Below, one piece after another: positions 1 to 58,194 of a stretch of DNA of 58,194 bases (its first letter is position 1; each line of letters begins with the position of its first letter). Made by a program: the position numbers and the translations under genes. The notes under the pieces were generated by a model that worked only from the letters and a program-made list of their open reading frames with translations, was not told the DNA's origin and ran no database searches. Source of the stretch: Candidatus Woesearchaeota archaeon (GTDB lineage: Archaea > Nanobdellota > Nanobdellia > Woesearchaeales > 21-14-0-10-32-9); contig JAIPHP010000007.1 of the NCBI GenBank assembly GCA_021735165.1, positions 1 through 58,194 on the forward strand, written 5' to 3'.

Positions 1-2
1 AA

Positions 3-3000
3 CGTACTAGTCCTGTAAGTTGGTATACTGTAAACGAAGTAGAAACTGGAGATACTGAGAATGGGGATGTACTTAACGCTGCAATTCTTGTTGCTTGTGC
101 AGGAAAATTTGGTGAGGCGCCAGGAGGTGAATTATCGACATCAACTATACGTGCTTTGGAATTCAACTATGACATTGGACCTACTTATTGCGGTAGCGAA
201 CCTGATGGAACTCTTTGTGATGATGCTACTAATGGTATCTGTTATGCTGGCGAGTGTGTAGCCTGTGATGAACCTGTAACCTGTAACGATCCAAGCATAT
301 GGTATGGTGATTGCCAAAGATTTGCATATTCTGCTTGCATAACAGGTGGCGGATCTGAAGTTATATATACTCTTGAGTGTGACCGTGGTCCAATAACCGG
401 GGACTCTTGCAATCTTCCTTCTGGCATGCCCGGAATTTGTGTTGGATTTGAGGGTTATTACGGTGGTTCTTGTATTGAACAAGTAAAAGCCGCAGATGCT
501 TTTGGCATGTTTTATATTTCAGAAAATGCTTTTTTTAATGGATTAGATACTAATTCTCCGACGTCTGTACAAAATCAATTTGGGAGTGTTAAGGTAAAAG
601 AGCAAAGTAGGGATATGCTAAAAAGTATTACAACACCTAATAACAATCATTATCGTGCGGAATATTCTGTCGATAATTGGAAAACAAGTAGTGTTGATTC
701 TATGATTGGAGAATCCCCCTTTCCGAGTTTTTATCAAGACACAAATTATGGAGGGGGCATTAAAGTCGATGAATTGTGGAAATGTAATAGTTTTAATGAT
801 TGCACTGTAAATAGGTTTGACTATAAAGGAGGCGTGGGTAGACTCGAAAATACTACGTCAGGAACTTTAAGTTTGGTTCCTCTTAAACCTAGAGGATACG
901 AAAGTAGTGAGGACCCTGAAAGAGACTTAAGAAGAAACAGTCATAAATCTACAGATTACGTTTCAGGAGGAGTTCTTTACAATAAAGTCACCACAACATT
1001 TGGCGCACATAAATATATAGGTGAATACCCTGATATGTTGCCTGGCAAAATTGTTAATTATTACACTACAGTTGACACTAATGAAAACAATCTTCCTGGA
1101 ATTGTTGAAGGAAACTTGTTAAATGATTTTGTTGGTGTCGGTTTAAATGCAAATTTAGCTTGTGAATGGGGCTCTGAACTATATATGGATGAAAGGTGTA
1201 AAGATTTAATTAGAAAAAGATATGATATTGGTGAGACAATAGAATTATTAACTGCAGCATTAACTAAGTTCCCTGAGTGTAACGAAAATGCTGATTTAAC
1301 AAGTTCATCAACTCATTCTTCATTTCATGCATGCAGAGTAGAATTTAAAGATATACCTAATAATAAACCAGGTAAATCGTGGTTGATTTTTCCTACGGAC
1401 GATCATCCTGATGGTTTTATTCCTCCATTACTTTCTTTAGATCCTTTTAAGCCTAAAATTGTTTCTGAAAATGCCGATCAGACAGTCAAATTAGTGTATG
1501 ACTTTGATAGAAACGATGAAGATTTAATGCAACAATTTTTAGAATCTAGCAGAGCAATTCAAGGAGGGGATAAAAGATGGACTAGAGGTCTTAACTTTAG
1601 ACAAGAAATTATAACACCTGAACATAATAAGACAGTTGTTGCATATCCTATTGTAAACGAATTAATAAATTGGACTTTTGGAAATGTAATTTTAAATAGT
1701 GATCCGCAGACACCATCAAATGAGGCTCTGATATTTCCCAACCGAGATTTAAATACTATTTCAGCAGGTAGGATATTAACCAAATCTATAACTCTTTCTG
1801 TTTATCCTAATATTTCAGAATCGGAAAGCTATGAAGTAAAAAAAATTTACGAAGATTATAATGAACTTGATCCTGTACCCCAAACAACAAAAACAATTCT
1901 TAAAAATTTAGATGGAGATGTTCAAATTTTAAAAAAAATGTATCATCTTACAGACGACGAAACAAATCCTCTTTATAGTATTTTTAGTTATGATAATTTG
2001 CATCTGACAGGCAAGGTTTCAGGAACGGAAAAGTACTACGGTAATTCTTTGATATCTAAAACAATTATGAATTATAAAGCAATAAAACCTGATTTTTATA
2101 AATTAGCAAATACAACAGAAAAATTAAATGATGGTTTTTATACAGAAGCAAACATGTATTACGATAACAACGGAAATGTTATTAGAATAGAAAGATCCAG
2201 TGGATTTTCAGATTATTTTGCATATGATTCACGTGGAAGAAAAATCAAAGAATGGGACTCTGAAATTGGATCTCAATCAAATCCTAAGATTGAATATTTT
2301 TATAACGATAGAGGAATTTTATTTAAAGAAGTTTATTTAGAAGGTCATGTTGTTGAATATGACTATGATGCTTTCGGAAGAAAAATAAATGAAACACTAA
2401 CATATCCAACGTATTCTTCAAATTATCCATGGAAAACTATAAATGTAGAGTATTCATACGAAAAACTTGATACTGCCAAAGTTTTTTTGAAGAAAAAAAC
2501 GTTTGTAAACGTCGATGGACAAAATAAGGGAGTACAAATAGACTTTTTTGACAGTGTTGGTAATGTAATCCAATCTCAAACCAAAATAAAAGACGACACA
2601 TATTTGATTAAAGCATATGATTTTGACATGTTTGGCAATATTGTAAAGTCATATTATCCTTTTAGATTAGAGTCTAGTGGAAATTTTGTGCCTAAGAATG
2701 ATTACGAGTCACAACCTTGGCAAGTTAAGAATCATTATGAAAATAGTATTGCTCCCAGATTAACTTCTATTGAGTATCCTGATGGTGGAACTTTGACTTA
2801 TGATTATAAAGCAGAGAATGGTTTGCCCGTTATTTTAGTTACAGATCAGAACGGTAATGCCAAGAAATTAATCTTTGATACTATGGGCAATGTTCTTAAG
2901 TTATATGAAGGAGAATCTTTTGAAATAATTACTGAGTTTATATATGATTCAGAAGGCAGACTCACCAAGATTATTGATCCACTTGGTAGAGATTTTATTT

Positions 3001-3179
3001 CAAATAAATATGATGATTATGGATTAATAGAAACAGTTGGTTTAAATTCGGAAGTCAGTGAGAATTATTACGACTCAGAAAAAAGATTATTGTCTAAAAT
3101 TGATTCACAAATCAATGTTACTTATAGTTATGATGCTAGAGATAGAATTTCGTCTGTTTTATATGATTACACGAGTTAA
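3..3179 (+). CDS. YD-repeat (RHS-like) secreted protein, 5' truncated
   Basis: The frame is open from base 3 with no stop, so the gene begins upstream of the window. The TTG at 156 is internal. The N-terminal visible part is cysteine-rich (many Cys in the first ~110 codons), which fits an extracellular protein with disulfides. The C-terminal third holds YD-type repeats such as YDSRGRKIKEW, YDYDAFGRKI, YDFDMFGNIV and YDSEGRLTKIIDPLGRDF. It ends in YDYTS two bases before the next YD-repeat gene, so the two are probably co-transcribed. The RHS core signature and a toxin tip are not visible. In bacteria YD repeats form a shell around a cargo or a cell-surface fibre; the role here is unknown. Presence of YD repeats is certain, function is not. 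Confidence 0.85.
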   Translation, partial: RTSPVSWYTVNEVETGDTENGDVLNAAILVACAGKFGEAPGGELSTSTIRALEFNYDIGPTYCGSEPDGTLCDDATNGICYAGECVACDEPVTCNDPSIWYGDCQRFAYSACITGGGSEVIYTLECDRGPITGDSCNLPSGMPGICVGFEGYYGGSCIEQVKAADAFGMFYISENAFFNGLDTNSPTSVQNQFGSVKVKEQSRDMLKSITTPNNNHYRAEYSVDNWKTSSVDSMIGESPFPSFYQDTNYGGGIKVDELWKCNSFNDCTVNRFDYKGGVGRLENTTSGTLSLVPLKPRGYESSEDPERDLRRNSHKSTDYVSGGVLYNKVTTTFGAHKYIGEYPDMLPGKIVNYYTTVDTNENNLPGIVEGNLLNDFVGVGLNANLACEWGSELYMDERCKDLIRKRYDIGETIELLTAALTKFPECNENADLTSSSTHSSFHACRVEFKDIPNNKPGKSWLIFPTDDHPDGFIPPLLSLDPFKPKIVSENADQTVKLVYDFDRNDEDLMQQFLESSRAIQGGDKRWTRGLNFRQEIITPEHNKTVVAYPIVNELINWTFGNVILNSDPQTPSNEALIFPNRDLNTISAGRILTKSITLSVYPNISESESYEVKKIYEDYNELDPVPQTTKTILKNLDGDVQILKKMYHLTDDETNPLYSIFSYDNLHLTGKVSGTEKYYGNSLISKTIMNYKAIKPDFYKLANTTEKLNDGFYTEANMYYDNNGNVIRIERSSGFSDYFAYDSRGRKIKEWDSEIGSQSNPKIEYFYNDRGILFKEVYLEGHVVEYDYDAFGRKINETLTYPTYSSNYPWKTINVEYSYEKLDTAKVFLKKKTFVNVDGQNKGVQIDFFDSVGNVIQSQTKIKDDTYLIKAYDFDMFGNIVKSYYPFRLESSGNFVPKNDYESQPWQVKNHYENSIAPRLTSIEYPDGGTLTYDYKAENGLPVILVTDQNGNAKKLIFDTMGNVLKLYEGESFEIITEFIYDSEGRLTKIIDPLGRDFISNKYDDYGLIETVGLNSEVSENYYDSEKRLLSKIDSQINVTYSYDARDRISSVLYDYTS

Positions 3180-3181
3180 AA

Positions 3182-5470
3182 ATGGTTAGGAAAATTAAAA
3201 ATTCAATATTTGCATTTTTGTTTTTGTTAGTTTTAGTTATGAATGCTTTTTCAGTTGCTGCGGTTATTCAGGAAAGAAACATTTTTGATATTAATTGTGA
3301 CGAAGATTTTTTCCCTAATACTTATTTAGGAAAGATTTGTAAGAGTTATTTTGAAGCAGGAGATAATATATTTGAATTTTACCCTGATGGTAAAACTGCA
3401 AGGATAATTACTACGGATTATTTTTTTAATATGATTACTAATCCTGGTTTTGAAGTTACTGATGGCAATGCTGCACATTTTTGGAGTCCGTATAATGATG
3501 TTTCTTCTTTTGAGATTAGTTCTTCAGAAGCTTTGTCTGGAGAGTATTCGTTGAAGTTTGCAAGGTCATCTCCTTCGTCTTCTTATGCAGGTATTGAAAC
3601 TATGCCGATGTATCTTGATGCTGGTCAAGAATATGTTTTGAAAGCTTTTTTTAAGGGTTCTGTTTCTGGAAATGCTAGATTCTCTTTGCATTGTGTTGCA
3701 GGCGGTAATAATTTTGCTTATTCAGTTGTAGAGGAAAACAGAGTTATGTCTGGAGATTTGAATTCTTGGACTGAGAAAAGTTTAGTTTTTATTCCTGACG
3801 CAGATGCAGAATATTGTAAGCCCTTGGTTTATTTTAATCCTGATAGTAGTGGAGAATTATATGTTGATAATGTTAGGTTGGGATGGAATAATCTTTCCCA
3901 CATTAATATGAAGAACACTTTTGTTGTTGATTTTACTTATGATATTAATGGTTTATTAACCAGGGTCGTTGATCCTAATTCTAATGTTATTTCTTATACT
4001 TCTGATTCCTTGTTTCAAGTGTCGGATTTGTCTGTTAATAATTTTATTTTGAATTCTAATTTCGACGAATATATCGATAGTGCCAAAGCAATGTATTGGT
4101 ATTTAGAAGGTGCTGCTTCTATTGATAGATCTTCTGATCCTTTTGTTGTTATGCCTGTTGATTCTGCAATTTCTCAGTTTGATATTCCTGTACGTTCTGG
4201 AACATACTATGATTTGAGTTTAAATGCGAAGGGTAATTTACTTTTAGAACTTGAATGGCAGGACTTTTATCGTAATAGATTAAGTGCTGATTATGAAAAT
4301 TTAATTTCCGCAAATCTTCAGGATTACTCATTTGAAATTTCGCCGCCTAAAGGAGCTAGATTTTTGAAGATTAGCTTGTTTGCTAATGATGTTAGTGATG
4401 TGTATTTTGTCAGTATGTTAAAAAAAGATGGTTTAAATTATAGTTTAAGTGCAGAGTATACAGATAATGGTAAGATAAAGAGTATTGATTACGGATTGGT
4501 TTATTCTGAGTTTGAGTATAATATTAATAATTTATTGTCAAAGTCTATAACGAAGAAAAAAGCAGATTTATCTGTTTTGTTTGATGAACGTTATGATTAT
4601 GATTCAACAGGGAATCTTATTGGAATAAATGCTCCTGATATTGGCTCTGCTACGTTTAGTTACGATTATTTACATAGACTTAAAGATGTTAATAAAAATG
4701 GTTTGTTTTTTCCAAATCTCACCGATTTTTTCTCTTTTGAGTATGACTATATGGGAAACATACTTTCTAATAAAGGTCAAGATTATCAATATTATGAGGG
4801 AACTGACAGATTAAAAGATGACGGTTTGTATACTTATGAATATAATTCTAAAGGTCAAATAACTAGAAAAATATCTAAAGCAACTGGTTTTTCTGTTGAT
4901 TATTATTATAATGAAAAAGGGTTATTTGATAAGGTCGTAAATAAGATAGAAGACACTTCTGTTGATTATTATTATTCAGGTTCTTTTATGCAGAGAAAAA
5001 TTGTTAATTATCCTGATTATTCTGAAATTACTATTTACATTTATTATAATGGAGATTTGCTTTATTCATATAAAGATGAATTTAGTTATGATGCTACTGG
5101 ATCTTGCACAATAAACAACTGGAATCCTTCTGGCAGGCATTTTGTGATTAAGGGTTCTTCGGGAAGTGTTGTTGGTATTGCAGATGATAGAGGTAATATG
5201 AAGCTCGCAGGTAGTATAACTGAAAGTGGCGATGCTTCTTCTTCTAGTGGTAGATCTTTTAAAATTAAGGGTGATTCAGGAGTTGTTGCTGCGTTTGATG
5301 CTTCTGGAAATCTTATCTTAAATGGCGTGTTGAATTATTATCAGGATGTGGTCAGTCCTACTTCTGGAAGAGATTTTGTTATTAAGGGTTCTGATGGTCC
5401 TGTTCTTATGATTACGTCTAATGGAGATTTATTTGCTAAAGGCTGTGTTAGTGGTGGAGAAGTTATTTAG
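3182..5470 (+). CDS. Secreted YD-repeat protein with carbohydrate-binding-like domain and C-terminal triple repeat
   Basis: 762 aa. A clear signal peptide covers residues 1-27 (basic start, then IFAFLFLLVLVMNAFSVAA). Residues ~85-235 (NPGFEVTDG...) resemble a CBM_4_9-like jelly-roll domain. YD-type motifs follow (YDINGLLTRVVDPNSN, YDSTGNLIGI, YDYMGNILSNKG, YEYNSKGQITRK). The last ~110 residues contain three copies of a ~35-residue unit beginning SGR-F-IKG and ending GN-L-L-G, a fibre-like tail. It starts 2 nt after the previous gene. Together they look like a two-piece cell-surface or secreted fibre. No RHS core peptidase motif or toxin domain is seen. Coding sequence is strongly G/T-rich. 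Confidence 0.85.
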   Translation: MVRKIKNSIFAFLFLLVLVMNAFSVAAVIQERNIFDINCDEDFFPNTYLGKICKSYFEAGDNIFEFYPDGKTARIITTDYFFNMITNPGFEVTDGNAAHFWSPYNDVSSFEISSSEALSGEYSLKFARSSPSSSYAGIETMPMYLDAGQEYVLKAFFKGSVSGNARFSLHCVAGGNNFAYSVVEENRVMSGDLNSWTEKSLVFIPDADAEYCKPLVYFNPDSSGELYVDNVRLGWNNLSHINMKNTFVVDFTYDINGLLTRVVDPNSNVISYTSDSLFQVSDLSVNNFILNSNFDEYIDSAKAMYWYLEGAASIDRSSDPFVVMPVDSAISQFDIPVRSGTYYDLSLNAKGNLLLELEWQDFYRNRLSADYENLISANLQDYSFEISPPKGARFLKISLFANDVSDVYFVSMLKKDGLNYSLSAEYTDNGKIKSIDYGLVYSEFEYNINNLLSKSITKKKADLSVLFDERYDYDSTGNLIGINAPDIGSATFSYDYLHRLKDVNKNGLFFPNLTDFFSFEYDYMGNILSNKGQDYQYYEGTDRLKDDGLYTYEYNSKGQITRKISKATGFSVDYYYNEKGLFDKVVNKIEDTSVDYYYSGSFMQRKIVNYPDYSEITIYIYYNGDLLYSYKDEFSYDATGSCTINNWNPSGRHFVIKGSSGSVVGIADDRGNMKLAGSITESGDASSSSGRSFKIKGDSGVVAAFDASGNLILNGVLNYYQDVVSPTSGRDFVIKGSDGPVLMITSNGDLFAKGCVSGGEVI

Positions 5471-5515
5471 AAATTAGCTGTTTTTTTACATTATTTTTTC
5501 AGTAAGTTTTTTCGT

Positions 5516-6682
5516 TTATTTTTTTATTAGGTTTAGTCCTTGAAGTGCTATTGCTGAAAATACCAACATTATGCTTAAAGCTATTATCGGTTCAAAGAGG
5601 AATAACATTATTATCAGGAGTGCTGCAGTTGAGAATCTTCCTAAATTCAGGTATACTTCTCTGAAGTATATGTGTTCTGCTTTTTTTTCTTTTTTTGCTT
5701 TATTGTAATATAAATTATGAAAGGGTATTACAAAGAATGGTCCTGAGAATCCTCCAAAGCTTTGTATTGCGAATGCTGCACCTATTGTTTTTACAAATAT
5801 TCTTGCAACTAATGATGCGCCGTGCATTATTGTTCCAAAAAGAAGCAATTTGAATCTGTTCTTTTCAGTAAGATGAAAACTCACAAAGTACATTACTGCT
5901 GCGTGCAAGAAGTTTGATGCCATGTATAGCCCGCCCATTTTGGGAAGACTTGTGAATAGGAAGAAAAGCATTATTGGCCAGAAGAATGATGTTGCAGGAT
6001 TATATAGCCCTTCTGCAAAGTAAGGAAGAACATAATCTTTTAGACGTTTTGTTGTGAGTTTTTGAATTTTGAATTCGAATGGTTCGTGATCGTCTTTTGA
6101 GAATATCATTGGAATGAATGCAATTATTAATAATGTTGCTACTGTTGCAAATACTAAGGGATATGAAAATTGAGCTATTGTTACTGCACCTATTAAGGGC
6201 GCTGCTATTCCTGCCATAACTGAGAAGACTTGTGTAAGTCCTAATTGCTTTGCACCTTTCTTTTTGCTTGAGAACTTTGTGAATTCTATGTGGTATGACA
6301 TCCAATATATTGAACTGTTCAAGGCTTGTAGTGTTGCTATTATGAGTATTGTGAATAGAGTTCCTAAAATGATTTGAATTTGCAGAAGATAATTTAAGGA
6401 TATGATAAATAAGAGCGATATTGGAAGACTTACCCAAAATGCTTTTTTTATGCCTGTTTTTGCTGCTAGTTTCATACCTATGTATGAAGAGGGTATCAAT
6501 AAGAGATAAAAACTAGCTATATACCAGCCTACTTCAAATATTGAGAATCCTTGTTGCAAAAAATATATTGGGATGAATATCGACACTAATGAAAATGCAA
6601 AATTACGTACTGTGTGCATTATGTATAGATCTGTAATGTTTTTCTGGAATAATCGATGTAAATAATGGTTCATTTGATGCAT
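5516..6682 (-). CDS. MFS-type multidrug/solute transporter
   Basis: 388 aa with about 12 hydrophobic segments, starting YIMHTVRNFAFSLVSIFIPIYFL. The pattern and length fit a major facilitator superfamily permease. The substrate cannot be told from sequence. A TATA-like TTTATAAATA at 6705-6714 lies ~25 nt from the ATG at 6682, so the mRNA is probably leaderless. The gene is single and convergent with the YD-repeat pair. It ends at the same place the plus-strand operon stops, leaving only ~45 nt for both terminators. Confidence 0.8.
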   Translation of the reverse strand: MHQMNHYLHRLFQKNITDLYIMHTVRNFAFSLVSIFIPIYFLQQGFSIFEVGWYIASFYLLLIPSSYIGMKLAAKTGIKKAFWVSLPISLLFIISLNYLLQIQIILGTLFTILIIATLQALNSSIYWMSYHIEFTKFSSKKKGAKQLGLTQVFSVMAGIAAPLIGAVTIAQFSYPLVFATVATLLIIAFIPMIFSKDDHEPFEFKIQKLTTKRLKDYVLPYFAEGLYNPATSFFWPIMLFFLFTSLPKMGGLYMASNFLHAAVMYFVSFHLTEKNRFKLLLFGTIMHGASLVARIFVKTIGAAFAIQSFGGFSGPFFVIPFHNLYYNKAKKEKKAEHIYFREVYLNLGRFSTAALLIIMLFLFEPIIALSIMLVFSAIALQGLNLIKK

Positions 6683-6735
6683 ATTTCTGGTTTTATCAAA
6701 AATATTTATAAATAATGCGGTTTATCTGTATCTTC

Positions 6736-6822
6736 ATGGCAAGAGTAAAAACGTTAAAATTGAAGTTCGGATTTTATTGTGTTAGTTGTATTTCTATTAA
6801 TCTTACTAATAATAATTGTTAA
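6736..6822 (+). CDS. Possible 28-aa leaderless mini-ORF
   Basis: ATG at 6736 opens a 28-codon frame (begins MARVKTLKLKFGFY) that ends in TAA. A TATA-like box at 6705-6714 is ~27 nt upstream, the spacing used by leaderless genes in this window. The same box can serve the divergent transporter, so the ORF may be chance. No similarity recognised. Confidence 0.2.
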   Translation: MARVKTLKLKFGFYCVSCISINLTNNNC

Positions 6823-6861
6823 TTCTTTGGGTAATTTTAAATAAATTGCTCTGATAGAACG

Positions 6862-6917
6862 TTTATATCAAAACTTTTTTAATTATCAAAGAAAAAACTA
6901 AAATAAACAAAAGGTGA
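6862..6917 (+). promoter_or_regulatory. asnS promoter and ribosome-binding site
   Basis: TTTATAT at 6862-6868 is the likely TATA box. AGGTGA at 6912-6917 is a strong Shine-Dalgarno 6 nt before the ATG at 6924. This leadered arrangement fixes the asnS start. Confidence 0.6.
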
Positions 6918-6923
6918 TTATTA

Positions 6924-8237
6924 ATGGAAGAAAAAAAATCAGAATTTGTATCGATTAAAGAATCAATGGAGAAAGGCGAAGGAAAAGTCAGTGTTCGTGG
7001 CTGGGTTTATCGTGAGCGAGGAAGTAAAAAGCTTAAGTTCATAGTGCTCAGAGATAGCTCGGACATTATTCAATGCGTTATTGAAAAGGATAAGTTTGAT
7101 GAAGAAAAGTTCGAGGCAGTTTCAAAAGTTCAGGTAGAAGCGTCCATGGAAATTCATGGAACTATAAAGAAGGATGATAGAGCTCCATCTGGTTATGAGA
7201 TTGCTGTTGAAGACTTTAAGATAGTTGGTGAAAGCGATACTTTTCCAATAACTAAGGATCAGAGTCCTGAATTCTTGGCTGACAAGAGGCATCTTTGGCT
7301 TAGGAGTAGGAAGATGGTTGCTATTATGAAGATAAGGAGCACTTATGTTCAGGCTAGGGAAAAATTCTTTGAAAAAGAGGGTTTTTGGAGGTTTGATCCT
7401 CCTATTTTGCAACCAATGCAAAGCGAAGGAGGAAGCACAGTTTTTCCGGTTAAGTTTTATGATAAGGAAACTTATCTTGCACAGACGTGGCAACTTTACG
7501 GAGAAGCTGCAATTTTTGCTTTGGAAAAGGTCTATGACACTGCGCCTACGTTTAGAGCTGAAAAATCTAAGACTTCAAGACATTTATCTGAGTTTTGGAT
7601 GGTGGAAATGGAAGCTGCTTGGATGAAGCTACCTGAAGTAACTGAGTTTGCTAAGAAGGAACTTAAGTATTGTATAAAAGCAGTTCTTGACAAGCATGAA
7701 GAAGAGCTTAAAATTCTTGAGCAGGATCCTAAAGAGCTCCGCGCTATAGTTGGTAAGGAATGGCCTACAATTAAATACAGACAAGCTCTTAAGATTTTGA
7801 AAGAAAAAGCAGGCATGGAAGTTCCTTTTGGAAAAGATTTGAGGACAATTGAGGAAGAGAAACTTATGGAATATTTTGATACGCCTATTGTTGTGACGCA
7901 TTACCCTGTTGTTGCTATGGGTTTTTATAAGCCAAGGGATCCAGAGTTCCCTGATGAGGCGCTTTGCTTTGATATGCTTGCGCCAAAAGGTTTTGGTGAA
8001 ATTGTTGGCGGAAGTCAGAGAAGTCTTGACATAGAGGACATGTCTGAGAGATTAAAAGAAGATGGCGAGGAAGATCTTTCTGCTTACGAGTTTTATTTTG
8101 ACTTAAGAAAGTATGGTAGTGTTCCTCATTCAGGCTACGGCGTGGGTCTTGAAAGGGTTATAAGATGGATTTGTGGTCTTGACTCAATTAAGGATGCTAT
8201 TCCGTTCCCAAGAACAATGCTAAGATGGACTCCTTAA
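6924..8237 (+). CDS. asnS: Asparaginyl-tRNA synthetase
   Basis: 437 aa class IIb aminoacyl-tRNA synthetase. Residues ~20-105 form the OB-fold anticodon-binding domain (VSVRGWVYRERGSKKLKFIVLRD). The catalytic core has motif 2 (PTFRAEKSKTSRHLSEFWM) and motif 3 near the C-terminus (GYGVGLERVIRWICG), ending PFPRTMLRWTP. The segment TWQLYGEAAIFALEKVYD and the RHLSEFWM form favour Asn over Asp specificity; a relaxed Asp/Asn enzyme cannot be excluded. It charges tRNA-Asn in the cytoplasm. Start is supported by AGGTGA at 6912. Confidence 0.93.
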   Translation: MEEKKSEFVSIKESMEKGEGKVSVRGWVYRERGSKKLKFIVLRDSSDIIQCVIEKDKFDEEKFEAVSKVQVEASMEIHGTIKKDDRAPSGYEIAVEDFKIVGESDTFPITKDQSPEFLADKRHLWLRSRKMVAIMKIRSTYVQAREKFFEKEGFWRFDPPILQPMQSEGGSTVFPVKFYDKETYLAQTWQLYGEAAIFALEKVYDTAPTFRAEKSKTSRHLSEFWMVEMEAAWMKLPEVTEFAKKELKYCIKAVLDKHEEELKILEQDPKELRAIVGKEWPTIKYRQALKILKEKAGMEVPFGKDLRTIEEEKLMEYFDTPIVVTHYPVVAMGFYKPRDPEFPDEALCFDMLAPKGFGEIVGGSQRSLDIEDMSERLKEDGEEDLSAYEFYFDLRKYGSVPHSGYGVGLERVIRWICGLDSIKDAIPFPRTMLRWTP

Positions 8238-8248
8238 TTATTTTTATT

Positions 8249-8614
8249 TTATTTTTTTATTAGTTTTCTTAATTTCTTGTCGTTTGTCCAGATGGGGATT
8301 TTTAGTTTTAATGCAAGTGCAAAGTATTGCCAGTCGTCTTTGTCAAGGGTGATGTTTCTTGCTTTGGAAAAATAAGGAAATAATTCATATTCGTTTATTA
8401 TTGTTATTTTGTTTATAATAAAATTTGTTATATGTTCTATGTCTTTTTCATTTAAATTTGTTTTCTCTTTTAGGATGTGTTTATATTTTTTAATTTCTTT
8501 TAGAATATAGTCTGGTGCTAATAATTCATTTTCTTTTTCAAGAATTAGTTCTCTAGTTTTGCTATTTTTTATTAGTGCTGCCAGTAGTATGTTTGCGTCT
8601 ATTATTAATTTCAT
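8249..8614 (-). CDS. PIN-domain RNase toxin (VapC-like)
   Basis: 121 aa from the ATG at 8614 (a TTG one codon upstream is less likely). PIN fold signatures are present: LIIDANILLAALI at the N-terminus (first Asp), a middle Glu, DKDDWQYFALAL (third acidic cluster) and WTNDKKL (fourth Asp). These acidic residues bind Mg2+ for RNA cleavage in this family. It overlaps the upstream antitoxin by 53 nt, a typical translationally coupled toxin-antitoxin pair. The RNA target is unknown. Confidence 0.85.
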   Translation of the reverse strand: MKLIIDANILLAALIKNSKTRELILEKENELLAPDYILKEIKKYKHILKEKTNLNEKDIEHITNFIINKITIINEYELFPYFSKARNITLDKDDWQYFALALKLKIPIWTNDKKLRKLIKK

Positions 8615-8849
8615 CAATTAATTGCTTATTTGCACTTCTATTTATTTGTCGCCCTATTTGTATCGCATCTTTTTCGGTAAGTTTTGATTTTTTTACGATG
8701 TTTTCTATTTTTTCGAGATCTTTCATCATTTCTACTCGTTCTAATTGTTTTTTTATTGCTTCTCTTGCTATTTCGCTCCAGTTCATGAATTTATTTTCGT
8801 CCATTCTTTTCTTTAATTCTTCTGGTACTGATAATGTTATTGTTGGCAT
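8562..8849 (-). CDS. Ribbon-helix-helix antitoxin (VapB-like)
   Basis: 95 aa from ATG 8849, preceded by GTGA as ribosome-binding site. The N-terminus (TITLSVPEELKKRMDENK then WSEIAREAIKKQLER) is a standard ribbon-helix-helix DNA-binding domain that would autorepress the operon. The charged C-terminal tail would wrap the PIN toxin. The C-terminal codons overlap the toxin start. Confidence 0.85.
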   Translation of the reverse strand: MPTITLSVPEELKKRMDENKFMNWSEIAREAIKKQLERVEMMKDLEKIENIVKKSKLTEKDAIQIGRQINRSANKQLIDEINNRRKHTTGSTNKK

Positions 8850-9007
8850 TTTTATCACTTATATTTAATACACATAATTCTGTGTAAATATTTAATTTAT
8901 TTAAATTTTGTGGATTTTTTTAGTTTCTCTGTTTCAGCAAATTATTTATATTAGTTATATTTATATATAATTAAAATATAATTTAATTTTCCGGATTTTT
9001 AGCGGAA

Positions 9008-9238
9008 ATGTATTTTAAGGTGATGGCATTGGTAAAAGTAAAAATACGAAAGTGGGGAAGTTCGTTGGGAGTAATAATACCTAAAGAAATTGTAGAAAAA
9101 AAGAACTTAGAATGCGGGGATGAGATAGATGTGGAGCTTGTTAAGCCCTGTGATTTGAGAAAAGTTTTTGGTACTCACAAATTCAAGAGAAGTGCTCAGG
9201 AAATTAAGGATGAGATGAAGAAAGGATGGGAGAAATAA
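9008..9238 (+). CDS. AbrB/MazE-type antitoxin
   Basis: 76 aa (71 if the second ATG at 9023 is used). The SpoVT/AbrB swapped-hairpin domain is plain: VKIRKWGSSLGVIIPKEIVEKKNL then GDEIDVELV. The C-terminal helix (SAQEIKDEMKKGWEK) would bind the partner toxin. The stop overlaps the downstream PIN gene by 13 nt. It lies divergent from the other toxin-antitoxin pair across ~160 nt of AT-rich DNA. Confidence 0.85.
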   Translation: MYFKVMALVKVKIRKWGSSLGVIIPKEIVEKKNLECGDEIDVELVKPCDLRKVFGTHKFKRSAQEIKDEMKKGWEK

Positions 9239-9600
9239 CTTATTTTTTAGATACTTATGCGTTCATAGGTTTACTTGAAGGAAAAAAAGCTTATGATAAA
9301 TTCAAGGGTGTAGTTTCAGTCATTACGACAAAAATGAATCTTTTGGAGCTTTATTATTATCTTATAAGAACTGGTAATTCAAAGAAAGCAGATTTTTATT
9401 TTGATTTCTTTTCTTCATATTGTATTGATGTTTCTGATAGTGTTTTTAAAGAAGCTGCAAAATTTAAGTTTAAGAATAAATCAAAGAATATTTCTTATGT
9501 TGATGCTATAGGTTATGTTCTTGCAAGGTCTAAAGGATTGATGTTTGTTACTGGAGATAAAGAGTTTAAAGATTTAGATGGAGTGAATTTTTTAAGGTAA
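9226..9600 (+). CDS. PIN-domain RNase toxin (VapC-like)
   Basis: 124 aa. PIN motifs: TYFLDTYAFIGLLEG (first Asp), NLLELYYYL (Glu), ISYVDAIGYVLARSKG (third Asp) and FVTGDKEFKDLDGV (fourth Asp). It is coupled to the AbrB-type antitoxin (13-nt overlap). Pairing of AbrB antitoxin with PIN toxin is common in archaea. The gene ends 9 nt inside the convergent membrane-protein gene. Confidence 0.88.
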   Translation: MGEITYFLDTYAFIGLLEGKKAYDKFKGVVSVITTKMNLLELYYYLIRTGNSKKADFYFDFFSSYCIDVSDSVFKEAAKFKFKNKSKNISYVDAIGYVLARSKGLMFVTGDKEFKDLDGVNFLR

Positions 9601-9960
9601 TTTTTTGTTCTGTTCGATTAGTTTTTTGCTTCCTAGTAAAAGTATTGTAAATATTATTATTGCAATTCCTGATAATGTCTTTATTATTTTGAAATCAAGC
9701 AAGCCATATTTTATTAAGTAAATTAACAGTATTGTTGTTCCGAATATTGTCAGCTTCATTTCTTTGTGCTTTATTTTTATTTTTTGTTTTATCTTGTTTT
9801 TTGACCAAAATGGCAGCATTATTGTTCCTATTATTATTCCTATAACTATTGTTACTATTGTAAATACTATATCCTTGAAGAATGAGTAAGATAGTATTAG
9901 CATCAGCACAGTTATTAGAATTAATCCAATTATTGTTTTTTTTATTTTTTCTTGTTGCAT
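9592..9960 (-). CDS. Small membrane protein of unknown function
   Basis: 122 aa with four predicted membrane segments (TIIGLILITVLMLILSY, IVFTIVTIVIGIIIGTIML, LTIFGTTILLIYLIKYGLL, TLSGIAIIIFTILLLG) and a lysine-rich loop between the second and third. Ribosome-binding site GAGGA sits 7 nt before the ATG at 9960. It may be the last gene of the mre11 operon (20-nt gap). No family recognised. Confidence 0.6.
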   Translation of the reverse strand: MQQEKIKKTIIGLILITVLMLILSYSFFKDIVFTIVTIVIGIIIGTIMLPFWSKNKIKQKIKIKHKEMKLTIFGTTILLIYLIKYGLLDFKIIKTLSGIAIIIFTILLLGSKKLIEQNKKLP

Positions 9961-9979
9961 ATTTTATCCTCATTTATTT

Positions 9980-11242
9980 TTATTGAGATTCTAGTGTTTG
10001 ATCTATGTCTTTTTGTATTCTTTTTTCGTAGTCGCTTTGTTTTTCTGCTTCATTTTTTTCTTGGCTTAATACTTGTATTAGTGTTTTTGTTAGTTTTTCT
10101 TCGTCTTGAAAATCATTTTCTGTTTGGTTTAGATGCTCTTTTATTAATTTGTTCTCTATTTGTTCTTGATGGTGTTCTTCTATTTTTATTTCTTTGAATT
10201 CTTGTGTTTTTAATTTATTTGTATTTTTCATTACAAAGTATGCGCCTTTTTGGTATAGTTCTTGTATTATTTCTTTCATTTCGATTTGATCTGTTGTTCC
10301 TGTGCTTAATTGTCCTTCTATTCTTAGGAGTATTATTTTATTTTGCACATCTTGGTTTTTTAGTGAATTTTTTATTTTTGTTGTTGCTTGTTCTGGATTT
10401 TCGTTTTCTATCAATACTTTTTCTATTATTGTTTCTTTTATTTTGAGTGTTTTTCTTTCTAGCTTTCCTTCGTCGTATATGTAAAATCCTCCTGTGTTTA
10501 ATTTTTCGAGTTCTGAGAAGTTTGCTGGAAAGGTAGGACCTGGATAGATAACGTTTTGATATCTGGGTTTAGAGTTTTGATTGTCTGTGTTTTGTGCTTC
10601 AGTTTTTTTTGTTAGATTTTGTTCATTGTATTCTGCTACTATATGCACATGTCCTCCTGCGTAGTAATCAAATCCTTTTGGTAAGAAGCTTATAGGATTT
10701 GATTCCATTTCTTGTAGTTCTTTTGGTTTTAATTCGTCTATTGATGTATGAAACATGAATATTTTGAATCCGTTTTCTTGCTCTAGATTTGTTGTATCTA
10801 ATGCTTCGTAGTATTTTCTTTCCAGCATGCCTCTTCTTCCTATCAATCCTGTTATTTTTGCTCCTGTTTTAGGATCTTCTGTGAATTGTAGTTGTAGTTT
10901 TCCTTGTTCATTTATTTTGCCTTTTGTTACATTTATTCCTAGTTTTGCTTCTTCTATTATGTCAAGCATTGTTTTTCCTGATGGTGAGTAGTCATGGCTT
11001 CCTGCGATGTAGTAAACGGGTATGTTTTTTTCTTTTAGTTCTTGTAATTTTTTTATTGCTAATTTTATTTGGTCTATTCCAGGTATTGCTGTGTTAAATA
11101 AGTCTCCTGCTATTAATAAGAAATCTACTTTTTCTTGTATTGATATATCTATTGCTTTGATAAATGATTCTTCAGCTAGTATTTTCATTTTAGGATCTCT
11201 CCAAGAGCCTATGTGCACGTCTGCTATGTGTGAGAATTTCAT
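9980..11242 (-). CDS. mre11: Mre11/SbcD-type DNA repair nuclease
   Basis: 420 aa calcineurin-like metallophosphoesterase. Motifs: ADVHIG at the start, IAGDLFN, GSHDYSP (Ser where most Mre11 proteins have Asn), FHTSIDE and YAGGHVHIV. Mre11 trims DNA ends at double-strand breaks, normally with the Rad50 ATPase. The Mre11 capping region follows the catalytic domain, and the last ~80 residues are highly charged and probably disordered. It is the last main gene of a minus-strand cluster with HerA. No Rad50 gene is adjacent or elsewhere in the window. Confidence 0.88.
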   Translation of the reverse strand: MKFSHIADVHIGSWRDPKMKILAEESFIKAIDISIQEKVDFLLIAGDLFNTAIPGIDQIKLAIKKLQELKEKNIPVYYIAGSHDYSPSGKTMLDIIEEAKLGINVTKGKINEQGKLQLQFTEDPKTGAKITGLIGRRGMLERKYYEALDTTNLEQENGFKIFMFHTSIDELKPKELQEMESNPISFLPKGFDYYAGGHVHIVAEYNEQNLTKKTEAQNTDNQNSKPRYQNVIYPGPTFPANFSELEKLNTGGFYIYDEGKLERKTLKIKETIIEKVLIENENPEQATTKIKNSLKNQDVQNKIILLRIEGQLSTGTTDQIEMKEIIQELYQKGAYFVMKNTNKLKTQEFKEIKIEEHHQEQIENKLIKEHLNQTENDFQDEEKLTKTLIQVLSQEKNEAEKQSDYEKRIQKDIDQTLESQ

Positions 11243-11284
11243 GTGTTAAGAAATACGTTGTAGTTTATATTTGTTTAGTTTGTT

Positions 11285-11617
11285 TTAGGTAAATTTTATG
11301 GTAATGTTATTTTCTAATTGGTATGTGTTTTTTGTTTTGTTTGTTGGTATTGCTTTTTTTGTTTTTGTTATGTATTCGTATATTTGTAGCGTGGTTTCTA
11401 GTTGTTCTTCTAGGTTTTCTTTTTGTTTTTGGTTGTGTATCATAGTTATTTTGTTTTCGTGTATTTTTTCTATTATTGTTTCGTAGTTAGGGTTTCCTGG
11501 TGCATAGTCATATATTAGAGGATTTGAAACGAATTCTTTTTGTTTTGTTGTTAGTTTTTCGTAGTCGTGTTGTTTTCCATATCTTTTTATTAGTTCTTCT
11601 GTTTTTTTTATTATCAT
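11285..11617 (-). CDS. Small helical protein in the HerA-Mre11 cluster, unknown
   Basis: 110 aa, highly charged, mostly helical, with a probable coiled coil in residues ~50-85 (KQKENLEEQLETTLQIYEYI). No Walker motifs or zinc hook, so it is not Rad50. It sits between the nuclease and mre11 genes with ~25-40 nt gaps, so it is probably co-transcribed. A role as an Mre11 or HerA partner is only inference from position. Confidence 0.65.
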   Translation of the reverse strand: MIIKKTEELIKRYGKQHDYEKLTTKQKEFVSNPLIYDYAPGNPNYETIIEKIHENKITMIHNQKQKENLEEQLETTLQIYEYITKTKKAIPTNKTKNTYQLENNITIKFT

Positions 11618-11643
11618 GTTTTGTGTGGAATTGTCTTTAATAT

Positions 11644-12318
11644 TTATATCTTTGCGTAGATATCAAGCATCTTTGCTAAATATTTTATTTTTTTGTTGTT
11701 GTCGTAATGGCTTAGTATGCTAGAACCTAGTTTTGAAACGTTTTTTTTGTTTATTTGGTTTATATCTGTTTTTTCAAAGAATTTTACTATTTCAAATGCT
11801 GCTCTTATGTTTTTTGAGTTTTTTATGTTTAGTTTTTTTCTTATTCCTTGTAACCATAGTTCTTCTTTTAGTACTTCGTCCATCCATTTTATTGGTCTGT
11901 TGTCGTTTAATTTTTTGGGGTTTATTTTTTCGAATCGAAATCCTTGTCCTGGTTTTATTTGGTATTCGTAGAAGTGTAGTTGTTGTTTTTTATAGTATGG
12001 TTTTAGTTGATCATATATTTGTTTTTTTATCATTGGTGCTAAGAAGTATATTTGTCCGTTTTTGGGTTCCATGAAATTTATGTATTTTGTTAGTTGTCCT
12101 ATTGCGTAGCTTGTGTTGTAGTTTAATGCTTTTAGTTCTATTCCTATAGGCGTTGTTTTACGCCAGTTTTTTTTGTGACATAATATGTCTATTCTTCCTC
12201 CTGTTATTTTGTATTCTTCTTCTAGAAGTGTTAGAGTTTTGTCTATTTTTTTTAGTTCTTGACCTTGGTTTTTTATTAGATATGATTGGATTATTTTTTC
12301 TATTGGTTTTTTTGTCAT
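11644..12318 (-). CDS. PD-(D/E)XK nuclease, NucS/DUF91-like
   Basis: 224 aa. Residues 40-46 GGRIDIL (Asp44), 59-63 GIELK (Glu61, Lys63) and AIGQLTKYI (Gln75, Tyr79) match the catalytic pattern of the NucS/EndoMS C-terminal domain: acidic, E-x-K, then a Q motif. The N-terminal DNA-binding domain of NucS is absent and the rest is helical. It would cut DNA in a Mg2+-dependent way. Placed between a methyltransferase and the small helical protein in the HerA-Mre11 cluster, it may take the place of NurA. Family assignment is by motif only. Confidence 0.75.
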   Translation of the reverse strand: MTKKPIEKIIQSYLIKNQGQELKKIDKTLTLLEEEYKITGGRIDILCHKKNWRKTTPIGIELKALNYNTSYAIGQLTKYINFMEPKNGQIYFLAPMIKKQIYDQLKPYYKKQQLHFYEYQIKPGQGFRFEKINPKKLNDNRPIKWMDEVLKEELWLQGIRKKLNIKNSKNIRAAFEIVKFFEKTDINQINKKNVSKLGSSILSHYDNNKKIKYLAKMLDIYAKI

Positions 12319-12394
12319 TATTTGTTGTTCAGGTTTGGTTTATTTTTAGTTTGCCTCAGAATTTTCGTAAGTTTTTTGGTGTTTATTGTGATTT

Positions 12395-13036
12395 TTACGG
12401 TTTTTGGACTATTGCTTCTATTGAATGAATTGTTATTTCTTTGTTTTCTTTTGTATAATGTGGTCTTTTTGTTTCTTTTATTTTTATCATCGAATAATTT
12501 TTTAATAGTTCTTCCATGTATTGTAGAGTGAATAAACGCATTTGCTTTCCTTGGTATTCGTAGAAATTTTCTTCTAATAATGTTCCTTTTTTGTATGCTG
12601 TGTTTTGTGTTGATTTGCATCTTATAAATAGCAGTCCATTTTTGTTTAAGGCAGTTTTTATTTTTGTTATTATCAATTTTGTTGTTGTGTCGTTGAAATA
12701 ATGAATGCTTAATTCGGAGTATATTGCGTCGTATTTTCCAGTTATTCTTTTTTTTGTTATATCTAGTATTTTTGTTTCTATGTTTTGTATGTTTTCTTTT
12801 TGTATTTGTTGTCTTAGTTTTAATAGTGCGTTTGTTGAAAGGTCTATCGCGGTTACTTTATAACCTTTTTTCGCGAAGTATATTGTTTCTTGGCCTGCTC
12901 CGCATCCTATGTCTAACATAGTTTTTATGCTGTGTTGTTTCATTATTTGATTTGCTTCTTTTGCAAATTCTGATATTTCTTTTTTTGGGGGCAGTTTTTG
13001 TTTCCAGAAGTTGTTCCAGTATGCTTGTTGATTCAT
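12395..13036 (-). CDS. SAM-dependent methyltransferase (class I)
   Basis: 213 aa. Motif I is [19 protein letters not shown] (SAM-binding), followed by [14 protein letters not shown] (acidic residue that binds ribose) and [12 protein letters not shown]. The fold is TehB-like. The start overlaps the herA stop by 4 nt (ATGA), showing translational coupling. The substrate is unknown; small-molecule or protein methylation is as likely as nucleic acid. No N-6 adenine signature (DPPY/NPPY) is seen. Confidence 0.82.
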
Positions 13037-14580
13037 TTCAAACCTATCATGTTTATTTTTGTTTCTGATTTTGTTTCTTTTTGTTTTTGTATTTCTGTTT
13101 TTGCTCTTTTGTCAAAGAAAGGTATGTTTATTGGTAGTGCAAATTTTGTAAATGTGCTTGTTATTAGTGCTTCTCCTTGATCTAGACTCGCTATATTTCG
13201 GTTATCCTTTGTTAGATCTTGACTTGCGCTTTCTATTATTGCGGTTCTTTCTGTGTTCATTTCAGTTCCAAGTATTATTTTTGTGTTCATATTTGCTAGT
13301 ATTTCTTTTGGTATTAGACTGGGTAGTTGCGTTAGTGCGCAAAGGCCTATTTTGAATTTTCTTCCTTCTCTTGCTATTGTTGAAAATATGTTTGGTCCTT
13401 TTTCAAGTGCTTCTTTACCTATAACTCTGGGTGCTTCCTCTAATACTATTGTTATTGTTGGTTTTTCGTTTAGTTGTCCTTTTGTGTTGTAATATTGGTA
13501 TTTTTCTAGTATTTCTGTTGTTATTATATTTGCTATTAATAGTTCTTTTTGACCTGAGAAGTTGCTTGTGTCTATTATTACCGTTTTTCCTTGTTCTAGT
13601 TCTTTTTGTATTTCTGTCGTTGTAATTTGTCCAGCTTCTTTGCTGAATATTCCTGTTTCTGTTAGTTTTTGTTGTTGAGAATCCAAGTCCAGTATTATTT
13701 TTATTTTTCTTCTTAGTACTGCAAGGCTTAATTCATTTATTTCTTTATTTTGTGTTTCTTGAGTTATGTCGCTTGTTATTATTTGTTCTATCCAGTTTTC
13801 TTTGAATTTTTTGTAGTATATGTACATTATTTGTTTCTGAGGATTTGTCAGTTCTATTATGTCTAAGTGATGAGGCTTTATTTTTTTTATATTTAGTCTT
13901 AATGTTTTTTGTCCTTGCGATGTTTCTTTTGGCGTATAATATTTTATTTTGTCTTTTTCTGGATGATCTTTTAGTCCTATGTTATTTCTTCCATAGTATT
14001 CGTCGTGGGGATCAAATATTAGTTGCGCAGTTTTTTCGTTTGGGATGTTACTCCACAAAAGATTTTTCATAAGTACACTTTTTCCTCTTCCAGTAGTTCC
14101 TGTTATCAGTATATGGTGGCTTAATGTTTTTTCGGCGTTTAAATTTATGTGTATAGGTAGTTTTTTAGTGCCACTTCTTAGGTTTCCTATGAATAATGTG
14201 TTTTCTTTATTAGCCAGAAATTTTAGGTCTTGTTCTGTTGGTTCTCTTAATTTGTTGAATATCTCAGGCAAATTTTTTGTTGGCTCTGCTTTTTCATTAA
14301 TAATGTTTACTAATGCTTTACATAAGGCAAGTTTATAGTTTCTTGTGTTTTTGTTAAAAAATTTTGATTGTATATTTTCTTCTAGTTCCATTCCGGATAT
14401 TCTTTCTAAATTTTGTTGGCTGATTTGTGAACTAAAGAACATATCATATATTTGATATAGGGTTTTTGTTTGGTTTTTGTTGTCTGATATTAGAAGTTCT
14501 CCTATTTCTATTTCTTTGTCTGATTTTTGTCTAATTAATATCTCTCCAAATCTTCCACCTATTATTTGTGCTTTTTCCAT
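13033..14580 (-). CDS. herA: HerA-type DNA translocase/helicase
   Basis: 515 aa. The N-terminus ([20 protein letters not shown]) is the HAS barrel. Walker A is GTTGRGKS at 161-168, Walker B is [14 protein letters not shown], and a downstream [15 protein letters not shown] region matches the sensor segment. HerA hexamers pump DNA ends to a nuclease during resection. In most archaea the partner is NurA; here the following genes encode a methyltransferase and a NucS-like nuclease. First gene of the cluster, divergent from an unknown gene at 14785. Confidence 0.88.
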
Positions 14581-14784
14581 AACTTTGTGGAGTTTGAATT
14601 CATATTTATAATTACTGGTAATGAATAATTATTTTTAGATAGTGAAGTGAAAGAATCATACGTATCTAAAGCTTTTAAAAAAACACATTCTAAGTCAAAA
14701 TACTCTTGAAAAAAGTTCTTTTACTACTGATAAATAATAATCTTTCGAAAGATTTAAAAAAACAGATAAATTCTAAAAAATAAA

Positions 14785-15510
14785 ATGAACGCAACAACTC
14801 AAAAAATAATAACTCAAAAAATAAAACCAAAAAAACCATATAAAAATATCAACTTGCAATTAGCAGGAATAGACTCGGAATTCCCAGAAGGCATAGAAAA
14901 ATACATAATAAGAATTGAACATAAAGGAAAAACAATACAACACAAAACCCACTTCATATTCTCATCATTGATATACAACAATCTAGAATTGAATTTTGCA
15001 GTACACGAAAACCTAAATGGAAAAGCACATAACTACCAAACCGCAGAAGAACAAATAACAGAACTAGATGCCATAATAATTGGAGAAACTGTTTTAGTTC
15101 CAAAAACAGAACTAAGTTTAAACACAATAAAAGACTCAATAAAAATAACGAACTTACCCTTAATAAAATACTTGGCGATAGAAGACAAAATAGCGTCAAC
15201 AGCATTAAAAACACTAGGAAAAAGAATACTACGAAAAACAATAGAACAAATAGCAATAGACGAAAAAGGAATATATTTAGCACTATTTCAAAATAAAGAA
15301 GAGAAATTAATAGCTGCTTATGGAACAAGCGAACAAATGCAAAAAACAATAGCACAATACAGCTTAGCAAACATAAACATAAAAACGTTATATACAAACA
15401 TAGAAACAGAAAAAATAGAAAGAAACATAGATGAAATAAACAAAGTGATAAAAGAAAACACACTGCAAAGATCAAAATATCTAATAAAAACAATTTTCAA
15501 GTACAAATAA
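14785..15510 (+). CDS. Unknown protein divergent from herA
   Basis: 241 aa, soluble, alternating beta and helix; a basic start (KKPYKNINLQLAGIDSEFPEG), then LDAIIIGETVLVP and a lysine/isoleucine-rich C-terminus. It shares a ~200-nt intergenic region with herA. I considered NurA because of location, but the acidic NurA motifs are not visible. Strongly A-rich coding. Confidence 0.6.
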   Translation: MNATTQKIITQKIKPKKPYKNINLQLAGIDSEFPEGIEKYIIRIEHKGKTIQHKTHFIFSSLIYNNLELNFAVHENLNGKAHNYQTAEEQITELDAIIIGETVLVPKTELSLNTIKDSIKITNLPLIKYLAIEDKIASTALKTLGKRILRKTIEQIAIDEKGIYLALFQNKEEKLIAAYGTSEQMQKTIAQYSLANINIKTLYTNIETEKIERNIDEINKVIKENTLQRSKYLIKTIFKYK

Positions 15511-15580
15511 TGAAAATCGCTCCTCTAAGTCCGCTAAGAAACTAGAACTTTCTGGCACAACAAAAATGAACGAACATTTA
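15511..15580 (+). repeat. Hairpin repeat copy R1 (internally deleted)
   Basis: Matches the start of copy R3 (47038) for ~45 nt from TGAAAATCGCT through the AGAAACT...CTTTCT hairpin. It then jumps to the R3 segment with ACAACAAAAATGAA...CATTT. The ~75 nt between these in R3 are missing. It begins directly at the stop of the preceding gene. Confidence 0.65.
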
Positions 15581-15617
15581 CCCAAGACGAAGCTAAGAAG
15601 TGCTTAAGGGATTTGTA

Positions 15618-15761
15618 ATGAATTATGAAATAAAATTTAGCAAAGTATTTAAAAAATCAATGAAAAAATTAAAAAAGAAAAATCCTGTACTGTTCAGACA
15701 AATCACTAAAAAACTTTTTTACATAATAGACCATCATGAAGATACATTAAATACAACTTAG
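15618..15761 (+). pseudogene. Truncated RelE/ParE-type toxin relic
   Basis: A 47-codon frame beginning MNYEIKFSKVFKKSMKKLKK then KNPVLFRQITKKL matches the first half of RelE-family mRNA interferases, which are ~85-90 aa. The C-terminal half with the catalytic basic residues is missing. The ATG overlaps a TAA (TAATG) that ends an upstream frame reading ...TQDEAKKCLRDL, a plausible antitoxin C-terminal stub. The pair looks like a decayed toxin-antitoxin module interrupted by repeat R1. Confidence 0.6.
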
Positions 15762-15802
15762 TCTTTTTTCTAGATTACTCGTAGTTATTAAAGGCCCAAT
15801 CA

Positions 15803-16639
15803 TCAACTTAAACTTTTCTTTAAATGTTTGTCAAGTTTATTCAAATGCCCTAAAAACCTTTTTATTTGGTTTTCTGTGATCCCTGTTTCTGGTTCTGTGT
15901 AATCAATTTTTTGATAATCTGAAAATCTTTCTACCGGATTTAATTTTATAATTGATCCTCCGAATGAATTATGTCCATCATCATTTTTGACGATTTGATA
16001 ATTTTTGGATTCGAAAAAATCCTTTATTATATTATCTCCATCCGGAGTATAGATTTTATTCAGATTGATGCCCGCAATGAAACCAGCGCACATACCAACA
16101 GGATTTAATTCTGTTATTCTTTTTAATGTCGGAAGTATAAATTCAAACGAAACATTATTATCATTCTTTTCAATTGAATATTTAAGTGAAATCCCAGGTA
16201 AAGCCATGTAACTTGAAGACAATGATCCTGAATAACCATCAACCTTTTTGTCAGTCTGAATATCTAGATTTTCCAGTTTATCATCTATTTTATTTTCAAA
16301 ACTTTTGTAAGATTCAAATATTAAATTTGTTAATGATGAACGATTAGTTAATATTTGTTCTTTTTCATTGTCAAACTTAAATTTGACATGTATTTTTTCT
16401 GGTTCTGAAAAAAAATATTCTTTTTTCTCAGTTTCGACATCGAAAGTTTTATTTTTGTATTTATCTATGAATTGCTTTTCTGATAAACCAGATTTTTTTA
16501 ATTCTTCTAGTAATAAGTAATTCTCAAAATTTTCATATTCATCTGTTTTATTTTGTAATTTGTTTGCTATTTCTCTTATTTTAATGTAATTTTCTCCGAA
16601 TACCATCGTATCAATTGATTTACTTTTTCTTTTATTCAT
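15803..16639 (-). CDS. Unknown soluble protein
   Basis: 278 aa from ATG 16639, chosen because GGTGA lies 6 nt upstream; the longer frame to 16738 overlaps the next gene. N-terminus is basic (MNKRKSKSIDTMVFGENYIK). The middle is helical and charged, and the C-terminal part is mixed alpha/beta (GMCAGFIAGINLNKIYTPDGDN, SFGGSIIKLNPVERFSDYQ). No family recognised. It forms a probable operon with the 95-aa gene upstream, under the divergent promoter shared with the TrmB-like regulator. Confidence 0.65.
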   Translation of the reverse strand: MNKRKSKSIDTMVFGENYIKIREIANKLQNKTDEYENFENYLLLEELKKSGLSEKQFIDKYKNKTFDVETEKKEYFFSEPEKIHVKFKFDNEKEQILTNRSSLTNLIFESYKSFENKIDDKLENLDIQTDKKVDGYSGSLSSSYMALPGISLKYSIEKNDNNVSFEFILPTLKRITELNPVGMCAGFIAGINLNKIYTPDGDNIIKDFFESKNYQIVKNDDGHNSFGGSIIKLNPVERFSDYQKIDYTEPETGITENQIKRFLGHLNKLDKHLKKSLS

Positions 16640-16709
16640 TTTTTTCACCTTTTTAATAAAAAGAGAAAAGGATTTCTCCTTTCCTCTTAACTTTCTTTGA
16701 CACCTACAA

Positions 16710-16997
16710 TCATACAATCCTATACGATCCATTATCAACTTCTTTTGCTATTCCAAGATACTCTCTTTGTTGTAAATCAAAGGCATATCTCCAGCACCCA
16801 GGACCTTTCTGGTTGTCGTACTTGTTTAGAGCTTTTGCATCAGCAGCAATTATTTTTTGACCGTTAACTGGAACTAAATGTAATCTGTATTTTCCATTGC
16901 TGAAAGTATTTTCTCTGATTAGGTCTGATATTTCTCTTATTTCACTTTCAACTTTTTTTCCTAACTCTTTGTATTTCCTGAATTTTTTGGGAATCAT
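16710..16997 (-). CDS. Small unknown protein next to TrmB-like regulator
   Basis: 95 aa from ATG 16997, preceded by AGGTGAG 6 nt upstream; the GTG at 17006 is part of that site. Helical first half, then a beta-rich segment (KYRLHLVPVNGQKIIAADAK) and GPGCWRYAFDLQQREYLGIA. No family recognised. A TATA-like element at 17038-17046 reads on both strands and can drive this gene and the divergent regulator. Confidence 0.65.
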   Translation of the reverse strand: MIPKKFRKYKELGKKVESEIREISDLIRENTFSNGKYRLHLVPVNGQKIIAADAKALNKYDNQKGPGCWRYAFDLQQREYLGIAKEVDNGSYRIV

Positions 16998-17024
16998 AAG
17001 ACTCACCTCTTTTTATCACTATGT

Positions 17025-17069
17025 AGTACTAACATAATTATAAATACTGGTAGTAGTATTAAACTACTA
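17025..17069. promoter_or_regulatory. Divergent promoter with operator-like inverted repeats
   Basis: TTATAAATA at 17038-17046 is a TATA box ~25 nt before the regulator ATG (17070), so that mRNA would be leaderless. Between them lie nested inverted repeats: AATACT-N6-AGTATT (17043-17060) and TAGTAG-N7-CTACTA (17051-17069). AGTACT at 17025-17030 lies on the other side of the TATA box. The segment TACTGGTAGTA resembles TrmB-family sites. A bound regulator would block its own transcription start and probably that of the divergent genes. Confidence 0.6.
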
Positions 17070-17813
17070 ATGAAAATAGAAGATTTAGAGAAACTAGGAC
17101 TTTCTAAGACAGAAAGCACCCTATACTTAGCCATGTTAAAGCTTGGAAGTGCTGATGTAAAGACTCTAGTCTACGAAACTGGCTTTTTCAAAGCAAATAC
17201 ATATGATGCAATGGAAAAACTATGCGAAAAAGGACTAATTTCCAAAATAATTCAAAATAATGTAAGAACATACAACCTTGAAGACCCAGACACATTAATA
17301 GAATACATAGAAACAAAAAAATCAGAACTGGATGATAAAAAAAGACTTGCAAAGAAGCTGTCAGAGCAAGTAAAATTGTCAAAAGACAACATCCATAGCT
17401 CAGAAACCGCAGTAGTACTAAGAGGCATAACAGGAGTAAAGAAGATGCACAGAGACATGCTTGACGAAGGCAAAGATTATGTAAGTTTTGGAGCGCCAGA
17501 AGAATCAGACAAATTAATACCAGAATACTACTGGAGAAACATGCATAAAAGACAAGTAGAAAAAGGAATAAAAGCAAAATTGCTATTCAACAAATCATTA
17601 GAATACTGGAAAGACGCAATACCTCACAAAGAAATAGAATTAAGGTTCTTTGAAAAAGAATTCGAACCACTAACAGAGACAACGATATACGGAGATAAAG
17701 TAGCAATAACTGTTTACACAGAAAAACCAGTCGTTACATTAATCAAGAACAAACACATGGCAAACTCATACAGAGGAATATTTGAAATCTTATGGAAACA
17801 AAGTAAAAAATAA
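17070..17813 (+). CDS. TrmB-family transcriptional regulator
   Basis: 247 aa. Residues 1-75 are the TrmB winged-helix domain (LEKLGLSKTESTLYLAMLKLG then FFKANTYDAMEKLCEKGLIS). A coiled coil (~78-110) follows. The C-terminal part (VVLRGITGVKKMHRDML...) is the phospholipase-D-like regulatory domain of short TrmB proteins, without the longer sugar-binding extension. The ligand is unknown. Operator-like repeats cover its transcription start, suggesting autoregulation. Confidence 0.85.
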   Translation: MKIEDLEKLGLSKTESTLYLAMLKLGSADVKTLVYETGFFKANTYDAMEKLCEKGLISKIIQNNVRTYNLEDPDTLIEYIETKKSELDDKKRLAKKLSEQVKLSKDNIHSSETAVVLRGITGVKKMHRDMLDEGKDYVSFGAPEESDKLIPEYYWRNMHKRQVEKGIKAKLLFNKSLEYWKDAIPHKEIELRFFEKEFEPLTETTIYGDKVAITVYTEKPVVTLIKNKHMANSYRGIFEILWKQSKK

Positions 17814-17862
17814 ACACATATTTTTCATCAATATATAAATAATCTAACTTAATTATATTAAA

Positions 17863-18375
17863 TTATTTAACTTTGGCATAAGATAAATCATCATAATATC
17901 TGCCATCCTTTTTGGTGCACTTTTTTCTAATTCCTTCTAATTCAAAACCGTTTTTTTCCAATACTTTTTTTGAAGCAATATTATATGCTCTTAAACCTGC
18001 TTCTATTCTTACTAATTTATACTTTTTAAACGCGTAATTAGTAATCAATTTAACCGCTTCAGAAACAATACCTCTACCTCGATATTTCTTATCGAGATTA
18101 TAAGTAATAGCACATTTATGATTAGGAACAATGTGATGAATCGATATAGATCCTGCAAATTCTCCATCCACTTCTATGGCAAAATTTTCCGAGGTTTTAT
18201 TTTTCTTTCTATTTTCTTTTATTGCAGACTCAATTTCCTCTATTGCTTGTTTTAAAGTTTCAGGATGACTTCTAAAATTCATAGCAGTTTCTTTATCTTG
18301 TTGAACTTCAAAATTACGTTTTGCATCTGATAATTTAGGATATCTTAAAATAAATTGTTTCGCTTTAATAATCAT
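17863..18375 (-). CDS. GNAT N-acetyltransferase (RimJ/RimL-like)
   Basis: 170 aa from ATG 18375, preceded by GGTGA. The acetyl-CoA loop is KKYRGRGIVSEAVKLITNYAF, with a following strand LVRIEAGLRAYNIASKKVLEKNGFELEG typical of RimJ/RimL-type enzymes. The substrate may be an N-terminal amine or a small molecule. Single gene next to the ABC exporter. Confidence 0.85.
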   Translation of the reverse strand: MIIKAKQFILRYPKLSDAKRNFEVQQDKETAMNFRSHPETLKQAIEEIESAIKENRKKNKTSENFAIEVDGEFAGSISIHHIVPNHKCAITYNLDKKYRGRGIVSEAVKLITNYAFKKYKLVRIEAGLRAYNIASKKVLEKNGFELEGIRKKCTKKDGRYYDDLSYAKVK

Positions 18376-18476
18376 AGTTTTCACCAAATAAATTTTAAGC
18401 AAAATTATTTTTAAATATTACTAAAAAAAAGAAATAAAAAAAGTTATGCTACAACCGTGATCCGACTGCTGACAGT

Positions 18477-20285
18477 TCACTTTATATAGCCGCCTTTCTG
18501 AAGGTTCCAAAGTTTTTTGTACAATCCTTCCTGCTCTATTAAATCGTTATGAGTTCCTTTTTGTACCACTCTTCCTTTATCAAGCACAACAATCATGTCC
18601 GCTTTCATAATTGTTGAAAGCCTATGCGCAATAACTATGCTGGTTCTTCCTTCCATCAGATTCTCTAGGTCTTTTTGTATCTCATGTTCTGTTCCAGAAT
18701 CAAGAGCAGATGTTGCTTCATCTAAGACAATTATTTTTTTATCTGCTAATATAGCTCTTGCTATGGATACACGTTGCTTTTCTCCTCCTGAAAGTTTAAC
18801 GCCTCTTTCTCCAACAATCGTTTGTTCTTTGTTAGGAAAACCCGAAACTACTTTATCAAGCTGAGCAAACTTCATCGCCTTTAATATTTGCTTCTTATTC
18901 ATGTTTCCATTACTAAATCCTATATTGTTCAAAATAGTGTCATCAAACAATACAGCTTCTTGAGGAACGATTGAAAGTTCTCCACGCAAAGATTCCTGTT
19001 TCACTTTACTTATATCGTATCCATCGACAAAAATAGTTCCCTTATTAATGTCATAAAGACGATAAAGTAATTTAATAAGAGTGCTTTTCCCAGAACCTGA
19101 AGGTCCAACTAAAGCAATCTTTTTGTTTGCAGGAATTTCCAAACTAAAGTCTCTTAAAACATATCTGTTCTTGTATTTGAAACATACATTCTTGAAACTG
19201 ATGGTTCCCTTTTTGACCTTTAATTGCTTAGCATTATTAACATCCACAACAGTTTTCTGAGCCTTATAGTACTTAAACAAACTTTCAAAGTCAGCCATAC
19301 TTCTATAAAAACCACGAAGACCATGATCAAAACCAAATAAATGACCAATCATAGTTTCAAACGAAGCATAAATAAATACCAAAGTGCCTATTGTTAAAGT
19401 TCCTGCAAGCATCTTTTGAATAGGGAAGTACAATAAGAAAAAAGTACCCAATCCTAATATCAAAGTATGACCTGCAGAGAGCCATCTAAAATAATTCCAA
19501 TGCGCAAGCATTGTTTTTCTAGTAAGATCTCCGTACTTTAAATACCTTGATTTTATTTTTTCTTCTTTGCCAAAGTACTTAATACTTTCAATATTCGTAA
19601 GGAAATCACTAACCATTGCTTTTTCTAAATCCTCAGCATCATTAGCAGCCATATTAGCTGGTTGTTGCTTTTTGTTTATGTAAAAACTAAAAACTATGAA
19701 TACCAATATTGTTAGCACCACTACTAAAGCCGAAAAAGGATCAAACAACATAATAGTTCCGCCGACAACAATAGTTTGGAAAAGCAAAGGTACGAAATTG
19801 AAAACGATTACATCTGTAAGTCTTTCAATTGCATTACCTCCCCTTATCAATCTGCTGATAAGAGAACCGGTTTTATTGCTTGTATGAAACTCATGATCCA
19901 AATGAACAACATGATTAAACATTTTTTTCTTTATATCAAGCATCATCTTTGTTTCAAAAATGTTAATTGTGTTCATCCAAATCCATCTAAAACCAGTCTG
20001 CAATAGTTTCAAACCAGCATAAACTAAAGCGAGAATCCCTAAAGTTCTGAGGAATTCACTTTGCACAATTTCTTTTGCTATAAATTTCGCTCCTTCATCA
20101 GTTAGAACTTTGAAAAGATAACTTTGCGCTGAATATGATGATTGAAAAAACAAAATCATCATTAACAATCCAAAAGCCATCCATTTGTAATTTCGAACTA
20201 ACTGCCAATACATCTTCAAATTATATTTGAAATCAATTGGTTTATGCACTTCATTTTTTGAATTTTTTTTGTTTTTGTTTTTCAT
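18477..20285 (-). CDS. ABC exporter, fused membrane and ATPase domains (ABCB type)
   Basis: 602 aa. Residues ~25-330 hold six membrane helices of the type I exporter domain. The nucleotide-binding domain follows with Walker A GPSGSGKSTL, signature LSGGEKQRVSIARAIL, Walker B KIIVLDEATSALD and the switch histidine in IAHRLSTI. It works as a homodimer and may export lipids, peptides or drugs. It is divergent from the gene at 20571 across 285 nt holding a long hairpin and a palindrome. Confidence 0.92.
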   Translation of the reverse strand: MKNKNKKNSKNEVHKPIDFKYNLKMYWQLVRNYKWMAFGLLMMILFFQSSYSAQSYLFKVLTDEGAKFIAKEIVQSEFLRTLGILALVYAGLKLLQTGFRWIWMNTINIFETKMMLDIKKKMFNHVVHLDHEFHTSNKTGSLISRLIRGGNAIERLTDVIVFNFVPLLFQTIVVGGTIMLFDPFSALVVVLTILVFIVFSFYINKKQQPANMAANDAEDLEKAMVSDFLTNIESIKYFGKEEKIKSRYLKYGDLTRKTMLAHWNYFRWLSAGHTLILGLGTFFLLYFPIQKMLAGTLTIGTLVFIYASFETMIGHLFGFDHGLRGFYRSMADFESLFKYYKAQKTVVDVNNAKQLKVKKGTISFKNVCFKYKNRYVLRDFSLEIPANKKIALVGPSGSGKSTLIKLLYRLYDINKGTIFVDGYDISKVKQESLRGELSIVPQEAVLFDDTILNNIGFSNGNMNKKQILKAMKFAQLDKVVSGFPNKEQTIVGERGVKLSGGEKQRVSIARAILADKKIIVLDEATSALDSGTEHEIQKDLENLMEGRTSIVIAHRLSTIMKADMIVVLDKGRVVQKGTHNDLIEQEGLYKKLWNLQKGGYIK

Positions 20286-20373
20286 GGGAATCCCCCATTC
20301 ACATTTGTCTATCGTTGAGCCATCTTATGCCTAGTTAAACCTAGGAGGCGTTCAAAAAATACAGAAAAAAGGT

Positions 20374-20428
20374 ACACCTACCAAGCTTAATAACAAAGCA
20401 TTCTTATCATTGCAAGTTTTGTAGGTGT
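20374..20428. other. Long imperfect hairpin in the ABC exporter intergenic region
   Basis: ACACCTAC at 20374-20381 pairs with GTAGGTGT at 20421-20428. The pairing continues inward through AA/TT and CTT/AAG with one mismatch and one wobble, giving a ~14-bp stem with a ~25-nt loop. It lies upstream of the ABC exporter start and may be an RNA leader structure or a protein-binding site. Confidence 0.45.
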
Positions 20429-20493
20429 CATTTTACCACTACAGGAATACAAATTATTTAAAAAGTTTTCGCAAAGTAAACAAAAAAACTTCT

Positions 20494-20513
20494 GTAATTT
20501 CCGGAAATATTAC
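20494..20513. promoter_or_regulatory. Palindrome GTAATTTCCGGAAATATTAC
   Basis: A near-perfect 20-nt palindrome centred on ATTTCCGGAAAT, with GTAAT/ATTAC arms offset by one base. It sits 58 nt before the gene at 20571 and ~210 nt from the ABC exporter start. Likely an operator for a dimeric regulator. Confidence 0.45.
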
Positions 20514-20570
20514 GAAAATAGCAATACAAAACGCAAAAATAATAAAAGAGAACAAAATTAACAAAAAATT

Positions 20571-21944
20571 ATGAACACATGGGAAAAAGAATTTCTTGAA
20601 GAACAAAGAAAAAAATATCCAGGAATGAAAACATGGAAAAAAACAGTTTTAATAGGACTTCTTGCAACAGAAATATTTTTACTTGGAAACATTGAATGGA
20701 ACCCATACAAAAAATTAAGAGAACAATTAAGAGAGATAAAACAAGAACTTCCAGATTTCAAAAACTACAATCCTCAAAAAACAGCCCTTGAACTAAACAT
20801 AAAAGAAGCTAAAAACATTGCAGAGAACTCATATGAACTCTTAGAAGAAAAAATAGAAGGATGGATAAACTTAGCAAAAGTAGACGATAATATCAGAGTT
20901 GTTTTTGATAAGAATAATCTTTCAATAGTTGATACTGTGGAGGACTCCAGAAAAGCAAGAAAAAAGTACTTCGACTCACTTCCCGACTCAATAAGAAAAA
21001 ATAGACTAACATATCTTGGAAGAAAAAGCAAACACGACAAAGCATACTATAAACTCGACAAATATAAATTAATATTTGAAACAATACTCTCAGACAATAA
21101 ACTATCAGTCCTATACAAAAACATACCAAAAATAGAAACACTAGTAGCTGTTGCAACATCTAGCGTTTATGCACAAGGGTACTGGCAAATAATGAAAAGC
21201 GCTAAAGGAAACCTAGAAATAGACCGGATAGAAGATCAAAGAAATTCTCTTTACTTTTCTACAAAAAGAGCTTCTGAAATACTAAAAAGCAATGAAGCAG
21301 CATTTGAACACGAATCATTATCTGTAACCGCATACATAAGAGGGCAATATGGAGAAGCAAAAGAATTAGAAGAAGTATTAGGACTTGAAAAAGAAGGAAA
21401 AATATTTGCAGGATATTCAGAAATAATATTATTTCATCAACCAAACGATCTAAAAATATATTCAAAAGAGGAATTTGAAAAAAAATTCAAGAGAACAAAC
21501 AAACTATGGGTTGAAGAAATAAAAGAAAATCATTACAAAATAACAAAGAATGATTCTTTACTTAACAAGTCATATCAAAAATACTTAGAAGATGTAAAAG
21601 AATTTCCTACAGATAAATACATAAAATCATTTTTTACATTCCACAATTTAGAAAGAGACTATATGAATATTTATATGAAATACCACGAATACTTAATGAA
21701 CAAAAATTTCTTTTCAACAGCAAATTATTTTCCAAGACTTTTAGCATCACACTTTGAGCATGAAAGAGATTACAACAGAAAAATAGAACCGATATCTTAT
21801 ATGGAAGTAAAAATGAGAGGAAAACAACTCAAAGAAGCACTGAAAAATTCGGAAAATAGAGAATTAAACAGACACGTTAGAAAAAATATTGCAGAAACAG
21901 GAAACACACCAAGAGAGCTCACATTAATATTGCCCGGAGAATAA
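20571..21944 (+). CDS. Membrane-anchored protein with degenerate lytic-transglycosylase-like domain
   Basis: 457 aa. One membrane segment at residues ~24-40 (TVLIGLLATEIFLLGNI) anchors a large outer domain. Residues 186-262 follow the MltD/SLT layout: AQGYWQIMKSA aligns with the GLWQ(F/I)MP element, DRIEDQRNSLYFSTKRASEIL with the DxRxDP..ST.AA.. element, and LSVTAYIRGQYG with the A-Y-N-x-G element. The catalytic Glu, normally in an ESxF segment just before, appears to be replaced in VAVATSSVYA. The domain may therefore bind glycan or protein rather than cleave. Similarity is by eye and moderate. Confidence 0.6.
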   Translation: MNTWEKEFLEEQRKKYPGMKTWKKTVLIGLLATEIFLLGNIEWNPYKKLREQLREIKQELPDFKNYNPQKTALELNIKEAKNIAENSYELLEEKIEGWINLAKVDDNIRVVFDKNNLSIVDTVEDSRKARKKYFDSLPDSIRKNRLTYLGRKSKHDKAYYKLDKYKLIFETILSDNKLSVLYKNIPKIETLVAVATSSVYAQGYWQIMKSAKGNLEIDRIEDQRNSLYFSTKRASEILKSNEAAFEHESLSVTAYIRGQYGEAKELEEVLGLEKEGKIFAGYSEIILFHQPNDLKIYSKEEFEKKFKRTNKLWVEEIKENHYKITKNDSLLNKSYQKYLEDVKEFPTDKYIKSFFTFHNLERDYMNIYMKYHEYLMNKNFFSTANYFPRLLASHFEHERDYNRKIEPISYMEVKMRGKQLKEALKNSENRELNRHVRKNIAETGNTPRELTLILPGE

Positions 21945-22004
21945 TCAACTCTTATTCTGCCGATAATAAATATCTTCGACTTCTTTAAGAGTTATTATAC
22001 CCCT
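21945..22004 (-). pseudogene. Relic resembling the 3' end of DNA ligase (copy A)
   Basis: On the minus strand this reads RGIITLKEVEDIYYRQNKS then stop. The ligase at 24782 ends EEIATLEEVEDLFYSQKK then stop; ~10 of 15 aligned residues match. No frame of useful length precedes it, so it is a fragment. Confidence 0.45.
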
Positions 22005-22053
22005 GCATATAATTTACAAAATTTTAAATAAAACTGCCCCCTTCTAAAACGTT

Positions 22054-22763
22054 ATGTTTGATAATCAGATCATAATGCATAAAGAAGCAAAAACAATTGA
22101 CCAAAGACTAGAATTAGCAAAACAAACAATGAATACTTGATTTGGACTCTTGACGAACTTAATGATAGCATAATAAGCTTCAAGAATCATGTCACGAGAA
22201 CAAAAGATAAACCAGATTATTTCTTCATATATGCAAATGAATTTAACGCATCAGGATTACTTTATCCACAAATAACTTACCAGACATGGATCTCAGATAA
22301 ACCAAAAAACTCAATACCCGCAACAATACTACTTACACAATACGCAAGAGAGCTGATGCTTAATGAAAAATCAATAGTTATAGTAAAAGAAAAAGAGTTA
22401 TTTGATGAGAACGAATCACTAATAGGTGTTTGGAAAGTTAATGAAAAACTCTTAAATGAGACCTACATAACTGCAAGCATTTCCTCAAAAAGAAACAAGG
22501 AGAAACTATCAATAGTAGAAGGAAACATATTTGCATACTTAAATGCACTTCAAAGAATAACAGCACAAAAAGAAAGCGACCTAAAAAAACTCACTAAAAA
22601 AATAACAGAACATCATTTTTCAAATAACAACTACAATAAAGATTTTGAAAGAAAAAAAATAGTTACCTCAAAGAACAACACATCTATAAAAACCAATTAT
22701 AAAAATGTGATGTTTGAAAACTTTGGAAAAATAATTAGACAAGAATACAAAAAAGCAACCTGA
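22054..22763 (+). pseudogene. Unknown protein gene with an apparent -1 frameshift
   Basis: ATG 22054 lies ~25 nt after a TTTAAATA box and opens a 28-codon frame (MFDNQIIMHKEAKTIDQRL...) ending at TGA 22138. The long frame (208 codons from 22137, IWTLDELNDSIISF...) has no ATG and is open upstream only to 22101. The two join if the frame shifts by -1 around 22125-22140. The product is mixed alpha/beta, then a basic tail; no family recognised. Either a broken gene, a sequencing error or a TTG start at 22137. Relic copies A and B flank it. Confidence 0.5.
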
Positions 22764-22785
22764 AAATAATCAAGATTTCTTTTTC

Positions 22786-22809
22786 TTCTGCCGATAATAT
22801 CTTCGACTT
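22786..22809 (-). repeat. Copy B of the relic-A sequence (24 nt)
   Basis: TTCTGCCGATAAT then ATCTTCGACTT matches 21955-21982 apart from a 4-nt deletion. On the minus strand it reads LKVEDI... The two copies are direct repeats flanking the frameshifted gene. Confidence 0.5.
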
Positions 22810-22816
22810 TTAAATC

Positions 22817-23857
22817 TTAAAAATAAATTTCTGTAATTGAATAATCTTTCATAGGAATATATTTCCAATCAAGACATTTAGGAATTGCTTTTTCAACAAC
22901 ATGCTTTGGCATAAGACCTGTTTCTATGAAAAGCTTAGGATGCCAACTCTTTTTCTGAATAGACTCGAATAATTCTTCATAAGCAACCATATCTCCATCA
23001 GGATGATAAACTGCAATTTGTGGCATGTGTTTTAGTTCATCATTATCGATTGATTTTAAGGTATAATCACTCTTCGAATCGCCATGACCCCACGGCAAAT
23101 CAGATATTATGTAATTGGGTTCTACAGGCACATCATCTACATAGTTGCTAACAAAAAAATCTGCTATCTCTGTATTATGCTTCTTTGCATTTTGCTTTGC
23201 GATTTCAAGTGCTTTCTCACTAATATCCGATGCATAAATGCTTACGTTATCAACCTTGCGCTTAAGAGAAATAGCTATATTGCCGCAACCAGTACCCACG
23301 TCAAGTACTCTTTTTCCATCCAAGTTTTCATTTTGAATTAAATATTCAACTAATAATTCCGTTTCCTTGTTTGGCACATACGTATTTTTGGTTACTTTGA
23401 ATTTTCTGCCCAAAAAATTTGCTTTTTCAAGCAAATATTCCATAGGTTCATTTCTACTTCGCCTTTTAAGGCAATCAACAAATTCTAAGTCATCTCCAAA
23501 CCTTTTCCTTAACCTAGAAAAATCATCTTTACTCACAAAAGGATATTGTATTTGCAATTGTCTGTTGATAGTTTCATCTACAGTACTTTTCTTTAACTTC
23601 TCAATATTCTTGCTAACTTTATCGTTCAATTCATTAAATATTTCTAGTATATAATCATCAATTGTAATCTTTCTAAGCAGGCTGGCTGTAATTCCTAAAG
23701 CATAACTAATGCCTCCGCCAAGATACTGTAATGCGTGAGAACCTTCAACTGAAGCAGTATTCACTATCAATGCTAAGCCAACCATCTTCAAAGAGCCCTC
23801 AAAGAACCCTGGAATTTGTAAATAAATGCGCTCGTTTATTTTTTCTTTACGTGTCAT
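22817..23857 (-). CDS. PrmC/HemK-like methyltransferase with N-terminal membrane segment
   Basis: 346 aa. Residues ~155-185 (EYLLEKANFLGRKFKVTKNT, then VPNKETELLVEYL) and motif I VLDVGTGCGNIAISL, plus VSIYASDISEKALEIAKQNA, are characteristic of PrmC-type glutamine methyltransferases. The catalytic (D/N)PPY motif is replaced by SDLPWG, so activity or substrate may differ. The N-terminal ~75 residues contain one or two hydrophobic segments (LKMVGLALIVNTAS, ALQYLGGGISYALGITASLL), unusual for PrmC. Probable leaderless start. Confidence 0.75.
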   Translation of the reverse strand: MTRKEKINERIYLQIPGFFEGSLKMVGLALIVNTASVEGSHALQYLGGGISYALGITASLLRKITIDDYILEIFNELNDKVSKNIEKLKKSTVDETINRQLQIQYPFVSKDDFSRLRKRFGDDLEFVDCLKRRSRNEPMEYLLEKANFLGRKFKVTKNTYVPNKETELLVEYLIQNENLDGKRVLDVGTGCGNIAISLKRKVDNVSIYASDISEKALEIAKQNAKKHNTEIADFFVSNYVDDVPVEPNYIISDLPWGHGDSKSDYTLKSIDNDELKHMPQIAVYHPDGDMVAYEELFESIQKKSWHPKLFIETGLMPKHVVEKAIPKCLDWKYIPMKDYSITEIYF

Positions 23858-23949
23858 TAAAAAATAGTAACTGCAAATAAATAATAAATATTTACTACAA
23901 CTATTTTTGTAGCAAAAGGTTTAAATATTAAGACAATTATTCTCTATTA

Positions 23950-24780
23950 ATGATAGAATTTTCGATACCGCAAAAAGGAGAAGAAACAAGAAATCTGAAA
24001 GACCTAGTATTCACATTACTAACCGAAGAGCACTCCTTAACAATAATGCAAATATATAATAAAATAAGAAAAAACTACAACATATCAATAACATACCAAG
24101 GAGTAAGAAAAGCTGTCGAATACCTACAAGAAAAAACAATTCTGGAAAAAACCAACAAAAAATACTCATTAAATCAAAAATGGATTATTAAATACAAATC
24201 ATTTTTTGACAAACTAGCAACCAAAGAAGGAAAAAACATACATGAATTTAGCAGAGACATTGTAAAAGAAAATTATTCCATTTACACATTAAACAACTTG
24301 TTAGAATTAGACATGTTCTGGGGAGACATACTCACATATTTACCAAAACACTTAGAAAAAGATGAACCAAAAGTGGCAATAATGAAACCTAACTACTGTT
24401 GGTGGATGCTAATAAACCTTGGAAGAGAAACAAAAATATATGAAAATTACAAAAAACTGAAAACAAAATGGATTCTAACAAAAAACAATCCTTTAAATAA
24501 ATGGGCAGCAAAAATATATGAAGATACAGGAGCAAAAATAAAATTCATAAAAGATGACAAAAGCAACTCAGACATAAACATAGTGGGAGACACAATAATA
24601 AAAGTCGATTACACAAAACAAATAATAAAAAAAATAGAAGAATTCTTCAAAAAATACAAAACAGTTCAAGAAATGAGCATGAAAGAAATAACAGAAATAG
24701 CTCATAAAAAATGCGAAATAAAACTAACAATATACAAAGATAAAGTATTCGCAGAAAACTTCAGGAAACTCTACTACTGA
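23950..24780 (+). CDS. Winged-helix (ArsR-like) DNA-binding protein
   Basis: 276 aa. Residues ~15-72 form a winged helix (LVFTLLTEEHSLTIMQIYNKI, ISITYQGVRKAVEYLQEKTIL). The rest is mixed alpha/beta with KYKSFFDKLATKEGKN and a WWMLINLGRETKIYE segment, possibly a sensor domain. A TTTAAATATT box ~25 nt before ATG 23950 indicates a leaderless mRNA. Tail-to-tail with ligase (1-nt gap). Target genes unknown. Confidence 0.7.
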   Translation: MIEFSIPQKGEETRNLKDLVFTLLTEEHSLTIMQIYNKIRKNYNISITYQGVRKAVEYLQEKTILEKTNKKYSLNQKWIIKYKSFFDKLATKEGKNIHEFSRDIVKENYSIYTLNNLLELDMFWGDILTYLPKHLEKDEPKVAIMKPNYCWWMLINLGRETKIYENYKKLKTKWILTKNNPLNKWAAKIYEDTGAKIKFIKDDKSNSDINIVGDTIIKVDYTKQIIKKIEEFFKKYKTVQEMSMKEITEIAHKKCEIKLTIYKDKVFAENFRKLYY

Positions 24781-24781
24781 A

Positions 24782-26527
24782 TCATTTCTTTTGACTATAG
24801 AACAAATCTTCGACTTCTTCCAAAGTCGCGATTTCTTCAGGTCTTCTATCAGATCTTAATAATTTCACACGAGGAAACCTTAAGGCATATCCTGAACTAT
24901 AACCAGGACTCTTTTGTATTTCTTCATACTCAACGCTAATAACAACACCTGGTTTAACAGTAACTTCTCTTCCTTTCTCTTTGATAATATTTGGTTTTAG
25001 TAGTTCTGTGATTTCTCCAAAGCTTAAACCTTCTTCAGGTTTTTCTTTTAATCCAGTCCCTACATGTCCAATTTCTAAGAAGCCATCATCACTTTGAACA
25101 CCTATTGTAAGAGATGTTATCCATCCGCTTCTTTTTCCTTTACCCCACTCACCCCCGAGAATCACTACCTCAAGAGGATCTTGGGCGCTCTTAAGCTTTA
25201 TCATATATCCAACTCTTGAACCTGGTTTATAAATGCCATTAAGATTTTTAAACATCAACCCTTCATTACCTTGTTTTATAGATTCATCAAAAAATTCTTG
25301 AGCTTTCTCTTCAGAATCAGTTATTAATTTCTTTGAAAGAACTATTTTTTTCTTTTCCTGTGTTACAATCTTTTCTAATAGCTCTCTTCTCTCATTGAAT
25401 GGTTTTGATAATAAATCTTCCCCATCAAAATAAATAATATCAAAAATGTTTAATTCAACAGGAAAATCCTTTGACATTTTTTCAATATCGTATTTTCTCT
25501 TAATTCTTTGGCTAATGCTCTGAAAAGGAGTATATTTACCCGTCTTAGAATCATAACCTGCTGCTTCGCAGTCTAAAATACAGGATTCTGCATCAACATT
25601 TTTCAAAACAAAATTTTTTACTTCGGGAAACTGCTTTGTTACTTCTTCCAATCTTCTAGTGAATATTGTGACAGAATTATTTTTCTTATGAATCTGCATC
25701 CTAAATCCATCGTATTTAAATTCTATAGCTGCAGGTTTACCCACAGTTTCAAATGCTTCACTTACAGTATTGACTTTCTGTGCAAGCATAACTTTCAATG
25801 GTTTTCCAACAATGATTTTTATTTTCTCTAATTCTTTTAATCCTTTCTTTGCAGCGACTGCAACTTTAGAAAAATCATTAATTTTATTCAGAGCTGACTG
25901 AACAGATTCCAACTGTTTATTGTATTCTTCTCTGTTTTCAGGAGTTATAGCATTTGTTTCTTCATCATAACCAGGGTTTATATTTGGAAGATACGCCCAA
26001 GCAATTGCATCTCTTAGTGTTCCTTCAGCAACACCAACTCTTAAATCCTGAAGAACAGTTCTTACAACATATTTTGCTTCTAAAGGTTTAGCACTAGTAA
26101 GAACTTTTGATATCAATTTTACTTTTTGATCAACACTACCCATACCTTCAAGTGATGCTAGTTTCTGTAAGTTGTTGAAAACTTCTTCAACTTCTAAATC
26201 CTGAGAAAATAATGTGTTTTGAGTTTTCTTTCCGCATAATTTTTCTGCTACTTCCCCCAAATCCCCTATTTTTTTCCACAAATCCTCTATATCTGAAACA
26301 GAATATCCTGTAGATACAGCTATCGCTTTTAAAACAAGCTTTGCAGCAACACCTATCTCCCTATCATCAGCATCAGTAAAAACTCTTCCTTGTAAGAGCA
26401 TAATCACATACTCAAGTTCATTTTCAGAAGTTTCTTTTAATAAATTGGAGATTATATATGTCTTGTGAAGTCTTTTTGACGTATTTTCAAGCTTAGAATA
26501 AGCTTTTGAAAGTTCCACGTATTTCAT
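24782..26527 (-). CDS. lig: ATP-dependent DNA ligase
   Basis: 581 aa, the usual archaeal length. N-terminal DNA-binding domain (1-~235), then the adenylation domain with motif I EFKYDGFRMQIHK (nucleophile Lys271) and later motifs FTRRLEEVTKQFP, LDCEAAGYD, EGLMFKNL and YMIKLKS. The C-terminal OB domain ends LRFPRVKLLRSDRRPEEI. It seals nicks in replication and repair. Its 3' end resembles relics A and B at 21.9 and 22.8 kb. Confidence 0.95.
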   Translation of the reverse strand: MKYVELSKAYSKLENTSKRLHKTYIISNLLKETSENELEYVIMLLQGRVFTDADDREIGVAAKLVLKAIAVSTGYSVSDIEDLWKKIGDLGEVAEKLCGKKTQNTLFSQDLEVEEVFNNLQKLASLEGMGSVDQKVKLISKVLTSAKPLEAKYVVRTVLQDLRVGVAEGTLRDAIAWAYLPNINPGYDEETNAITPENREEYNKQLESVQSALNKINDFSKVAVAAKKGLKELEKIKIIVGKPLKVMLAQKVNTVSEAFETVGKPAAIEFKYDGFRMQIHKKNNSVTIFTRRLEEVTKQFPEVKNFVLKNVDAESCILDCEAAGYDSKTGKYTPFQSISQRIKRKYDIEKMSKDFPVELNIFDIIYFDGEDLLSKPFNERRELLEKIVTQEKKKIVLSKKLITDSEEKAQEFFDESIKQGNEGLMFKNLNGIYKPGSRVGYMIKLKSAQDPLEVVILGGEWGKGKRSGWITSLTIGVQSDDGFLEIGHVGTGLKEKPEEGLSFGEITELLKPNIIKEKGREVTVKPGVVISVEYEEIQKSPGYSSGYALRFPRVKLLRSDRRPEEIATLEEVEDLFYSQKK

Positions 26528-26666
26528 AACATCAGGTCATTCTAATAGTTTATATATTTAATGAGAAATATTTATTTACTATATAGAACATAATATTGAA
26601 AAATTAACGAAAAAAAGATAACAAACTTTTTATAAAAACAAAAACTCAAACAAAATAGGTGAACAT

Positions 26667-27722
26667 ATGGGACTATTTGACGATACACTAAAACCAAACC
26701 AAAACCTAATAAAAAACTTTGACGCGCTAGAATACGACTACGTACCCGGAGAATTACCATTTAGAGAAAACGAACAACAATACCTAGCAAACTCTCTAAA
26801 ACCTCTATTTCACAAAAGATCCGGAAGAAACATCCTAATACACGGAGCACCAGGAATAGGAAAAACAGCAGCAACAAAATTCATACTAAGAGAACTAGAA
26901 AAAGAAACAGACGAAATAGAACCAATATACATAAACTGCTGGAAACACAACACAACATACAAAGTACTACTAGAAATATGCAACATAATCGGCTACAAAT
27001 TCACACAAAACAAGAAAACATTTGACCTATATGATGTAATCTCAAGAATGTTGAACAAAAAAGCAGCTGCATTTGTATTTGACGAAATAGACAAAGCGGA
27101 CGAACTAGATTTCATATATTTTGTGTTAGAAGACATACACTACAAATCAATATTTCTACTAACAAACTACAAATCATGGCTAGTTAATTTAGATGAAAGA
27201 ATAAAATCAAGACTACTTCCAGAATTATTTGAATTCAGAAGATACACATTAAAAGAAACACTAAGCATAATGAAACTAAGAAAGGAAATAGCACTACACC
27301 TAGGAGCAATAGAACAAGAAGCTTTCGACAAAATAGCCGAAAAAACATTCCAACTAAAAGACATAAGATCGGGGCTGTACCTACTAAAAGAATCAGCACT
27401 AAACGCAGAAAACCAAAGCAAAAACAAAATCACAAAAGAACACGTACAAAAAGCAATAAACAAACTAGATGATTTCACAATAAAAAACTCAGAAGAATTA
27501 GAAAGTGATTCAAAATTAATATATGATGTAGTAAAAGAAAATTCAGGCAAAAAAATAGGCGATTTATACAAAATATACCAAAAAAAAGAAGGTGCAGCAT
27601 CCTACAAAACATTTCAAAGAAAAATAGCGATGCTAGAAGATGGAAACTACATAAAAACAAAAAAACTAACAGGAGCAGGTGGAAACACCACAATAGTAGA
27701 AAAAAAACTCACAGATTTCTAA
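26667..27722 (+). CDS. cdc6: Orc1/Cdc6 replication initiator
   Basis: 351 aa. AAA+ domain with Walker A GAPGIGKT (60-67) and Walker B AAAFVFDEIDKADEL, then an arginine-rich helical lid and a C-terminal winged helix (LIYDVVKENSGKKIGDLYKIY, SYKTFQRKIAMLEDGNYI). It binds origin repeats and loads MCM. GGTGA precedes the ATG. The upstream 139 nt are AT-rich; I see no repeated G-rich ORB elements, so the origin is not placed here. Origins often lie near cdc6 in archaea. Confidence 0.9.
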   Translation: MGLFDDTLKPNQNLIKNFDALEYDYVPGELPFRENEQQYLANSLKPLFHKRSGRNILIHGAPGIGKTAATKFILRELEKETDEIEPIYINCWKHNTTYKVLLEICNIIGYKFTQNKKTFDLYDVISRMLNKKAAAFVFDEIDKADELDFIYFVLEDIHYKSIFLLTNYKSWLVNLDERIKSRLLPELFEFRRYTLKETLSIMKLRKEIALHLGAIEQEAFDKIAEKTFQLKDIRSGLYLLKESALNAENQSKNKITKEHVQKAINKLDDFTIKNSEELESDSKLIYDVVKENSGKKIGDLYKIYQKKEGAASYKTFQRKIAMLEDGNYIKTKKLTGAGGNTTIVEKKLTDF

Positions 27723-28063
27723 AAAGACTTAATCAAACCACTAACAACAGCACCCAAATTATCCAAAGAAACAAGAATTTCCTCCTTCTTCTCATTGACA
27801 ACAGCTTCACTAAAAATTTTAAAACCCTTATTCAAATTAGAAACACTATTCTTCAATTCGTCACTATCAAAATACTGTGCCTGAAGAAAAACATCAAGAA
27901 TTAAATTAACTTTATCCCTTAAGGAAACAAACAAAAGATGCCTAGTGTTTTTGGGAATACTAAAATAAGCATCTTTAGACACCAATTCTTCAATGGACTT
28001 AAAACCCGCCTTTAATTCTATAAAAACAGAACCAAGTTCTTTTTTTAAACTGTCGACATCCAT
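27719..28063 (-). CDS. Small helical protein, paralogue of the next gene
   Basis: 114 aa from ATG 28063; the longer frame upstream is probably not translated because a TATA-like TTTATATTT lies just before this ATG. All-helical. The segment LVSKDAYFSIPKNTRHLLFVSLRDKV aligns with the neighbouring gene, so the two arose by tandem duplication. Function unknown; possibly a four-helix bundle. Confidence 0.65.
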   Translation of the reverse strand: MDVDSLKKELGSVFIELKAGFKSIEELVSKDAYFSIPKNTRHLLFVSLRDKVNLILDVFLQAQYFDSDELKNSVSNLNKGFKIFSEAVVNEKKEEILVSLDNLGAVVSGLIKSF

Positions 28064-28109
28064 AAAAAAAAATATAAACACACAAATATAAAACTTTCTA
28101 AAAAAAGAA

Positions 28110-28457
28110 CTAAATAAGCTTCTCAAGCTCAGCAATATTCCTTTTCATATCTTCTAATATCCTTAGAATCTCATCACGCTTAGATTCATCATGTAAAAAT
28201 AAATCTCTAAGACCTAAAACATTCTTGCCCAAAGGAGAAACAGCAGACCTTATACTATGAGAATTTTCATGCTCAAAATAATGAGCAAAATCAGCTAAAA
28301 ACTTCACATTATCAACCAACCTACCATATAACAATTTACGAACATTATGAGGCGTACTAAAATGCACACCCTTAGAAACCAATTCATGCCAAGCCCCAGT
28401 CCCAGCCTTAATATCAGAAAGGTGAGATCTGACCTCCAAAATAATATTATCCGCCAT
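28110..28457 (-). CDS. Small helical protein, paralogue of the previous gene
   Basis: 115 aa, all-helical. LVSKGVHFSTPHNVRKLLYGRL aligns residue by residue with the gene at 27719, and the similarity continues to both C-termini. A TATA box at ~28482-28491 about 28 nt before the ATG suggests a leaderless mRNA. Function unknown. Confidence 0.7.
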   Translation of the reverse strand: MADNIILEVRSHLSDIKAGTGAWHELVSKGVHFSTPHNVRKLLYGRLVDNVKFLADFAHYFEHENSHSIRSAVSPLGKNVLGLRDLFLHDESKRDEILRILEDMKRNIAELEKLI

Positions 28458-28502
28458 ACAACAACAAAACTACATAACGCCATATATAAATGTTTCTCAA
28501 AA

Positions 28503-28537
28503 AGCACTGGACAAGTGCTGACGCGGACTATATAAAC
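28503..28537. promoter_or_regulatory. Palindrome and TATA box of the mini-protein operon
   Basis: AGCACT-N5-AGTGCT (28503-28519) is a perfect inverted repeat directly upstream of CTATATAAA (28529-28537). The first start codon is 28572 with AGGTGA before it. The palindrome is placed where an activator or repressor would act. Confidence 0.5.
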
Positions 28538-28571
28538 AAGCAAAAAAATAACAAAATAGAGGTGAAAAAAA

Positions 28572-28649
28572 ATGACTCAAACACAATACACACAATACAT
28601 CAACCAACTATTTTTTGAACAAATAAAAGACATGACACAAAAGAGGTGA
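28572..28649 (+). CDS. Mini-protein 1 (25 aa)
   Basis: Reads MTQTQYTQYINQLFFEQIKD then MTQKR. AGGTGA lies before the ATG. The last codons and stop contain the ribosome-binding site (GAGGTGA) for the next ORF, a hallmark of coupled translation. Unknown function. Confidence 0.5.
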   Translation: MTQTQYTQYINQLFFEQIKDMTQKR

Positions 28650-28653
28650 AAAA

Positions 28654-28782
28654 ATGAAAATAAGAACATACACACAAAAATTAATACCCATACTGTTAGA
28701 ACAAGAACTAATAACAAAAGAAGACGAACAAACAATGACAGACTACTTAAACAACACTTATGGAGGCGAAGAATATGCTTAA
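28654..28782 (+). CDS. Mini-protein 2 (42 aa)
   Basis: Starts MKIRTYTQKLIPILLEQELI and ends GGEEYA. Preceded by GAGGTGA 5 nt before ATG. Acidic and helical. Its 3' end encodes GGAGGCG, the ribosome-binding site for the third ORF, which starts inside its last codons. Unknown function. Confidence 0.6.
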   Translation: MKIRTYTQKLIPILLEQELITKEDEQTMTDYLNNTYGGEEYA

Positions 28783-28912
28783 AAATCTAATAAACATATT
28801 TGACAAAAGAGAATACATGTCATGGCAAGAATATCATGAAAAAATGATATTTTTAGAAAATTTCTATTGGCAACAAACCGTAAGAAAAAAATCAGCGAGA
28901 AACGCCATTTAA
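28775..28912 (+). CDS. Mini-protein 3 (45 aa)
   Basis: Starts MLKNLINIFDKREYMSWQEY; the C-terminus is basic (VRKKSARNAI). Start overlaps the stop of mini-protein 2 by 8 nt and is preceded by GGAGG. The Trp/Tyr-rich amphipathic centre and basic tail could bind nucleic acid or membrane. Unknown function. Confidence 0.6.
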   Translation: MLKNLINIFDKREYMSWQEYHEKMIFLENFYWQQTVRKKSARNAI

Positions 28913-28959
28913 AAATAAATCAATTAACTATATAAATAAACATACATTTACAGACAATA

Positions 28960-29547
28960 ATGATAATAACTAAAGACGAGTTCATAAACAACAAAAGAAA
29001 ATTCTTAAAACAGATGACAAAAGAAATATTCATATACCCAACAGATACAATATATGGATTAGGATGCGATGCAACAAACACACAACTCGTCAATAAATTA
29101 AGAGAAATAAAAGGAAGCAGCATACAACCATTCTCAATAATTGCTCCAAACAAAAAATGGGTTTATGACAATTGTGAAGTAGGTGAAAAAGAAAAAGAAT
29201 TCGTAGAAAAACTAGGAACATACATAGAAATAAAAGGAAAACAACACAGATTCACAATAATACTAAAACTAAAAAAAGACTCAGCACTATCAAAAGCAGT
29301 AAATCCTGGAAAAAACACAATAGGAATAAGAATACCGAATAACTGGTTTTCAAAAATAGTAGAAGAACTAGGAAAACCAATAATAACAACATCTGCCAAC
29401 AAAACAGGATCAGACTTCATGACAAACACAGAAGACTTAAACTCAACAATAAAAAACAAAGTAGCATTCATAATATACGAAGGAGAAAAAAAAGGAAGAC
29501 CATCCACAATAATAAACCTCGTAGACCAACCACAAATTCTAAGATAA
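28960..29547 (+). CDS. tsaC: Threonylcarbamoyl-AMP synthase (Sua5/YrdC/TsaC)
   Basis: 195 aa. IYPTDTIYGLGCDATN and LREIKGSSIQPFSI are the YrdC nucleotide/substrate motifs, and IGIRIPNNW, ITTSANKTGSDF and GRPSTIINL complete the fold. It makes threonylcarbamoyl-AMP for the t6A modification at position 37 of ANN-decoding tRNAs. Single-domain form without the Sua5 extension. Its stop is 2 nt from the next gene. Confidence 0.9.
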   Translation: MIITKDEFINNKRKFLKQMTKEIFIYPTDTIYGLGCDATNTQLVNKLREIKGSSIQPFSIIAPNKKWVYDNCEVGEKEKEFVEKLGTYIEIKGKQHRFTIILKLKKDSALSKAVNPGKNTIGIRIPNNWFSKIVEELGKPIITTSANKTGSDFMTNTEDLNSTIKNKVAFIIYEGEKKGRPSTIINLVDQPQILR

Positions 29548-29548
29548 A

Positions 29549-30148
29549 ATGAAAATCCTCGGAGCCGCAGACCTACACGGAGACTTAGACGTAGCAAAAC
29601 GATTAGCAAAAAAAGCAGAACAAAATAAAGTAGACTTAATACTACTATGCGGAGATATACAAAATGAAGACTCCTTAGAGAACATACTAAAGCCTTTCAA
29701 AGACAAAAATCAAAAATTGCTTCTAATATCAGGAAACCATGAAAGCATCTCCACAGCAGAATTCCTAGCAAAAATAAACAATGCAAAACACTTGCACGGC
29801 TACTCAGTCAGATATGAAGACATAGGAATCTTTGGATGCGGATCAGCAAACATAGGAATACACGGAATAACAGAAAAAAAAATTTTTGAGACTCTAAAAC
29901 AAGGATTTGAAAAAATAGCATATCTACCAAAAAAAATAATGATGACACATGTACACCCAACAGGAAGCAAAATAGAAAAATTCTCAAACTTCGTAAAAGG
30001 AAGCCACGGCGTCCTAAAAGCAATCAAAGAACTACAACCAGACATACTACTATGCAGTCACGTACACGAAGCAGAAGGACTAGAAGAACAACTAGAAAAA
30101 ACAAAAGTTATAAACGTAGGAGCCGAAGGAAAAATCATAGAACTGTAA
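29549..30148 (+). CDS. Calcineurin-like phosphoesterase
   Basis: 199 aa. Metal-binding motifs ADLHGD, LLCGDIQ, ISGNHES, MMTHVHP and LCSHVHEAEG are complete. Short YfcE/MJ0936-like form. Likely a phosphodiesterase on a small molecule or nucleotide; substrate unknown. Second gene of the tsaC operon. Confidence 0.85.
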   Translation: MKILGAADLHGDLDVAKRLAKKAEQNKVDLILLCGDIQNEDSLENILKPFKDKNQKLLLISGNHESISTAEFLAKINNAKHLHGYSVRYEDIGIFGCGSANIGIHGITEKKIFETLKQGFEKIAYLPKKIMMTHVHPTGSKIEKFSNFVKGSHGVLKAIKELQPDILLCSHVHEAEGLEEQLEKTKVINVGAEGKIIEL

Positions 30149-30150
30149 AA

Positions 30151-30693
30151 ATGGACAACAAAATATTCTACTCACAAAAAGTTCTAGGACAATACCAAAT
30201 ACCATTTCAAAAAATAAAAATAAGAACTATGATAAAAGGAGCAGACTCTCAGTTCGAACAATTAGCACTAACAAAAACAATAACAGGAAATGGAAAAATA
30301 AAAAATGATCCAAGAATCACACCACTAGGAAAATACCTACGCTTGCTTCATATCGACGAGATGCCGCAAATATACAACATTTTTCTAAATCAAATGACTC
30401 TGGTAGGAATAAGACCAAGAACACAACATGACTGGAAACTTATGGGTTATGAACACAAAAAAACAGCACTAAGACACAAACCAGGCTTATTTGGAGTAAA
30501 CTACTACTATGAAAACCTAAGAGACCTACAAGACTTGATTAATTGCGAAATAGAATACCTAAAAGAAAAAGAAAAAAAACCAATACAAACCGACATAAAA
30601 TACTTCAAAGGAATAATAACTAACAGAACAAAACAAATAAATCAAGGACTTCAAAAAATAATACTAAAAAAAAATTACGAACTAATAATGTAA
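30151..30693 (+). CDS. Bacterial sugar transferase-type domain without membrane hairpin
   Basis: 180 aa from ATG 30151 (the longer in-frame start lies inside the phosphoesterase gene). FYSQKVLGQYQIPFQKIKIRTM matches the catalytic start of the WcaJ/PglC family, and DPRITPLGKYLRLLHIDEMP, NIFLNQMTLVGIRPR, then HKPGLFGVNYYYENL match the rest. Such enzymes move a phospho-sugar to polyprenyl phosphate. The N-terminal reentrant helix needed for membrane binding is absent, so it is truncated or uses a partner. Confidence 0.7.
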   Translation: MDNKIFYSQKVLGQYQIPFQKIKIRTMIKGADSQFEQLALTKTITGNGKIKNDPRITPLGKYLRLLHIDEMPQIYNIFLNQMTLVGIRPRTQHDWKLMGYEHKKTALRHKPGLFGVNYYYENLRDLQDLINCEIEYLKEKEKKPIQTDIKYFKGIITNRTKQINQGLQKIILKKNYELIM

Positions 30694-30710
30694 GAACCTA
30701 AAAAAAACTC

Positions 30711-30947
30711 TTAAAGATGCTCTTTAGCTTTCTCAATCAAAGGCAAAATAGTTACAACCTCATCTTTAGTAAGCCTACCCATCTTAGCCCACTTCCACGA
30801 ACCATCCTCAGTATTAAGAACCTCTCTACTAATCTGAAGCTTTGGCTGACCATCATTATAGGAAAATACTGAAACTCTTAGTTTTGTTGTCTCAAACTCT
30901 GCTGATTCACCAAATAATTCCTTGTCTAAACTTTTATCAAATGCCAT
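30711..30947 (-). CDS. PC4/YdbC-like ssDNA-binding coactivator
   Basis: 78 aa from ATG 30947, preceded by AGAGGT. Pattern TTKLRVSVFSYNDGQPKLQI then DGSWKWAKMGRLTKDEVVTILPLIEKA matches the four-strand-plus-helix PC4 fold that binds single-stranded DNA. May act in transcription or genome maintenance. Overall similarity is moderate. Confidence 0.6.
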   Translation of the reverse strand: MAFDKSLDKELFGESAEFETTKLRVSVFSYNDGQPKLQISREVLNTEDGSWKWAKMGRLTKDEVVTILPLIEKAKEHL

Positions 30948-31013
30948 TTTATCTACCTCTAAAAAACACAGATTTTCGAATGTTTTAAATATCTTTTGAT
31001 ACAATATACAAAT

Positions 31014-31334
31014 ATGAAAAGAACAATAATATTGCTAGGAATAATAACGCTATTAGTAATAACTGCGTGCCAAAATGAAAAAATAACCACTTTTGAAGAA
31101 TGCATAAATGCAGGAAACCCAGTAATGGAAAGCTATCCAAGACAATGCACAACAGAAAAAGGACAAACATTCATAGAAATAATAGATAAAGGACCAATTC
31201 CTCCAGAAGAACAAACACAACAACCGATATGCATCAATAAATGTGGAGATGGAAAATGCGCAGAAATAGTCTGCCAAGGAGAAGGATGCCCATGCGCAGA
31301 AACACCTCAAAACTGCCCAGAAGACTGCAAATAA
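31014..31334 (+). CDS. Cysteine-rich lipoprotein
   Basis: 106 aa from ATG 31014 (~25 nt after a TTTAAATATC box... start MKRTIILLGIITLLVITAC). Lipobox VITAC marks Cys lipidation. FEECINAGNPVMESYPRQC is a small secreted-domain motif seen in many surface proteins. The C-terminus has eight Cys (CINKCGDGKCAEIVCQGEGC) in a disulfide-rich, EF-hand-like pattern. Located at the outer membrane face. Confidence 0.75.
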   Translation: MKRTIILLGIITLLVITACQNEKITTFEECINAGNPVMESYPRQCTTEKGQTFIEIIDKGPIPPEEQTQQPICINKCGDGKCAEIVCQGEGCPCAETPQNCPEDCK

Positions 31335-31410
31335 CAGCCCAAAAAACTAATAACAATATAGGCTACAAAGAACAAAACAACCACACCCAAAAAAAACCAA
31401 CACGCAATAA

Positions 31411-32529
31411 TCAATGCTTCTTGAAATTATTCTTAACATAATCAACCAATTTACTGCCAAAAATCTTAATACTACTAGGACCAAAACGAACATAAAATTC
31501 CTCTGAACCCATATAATTCAAAAAAACAGGCTTATTACTTCTTGAAACCTCAACTTTACAAACTAACAAAGAATTAACACTTACAAAGTCCACCCTAATC
31601 AACGAAAAAACACTACGACCAATAAACTTCTCAATCAAATTAGTAAAATGCAAAGAAAACTTATCAGAACTCCTAAAACCATCAGCATCAATGCCCAAAA
31701 TAGTTCCTTCATCAGAAACACCAATTAACAAAACACCGCCAAAACTATTAAGAAAAGCAACAATGGTCTTAAGAACACTATGTTCAATACGCTTATCATG
31801 CTCCCCTGTAAAAAGATTAGTACGAAGAGCAGACTTAAACTCAACAGTAGAACTCTCACCAGAACTAATTAACACATTTAACTGATCAACAGGATCAACA
31901 ATACCCCTAAACAAAGAAGGATTCTTCTTCAACAAAGAAAAAACAAACTTCTTAACAAAGGAATACTTAAAAAAACGCATATGAATAAACCCCATACTAG
32001 CCGCAAAAAAAGAACCAAGCAAAAAAACAACGACATTCCAAAACTCCCTAAAAACACTACCTGAAAAAAACACAAAATCAAAATTAAACTGCAAAAACAA
32101 CTTCAAAATTTCCCACAATAAAGCAGAAGTAGAAGCAAAACTAAAACAAAACAAAGAAATAAAAAACGGACTCAACCTTAAATTATCATGATTTCCCACA
32201 TTCAAAATAAAAATAATCATAAACGCAACTAAAACAGTTATAATACCAAGAACAAAACGAATAAACAAATCCCACCAAGAAAATAAACTAATAAAAAAAT
32301 CCAAATTCCCAACATAAATAGTGACAAACAAAAACAACAAAGTAAAAAACTCCAAACCGCCAAAAACTCTCTTCTTATTAAAAAAAACAGGCAAAGACAA
32401 AATCAAAATCAAAAAACTCAAAATAATATTAACCCAATTCCTAGTCAAAAAAGAATACAATAAAGCAACAGGCAATAAAAAAGCAAAAACCCAAAAAGAA
32501 ACACTAAATTTATTGTAAGTCTCGCTCAT
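31411..32529 (-). CDS. Membrane protein with C-terminal AlbA_2 (Schlafen-type) domain
   Basis: 372 aa. About six membrane segments fill residues 8-190. Residues ~225-365 form an AlbA_2 domain: ESSTVEFKSALR (E-x-K), LKTIVAFLNSFGGVLLIGVSDEG and ILGIDADGF. AlbA_2 domains bind nucleotide or RNA; fusion to a polytopic membrane domain is unusual and suggests signalling or surveillance. Divergent from the DHH/nuclease operon. Its coding strand is G/T-rich. Confidence 0.75.
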   Translation of the reverse strand: MSETYNKFSVSFWVFAFLLPVALLYSFLTRNWVNIILSFLILILSLPVFFNKKRVFGGLEFFTLLFLFVTIYVGNLDFFISLFSWWDLFIRFVLGIITVLVAFMIIFILNVGNHDNLRLSPFFISLFCFSFASTSALLWEILKLFLQFNFDFVFFSGSVFREFWNVVVFLLGSFFAASMGFIHMRFFKYSFVKKFVFSLLKKNPSLFRGIVDPVDQLNVLISSGESSTVEFKSALRTNLFTGEHDKRIEHSVLKTIVAFLNSFGGVLLIGVSDEGTILGIDADGFRSSDKFSLHFTNLIEKFIGRSVFSLIRVDFVSVNSLLVCKVEVSRSNKPVFLNYMGSEEFYVRFGPSSIKIFGSKLVDYVKNNFKKH

Positions 32530-32616
32530 AAAAATCCCCGCATAACAAAATAACGATAAACTTATATATTTAATAGTTTCGCTATTTTATAATAGTGACC
32601 AAAGGGGTTTTGAAAA

Positions 32617-34680
32617 ATCAATCTAACAGAAATACTGGAAAGAGAAAATACAAAATACGAGAAAATTCTTCAGGAATTAAAAAAAGCAGCACACACATTA
32701 TATGAAAGACTGGCAAATTACGAATACAGAAACATAAACATAGTAAGCCACCTAGCTGATGCTGACGGTCTGGGATCATTAATTCTTGAACCAGGGCTTA
32801 AAATAATTGTAGAAACACTAGGAAAAACAGAAATACCTAAAGGAGAAAAACCTCAAGCACACAATTACAACATACAATCAGAAAGACACATGACTATTTC
32901 TGACAATGAAGAAGACGAAAACAGCATAACAAAAATAAAAGAAAGAAGGGGAAATGGAACCTACATATTCTCAGACCTCTCTGTTATGAACCCGGAAAGA
33001 CTAAAACAACTAGAAGAAGCAATAATTTTAGATCACCACAAACCCCTAAAATTTGAAGGAAAACACCAATACATAAACCCCTGCAATTACAAAATAGACG
33101 GGGCAAAAGAACTATCAGGATCCCTGCTTTCAGGGATTCTTCTTCATTACATAAAAGACGAACTTATAAAAGATGAAAACGTAAAACTAGATAAAAAAAT
33201 AAAAAAAGAACTAAACGAAAAAATAGACTACCTTACAATGTTTGCACTGGCAGGATCAAAAGCAGACCAGCAAAAAGACGAAGGAATAAACAAAACAATT
33301 TACGAATATTACATTAACAACCAAAAACTACAAAAAGAAGACAGCCCATTCTTCGGTTACTTCACAAAAACAATCTCTTATGCCATAGCAGAATCTCAAA
33401 TCCCATTAAACCTAAAATACGATGTCGCAAACAACGAACAAAGAAAAAAATTCCTATTTTCACAAGGATACAAAAAAATAGGAGAATCCACAGAAAAAAT
33501 AAGAAATGAACTAGAATTATTATTCGTGATAGATATAAACAAAAAACAAACAGGAATAAATAAAATAATTCTTGACACAATAAGTGAAGAAAAAATAGAA
33601 AAAATAAACAAAGAATTCCGAGAACAATACAACAAAAACCTCATAGAAATTGCAGAAAACGGAGAAAGACTCATAACTAATGCGAACGGCGAATACATAG
33701 ACCCAATAATAGAAGACTACAAAGACGATGAAAAAAGACATAAACAAAGAATACAACTTGCGGACAGATTGCTTTTCGAACTGGGAATAACTGAAGAACA
33801 TATGAATGATTTGAAAGGAACTACAAGATACAAAAGATATACACTTCTAGGACAACTCGAAAAAAGATTAATCGCATTCTCAGATCCAAGAAAAAGAAAA
33901 GAAAATCATGAATTATTCAAAGAACACCAACACATAATAACAGACCAAAAAAGTAAACTCCTCAAGAATAAATCAATAGCAGAGATCGCAAACGAGATGA
34001 CTGCCTATTCAAAAATGGGTGAGATTGATGAAGAACTACAAATAAACAACAAAACAATAAAAACATACGGACAATTATTCATGGAAGCAATTGTAATAGA
34101 ACTAGAAGGAAAATATGATCCTGACGATGAAAAACAGCAAATAGTATTCAAAAAACTTATAGATATAAAAAAACAATACAATCAAACAATTCATGATGGA
34201 ATGGAACTAATAGAAAAATGGATTTTAAACAACGACCTAAAAAAACTAGAACAAGAAACATTAACAGAAACATACTCAAACACAGAAAACAGAAGCAGAC
34301 TAATAGAAATAGGAAAAAGAGCATATCTAATACAACTAGACAACCTTGAAACAGAGCTTGAAAAAAATATAGAATTCCTAAGAGTTATGACTGGCGTCTT
34401 TGGAGGAATAACAGCAAAATCAAGAATACTACCAGAAGACTACGGAGTGCTATTCACATCACTAGAAACAAAAGAAGGACTTTACAAAATAAGTGCGAGA
34501 ACAAACAAAGCGCCCGGACAAGAAATTCATTTAGGAGAATTCTATGAAAAAATGACAAAACTCAAAGTGACGGAAAGCGGAGGAGGGCACCCGGAAGCAG
34601 CAAGCTGCTATATCAAAAAAGAAAATCTTGATAAACTAGGAGAACAAATAAAAAAAGAATACGTACTTAACGAGAAATAA
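32617..34680 (+). CDS. DHH-family (RecJ-like) phosphoesterase with probable AUC start
   Basis: 687 aa from ATC 32617. Upstream of the first ATG (32890) the frame encodes HLADADGLGS, the first DHH metal motif, so that ATG is too late. Later motifs: TYIFSDLS, IILDHHKP and, near the C-terminus, GGGHPEAAS of DHHA1. A long charged helical insert (~240-560) separates the two lobes. A stop lies at 32611; AAGGGG is 9 nt before ATC. Alternatively a GTG at 32595 (leaderless) is joined by a +1 shift at the A-run 32613-32617. Likely single-strand 5'-3' exonuclease or oligonucleotide nuclease; couples with the next gene. Confidence 0.75.
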   Translation: MNLTEILERENTKYEKILQELKKAAHTLYERLANYEYRNINIVSHLADADGLGSLILEPGLKIIVETLGKTEIPKGEKPQAHNYNIQSERHMTISDNEEDENSITKIKERRGNGTYIFSDLSVMNPERLKQLEEAIILDHHKPLKFEGKHQYINPCNYKIDGAKELSGSLLSGILLHYIKDELIKDENVKLDKKIKKELNEKIDYLTMFALAGSKADQQKDEGINKTIYEYYINNQKLQKEDSPFFGYFTKTISYAIAESQIPLNLKYDVANNEQRKKFLFSQGYKKIGESTEKIRNELELLFVIDINKKQTGINKIILDTISEEKIEKINKEFREQYNKNLIEIAENGERLITNANGEYIDPIIEDYKDDEKRHKQRIQLADRLLFELGITEEHMNDLKGTTRYKRYTLLGQLEKRLIAFSDPRKRKENHELFKEHQHIITDQKSKLLKNKSIAEIANEMTAYSKMGEIDEELQINNKTIKTYGQLFMEAIVIELEGKYDPDDEKQQIVFKKLIDIKKQYNQTIHDGMELIEKWILNNDLKKLEQETLTETYSNTENRSRLIEIGKRAYLIQLDNLETELEKNIEFLRVMTGVFGGITAKSRILPEDYGVLFTSLETKEGLYKISARTNKAPGQEIHLGEFYEKMTKLKVTESGGGHPEAASCYIKKENLDKLGEQIKKEYVLNEK

Positions 34681-34682
34681 AA

Positions 34683-36761
34683 ATGTTATTAGGACCACAC
34701 ACAAAACTTGACACATACGAAGAAACAATAATAGAAATACTTCTAAAACAAAATAAAGAATTATATTTTCCAGTATTTGATACAAAACTTCTTGGAACAT
34801 TTAATAGAAAACTTAAAGAAAATAGCCCTGACTACAGTTCAGAAATATTCTTTCTTTCAGGAGGAATAATAATACCTTTAGATCTTTTAGATTTAAAAAA
34901 ACACAAAACATTTACAAAAAAAGGGTTTGTAGAAAAAAATAATAAATTCATATCAACATTTGATGTGCTATTTTTATACGAACAAGAAAATGCAATAATA
35001 GCACACCCACTAGACTTCAAATCAGGAGGTGCGCCAGATATAGACTCTAAAAATGACAAACACAGCTCCGTACTAAACCAAATAAGCAGCTATAATGCAG
35101 CATACCTAATATCGCAAACGCCCTTCCTTAGAGAAATAATGAAAAAAATAGAAGAAGAAACAAATAAAAAAATCATAATAGACAGCGGTTATTTCATATT
35201 AGGAAAAAATAAATCCAACAACTATAAATCCGAACAAAATAAAATAGAAGAAGAACTCAAAAAGTCTCTAAAACTAAAAAATATATACGGAGCACTCAAC
35301 ATAACAATAAATCCTAATAACAAAAAGGCACTTGACATTTCTATAAAAAAAAATGAAGATGAACCAATCAAAGCTAGCAACGAATATCATCTTTCAAAAA
35401 CAACCTATGATGATATGAAAAATGAATTGAGGTTTCTAAAAAACAGAATAAAATACAGAGGCTTCTACGGCAACACAACAATAGCAGTGGGAGCAAACAG
35501 AAAAGGGGAACTCGTAAAACAGCTAGAATACTTTCCCGCAACAAGCATAAAGACATATACGCCAAGAACTGAAAAACTCGAATACTACCTTGGAGAACTA
35601 GAACGAAACGAAGATGAATTTACAAAAAAGCAAGAAAGCATAGATCAAAAAATCAGAGAACTAGAAACGCAAACACCAAACGAGTTAAAATACGAACTTT
35701 TCAACAAAGAATACAACGCAATATATGAAAAACTTTACAGACAAGGAGAAGCGCAAATAAATGAAAGAAAAAAAAGAATAGAAGAATCAACAAAAAGAAA
35801 AATCCTAGAAATAGATAAAAAAGTTGAAATAATACTAAAACAAAAAGAACTAACACAACAAAAAATAGAAGAAACAACACAACAAATAAAAAATTCAAAA
35901 TCAAATTATGAAAACGCAATAAACGAGTTAAAATATCTAAATGAAAATAAACCAAACAGATTCAAAAAGAAAAAAAGAAGAATCTCATCAAGAATAACTA
36001 AAACTGAAGAAGAAATACAAAAAAAAGAAAAAGAGAGAAACGATCTTAAAAATTATAAAAACACATCAATAAGAGACTGTAAAAAAGAGGCAGAAAACAA
36101 AACAAAAACCGAAAACAACACAAGAAAATTAATTCTGCACCTTGAACAGGAAAAACTGGAACTAAAAAATTTTTATAAAAAAATACAACGCGATCTTGAA
36201 GAAAATAAACAAAGAGAAATAGACATAGAATTAGAAACATTACAAAAAGTTCAAGAAGTTATGATAAATAAAAAACCAAAAAATGAGAAAAAAAGACTAG
36301 AAAAAACAAATTACCTCATAAAACTTACAAAAATGGTGACAAACAAAACAACAAAGTATAACACTCTAAAATCTGAAATATTCGAAGCGAGAGAAAAACT
36401 ATACAATGAACTTCAAAAATTGAATTGGTTTACAGAAGAAGGATTTAATATATTACAAAACTATAGAACTCAAAAAATTGAAAACTATAAAAATCAAAAA
36501 GAAGAATGGAAACAAACATATAAATTAATGAAAAGAAAAATACAAAACAACATATACAAAGAGCAAGAAATTGTAAAAAAGCAAAAATTAGACGATAAAT
36601 TAGAAGATGAAAAATTAACAAAGGAAATAAAAAAATTTCATAGGAATATTCCTTACAAAACATCAAAAAATTCAAATATAAAAGACAATCCTTTGATACT
36701 ATATATCAATCTTAACAACACAACAGTATATAAAGCACAATTTTATAATAAAATATCATAA
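34683..36761 (+). CDS. RecB-like PD-(D/E)XK nuclease with long coiled coil
   Basis: 692 aa. Residues 94-137 show a RecB/Cas4-like core: Asp94 in TFDVLFLY, D111-F-K113 in HPLDFKSGG, then Gln133 and Tyr137 in LNQISSYNAAYL. Residues ~300-640 are a very charged, almost continuous coiled coil rich in Lys/Glu; no Walker motifs. Ends in a beta-like tail (LILYINLNNTTVYKAQFYN). It starts 2 nt after the DHH gene, so both proteins are probably co-made. Nuclease assignment is by motif only; the coiled coil could tether DNA ends in a Rad50-like way. Confidence 0.65.
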   Translation: MLLGPHTKLDTYEETIIEILLKQNKELYFPVFDTKLLGTFNRKLKENSPDYSSEIFFLSGGIIIPLDLLDLKKHKTFTKKGFVEKNNKFISTFDVLFLYEQENAIIAHPLDFKSGGAPDIDSKNDKHSSVLNQISSYNAAYLISQTPFLREIMKKIEEETNKKIIIDSGYFILGKNKSNNYKSEQNKIEEELKKSLKLKNIYGALNITINPNNKKALDISIKKNEDEPIKASNEYHLSKTTYDDMKNELRFLKNRIKYRGFYGNTTIAVGANRKGELVKQLEYFPATSIKTYTPRTEKLEYYLGELERNEDEFTKKQESIDQKIRELETQTPNELKYELFNKEYNAIYEKLYRQGEAQINERKKRIEESTKRKILEIDKKVEIILKQKELTQQKIEETTQQIKNSKSNYENAINELKYLNENKPNRFKKKKRRISSRITKTEEEIQKKEKERNDLKNYKNTSIRDCKKEAENKTKTENNTRKLILHLEQEKLELKNFYKKIQRDLEENKQREIDIELETLQKVQEVMINKKPKNEKKRLEKTNYLIKLTKMVTNKTTKYNTLKSEIFEAREKLYNELQKLNWFTEEGFNILQNYRTQKIENYKNQKEEWKQTYKLMKRKIQNNIYKEQEIVKKQKLDDKLEDEKLTKEIKKFHRNIPYKTSKNSNIKDNPLILYINLNNTTVYKAQFYNKIS

Positions 36762-36768
36762 GAAAAAA

Positions 36769-37947
36769 CTAATTATTACCCTTACCTTTTCTTCCACGTT
36801 CACCCTTCCAATTAATAACAGGTTTTAAATGCTTAACAATCCTAACAGAATCTTTTTGTTTATCCATAACATGAAACACATTTTTATAAGCCATAGGTGC
36901 CTCATCAAGAGTTCCCTGCGTAACAGTTCCTTTAATACCAATCATCGCATTCTTAAAATCATCCATAGAAAATTCTTCTTTAGCATTCTTCCTACTATAT
37001 TTCCTTCCGGCACCATGACTTGAGCTTTCAATGAAATCTTCATTACCAAACCCCTCAACCAAGAAACAACCATCCCTCATATTTCCTGGAATGACTCCTC
37101 GCTCTCCTTTTTTAGCAGGAGTAGCTCCTTTCCTATGAATAAAAAAACCATTTTCAAAAATAGCATGATTATGATTCTTATTAGTCCAAAGTTCGAATTC
37201 GACAGTTTCTTCAAGAACATCTTCCAATCCCTTAATAGTTCTCTCAATCAATTCCAATCTGTTTCTTAAGGCAAATTTCAAACCAAAATCCAGAATATTC
37301 AAATACTCCTTTCCAACTTCAGAATCTTTATGAATGGGATGCGTCGCCTCATACACATTATCTGCACCTGCAACTTTTTTCATATACTTTTCAGCAACCT
37401 TAAATCCAACTCCTCTGGAACCAGAGTGAACTACAATCCAAGCATCTCCATCTTCATCTTCACTAATTTCAATAAAATGATTACCATCACCTAAGCTTCC
37501 TATATGCCTAATTGCTTTGCCCTCCAAAAATTGCAAAATTTCCTTATTATAAGCGCCATTCTTAAACTCATTAATAAGTTCAACATAATCTTCTTTAGTT
37601 TTCCTTGTGACTTGTGTAACAGAATTAATCTCGCCCTTACCCATAGGGATTCTTTTCTTAACTGCTTCAAATATAGCATCCTGATGTTCTCTAATTTTTT
37701 TAATCATATCCTTTCCTTTAATATGAACTGCAGTCATACCGCAACCAATATCATAGCCAACCCACGATGGAACAACAAAATCTTTAGTTACAAGAACACT
37801 ACCTATAGGTGCAACATAGCCAAGATGTGCATCAGGCATCAAAGCCCCTTTAATGACAAAATTAAAACCCATGCAGTCTTCAAACTGCTTTAAAGTTTCA
37901 CTATCTAAATCATCAGCATAAATAAATTTCTTCTTCTCTTTAGACAT
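36769..37947 (-). CDS. rtcB: RtcB RNA ligase
   Basis: 392 aa from ATG 37947 (residues before it belong to a chance upstream extension). Signature segments: MPDAHLGYVAPIGSV, DIGCGMTAV (metal Cys), GDGNHFIE, VVHSGSRGVG and SSHGAGRKYSR (His that is guanylylated). It joins 2',3'-cyclic phosphate and 5'-OH RNA ends, including tRNA exons after intron removal. Slightly shorter than the usual ~480 aa archaeal form. A tRNA with an intron lies at 53948. Confidence 0.93.
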   Translation of the reverse strand: MSKEKKKFIYADDLDSETLKQFEDCMGFNFVIKGALMPDAHLGYVAPIGSVLVTKDFVVPSWVGYDIGCGMTAVHIKGKDMIKKIREHQDAIFEAVKKRIPMGKGEINSVTQVTRKTKEDYVELINEFKNGAYNKEILQFLEGKAIRHIGSLGDGNHFIEISEDEDGDAWIVVHSGSRGVGFKVAEKYMKKVAGADNVYEATHPIHKDSEVGKEYLNILDFGLKFALRNRLELIERTIKGLEDVLEETVEFELWTNKNHNHAIFENGFFIHRKGATPAKKGERGVIPGNMRDGCFLVEGFGNEDFIESSSHGAGRKYSRKNAKEEFSMDDFKNAMIGIKGTVTQGTLDEAPMAYKNVFHVMDKQKDSVRIVKHLKPVINWKGERGRKGKGNN

Positions 37948-38003
37948 AAAAGTGAAGAATGAAGCGCCTTTTTTAAATTTTAAGTAATAAATTAGTAAAA
38001 TAC

Positions 38004-38270
38004 TCAAAAATCTATGAATTGTATTCTAGGAATCTCTTTTTTATCTTCTTTTTCTTCTTCCTCTATTTGAGAATTTGAAGAAGAACTATTAGCATCATCA
38101 AAAATATTAAATGCGCCAGGAGAAGGATTAGAAATTTCAGAATTTTGAGAACTATATTCTGAACTCTGAACACCATAATCTGCGCTTTGACCTACGTATG
38201 CTTGAAGCATCCTTATAGCTTTCATTATTTCCGCATCAGAATCTTTCTTAGTATCAATATGAATCTCCAT
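38004..38270 (-). CDS. Small acidic protein with disordered tail
   Basis: 88 aa. Starts MEIHIDTKKDSDAEIMKAIRML (ordered, helical) and continues in a Ser/Asn/Gln-rich, then Glu-rich disordered stretch ending KEIPRIQFIDF. The final hydrophobic motif could be a docking peptide. Unknown function; 57 nt upstream of rtcB, same strand. Confidence 0.55.
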   Translation of the reverse strand: MEIHIDTKKDSDAEIMKAIRMLQAYVGQSADYGVQSSEYSSQNSEISNPSPGAFNIFDDANSSSSNSQIEEEEKEDKKEIPRIQFIDF

Positions 38271-38398
38271 ATAAACTTAAAAGAAAAAACAACTATAAAA
38301 ATATTGTCCTTTAGCAAAAAAACATATTTTCTATAAATAAGTGCTTTAAAGACGCATCAATTATCAAAAAAAGAAGTAAACTCAAGCTAAAAACTCTC

Positions 38399-38950
38399 TT
38401 ACAAACCACTCTTAGGAATAGATGCCAAATCAAAAAATGCAATGCAATCTTGCTTCATCTGAGAAATAGGACCATCAAACAAAATCATCAAATTACTTTT
38501 AGTATACTTCACAGACTCATTTAAATGAGAGAGATTCGAATCAATTAATGTAGCGTAAGATTCCACATGACCAGAATTTAAACACAGACTCAAATTGTGA
38601 TAAAATAACTCTTTTAATCCTTTCTTTTTTACAACACCCTCAAGACTGAGAGTTTCTGCGTTAGAACAAATTTCTAAATTCCCTTTTGCACTTATAGTAC
38701 CTAATTGAACAAGTTTATTAAGTTCATTTGAAATGCTTAGATCTAAAATTAAAGAATCAACATAATTGTAAACATTATTGAAATCTTCAAAAAAACCTTT
38801 TGAAACCACATAGTCATCATTTTTAAAAAAACAGTCATCAGCATTTGAAATATTAACTTTGAACAAACCAAACTGTTTTAACTTAGAACTGTTAATAGAG
38901 CCATTAAACTCTTTTAATAATTTAGCATAATCCCCTAAGTTGTTAGACAT
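38399..38950 (-). CDS. Unknown soluble protein
   Basis: 183 aa, leucine- and serine-rich, mixed helix/strand, no membrane segment. It begins MSNNLGDYAKLLKEFNGSIN. No motif recognised. Own promoter likely, since spacing to neighbours is >50 nt. Confidence 0.55.
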   Translation of the reverse strand: MSNNLGDYAKLLKEFNGSINSSKLKQFGLFKVNISNADDCFFKNDDYVVSKGFFEDFNNVYNYVDSLILDLSISNELNKLVQLGTISAKGNLEICSNAETLSLEGVVKKKGLKELFYHNLSLCLNSGHVESYATLIDSNLSHLNESVKYTKSNLMILFDGPISQMKQDCIAFFDLASIPKSGL

Positions 38951-39000
38951 TTCAAAATGAAACGATTCAGATAATATAAGCGTTTCTCTAAAAAAACAAC

Positions 39001-39771
39001 TTACAAAAATAATTTCTGATAATTCATAAATATATTATTTGCAACTTCCTCTTCTTCTAAACCTTTTATTTCTGCAATTTTCTTTACTGCTAGCGTTACA
39101 TTTCTGCTGTCATTCCTCTCACCAGGAACAGGTGCAAGATAAGGAGCATCAGTTTCTGTCAACAATTGAGTTATACTAGTATACGCAACCATTTCCTGAA
39201 GTTGCTGAAGCTTTTCCACTATTGGACTAATTGATAAATTCCAACCATTGTCAGCAATCCTTTGCATTAACTTCTTTTTACCCATAAAACAATGCATGAG
39301 AGGATTCTTAAGTTTTGAAGATTCAAGCATTTCAATAACTTCTAATTCTGCTTTTCTACTATGAATTATTAATGGCTTTTTTATCTTTTCCGAAAGAACA
39401 ATAAATTTTTCGAACGCTTCTCTTTGAACCAATTTGTGCTTGTCGCCAAAAGGATTATCATCTCCTACTTTAAAGTCCATACCCACTTCTCCAATTGCAA
39501 CAAATTTATCTTTATTTTTTTTCATGAAATCAATTTCATCTTCTACCAAATCAATTCCATCTTCAACCACGTGCACTGGGTAATATCCAAGAGCAGGCTT
39601 TATTATTGAAAATTTTTCTGCGTGACCCAATATTTTTCTATTGCTTTTGGGATGAACGCCATTTTCAATTATTGCTTTAATACCATTCTTTGCACAAGAA
39701 TCTAAAACTTCATGAATATCATTATCAAAATCACCTAAATCATAATGTGCATGAACATCAACATATCGCAT
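39001..39771 (-). CDS. TatD-family metal-dependent hydrolase
   Basis: 256 aa from ATG 39771 (the longer frame upstream overlaps the next gene). Motifs: YVDVHAHYDLGDF, AIGEVGMDFKVG, PLIIHSRKAELEVI, MHCFMGKK and LTETDAPYLAP, all metal or fold residues of TatD nucleases. Family members act as 3'-5' exonucleases or D-aminoacyl deacylases. Start is supported by the position of the first motif. Confidence 0.85.
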   Translation of the reverse strand: MRYVDVHAHYDLGDFDNDIHEVLDSCAKNGIKAIIENGVHPKSNRKILGHAEKFSIIKPALGYYPVHVVEDGIDLVEDEIDFMKKNKDKFVAIGEVGMDFKVGDDNPFGDKHKLVQREAFEKFIVLSEKIKKPLIIHSRKAELEVIEMLESSKLKNPLMHCFMGKKKLMQRIADNGWNLSISPIVEKLQQLQEMVAYTSITQLLTETDAPYLAPVPGERNDSRNVTLAVKKIAEIKGLEEEEVANNIFMNYQKLFL

Positions 39772-39793
39772 AATTATAAAATAAAGTAGATAG

Positions 39794-40411
39794 TTAAAAG
39801 TTTTGTTGTTTTTCAGAAAACAAAGACAATACATCTTTCTTTGCAGTCCACAAATATACATCTTTAGAGTCTTTATATTTTGGACCAAATCTCTTCTCTT
39901 CAGGGATATCAGAATAGTCATAAATAACTGGTTGAAATCTATAATTTACAAGTTTTTCTTCTAAATTTTTAGATTCAGGTTGATAATATATTATTCCTCC
40001 CTGAAGCGTCAATGTTTTTTCAGGAGGGGTTAATCTTATCATTTTTTGAAAATCGGCATCAGAATAATTTTTTAAAGATAAACCTTTATCTTGCTTATAT
40101 TTTATGCCACCAAATTTCGGATTAAAAACAGATCTAAAATAATTTATTCCGTCCTTAATAGGTATTGATATGATTCGATCATATTTTGTTTCTGAATTAT
40201 GTATGGCTGAAATAACATCTCTAAATGAATTTTTAGTATAAGACCTATTTAATAAAAATATGATGTCTGAACTATTTTTTATAAAATGAGAATTTTTATC
40301 ATCGACGACTTTTCCAACTGTGTGCTCAAAGCCTTTATTTTCAGGAACTAAGCCCATAATGTATTCGGCCATTTGTTCTCCCATTTTATCAGATCTTGAA
40401 ACCATAGACAT
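39794..40411 (-). CDS. Unknown protein
   Basis: 205 aa. Mixed alpha/beta, with IIFLLNRSYTKNSFRDVISAIH and YDRIISIPIKDGINYF; possibly a Rossmann-like enzyme, but no motif is firm. TATA box TTATAAA ~25 nt before ATG 40411 suggests a leaderless mRNA. Its 3' end is 22 nt from the tatD start, so both may form one unit. Confidence 0.55.
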   Translation of the reverse strand: MSMVSRSDKMGEQMAEYIMGLVPENKGFEHTVGKVVDDKNSHFIKNSSDIIFLLNRSYTKNSFRDVISAIHNSETKYDRIISIPIKDGINYFRSVFNPKFGGIKYKQDKGLSLKNYSDADFQKMIRLTPPEKTLTLQGGIIYYQPESKNLEEKLVNYRFQPVIYDYSDIPEEKRFGPKYKDSKDVYLWTAKKDVLSLFSEKQQNF

Positions 40412-40480
40412 AACATAAACTTGTTCATTTATAAAGTTTTTGGTTTGTTGTTACATTAAAGTAGTGAAATAATCGAAACA

Positions 40481-40511
40481 TTTAAATATATGTGCTACTA
40501 CTAAGTAGTAG
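40481..40511 (+). promoter_or_regulatory. TATA box and CTACTACTAAGTAGTAG operator-like palindrome
   Basis: TTTAAATATA at 40481-40490 is followed by an 8+1+8 perfect inverted repeat at 40495-40511, directly before the AGGTGA of a 40-aa ORF. The half-site CTACTA/TAGTAG also occurs at the TrmB-like regulator promoter (17051-17069). Confidence 0.55.
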
Positions 40512-40521
40512 AGGTGAAAAA

Positions 40522-40644
40522 ATGGCTGAAGATGGATTGTCCACACTCATTTCAAATTACGAAAAAAACGAAAAAAATAACGAATCATACCAAACAGCAA
40601 AAAAAGAAGCATCAATATTAACATACAGACACGACAACACATAA
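40522..40644 (+). CDS. Mini-protein (40 aa) under a palindromic promoter
   Basis: Reads MAEDGLSTLISNYEKNEKNN then ESYQTAKKEASILTYRHDNT. Strong GAGGTGA 5 nt before ATG and a TATA box plus palindrome just upstream support expression. Mostly helical and hydrophilic. Unknown function; a structured element follows directly. Confidence 0.55.
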   Translation: MAEDGLSTLISNYEKNEKNNESYQTAKKEASILTYRHDNT

Positions 40645-40666
40645 CACTCAAAAAAAATCACGCTTA

Positions 40667-40755
40667 AGATAATCGGAGAGGCGAGAATAATCTTACGAAA
40701 CACCTCTCACCCTTCAAACCCCTCCACCCTCTATTGAAGGCTTCTCCGATTATCT
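40667..40755. ncRNA. Possible structured RNA with three-way junction
   Basis: AGATAATCGGAGA (40667-40679) pairs perfectly over 13 bp with TCTCCGATTATCT (40743-40755). Inside, CCTTCAA (40711-40717) pairs with TTGAAGG (40734-40740), and GAGAGG (40676-40681) can pair with CCTCTC (40703-40708) in competition with the outer stem. The stretch is clearly richer in G+C than its surroundings. It lies between a mini-ORF and the end of adk, so it could be a terminator for both or a small RNA. Confidence 0.5.
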
Positions 40756-40779
40756 TTCTATTCTAAAAAAATTAAGAAA

Positions 40780-41406
40780 TCACAAAATAGAATCTAGCTT
40801 TAATTTTACATCAGCATAAACATCATCAATAGATCGTTCGCCATTAATTCTAAAAATAGGCGCTTTACCTTCAAAAAAACTGATTACAGGCTCAGTCTTC
40901 TCCTTATAGATTTGCAATCTTTTCTTAATAGCGTCAGGCTTATCATCATCTCTTTGAATAATTTCACCACCCGCAGCCTTGCACTCCTCAACATCTTCCT
41001 TAGTTATTTTATCAGAAATAAATATTTTCTTTGACGCAGTGCAAATTCTTCTTTTCTCTAACCTTCTGACAGTCTCCTCTTCAGAAAGCTCTAGAACCAA
41101 AACAAAATCAACTTTAAAATGCTCATCAATCCACTCAGCCTGCTTCAAGTTCCTAGGAATACCATCTAACAAAACATCACCTATTTGAGACATTCTTTTT
41201 TTAAACAAATCATAAGTAATATCTTCAGGAACTAAATTGCCATTATCAATCAACGCTTTAATTTTCAAACCAAGCTCGGAACACCTAGCAACCTCTTCTC
41301 TTAACAAATCACCCATAGAAACTTGAACAAACCCATAATCTCTCTCTATCAACTCAGCTTGCGTGCCTTTCCCGCTACCTTGCGGACCCATAATCAACCC
41401 TATCAT
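40780..41406 (-). CDS. adk: Adenylate kinase
   Basis: 208 aa. P-loop GPQGSGKGTQ, VSMGDLLREE, LLDGIPRN (bacterial DGFPR-like) and RLEKRRICTASKKIF. Long-lid type but without the zinc Cys quartet (only scattered Cys), with a variant lid. Converts ATP + AMP to 2 ADP. Starts 4 nt inside the upstream gene end (ATGA overlap), so translation is coupled. Confidence 0.9.
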   Translation of the reverse strand: MIGLIMGPQGSGKGTQAELIERDYGFVQVSMGDLLREEVARCSELGLKIKALIDNGNLVPEDITYDLFKKRMSQIGDVLLDGIPRNLKQAEWIDEHFKVDFVLVLELSEEETVRRLEKRRICTASKKIFISDKITKEDVEECKAAGGEIIQRDDDKPDAIKKRLQIYKEKTEPVISFFEGKAPIFRINGERSIDDVYADVKLKLDSIL

Positions 41407-41855
41407 CCAAAATACCCCCTATCTTCCTTAATTTCAGACTCTTTAGTCCAAGTATCTCTCAACTTTTCAAAAATTAATTCAATATCAACCTTTAGAACTT
41501 GCCACTGGGCAAACAAATAATTAATCTTATTTGCAAACTTACTTTCATCATAATTAAGAAATTCAATAGAAATCTCTCTGGATAAAAATCTTAACTTAGC
41601 AAATAAATGTTTTATTTTCTTCCTATCAACAACAGATAAAAAACTTGCTTCGTGCATAGTAGAAAGGGCAGAATCTGGTTGCAATAAAGTCTCAAATTGA
41701 TCAGAAAAATAGTCAAATCTTGATAACATCTTCTTCATAATTTCCTTAAGAACATTATCTTCATCATCAATCAAATCGATATCGAAATTCTTCAATAAAT
41801 CTTCATAAGAAGGCAAACCGTACTTTTCAACCAACTTAACATATTTGTCTTTCAT
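41403..41855 (-). CDS. Unknown helical protein coupled to adk
   Basis: 150 aa from ATG 41855. All-helical, acidic (YEDLLKNFDIDLIDDEDNVL) with a conserved-looking aromatic C-terminus (INYLFAQWQVLKVDIELI). Overlaps adk by 4 nt. No family recognised. Confidence 0.6.
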   Translation of the reverse strand: MKDKYVKLVEKYGLPSYEDLLKNFDIDLIDDEDNVLKEIMKKMLSRFDYFSDQFETLLQPDSALSTMHEASFLSVVDRKKIKHLFAKLRFLSREISIEFLNYDESKFANKINYLFAQWQVLKVDIELIFEKLRDTWTKESEIKEDRGYFG

Positions 41856-41907
41856 AATAAAAAGAAACAACACCTGTTTTTAAGAGTTTTGAATTTTACA
41901 AAAAATT

Positions 41908-43803
41908 TTAGAAATCCCCCAACTTTTTCTCCTGCTCAGGACCTTTAACACCAAAAAAATTTCTTATCATAGAACTATACAAAAGAGTGACTTTAAGATT
42001 CCAATCCTTAGGAAAACACCTCATATACTTATCCCAAGAATACCGCTCATCTAAAAAAACAACAACACCCCTATCAGTCTCACTTCTTATACAACGTCCA
42101 GCTGATTGAAGAGTTTTATTGAAAGCAGGAAATACATAACCATAATCCCACCCCTTACCGAATTTTCTATCATAATAATTAATTAATGCTTTAGTCTCAA
42201 GACCAGGCCTATTAAGAGGAAGCCCCACAACTATAACACATTTCAAATAATCGCCAGGCAAATCGATACCTTCTCCAAAACTTCCGGAAGTAACCCCCAT
42301 CAACACAGCACCCGTATTTTTATATCCTTTAAAATTCTCAATAAACTCTTCTTTCTCCTGTTTTGTAAGACCCGGCCTTTCCGTAAAAATAGTTTTTTCA
42401 CACTCATCCATAAATTTATAGACTTCATCTCTTAAATAATAACTAGGCAAAAACACCGCCGAATTACCCGGAACAACATTAACTATTTCGGTAATTATAC
42501 GAGCAATTTCCTTGTACTGTGCATCATTCCTAGTAGTATATTTTGTAGAAGTTTTCGGAATTATTATATTAAGTTTATTTTCATGCGGAAAAGGACTCTC
42601 TAAAGTTAACTCCTTCGTGTTTTCTTCTTCAAACCCCAATATTTCTCTATACATATAAGTAGGAGTAAGAGTTCCAGACATCATAATAGTACTATGTGCT
42701 TCTTCAATGACACCTCTACTAATAACTCCTGGATCAAGACATTCATAATTTAAAACTAAATATTCCTCCTGTAAACCTTTACTCTTAGAAAATATTCTTG
42801 TAAACCCATCATCTGTACCAACCCAAGAAACCAAAAAAGAAGCAATAGAACCAACATAAGAATACTTTTGTTCCTCCCTAATCTCATCGCCGGCATCCTC
42901 TAATAATTGAATGAACTCATAATAATCAAAAAATTCAGATATCTTGTCAACAAAATCCTCTTTTTTGATATAAGACTCTTCAACATCTTCTTCCCTATAA
43001 TTTTCAATAACATTCAATAACGAATTCAAAGGCTTCAATAATTCACCTTTATTATATTTTTCAGCCTCACTAATTGCGCGTTTAATCATCAAATTAGATA
43101 ATTTTTCACTAGCCAAATCCTTTATTCTATTAGGAAGATTGTGAGCTTCGTCAACAATAATAATAGCATTACCTAAATCTTTCTCAATCTTATTCAAAAA
43201 CGCATCCCTTATTCGAGTGTTAAACAAATAATAATAATCAGTAACAATAACTTTAGATTCTTTCCCTAAAATCATCCCAATTTCATAAGGACAAATCTGA
43301 TGCTTAGAAGAAATATCTATCATTTCCTCAGTCATCACAGGACTTATTTCTTTAATTTCTGAAACTGCTGCTTTTGTATCAAAAGAATATTCTTCTCCTT
43401 TTTTCAGATTATTATAATAATCACATTTTTTATCTTCACGAACAGCCTTGCAATACTCCGAAAAATCTTTTGGTCCAAGAAGACTAACTCCTGGCTGTAA
43501 ACACAGATGTTTTTTTCCAATTATGTCAACAGCAACCAATTTAACGCCATGTTTTTTCTTAATGTCCTTAACAGTCTCAATGGCAATCTTGTGTTGCGTG
43601 TGCATACTTGTGAGAAAAAAAATAGTCTTGTCTGTTTTGATAACGTTAGAAAGAGCCGCAGCTATACTCGCAGCAGTCTTACCAAGACCTGTAGGTGCGT
43701 GAGCGATAAGATCGGTGCCTGATTCAACAGCTTTATGAATCGCCTCGACTAAATCAGTCTGAATATCTCTAACATCATCATAAGGAAAAAGAGTGGTGCT
43801 CAT
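41908..43803 (-). CDS. XPD/DinG-type Fe-S DNA helicase
   Basis: 631 aa superfamily 2 helicase. Walker A APTGLGKTAAS, DEAH at 218-221 (VDEAHNLPNR), later motif GSFGEGIDLPGD and QSAGRCIRSETDRG. Four cysteines (101, 118, 127, 171) between motif I and the DEAH box form the 4Fe-4S site of XPD helicases. It unwinds 5' to 3'. Likely in nucleotide excision repair or replication. Probable leaderless start. Confidence 0.92.
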   Translation of the reverse strand: MSTTLFPYDDVRDIQTDLVEAIHKAVESGTDLIAHAPTGLGKTAASIAAALSNVIKTDKTIFFLTSMHTQHKIAIETVKDIKKKHGVKLVAVDIIGKKHLCLQPGVSLLGPKDFSEYCKAVREDKKCDYYNNLKKGEEYSFDTKAAVSEIKEISPVMTEEMIDISSKHQICPYEIGMILGKESKVIVTDYYYLFNTRIRDAFLNKIEKDLGNAIIIVDEAHNLPNRIKDLASEKLSNLMIKRAISEAEKYNKGELLKPLNSLLNVIENYREEDVEESYIKKEDFVDKISEFFDYYEFIQLLEDAGDEIREEQKYSYVGSIASFLVSWVGTDDGFTRIFSKSKGLQEEYLVLNYECLDPGVISRGVIEEAHSTIMMSGTLTPTYMYREILGFEEENTKELTLESPFPHENKLNIIIPKTSTKYTTRNDAQYKEIARIITEIVNVVPGNSAVFLPSYYLRDEVYKFMDECEKTIFTERPGLTKQEKEEFIENFKGYKNTGAVLMGVTSGSFGEGIDLPGDYLKCVIVVGLPLNRPGLETKALINYYDRKFGKGWDYGYVFPAFNKTLQSAGRCIRSETDRGVVVFLDERYSWDKYMRCFPKDWNLKVTLLYSSMIRNFFGVKGPEQEKKLGDF

Positions 43804-43838
43804 GAAAGCAAAGAATGCTTTGTTTTTTATATGCTTTC

Positions 43839-44549
43839 CTAATCTTCATCCAAATTTTCACGATTTTTAGCTTTATTAAGAACCGATTTTGCGCCAGAAA
43901 CAATTTTCTTCGTAGATTCAGAAAGTTTTTTGAAAACATCATCCACAGCAGGATCTGACAATTTAACTATTTTTTCAATTTCTTTATTATATTCTCTTAC
44001 CAACAAATTCATATTTTCTACAGGTACTCCAAACTTGTTAAATGAAACTAAAGAATCCAATTCACAACTTTCTTTATCTAAAGGAGAATCAGCTGCATAC
44101 CCTACAGTTATGACTGCTTGAGGTCTTTTACCTTCAGGAATTCCTAACTTATCAGCAATGTATCCCTCATCAAAACTACCCACCCAACAAGCACCTAAAC
44201 CCATATCATGAGCAGCAAGCAAAATATTTTGTATAGCTGCAGCGCAATCTTGAACTGCATAAAGTCTTTGTCCTCTTAAACCATAATAAGATTCTGTTCT
44301 TTCAACATCAGCAACAACAACAATCAATATAGGCGCCATACCAATCCAGAATTGTTCAGTACAATGATCCGCAACACCTTTAATCACTTTTTTATCAGTA
44401 ATAACAATAAACCTATAACTTTGCAAATTTCCAGCACTAGGCGCCATAGAACCCGCTTTTAAAAGCATAGTTAATTTATCAAATTCGACAGGTTTTCTCA
44501 AATAAGAACGAATACTCCTTCTGTTCATAATTGCGTGTAAAACATCCAT
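43839..44549 (-). CDS. Nitroreductase-family FMN flavoprotein
   Basis: 236 aa. RRSIRSYLRKPVEFDKLTMLL, MAPSAGNLQSYRFIV, then NILLAAHDMGLGACWVGSF and VITVGYAAD are the flavin-binding signatures. It extends ~60 residues beyond the core with a charged helical tail. Substrate unknown; family enzymes reduce nitro compounds, quinones or enones. Confidence 0.88.
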   Translation of the reverse strand: MDVLHAIMNRRSIRSYLRKPVEFDKLTMLLKAGSMAPSAGNLQSYRFIVITDKKVIKGVADHCTEQFWIGMAPILIVVVADVERTESYYGLRGQRLYAVQDCAAAIQNILLAAHDMGLGACWVGSFDEGYIADKLGIPEGKRPQAVITVGYAADSPLDKESCELDSLVSFNKFGVPVENMNLLVREYNKEIEKIVKLSDPAVDDVFKKLSESTKKIVSGAKSVLNKAKNRENLDED

Positions 44550-44580
44550 AAATTAAATAGATAATTATTATTATAAAAAT

Positions 44581-45087
44581 TTATCGCAACTTAGACCCAC
44601 AATTATAGCAAAATGCCATATTATCACTTATTTTAGAACTACAAAAAGGACAAAACGCAGAACTTTTGACTTGATTTTTTTGAGAAATATTTTGATTTTG
44701 TAATTTGTCATGAACAAATTTTTCCCTCATTTTGGAATTCATTTTTATCTGTTCTTGTATCTTTCTCTTTTCAGTTTCTAAATTGGCGTCTAGCTTAACT
44801 TTGGCAAGGTCATTTCCTAAAAAATTAAAGAATTTACCCTTATCCTTAACAACAGTCTTTTCAACAGTCGATTCAATATTAGATTCATTGTTTGGCTTGC
44901 GTTCATGCTTAGGTTTTGTTATAAAACCAACCAATACCTTAAAGATGCCTATGACAATAAACAAAAATCCTAAATACCTAAAAATAATTAAATTAGATTC
45001 CGAATTAAGGTGTTCAACATACATTGAAAAACCTGACACTATCAGCCCTATGATGAGCCAAACCCAACCATTTAATTTCATAAACAT
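44581..45087 (-). CDS. Membrane protein with C-terminal zinc ribbon
   Basis: 168 aa from ATG 45087 (ATG 45081 also possible). Two membrane segments (VWLIIGLIVSGFSMYVEHL, IFRYLGFLFIVIGIFKVLVGF) and a charged cytosolic region end in CPFCSSKISDNMAFCYNCGSKLR, a four-Cys zinc ribbon of the zinc_ribbon_2 type. TATATATA ~20-25 nt upstream. Function unknown. Confidence 0.7.
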   Translation of the reverse strand: MFMKLNGWVWLIIGLIVSGFSMYVEHLNSESNLIIFRYLGFLFIVIGIFKVLVGFITKPKHERKPNNESNIESTVEKTVVKDKGKFFNFLGNDLAKVKLDANLETEKRKIQEQIKMNSKMREKFVHDKLQNQNISQKNQVKSSAFCPFCSSKISDNMAFCYNCGSKLR

Positions 45088-45130
45088 CAAATTCTAAAAA
45101 TGACTATATATACTTTACGGAAATCAAATG

Positions 45131-45220
45131 ATGAAAATTGCCACTCCGAGTCTGCTAAAAAAATAAAAATTTCTTGCACGCAGAAATCAAAACTGATTTC
45201 TTTGCGAATCTCCATACTAA
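45131..45220 (+). repeat. Hairpin repeat copy R2
   Basis: Follows copy R3 for ~90 nt: TGAAAAT-GC--CTCCGAGTCTGCTA, then the hairpins and ATCTCC--ACTAAA. It carries the AGAAATCA-N4-TGATTTCT hairpin intact. One outer pair changes in a compensatory way (A-T in R3, G-C in R2). Confidence 0.7.
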
Positions 45221-45338
45221 ATTGCGCGTTTTTGCCTTGTCTTTTCACTATAAAGAGAAAAAAAAGCTTTGAAAGAATCCATAACAAGATCTTTCAATCG
45301 CAAGGTTTAAATATTACGATTAACAAAGAATATCGATA

Positions 45339-45680
45339 ATGAACATAAACGATTCAAATCTACCAGTTGTTTGTAGAAGCTGTTTAAGAACAGTGACCAT
45401 GAGTCAAATAAAATTTGATGAAGTAACAAAACAATATGTGTGCACATCCTGTTATAATGCTACAAAAAACAAAAAACAACATTTAACAAACACTAAAAAC
45501 GATGAAACCCACACAATATCGGCCTCTAAAAAAATAAATTATCAATGTCCTAAATGTAAATATAAGTTTTCAAGACCGAAAGAGAAACCTGCAAAAGAAT
45601 GTCCTTATTGCGGAAATAAGATTCTGGAAACCAGAAACAATACTGCAAGCAGACTAATAGATGAAGCGGAAGAATGGTAA
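45339..45680 (+). CDS. Double zinc-ribbon protein
   Basis: 113 aa. Two Cys4 clusters: VVCRSCLRTVTMSQ...YVCTSCYN (C-X2-C ... C-X2-C) and YQCPKCKYKFSRP...ECPYCGNK. GTTTAAATATT ~25 nt before ATG implies a leaderless mRNA. May bind nucleic acid or partner protein. Function unknown. Confidence 0.75.
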   Translation: MNINDSNLPVVCRSCLRTVTMSQIKFDEVTKQYVCTSCYNATKNKKQHLTNTKNDETHTISASKKINYQCPKCKYKFSRPKEKPAKECPYCGNKILETRNNTASRLIDEAEEW

Positions 45681-45714
45681 AAAAAATCAGAAAATATTAA
45701 GCCTTGTCATCTTT

Positions 45715-46989
45715 TCAAATAATTTCTTTCCCAAACATGTAAGGCCTTAGAACTTTAGGTATTGTTATGGATCCATCTTTATTCTGATAATTCTCCACTA
45801 TTGCTACAAGAATTCTCGATGTTGCTATAGCCGTATTATTTAGTGTGTGTATTGTTTCTCTTTCATTATTTTTTCTAAGAACTTTAATGTTTAAATCTAA
45901 AGCTTGGTAATCATAGCAATTACTTAAACTAGCAACTTCACCGTAATTTTTTGTTGTAGGTCTCCAAACCTCTACATCGTAAGATTTGTTTTTCCAAATT
46001 GACAAATCCCCTGAACAAATTTCTATTACTCTATAGGGCAATTCTAAAAGATTCATTAGTTGTTCCGTATTTTCTAATAATTCTTCAAACATAGAATGTG
46101 ACTCTTCAGGCTTGCTAAAGATAAATTGTTCTATTTTATTAAATTGGTGTGTTCTCCAAAGACCCTTTTCATTTATACCGTGACTTCCAATTTCCTGTCT
46201 AAAACACATAGTGTACGAAAAATATTTTTTTGGCAAATCCTGTTCAGGAACAACTTTATTTTCATACATCCCTAATAATGCGTGCTCACTAGTCCCTATC
46301 ATGTTAAGATCGTCATCTCCTTGAATTTTATAGATAGTTTCATTAAAAGCTTCTGTATCCATTGCAGCATCCAAAACTCTTTTATGTATCATTAATGGAG
46401 GCTCTATGTAAATATATTTTTTTCTTTGCATAAAATCAAGGGTGAATCTAATTAAAGCTTGATTTAGCATAGCAAAATCTCCCTTTAACAAATAAAAACC
46501 ATTGCCTGAAAGATTAGCAGCAGTTTCAAAATCTGCAAATCCTTTCTCTTCAAGCAAATCAACGTGATTTTTAACTTCAAAATCAAAATCTTTCTTTTTA
46601 CCGACTTGTTTTAATTCAACATTTTCAGAGTCATCTTTGCCATTTGGAACTGTTTTATGAGAAAGAGTTGGCAATTTTCGTAAAATTTTTTCTATTTCCT
46701 CTTTGAGAATTTTTCTCTTTTCTTCTAATTCCGAAATTTTTTTTGGAACAAGCTTTACTTCCTCTATTACGGATAATGCGTCTTCTCCTTTTTTCTTTAG
46801 CTCATTGACTTTCTGGCTTAATTCATTTCTTTTTTTTCTAAGTGAATCTTCTTCATACTTTATTTTTCTCCAATCATCATCTTTTGTTAAACATAAATCT
46901 ATTAATTCAAGCCTATCATCTAGATATCTTTTCTTTAATTCTTCTTTGTATGCGTCAGGATTTTCTCTCAATAATTTTATGTCTAACAT
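45715..46989 (-). CDS. serS: Seryl-tRNA synthetase (bacterial/common type)
   Basis: 424 aa from ATG 46989 (GTG 47001 is less likely). N-terminal long antiparallel coiled coil (~25-105; DIKLLRENPDAYKEELKKRY) grips the long variable arm. Class II motifs: FRQEIGSHGINEKGLWRTHQF (motif 2) and ATSRILVAIVENYQ (motif 3). Typical length. The cognate tRNA-Ser is at 53948. Repeats R2 and R3 flank the gene. Confidence 0.92.
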   Translation of the reverse strand: MLDIKLLRENPDAYKEELKKRYLDDRLELIDLCLTKDDDWRKIKYEEDSLRKKRNELSQKVNELKKKGEDALSVIEEVKLVPKKISELEEKRKILKEEIEKILRKLPTLSHKTVPNGKDDSENVELKQVGKKKDFDFEVKNHVDLLEEKGFADFETAANLSGNGFYLLKGDFAMLNQALIRFTLDFMQRKKYIYIEPPLMIHKRVLDAAMDTEAFNETIYKIQGDDDLNMIGTSEHALLGMYENKVVPEQDLPKKYFSYTMCFRQEIGSHGINEKGLWRTHQFNKIEQFIFSKPEESHSMFEELLENTEQLMNLLELPYRVIEICSGDLSIWKNKSYDVEVWRPTTKNYGEVASLSNCYDYQALDLNIKVLRKNNERETIHTLNNTAIATSRILVAIVENYQNKDGSITIPKVLRPYMFGKEII

Positions 46990-47037
46990 TTTAATCTTCA
47001 CATATCCTATTTATTTTAAAAAACTTTTGGTAAAATA

Positions 47038-47264
47038 ATGAAAATCGCTGCTCCGAGTCTGCTAAGAAACTAAAAGTTTCTTGCACACAGAAATCAAAAA
47101 TGATTTCTTCGTGTATCTCCGCCCTAAATGCACAGAAACAAAGTTTCTAACACAACAAAAATGAATGAGCATTTTTGAGCAGGTCAGGATACGACAAAAG
47201 CAAAGCTTTTGTGTACAATAAATGCAAAGCATTTATTTGTATTAAACCCCTCGCGCTAACGCGC
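47038..47264 (+). repeat. Hairpin-array repeat copy R3 (full length)
   Basis: About 230 nt with seven short stem-loops, several with AAA loops: 47065-47081 (AGAAACT/AGTTTCT), 47085-47113, 47134-47148 (AGAAAC/GTTTCT), 47157-47176 (AAAAATG/CATTTTT), 47195-47211 (CAAAAGC/GCTTTTG), 47214-47241 (ATAAATGC/GCATTTAT core), 47253-47264 (GCGC/GCGC). No open frame. From 47265 to 47740 I see only AT-rich sequence without a gene. Confidence 0.75.
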
Positions 47265-47748
47265 AATAATGAAAACGTAAAAAAAATTGCTGAAACAAGC
47301 CATCCTCATCTTAAAAGGTAGAGCTTTAACGATTATTACTTAATCGCAAATTTTTGAACATATAAAGCAAGACGCCATTCACAAACATCTTAAAAAGTGG
47401 ACCTTTGGTTTTCGTATGTAAAAAAATATTTTTTTAGCTTTTTTTACATTGGTTTCTTTTGTAGTTGTGTGTTTTGAGCTTTAAAAAACAATTTAGAAAA
47501 GAATTTCTCAAAAGCATTAGCCATCCTAAAATTTGTTCATCCTAACAAATGTTTCAGAATTGTTTCAGAACTAATTGTTCGTGTTTCAAAAAACATTATT
47601 TTCAATATAGAAACTAAATGACTTATTTGTTGTTTTTTACTACTGAAGAAAAAACACAAAAAACATAGTTATTCGACGAGAAACACAGAAAGTTTTATAT
47701 ACTAGTTATAATTCTCCAATATACGCATATCTATACTAGGTGATAACA

Positions 47749-47883
47749 CTGAAACAACTCATAATACGAAATCAACATTTCTCAAGAACCCTATCAAACA
47801 GGTTCAATAATTACAGATTAAAAGCAAAAACAAAAACATACACCTTTGATATCCGGTGCGAATCAAACTACATCGCCGCGTAA
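47749..47883 (+). CDS. Possible 44-aa protein with CTG start
   Basis: AGGTGA (47738-47743) is 5 nt before CTG 47749, the spacing of other genes here. The frame reads KQLIIRNQHFSRTLSNRF...TYTFDIRCESNYIAA and is basic. A TATA-like TTATATAC at ~47694 gives a short leader. No ATG/GTG fits except a GTG inside the ribosome-binding site itself. Overlaps the convergent VKOR end. Confidence 0.3.
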   Translation: MKQLIIRNQHFSRTLSNRFNNYRLKAKTKTYTFDIRCESNYIAA

Positions 47884-48272
47884 ACAAACACTTCTAAATA
47901 TAAAAACAAACAAATAAACAAATTAATAACATACGAAATAAAGCAAACAACACAATAAGTTCTAACTCTAAAAAATAACAAGTAAGCCAAATAAAAAGAA
48001 AATAAAACCCCGAAAACAGAAACTAAGAAAGCAACCAAATAAAAACTAAAAAAAGACATAACAAAAATAAACGAATAAAAAAACAATCCAACAACATAAT
48101 TTTTAACGCCAAACAAAGAACCATAACTACTCAAAAAAACATTAGAACAAGAAATATTATAAGAAAAATCGCAAAACGGCTTAAAACCAAAATCGTTCTT
48201 TCTAAAATCAAAATAAGCGACATATAAAGAAATCAAAATTCCAAAACAAAGCAAAACAAAAACAATTAACAT
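47868..48272 (-). CDS. VKOR-family disulfide-forming membrane protein
   Basis: 134 aa, four membrane segments. FCDFSYNISCSNVFLSSYGSLFG is the loop with paired Cys, and TYCVVCFISYVIN the CxxC active site. VKOR passes electrons from thiol oxidases to quinone and so drives disulfide formation outside the cell. No thioredoxin domain is fused. Start overlaps the transglutaminase stop (TGATG). Confidence 0.82.
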   Translation of the reverse strand: MLIVFVLLCFGILISLYVAYFDFRKNDFGFKPFCDFSYNISCSNVFLSSYGSLFGVKNYVVGLFFYSFIFVMSFFSFYLVAFLVSVFGVLFSFYLAYLLFFRVRTYCVVCFISYVINLFICLFLYLEVFVYAAM

Positions 48273-50245
48273 CACAAACCACCAACAAAATTGTTAACAT
48301 ACACCCCAACAAAATTAAAAAACATCAAGATAGACTCAAAAAAATTAGAATCCACTCTAGAACTCAAAACATCCTCAACAACAAATTCTTTATTTAATAA
48401 ATCATGATAAGTCACTTTAATAAGAAACTCATTTTCACCAACTTTCAAATTTTTAGCGGGCACTAAATAAGAAAACTGATGAATAGACTCCAAAGAATCA
48501 AAATTCCAAGTTTCAGAAAAAAAATCATGAACTAATTCAACACTAACGTTAAAAGCATCTCCAGAAACCTCAATTAGAGAAAAAGAAACATTCAACAAAT
48601 CGTCATAATCTACAACATCAGGAACTGACAAAAAACCAAAATCTACCCTGATATCATCAACAACATTAACACTAACAAAACTTTGCTCAACAAACGGAAG
48701 TTTCTTAGCCTCGACAACAAAAGTCCTAAATCCGGGTTCATTAAAAGAATAATTTAATACAACAAAATCATACATATCAGGCGTAGCAACAACACAATCT
48801 CTTTGATCCACACAAACCCTCACATTCTCATTTCGATCATTATTAATAGTACAATGAACCTCTAAAGACTCATTAACATAAACTGATTTCTTATCAGGAA
48901 TGCACCTAAAATTTATATTAGAATCAATTTGAGAAACAGAATTAACCGCAAAAACTTGAGCAGCTTCAAAGGAAAATTTTTGAGAACTCTTCTTAGATGA
49001 AAAACTCCTAGAAACATTAAACCCACCAGCCGTATAAACAAACATAGGAAATTCATAAATATAATTATCTAAATGATTGTCATCAACCCTCAAAATCCAA
49101 GAAACTTCCGTTTCATCTCCGGGAAGCAATAATAAATCCTTAGTGAACTCATCCAAAACATCAACCCCTTTCATAGACGCTACAGTCAAAGGAAAAGCAA
49201 CATAATAATCATTTAAATTTCTAACATTAGCCTTAAGAACATTATAAGAACCAAACCCAACATCATCAGATAAATACTCTAAATCGACAACAACATTTTC
49301 TTTTAAAACAACTCCTTTTTCTAAAATGAAATTATCCATAGAATGCTTGCCAGGCACCAAATCAACTCCAGAACCCCTCCAAGAATAACCTGTGTTAAAA
49401 CGCTCACTATCCAAACCTTGATCTAACTTAATATGAGACGCGTCAACAAACCCCAACTGATTGTAAGTAGGATCAAAAGGAACCCAACCATAATCTGGAA
49501 AATAAACTTCTGCCCAACCATGAGGCCCCCAACGATCAATAAACAAATCACTATCTGTATAAGCCACACCTGTAACAACCCTTGCAGGAATACCTAAAGA
49601 ACGAACCATAGAAACAAATAAGTTAGACATCTCATCACAAACACCCCTCCTATTTTCTAAAACCCAACTAGAAGGTAAACTAGCATCGGCAGTCACACTA
49701 CTCAAATTATAATCAATATTAGTATTTACCCAATCTGCAATCTTAAAAACCACAACAAACAAATCATCCTCCTCATTAGCCAATTTAGAAGCCAAATCTC
49801 TAATATCATCATTAATATCTATTAACTCAGTCTCAGAAGTATAATAAACAAAATCATAATCTAAATCATTCAAAGGAAAATCTACTTTTTTATCAATTCT
49901 TAAAGGAGATGCATACGTCTTAGTAGAAAAATCAATAACAAAATCAAAATCTTGCAATACATCGGTTGAATAATACGCAGAATCTCCTCTTATAAGAGAA
50001 CTTGGACTGCTAGAGACACTCAAAACTTCCTGCCTATAATCCTCAACAGGCAACCAACTATAATTAATACTAGCCTGTTCTAGAAAAGAATTAGAATTCT
50101 TCTTAACAAAAGAAATAGGAATAGTAATAGATGTATCAACCACCAAATACTCAACAGAATTAACATCGCTTTCCAAAGCAAACACAGGAAAAGAAAATAA
50201 AACTACAAAAAACAAATACACAAATAAAACAAACTTAAAGCTCAT
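48272..50245 (-). CDS. Secreted transglutaminase-like protein
   Basis: 657 aa. Signal peptide 1-23 (FVLFVYLFFVVLFSFPVFALES). The transglutaminase core has Cys203 (RRGVCDEMSN), His242 (WGPHGWAEVYF) and Asp258 (WVPFDPTYNQ). The C-terminal ~350 residues are beta-rich Ig-like modules with CRD-like Cys, ending in a hydrophobic anchor (SILMFFNFVGVYVNNFVG). Likely a surface protease or cross-linker. Overlaps VKOR by one base, consistent with disulfide needs. Confidence 0.85.
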   Translation of the reverse strand: MSFKFVLFVYLFFVVLFSFPVFALESDVNSVEYLVVDTSITIPISFVKKNSNSFLEQASINYSWLPVEDYRQEVLSVSSSPSSLIRGDSAYYSTDVLQDFDFVIDFSTKTYASPLRIDKKVDFPLNDLDYDFVYYTSETELIDINDDIRDLASKLANEEDDLFVVVFKIADWVNTNIDYNLSSVTADASLPSSWVLENRRGVCDEMSNLFVSMVRSLGIPARVVTGVAYTDSDLFIDRWGPHGWAEVYFPDYGWVPFDPTYNQLGFVDASHIKLDQGLDSERFNTGYSWRGSGVDLVPGKHSMDNFILEKGVVLKENVVVDLEYLSDDVGFGSYNVLKANVRNLNDYYVAFPLTVASMKGVDVLDEFTKDLLLLPGDETEVSWILRVDDNHLDNYIYEFPMFVYTAGGFNVSRSFSSKKSSQKFSFEAAQVFAVNSVSQIDSNINFRCIPDKKSVYVNESLEVHCTINNDRNENVRVCVDQRDCVVATPDMYDFVVLNYSFNEPGFRTFVVEAKKLPFVEQSFVSVNVVDDIRVDFGFLSVPDVVDYDDLLNVSFSLIEVSGDAFNVSVELVHDFFSETWNFDSLESIHQFSYLVPAKNLKVGENEFLIKVTYHDLLNKEFVVEDVLSSRVDSNFFESILMFFNFVGVYVNNFVGGL

Positions 50246-50497
50246 ACAAATCTAAATAAAATAAAGATTTATAAAATTTCTTAAAGAAAAGGACATATCG
50301 CGCACATCAGCATTACACCAGAGTTCAATTTAGAGAAACACAATTTGGAACACGTTAAAGATCTATGTTTCTTCGATAAAAAACTTAGACTGCAAAGCAA
50401 CTAACAACACTCCATAACACGAAAAAGAAAGACTTAGAGCACTCCCTAAAGAAAAAACAAGTTTAAATGCATAAAACAAAAAAAAGATAAAAAAAAT

Positions 50498-52627
50498 TTA
50501 ATTTGTGCTTATAACAGAAAACCAAGGTTTTTTAGAACTAACAGAGCCAGTATCTATGTCAACACTCACCTCAGATTTTCCAGTTATAGGAATAAATCCT
50601 AAAACATTGTATTTCTTTTCAGATTTTGAAACATACTTAACTTCATTTCCAACTTCCTTAAGCTCTAAATCTGAATACTTAGCTCCAAGAACCTCTTTTG
50701 CTTTCTCACTCGCAACAGAAGGCAAAACTTTAACAAGTTTCTTCCCGGAATCAGTCTCTAAAGAAATACCTTCATTATCAGTTACAACAGCATTTCTAGT
50801 CTTAACAGCATAACCTTCAACATCTAAAATTGTTTCAAGCTTCTTAGAATCCGTCGAAATCTTAACTTGCTTTTCAACATCCTTGAATTTCACAGGAATT
50901 TCAACATCCTCACTTAAGGGAATCCGTTTACTTTCCTTCTTGTCATTTAGAGTTATCATAGATTTACTACCAGGCATGATTCTTATTTCATCAACAGAAA
51001 AATCATCTTCTGAACCAGAAACTACAAATCCATTAATTGTCTTTCTAATTTTTATCTTGGGACAAAGACAACCATCCTCAACTTCGACACAACCAGGCTG
51101 ACAAACATATACAAAATTTTCATCTGAATCAGATACTTCAATAGGTATAGATTCCTCTAATGATTTTCCATCCTTAGAAACAGAAATCGTCACAAAATCA
51201 GGATTCACAGCTTTCAAATAAATATAATAGTATGAATCACCTAAAACAAATTGCTGTTTACCATATTTCTTAAGGTTAAGAGTTGCATCATTTCCACTAT
51301 TGTAAACATGGAATTTAAAATAAGCAACACTAGGCTCTTCATCAGACGTATAATCTGAAACTCCATCATACTGCAATTTTAAACCATCTTCAAAATAAAC
51401 ATAAGCTCCCTCTTCAACTCTTGAATAAGCGCCGAACTGCGCCTTATTACCATTTAAAGGAACTATTTCCTCATCACTGCTATCTGAATCACTCTCATAT
51501 AATCTAATCTTAGCTTTTGTTAAAGAAGAACTTTCCTTACTATCCTCAAATCCAAGCAAAGTGAACTTATGGCCTTTGAATAAATCTATAGTCTCTCCAA
51601 CCTTAACTGTAACAATTTTAGAGTCCACAACCTCATTTTCAGAAGCTGAAACATATTTCAAAAACTTAACTTTAAATCTAGCATACGGATCCATACATTT
51701 TTTCTCTGAAACTGCAGATCTCTGAACACATCTTATCTCTTCTAAAAAAACCTGAGGCTCAAAAGATACATAATCAAAACCTTCAAAATTCTTTCCTTTG
51801 TAAAAAACTTTCTGATAATCTTCATACACAACAGCATAGTTACCTACATATGTATTAACATCCTCAAAAAATTCTCCAGAATACTTAAGACTAAACAAAG
51901 GCAAATCTCTACCCACGGAATTCTTAACAAAAATTTTAAAATCGTTAAAACCAAGAGAGCTATCTTCTTGAACTCTAAATCTCCTAAAAATTATTGAATC
52001 TCCATCCTCATAATCTTCAGCACTTGAAAGAGAAATCCAAGCATTCATTTTACCATCAGCATCGACATAATAATCATCTAATCTGAAAAGCAAAACATCA
52101 CCTACCAAATACCATGAATCCTTCTTAAAAGAAAGCCAGTCCTCAAATGTAGGATCTTGGTTAGGTATAGGAATCTCAGTTATACTACCAGGATTTGTAT
52201 CTGTACCACCAACATCATATTCAGGAGGAAGTCTTTCTTCACTTCTTGAAATAACAAGAGTGGCAATCTCATTTTCAGGAACATACTCATCTGCAACAAC
52301 AACATAAGTACCAATAGTTTGAGCATAATCATAATTATCAGAAACCTTCAAATAATAAACATTCGGATCAAACGAACCATCAAAATCAACGATACCCATT
52401 TTAACTACAACAATAAAATTGCTGTCACAAACAATTCCTATAGGACATTCGCTTAACTCAACATCTGTAAATTCAATCATCAAATCTCCAACTGTCATTG
52501 TATCTCCAAGACCTATTTCTATCTTTTCTTCAGAACTAGTAGAAACCAATTCTTGAGCAAACACTGTAGAAGACAACAAAGTTACAACCACAATGAATAC
52601 CATAAACAAATTCATAAATTTCTTCAT
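50498..52627 (-). CDS. Large secreted surface protein
   Basis: 709 aa from ATG 52627, set by GGAGGT 6 nt upstream and signal peptide NLFMVFIVVVTLLSSTVFAQE. Mostly beta-strand, Asp/Glu-rich, no TM other than the signal. A small Cys cluster (CQPGCVEVEDGCLCP) sits in the last third. Possibly an S-layer or adhesion protein. The gap to the gene below (50246-50497) holds no gene. Confidence 0.7.
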   Translation of the reverse strand: MKKFMNLFMVFIVVVTLLSSTVFAQELVSTSSEEKIEIGLGDTMTVGDLMIEFTDVELSECPIGIVCDSNFIVVVKMGIVDFDGSFDPNVYYLKVSDNYDYAQTIGTYVVVADEYVPENEIATLVISRSEERLPPEYDVGGTDTNPGSITEIPIPNQDPTFEDWLSFKKDSWYLVGDVLLFRLDDYYVDADGKMNAWISLSSAEDYEDGDSIIFRRFRVQEDSSLGFNDFKIFVKNSVGRDLPLFSLKYSGEFFEDVNTYVGNYAVVYEDYQKVFYKGKNFEGFDYVSFEPQVFLEEIRCVQRSAVSEKKCMDPYARFKVKFLKYVSASENEVVDSKIVTVKVGETIDLFKGHKFTLLGFEDSKESSSLTKAKIRLYESDSDSSDEEIVPLNGNKAQFGAYSRVEEGAYVYFEDGLKLQYDGVSDYTSDEEPSVAYFKFHVYNSGNDATLNLKKYGKQQFVLGDSYYYIYLKAVNPDFVTISVSKDGKSLEESIPIEVSDSDENFVYVCQPGCVEVEDGCLCPKIKIRKTINGFVVSGSEDDFSVDEIRIMPGSKSMITLNDKKESKRIPLSEDVEIPVKFKDVEKQVKISTDSKKLETILDVEGYAVKTRNAVVTDNEGISLETDSGKKLVKVLPSVASEKAKEVLGAKYSDLELKEVGNEVKYVSKSEKKYNVLGFIPITGKSEVSVDIDTGSVSSKKPWFSVISTN

Positions 52628-52774
52628 TTTATACCTCCGACAAAAAATTGTCATGAAATAAGTAAAGTAAAACAAATACTTAAACTTTGACCGGACCAAC
52701 ATCAATAAAAAAAGACTAAAAACAGTCAAAGATTAAAAATGAAGCTTTAAAAAAGTCCAAATCGTGAAAATAAG

Positions 52775-53749
52775 CTAATTCAAGCTTAAAAACCATTTTG
52801 TGAGGTAAATACGCTTGCTTTTACCAAATTTTTCAACCAAAACTATCTTCTTAGATTCCAAACCATCAAGAACTCTCATCAAAGAAGTCTTAGCAATACC
52901 AGCACCATGAACAATATCGGCCTGAGAAACAAAACCAGCCTCAGAACCAATAGAATCAACTAAGAAATTAACAACCAAACGCTCCTTAACAGAAAGAACT
53001 TTCAAAATATCTTCCCTACTAGAATTACCACTAACCACAACAGACTCAGACAAATCTCTTTTAGTACCATAACGAACAACTAAAAAAACTAAAACAGCAA
53101 AAACAACAATACCAACAAAAACAAAATAAATAAATGAAAAACCACCACGATCAACAGGAACTTCAACAACCAAAGACAACAAATCACCCTCCACAACACT
53201 AAACTCAGAAGAATCAACAAAATCCTCAAACGCAAAACGAGCAACACAACGACCAAGAGGCAAAAAATCAACAGAAACCAAACCAAAATCGTCAGAAGAA
53301 AAATAACCCTGCAACCCATAAGGACGCCTACAATCAACCTTAACAAGAACATCAGATACCTGACGGCCAGATAAATCAACAAACTCTAACTCCAAAGAAC
53401 CAACAGGCAAAAAATACAACAAAAACTCACTATCCGAACCATCAAAAACAAACTGAGACTCCGCAAAAAAATCAAAACCATCAGAACTAAAATCATCAAA
53501 AGCAAACAAAACAGAATGAACCCCTACAGGAACAGACAACAAAACAGAACCCTCACTATCCAAAGAAACAAAACCTTCCAAAGAACCATTATCAACATCC
53601 ACTAAATAATACAAAGAACCATTACTAAAATCAACAGACCCCTCAAAAACATCAAAATAAAACCTAACATCAACATTCTCAGCAGAAACTAAAAAAGAAC
53701 AAAATACAAACAAAAAAACAACAACCAATAAAAACCGTAAAAATCTCAT
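52775..53749 (-). CDS. Membrane-spanning regulator: outside beta domain, inside winged helix
   Basis: 324 aa from ATG 53749. Signal peptide FLLVVVFLFVFCSFLVSAE, ~190-residue Asp/Ser-rich beta domain (CNA-B/Ig-like), one membrane helix (FIYFVFVGIVVFAVLVFLVV), then a winged helix (VKERLVVNFLVDSIG...SQADIVHGAGIAKTSLMRVLDGL) at the C-terminus. The topology places the DNA-binding domain in the cytoplasm, so it may sense surface conditions and control nearby surface genes. Confidence 0.8.
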   Translation of the reverse strand: MRFLRFLLVVVFLFVFCSFLVSAENVDVRFYFDVFEGSVDFSNGSLYYLVDVDNGSLEGFVSLDSEGSVLLSVPVGVHSVLFAFDDFSSDGFDFFAESQFVFDGSDSEFLLYFLPVGSLELEFVDLSGRQVSDVLVKVDCRRPYGLQGYFSSDDFGLVSVDFLPLGRCVARFAFEDFVDSSEFSVVEGDLLSLVVEVPVDRGGFSFIYFVFVGIVVFAVLVFLVVRYGTKRDLSESVVVSGNSSREDILKVLSVKERLVVNFLVDSIGSEAGFVSQADIVHGAGIAKTSLMRVLDGLESKKIVLVEKFGKSKRIYLTKWFLSLN

Positions 53750-53947
53750 AAAAACAAAATAGAAACACGCATATAAAAAGTTTTTCAAACACAAAACACT
53801 AAACATAAACAACCACACAAAATCCAAAACAAATTTCTCAAAAAACACACATAATAAACTCCAAAAAGACGTAAACCAAACACCGACAACAAAAACTGGA
53901 AACCTTTAAAAACAAAGAACGATTCTAAAACCCAAAACACAACATAT

Positions 53948-54074
53948 GCCCAGGTCGCATAGCCTGGTATTGCGCAGGATTGCTAAGCACAAAAAAAAAC
54001 GTGTTTCAGAAAACCTACAATACCGCAAACATCCTGTCCCTCTGGGATCGTGGGTTCAAATCCCACCCTGGGCG
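53948..54074 (+). tRNA. tRNA-Ser(GCU) with a 45-nt intron
   Basis: Acceptor GCCCAGG (53948-53954) pairs with CCTGGGC (54067-54073), discriminator G54074. D-stem GCA/TGC with GG in the loop, anticodon stem CAGGA/TCCTG, loop TTGCTAA (anticodon GCT), long variable arm TCCC-TCT-GGGA and T-stem GTGGG/CCCAC. The long variable arm supports Ser. The intron (about 53986-54030) lies after position 37, the canonical archaeal place. CCA is not encoded. TTTAAAAA at ~53906 is a suitable TATA box. Confidence 0.88.
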
Positions 54075-54101
54075 TCCTAATCTAAAAAAAAGGAAACAAC
54101 A

Positions 54102-54356
54102 GTGAACAAAAAAATAATAAATGCAGCAACACTAAGCACAATAAGCCTAGCAACAATAACACTAACACCAATAAGCCTAACAGCGAGCATACTATCACTA
54201 ATCTACAGCTATAAAGGAACCAAACAAGGAAAAAAAGAAAACTGCAAAAAAAGCATCACGACAGGAATAATAACTCTACTAATAGCATCAACAATCCTAA
54301 CAATACACCTACAACACCTAACACACACCTCACTACAAATAGCAAACATGCTCTAA
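54102..54356 (+). CDS. Small two-helix membrane protein
   Basis: 84 aa, GTG start (AGGAAAC upstream). Two hydrophobic segments (TLTPISLTASILSLIYSY, SITTGIITLLIASTILTI) flank a basic loop KGTKQGKKENCKK. The pattern resembles short DUF4190-like membrane proteins. Sits between two tRNAs. Function unknown. Confidence 0.5.
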   Translation: MNKKIINAATLSTISLATITLTPISLTASILSLIYSYKGTKQGKKENCKKSITTGIITLLIASTILTIHLQHLTHTSLQIANML

Positions 54357-54509
54357 ACAACAAACAACATCTAAAAAAATATGCAAGAAATAAAGAAAAT
54401 AGCTCTCTAATTCTACTTAAAAACACAAAGACAAATCATCACACCAAGACACAAAAAGTGTCAACCCCTCAGCCACACAGCAAATACAAAAAAACAATAG
54501 TTTCTAGCA

Positions 54510-54563
54510 TGCCAAAAATCAAAGATTTTGTGTAAGTCAGGGCATTAAACCCTATCTTCGGCA
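54510..54563. other. Hairpin element related in style to R3
   Basis: AAAATC-AAA-GATTTT (54515-54529) and AGGG-N7-CCCT (54539-54553) are enclosed by TGCC/GGCA (54510-54513, 54560-54563). The run GATTTTGTGTA and ATTAAACCCT echoes R3. No coding frame. The rest of 54357-54622 holds no gene. Confidence 0.4.
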
Positions 54564-54622
54564 CACAATAATTAACCGACCAACAACACATTGACAAAGT
54601 TTATAAAGAACCATTAATTCAT

Positions 54623-54653
54623 CTGCCCTACTACGCATAGCGGAGTAGGGCAG
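54623..54653. other. Inverted repeat across the start of tRNA-Met
   Basis: CTGCCCTACT (54623-54632) is the exact reverse complement of AGTAGGGCAG (54644-54653), which is the end of the acceptor strand and D arm of the tRNA. If the leader is transcribed, the tRNA can misfold into this 10-bp hairpin. Confidence 0.6.
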
Positions 54654-54713
54654 TCAGGAGTGCCCGCAGGGCTCATAACCCTGAGGTCGGTAGTTCAAAT
54701 CTACCCTCCGCTA
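54639..54713 (+). tRNA. Initiator tRNA-Met (CAU)
   Basis: 75 nt. Acceptor AGCGGAG pairs with CTCCGCT, discriminator A. D-stem GGGC/GCCC, anticodon stem CAGGG/CCCTG with loop CTCATAA, and T-stem GGTAG/CTACC. Three G-C pairs closing the anticodon stem and the A1-U72 pair are features of archaeal initiator tRNA. No intron. TTTATAAA (~54600) is a TATA box. Confidence 0.88.
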
Positions 54714-54934
54714 TTTTCTAAAAAATAGTGTGTGATTAAAAAAAACAAAAATTACAAGTAAACTACAAATATTTACCATACAGACAATACAAGCAGACAC
54801 TAATAACTATAAAAATTAAAAAAAACAATAAAAAAACAAAACAACAATATTTTTATGAAAAAAACATCAAAAAACACAGAATTCTCCGAAAAAACAAGCA
54901 ACAAACCAATAAAGGACGAGCAACAGTCAAAAAC

Positions 54935-55459
54935 ATGATAAAAAACCTAAAAAACGACTATCAATTAAGAGGTAGAGCTTTTGAACACATAGCAAGAACA
55001 CTACTTCGAAGAGAAAGAAAAAACAATTTCATATTTGACACAAAACAATTTGATTCTTTTGAAGAAATAAAAACAAAATACAGACTAAAAATAACTAAAG
55101 ACCTAAAAGATATAGAAACATATTTTAAAACAAATCAAATAAAAACAGATCTAATAGAATTTATATTAAACAATAAAACGGATAGGATAATAGAAAAAAT
55201 AAATTTCTACGAGGTAAAAACCAGAAAACACGACTCAAAAAGAAAATACTACGAAACATGCCTTTCAAACCATGAATTCATAGAAACAATGCAAAATAAG
55301 AACTACGAATGTTTCATAATAAGCATAATACTATTTGAAAACTGGACTTTTAGCTTCAAATTACACCAATACAACGAAGTACTTCTAAGAATATATGATT
55401 CGACAATAAAGAAAACCATTGGATTCACAAAGAACAACAAACTAATTAAAAAAACTTAG
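54935..55459 (+). CDS. PD-(D/E)XK nuclease-like protein
   Basis: 174 aa. RGRAFEHIARTLLRRE (GxxFE) then, after a helical insert, INFYEVKTRKHDSKRKYYE supply the acidic and E-x-K residues of restriction-endonuclease-like folds. Basic overall. Located right after the tRNA-Met region in an A-rich segment. It may be a Mrr/HJR-like DNA nuclease; by motif only. Confidence 0.55.
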   Translation: MIKNLKNDYQLRGRAFEHIARTLLRRERKNNFIFDTKQFDSFEEIKTKYRLKITKDLKDIETYFKTNQIKTDLIEFILNNKTDRIIEKINFYEVKTRKHDSKRKYYETCLSNHEFIETMQNKNYECFIISIILFENWTFSFKLHQYNEVLLRIYDSTIKKTIGFTKNNKLIKKT

Positions 55460-55499
55460 AAAAAATATGCTACACTATAAAAAACAAGAATAAAAAAAA

Positions 55500-55742
55500 T
55501 TAACCTCTAGTCCTAGATCGTTTATCACTCATTCTTCTTTCAACAATCTCAGGTGCAGGCTTATTCCTATTAAACCTTAAGAACTTCTCGACTTTCTCTT
55601 CATCAATCTTCTTCTGTTTTTGCTGCTCATCATCCAAATCAGGAAAATTAATATCTAAAGCACCTGGCTTTTCCCTATGAAACTTAGCATATTTCTCTTT
55701 TTTTGCACTTACCTTCTTAACTTTCTTTTTCTTACCGCTCAT
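55500..55742 (-). CDS. Small very basic protein
   Basis: 80 aa, about one-third Lys/Arg, starting MSGKKKKVKKVSAKKEKYAK and ending MSDKRSRTRG. Contains an acidic core (ALDINFPDLDDEQQ). No fold recognised; could bind nucleic acid or ribosomes. GAGGT before the start. The region 55743-55985 holds no gene. Confidence 0.55.
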   Translation of the reverse strand: MSGKKKKVKKVSAKKEKYAKFHREKPGALDINFPDLDDEQQKQKKIDEEKVEKFLRFNRNKPAPEIVERRMSDKRSRTRG

Positions 55743-55985
55743 AATAACAACCTCTTGAACGTTTAATAACTTAACAATAATGGAAAAATAGCACCCTTTA
55801 AAAGAATTATGCTTTTAACAACGCCAAAAAAAACAAAAAACAACACATTCTCAAACATTTTAAAAACAACAAAAAAACAACAAAATCTTAAACTTACAAT
55901 TAACAAATGAAAGAAAAACAGAAAGAAAGACAAAAAAATAAAAAGAAGAACCTAAAAAAAAATAAAAAAAATAATATCTAAATAC

Positions 55986-56465
55986 TTAATTCCATGACCC
56001 GTCAACAGAACCGGAATGAGTAATTGTTTGACCAGTCTGATTATTCACATAATTAAATTTCAAAGTTCCTTTAAACTGATCACCAGCAGTCATATTTTCA
56101 TCACAATCCCATGTCAAAATGAAATTTTCTCCATTACTGATCTCAGACTTATCTGAAGTAAAGTTTCCAAGCGTACAATCAGAACCAGTTTCAGGATCTA
56201 CACCCGCATTTGAGGAACCATCAGCAATGTTTATCTTTACACCTTTATTATTCTTAAAGGCAATTTCAATTTCTCCACCATCTGCTCTTAACTGTGCAGT
56301 ATCAAGATTTGGTAGCGGCGCCGGAAACACCGTTCTTTCGGGAAGTATCGTCTGTGGGCTAAGCACTCCGAAATATGCTAAAGCTCCAATAGCTAACAAA
56401 ACAACTAATATTGCCCAACCATAAGTCATTAAAAACTCCATGGCTGCTTGTCCTTTATTTTTCAT
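55986..56465 (-). CDS. Class III signal-peptide pilin-like protein
   Basis: 159 aa from ATG 56465, set by GAGGTGA 6 nt upstream. KGQAAMEFLMTYGWAILVVLLAIGAL is a class III prepilin signal with cleavage after Gly. The rest is beta-rich and Asp/Thr/Asn-rich. Type IV pilus-like surface subunit, processed by a prepilin peptidase (PibD/FlaK-like). Confidence 0.85.
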   Translation of the reverse strand: MKNKGQAAMEFLMTYGWAILVVLLAIGALAYFGVLSPQTILPERTVFPAPLPNLDTAQLRADGGEIEIAFKNNKGVKINIADGSSNAGVDPETGSDCTLGNFTSDKSEISNGENFILTWDCDENMTAGDQFKGTLKFNYVNNQTGQTITHSGSVDGSWN

Positions 56466-56663
56466 ATTATTCACCTCTCATTTATCATAAAATGAAGTAA
56501 TACAAATAATGACATCAATCATTTATAAATATTTCTATTTATCCGGGAAAAAGTATATTAGTATCATAAAAAGAACAAAAAAACAAAAAAAACAAAAAAG
56601 ACAAGAAAGTTGCAAAAGTTTAAATACAAAAGAATAAGAAAAAAAGACGAGAGGTGGGATTAA

Positions 56664-57110
56664 ATCAATTCTAAAAAAAAGGTACCAAAAACTAAAAAGA
56701 CAAGAAAAGGTCAAATAGCAATGGAATACTTAGCAGTATTCTCAATAACAATACTACTAACAATACCCATGGTAATAATATTCATGACACAAACAAATAA
56801 CCTAAAACTGCAAGTAATAAACTCCCAAATAGACAAAGCAACAACAGAGATATCAGACACAGCAGAAGAAGTATCCTATATGGGATACCCCGCACAAAAA
56901 ACAATAAGAGTGAGCTTCCCAGAAGGAATACAAAGCATAACTCTAAACAACAAAACAATAAAAATAAACGTAACAACAGCAGAACTAAACTACGAATACA
57001 CAAAAGAAACAACACCAACAATAACAGGAACCATAGAAACATACAAAGGCCCCCACATTCTAAAAATAAAAGCAGAAAACAACTACATAAACATAACAGA
57101 AACAACATAA
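56664..57110 (+). CDS. Pilin-like protein with class III signal and probable AUC start
   Basis: 148 aa if begun at ATC 56664. The basic signal KKTRKGQIAMEYLAVFSITIL lies upstream of the first ATG (56721), so that ATG is too late. The only in-frame codons between the stop at 56661 and the signal include no ATG/GTG/TTG. GAGGTG is 7 nt before ATC. TTTAAAT (56619) is the TATA box. First gene of a three-gene pilin unit. Confidence 0.7.
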   Translation: MNSKKKVPKTKKTRKGQIAMEYLAVFSITILLTIPMVIIFMTQTNNLKLQVINSQIDKATTEISDTAEEVSYMGYPAQKTIRVSFPEGIQSITLNNKTIKINVTTAELNYEYTKETTPTITGTIETYKGPHILKIKAENNYINITETT

Positions 57111-57121
57111 AAACCAAAAAA

Positions 57122-57529
57122 ATGAAAAACCAAAAAAAAGCACAAATAGCACTCGAATTCATACTCCTAAGCATACTAGGATTTTTCATACTATTCACAA
57201 CAATAATAGCACTAGGATCATTCTCAGCACAAAAAACACAAGAAAAAATAATGATAGAAGCAGAAGACCTAGGAAGAAGCATACAACAAGAACTACTAAT
57301 CGCAGCAGATCTACAAGACGGGTACCAAAGAACAATAAACATACCTGAACAAATAGAAGACAAAAAAATACAAATAACAACAGGCACAACAACAATAGAC
57401 ACAGGATACTTCACATTCACACTAGACCAAATAGAACTATACTACGAAACACCAAAAATAACAGGAACACTAAAAACCGGAGATAACCAAATAACCAAAA
57501 CAAACAACACAATAACCATAACAAACTAA
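57122..57529 (+). CDS. Pilin-like protein with class III-type signal
   Basis: 135 aa. MKNQKKAQIALEFILLSILG is a class III-type signal with Ala at the cleavage position in place of Gly, followed by ~20 hydrophobic residues. The rest is beta-rich. 11 nt after the previous gene, so co-transcribed. Likely minor pilin. Confidence 0.75.
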   Translation: MKNQKKAQIALEFILLSILGFFILFTTIIALGSFSAQKTQEKIMIEAEDLGRSIQQELLIAADLQDGYQRTINIPEQIEDKKIQITTGTTTIDTGYFTFTLDQIELYYETPKITGTLKTGDNQITKTNNTITITN

Positions 57530-57537
57530 AAAAAACA

Positions 57538-58053
57538 ATGAAAAACAAACCCAATAAAAAAGCACAAGCCCTAACAACAGACTTCATAATAGGACTACTA
57601 ATGTTCATCTTCCTACTAATAACCGCAATAACAATAATAGTAGAACTAACACCAAACTCAAACTACGAAACACTATACAATAACAACATATACATATCAG
57701 AATCACTACTAACAAGCGGATTCCCACAAAACTGGAATAGCACAACAGCAATAATACCTGGAATAACAACAAACCAAAGAATAAACGAAACAAAACTAGC
57801 ACAATTTGACAACATAAGCTACGAAAAAACAAAAACACTACTACACACAGAAAGCGAATACATCTTCTTCTTTGAAAACCAAACAGGAATAATGAACATA
57901 AGCACAAAATGCACAAGAGGACACCCAATACAAACAGACAACGACTGCACACCACAACTCGAACAAATAAACTATGACAACTTAGCAAAAACAGAAAGAT
58001 TCACAATATACAAATCACAAATCGTCAAACTCACAATATACTCTTGGAACTAA
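57538..58053 (+). CDS. Pilin-like protein with class III-type signal
   Basis: 171 aa. NKKAQALTTDFIIGLLMFIF is a basic KAQ-type signal and hydrophobic stretch; the outer part has two Cys (TKCTRGHPIQ, NDCTPQ) that could form a disulfide. Follows the previous gene after 8 nt. Third and last gene of the unit; a structured element follows. Confidence 0.75.
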   Translation: MKNKPNKKAQALTTDFIIGLLMFIFLLITAITIIVELTPNSNYETLYNNNIYISESLLTSGFPQNWNSTTAIIPGITTNQRINETKLAQFDNISYEKTKTLLHTESEYIFFFENQTGIMNISTKCTRGHPIQTDNDCTPQLEQINYDNLAKTERFTIYKSQIVKLTIYSWN

Positions 58054-58068
58054 AAAAAAATCAAGATA

Positions 58069-58172
58069 AGTTAAGAGCACCCACCTCTGAAGAAGTGGGT
58101 ATGCTTCGCACCTAGCGGTGCTCGGCTCTTAACTTTCAATATTCACGTAAAGATTTTTGCAAATCTTTATGT
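58069..58172. other. Three-way-junction element and hairpin at the window end
   Basis: AGTTAAGAGC (58069-58078) pairs with GCTCTTAACT (58125-58134). Inside are ACCCAC/GTGGGT (58079-58100) and GCACC/GGTGC (58108-58121). A 12-bp hairpin follows at 58145-58172. GC-rich relative to its surroundings. It may be a terminator, a structured RNA or the edge of a mobile element beyond the window. Confidence 0.45.
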
Positions 58173-58194
58173 TGAGACTGTTGGATATATTTCC

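Follow-up and report, generated by a model that had tools for sequence, protein, structure and literature searches.

Nucleases of the RecJ family act in resection, and the short list of their partners comprises GINS, Hef, HerA and aRNase J. Among the described systems closest to the locus reported here are the DHH-DHHA1 nucleases archaeal RecJ, GAN and HAN, represented by P. furiosus RecJ (5x4h), Thermococcus GAN (5ghr) and Methanothermobacter RecJ-Cdc45 (7bhi). Archaeal RecJ is often in the service of the replisome (PMC3307487). In Haloferax, RecJ3/4 prefer RNA over single-stranded DNA and are reported to act as 3'-5' exoribonucleases together with aRNase J (PMC10470531). CRISPR-Cas and restriction-modification systems are underrepresented in DPANN archaea (PMC12988326); therefore, the way in which these organisms handle foreign or damaged nucleic acid is largely open.

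The window, which is the whole 58,194-nucleotide stretch of DNA from a Candidatus Woesearchaeota archaeon analysed here, encodes two genes at positions 32617-36761. Gene 1 specifies a 687-residue RecJ-type DHH/DHHA1 protein, and gene 2, which starts 2 nt after the stop codon of gene 1 as the earlier note had stated, specifies a 692-residue protein. Profile searches of 353 genomes of the order detected the pair in four of them, belonging to three genera and three families: the window genome, its genus-mate G001, G333 and G341. The pair is known from these four copies only. In every one of them the two genes lie side by side in a constant order and orientation, with a 4-nt overlap between them in G001, G341 and G333. 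The linkage on which the earlier note had staked its proposal is thus kept in four of four genomes, and no orphan copy of the long DHH gene or of gene 2 was found by profile searches among the 353 genomes. The occurrence of the pair is patchy within families: two of 11 genomes in the family of the window carry it, as do one of 10 in that of G333 and one of six in that of G341. The remaining nine genomes of the first of these families, some of them 99-100% complete, lack it, as do sister genera of the window's genus. Weak matches to gene 2 in further genomes were attributed to chance, having low scores and never occurring in a genome with the long DHH gene; the one in G290 proved upon inspection to be an ABC-transporter permease-like protein. 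Searches of Pfam, NCBIfam, PADLOC, the PDB and the literature, mostly open-access papers, yielded no described counterpart of the pair, in agreement with what the earlier note had claimed.

Table 1 Features of the two-gene locus and of its upstream region.
Feature	Position	Strand	Evidence
TATA-like element CTTATATATTTAATA, putative promoter of the pair	32561..32575	+	Identical in G001, two-species intergenic alignment; role inferred
Near-palindromic CTATTTTATAATAG, possible operator; lies between the pair and the divergently oriented SLFN/AlbA gene	32582..32595	.	Identical in G001
Gene 1, long RecJ-type DHH-DHHA1 protein	32617..34680	+	Pfam DHH/DHHA1, NCBIfam RecJ_archaeal, PDB profile and structure matches
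Motif I, D48-A-D50 (HLADADG, with one residue more than the canonical HL-DADG)	32758..32766	+	Invariant in 4 homologues; canonical RecJ alignment
Motif III, D139-H-H	33031..33039	+	Invariant in 4 homologues
Main insertion, approximately residues 302-438, not in canonical 440-500 aa archaeal RecJ	33520..33930	+	Four long proteins aligned with 7 canonical ones
DHHA1 motif, G655-G-G-H658	34579..34590	+	Invariant in 4 homologues
Gene 2, probable PD-(D/E)XK-type nuclease domain, middle domain, helical arms, C-terminal beta hairpin	34683..36761	+	ORF; adjoins gene 1 in 4/4 genomes
Core motif, D94 ... D111-x-K113 (P-D ... P-[LI]-D-x-K in relatives)	34962..35021	+	Invariant residues; predicted strands
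Q133, start of QxxxY-like helix	35079..35081	+	Invariant in 4 homologues; helix 136-145 predicted
Helical arms, residues 296-653	35568..36641	+	Model; composition
C-terminal beta hairpin, residues 671-687	36693..36743	+	Low-confidence model; similar C-terminal sequences in G001 and G333

By sequence, gene 1 belongs to a separate clade of long archaeal DHH enzymes of the RecJ type in which all the catalytic motifs are intact. The four long DHH proteins form a clade of their own with support of 100/100, and motifs I-IV (DxD, D, DHH and D, corresponding to D48/D50, D120, D139-HH and D217) are invariant among them. The motifs HLADADGLGS, IILDHHKP and GGGHPEAAS that had been noticed before are all found in gene 1. 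Archaeal RecJ, GAN and HAN share with it motifs I-IV, the GGGH of DHHA1 and the order of domains, and provide its best profile and structure matches: a PDB profile search identified P. furiosus RecJ with an E of 4e-22, and the top structure matches are archaeal RecJ/GAN with an E of 3e-8, obtained from a low-confidence AlphaFold model based on a three-row alignment (pLDDT 46). In Pfam, DHHA1 matches above its cut-off (E 2e-6, 28.9 bits against 25.9), whereas DHH matches with an E of 2e-5, under the family cut-off. By contrast with the canonical enzymes, gene 1 encodes approximately 220 additional residues and an SHL-A-DADG insertion in motif I, and the LNACGR-type segment reads MTAxSK in the long DHH proteins. 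These also score far under the NCBIfam RecJ_archaeal equivalog cut-off of 360 bits, with 79 bits for gene 1 and 61-72 bits for its relatives.

Gene 2 belongs to an orphan family whose invariant D...DxK...Q residues, placed on a predicted strand-strand-helix pattern, resemble a PD-(D/E)XK core. The residues D94, P109, D111, K113 and Q133 are invariant in the four homologues, and a proline precedes D94 in three of them. The five residues that had been picked beforehand as those of a nuclease all lie where the earlier note had placed them. Of these, D94, D111, K113 and Q133 held in lineages that the reader had not seen, and Tyr137 did not (Y/Y/L/W across the homologues). With 17 invariant positions in 304 residues, the chance of at least four of five blind picks being invariant is 3e-5. 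The AlphaFold model of protein 2, built from a three-row alignment, has predicted strands at residues 95-101 and 104-110, and its order of strands and helix fits the alpha-beta-beta-beta-alpha-beta fold of PD-(D/E)XK with low confidence (pLDDT 51, pTM 0.29). Sequence searches with gene 2 against Pfam, NCBIfam, PADLOC and the PDB returned nothing meaningful and no PD-(D/E)XK family match, and a fold search with the model, which the coiled coil dominates, retrieved coiled-coil and helical proteins only.

Assignment of gene 2 to the RecB/Cas4 type (PDDEXK_1), as had been proposed, is not upheld. The likeness consists of the D ... DxK ... Q order with similar spacing; however, gene 2 lacks a profile match and conserved cysteines, its final tyrosine is not conserved among the homologues, and its domain is fused to long arms instead of a helicase or Cas module. 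In an hhalign comparison of the four-row gene 2 profile with 29 Woesearchaeal PDDEXK_1 proteins, the score of 13.7 lies under that of the reversed control, shuffled decoys reach 21.3, and the 17 aligned columns miss the motif. Protein 2 is nevertheless probably a second nuclease with a PD-(D/E)XK-type domain, judging by its invariant residues.

The arms of protein 2 comprise about 350 residues in the window, and the confident part of the model consists of two long helices, 333-422 and 428-529. Arm length is not conserved across the homologues, one of which has a probable globular insert between the arms. Like Rad50/SbcC-Mre11/SbcD, the pair associates a nuclease with extended helical arms, which may fold back. 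However, no CxxC zinc hook occurs in any gene 2 copy (that of G001 being split over two contigs), no Walker A motif (GxxxxGK[ST]) occurs in any of the eight proteins of the four pairs, a phosphoesterase of the Mre11 type is missing, and the nuclease-like domain itself carries the arms. The earlier description of a nuclease-like motif set joined to long helical arms, independent of a Rad50 ATPase, therefore stands, whereas homology to the Rad50 coiled coil is not supported, given the missing hook and the variable arm length. Among 14 genes of the locus compared between the two species of the genus, gene 2 has diverged fastest, with 29-37% identity, its nuclease half included; gene 1 is 70% identical and the neighbours 48-83%.

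The reading that is tentatively preferred is that the pair is a single, translationally coupled accessory unit whose products act as one nuclease complex against foreign or damaged nucleic acid. The two proteins would be translated together and bind to one another. Protein 2 may make the first cut or recognise the substrate, while its arms may fold back and serve as a spacer, dimeriser or clamp without an ATPase; the RecJ-like subunit would then digest the freed single strand. With less confidence, the substrate might be foreign or damaged DNA, and the pair an accessory anti-element system as opposed to housekeeping repair. This reading is favoured by the strict linkage without orphans and the close spacing of the genes, by the invariant DHH/DHHA1 and D94/D111/K113/Q133 residues, the latter with fitting predicted secondary structure, and by the patchy occurrence and the rapid change of gene 2. 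Against it stand the missing PD-(D/E)XK family match, the RecB-type comparison at decoy level, the low confidence of both models and the small number of copies. A role in defence may be envisaged; however, no convincing known defence gene lies beside the copies examined, and no copy was found on the viral contigs or phages searched (both genes) or among plasmids (searched with gene 1 only). PADLOC gave zero matches for gene 1 and gene 2 of the window and weak coiled-coil matches only for gene 2 of G341 and G333. A strictly linked unit of RecJ and a second nuclease with intact active sites would be directly testable from two genes. It is unlikely that the pair constitutes an ATPase-free DPANN machine of a previously undescribed class, in which a PD-(D/E)XK nuclease carrying fold-back arms of its own passes substrate to a RecJ-type exonuclease, the whole acting against mobile elements. 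If protein 2 is such a nuclease, it would represent a new coupling of nuclease and arms outside Rad50/SMC.

In the genus of the window, the pair keeps the same neighbours in two species, and so a housekeeping function fits too. The pair could be a chromosomal module for DNA repair or end resection, with protein 2 responsible for opening or trimming the end and the RecJ-like subunit for resection of one strand, as RecJ does elsewhere with its partners. The resection known for the RecJ family, the stable location beside core genes, and the lack of clear defence genes nearby and of copies among the searched collections of mobile elements agree with this possibility; nevertheless, it is doubtful, because absence from 349 of the 353 genomes of the order and from nine other genomes of the family would be odd for core repair, and gene 2 changes unusually fast.

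The neighbours that adjoin the pair in the genus include an RtcB RNA ligase and a Schlafen/AlbA_2 protein, which would suit an RNA-degrading machine with the DHH subunit as a 3'-5' exoribonuclease and protein 2 as an accessory or endonuclease subunit. The precedent is the RNA-preferring Haloferax complex, which likewise joins a RecJ-type exonuclease to an unrelated second nuclease (PMC10470531); however, its partner is RNase J, whereas in the pair it is an arm-bearing PD-(D/E)XK-like protein, encoded by a directly adjacent gene. G341 and G333 do not have this RtcB/Schlafen neighbourhood, and domain and profile searches detected no RNA-binding domain. Nucleases of the PD-(D/E)XK type mostly cut DNA, and an RNA-degrading function is quite improbable. 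Should the pair serve in repair or RNA decay, it would add one partner to those of RecJ. The RtcB proteins of family members are only 32-36% identical, and RtcB is therefore unusable as an anchor in a search for empty sites.

It is very unlikely that gene 2 is no nuclease at all, its conserved domain having another function and its long arms making it a structural or scaffold partner of the DHH enzyme: the lack of a fold or family match would allow this, whereas the invariant residues in PD...DxK...Q spacing, together with the small chance of predicting them blindly, speak against it. Least probable is that the DHH protein is the replication-associated RecJ of the lineage (GAN/Cdc45-like) with gene 2 as a replication accessory, since, although in the window genome no canonical archaeal RecJ exceeds the NCBIfam cut-off and archaeal RecJ often serves replication, sister genera without the pair likewise have none above that cut-off, so that the pair is not what fills this gap. 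Moreover, the window genome encodes three additional DHH proteins, and the pair is extremely patchy.

Upstream of the pair, the near-palindromic CTATTTTATAATAG has no second exact copy in the window. The frame of gene 1 is as previously described; however, residue 1, placed at 32617, is an ATC and no standard start codon. A TGA precedes it at 32611-32613, the frame has no ATG, GTG or TTG ahead of 32890, and a start at 32890 would remove motif I. A clean ATG stands at the corresponding position of the G001 gene; therefore, the window contains either a one-base discrepancy (TTG at 32610, followed by the A-run 32613-32617) or a non-standard start.

A profile search of 353 genomes of the order found the long RecJ-type gene 1 in only four: the window genome, its genus-mate G001, and G333 and G341 from two other families. 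Gene 2 occurs in the same four genomes, with other matches being weak (E > 0.001). The two genes are adjacent and in the same order in 4/4 of these genomes, a linkage for which the earlier note had asked as a check, and are separated by a 2-nt gap in the window and overlap by 4 nt in G001, G333, and G341. Sampling of 371 genomes of the phylum added RecJ proteins of canonical length and none of the long type, and a search of 84,980 species genomes, by degenerate motif and tblastn only, returned G001, G333, and otherwise canonical-length RecJ. Viral contigs and phages yielded no copy of the pair, and neither did plasmids, which were searched with gene 1 only. Inside the families the pair is sporadic (2/11, 1/10, and 1/6 genomes), which could be the result of transfer or repeated loss.

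The product of gene 1 matches the Pfam families DHH (E 2e-5) and DHHA1 (E 2e-6), and its score of 79 bits against NCBIfam RecJ_archaeal is far below the cut-off of 360. Its best matches in profile and structure searches, the latter with a low-confidence model as the query, are archaeal RecJ, GAN, and RecJ-Cdc45. Residues D48, D50, D120, D139-HH, D217, and GGGH are invariant in the four homologues. Unlike canonical archaeal RecJ of 440–500 aa, the long proteins contain one additional residue in motif I (SHLADADG), approximately 220 residues of insertions, the largest at about 302–438, and MTAxSK in the position of LNACGR or similar. A maximum-likelihood tree groups the four of them in a single clade, on a long branch and with 100/100 support. 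With these features and its intact motifs, gene 1 represents a separate subfamily of RecJ-type enzymes that look active.

Gene 2 has no match to any family or structure in the libraries searched. Four of the five catalytic residues predicted previously (D94, D111, K113, and Q133) are invariant in the four homologues, and Y137 is not; the chance that at least four of five picks fall on invariant positions is about 3e-5. P65, D67, I90, P109, N138, L142, G169, E190, N254, Y262, G270, P285, and M1 are also invariant. Proline precedes the first aspartate in 3/4 of the proteins, forming a literal PD...DxK, and a low-confidence model has strands 95–101 and 104–110 and helix 136–145 arranged as in the PD-(D/E)XK core. 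Membership of RecB/Cas4, suggested by the pattern in the earlier note, is not supported, because hhalign comparison with Woesearchaeal RecB-type nucleases did not exceed the level of shuffled columns; the protein is therefore named PD-(D/E)XK-like from its motif, with the fold itself putative.

Residues 296–653 of the gene 2 product are predicted to be helical, and the model, of which residues ~360–500 are confident, contains long helices 333–422 and 428–529 connected by a short turn. Judged by composition, the helical part of the G341 protein is much shorter (residues ~300–460 of 508), and that of G333 has two helical-type stretches (~280–370 and ~600–740) divided by a Pro/Gly-rich, probably globular stretch. 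The composition suggests that the arms fold back and that their tip is variable. Neither CxxC nor Walker A motifs were found in any copy. The C-terminal strand pair is alike in sequence in G001 and G333.

The pair occupies the same place in the window and G001, flanked on one side by a divergently oriented gene for a Schlafen/AlbA_2 membrane protein and on the other by RtcB. Gene 1 is 70–72% identical between the two genomes, within the range of the neighbours (48–83%), whereas gene 2 is only 29–37% identical, nuclease half included, which is the lowest of 14 genes compared. A TATA-like element upstream of the pair is identical in both genomes. The Schlafen/AlbA_2 protein is 57% identical to its G001 counterpart in the same place, and a conserved intergenic region is common to it and the pair. 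The RtcB-type ligase is only 32–36% identical to RtcB of the family's other genera and may therefore belong to a different subtype. The G341 and G333 loci have no neighbour genes in common with the window and G001. The orphan protein upstream of the G333 pair, which has no Pfam match, contains a motif, MDGLAKWEDHLYVLEAKTG, resembling another PD-(D/E)XK core.

Features of the pair and its surroundings
Feature	Location	Strand	Description
Gene 1	window 32617-34680	+	open reading frame, borne out as read earlier
Gene 2	window 34683-36761	+	open reading frame, borne out as read earlier
Near-palindrome	window 32582-32595		CTATTTTATAATAG; just upstream of pair; identical in window species and G001
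Divergent neighbour	window 31411-32529	-	membrane protein, C-terminal Schlafen/AlbA_2 domain (Pfam E 4e-18)
RtcB-type ligase	window 36769-38007	-
Orphan protein	L053:1938-2966 (G333 stretch)	+	343 aa

The data show intact RecJ-type catalytic motifs, a conserved set of nuclease-like motifs, and strict linkage; the rest of the mechanism is inferred. The two products would be co-translated and form a complex, in which protein 2 would act first by cutting or recognising the substrate, and the RecJ-like subunit would then digest the exposed strand. The arms of protein 2 may serve as a spacer or clamp without an ATPase. The patchy spread of the pair and the fast change of gene 2 favour a role in conflict. 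Alternatively, the pair may be a repair module: its location is stable, and no convincing known defence gene was seen beside the copies tested. By analogy with the RecJ3/4–aRNase J complex of Haloferax (PMC10470531), it may also belong to the RNA decay machinery. A function in replication is unlikely, since sister genera lack the pair. The components are of known kinds, as are multi-nuclease complexes built on RecJ; for the pair itself and its second protein, the libraries and literature searched contain no match.

The open frame of gene 1 in the window begins after TGA 32611–32613, and contains no ATG, GTG, or TTG upstream of 32890; initiation there would cost the protein motif I. A clean ATG stands at the equivalent place in G001. 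The window has a TTG at 32610 that misses the frame by one base and lies beside a run of five A (region 32609–32619). The cause may be an error in sequencing or assembly, a true frameshift, or an uncommon start codon. The window genome (1.1 Mb, 31 contigs) encodes three more DHH proteins, of 374, 502, and 352 aa, on stretches L001, L002, and L003; none of the three reaches the cut-off for canonical archaeal RecJ, and the 502-aa protein has a long extra N-terminal region.
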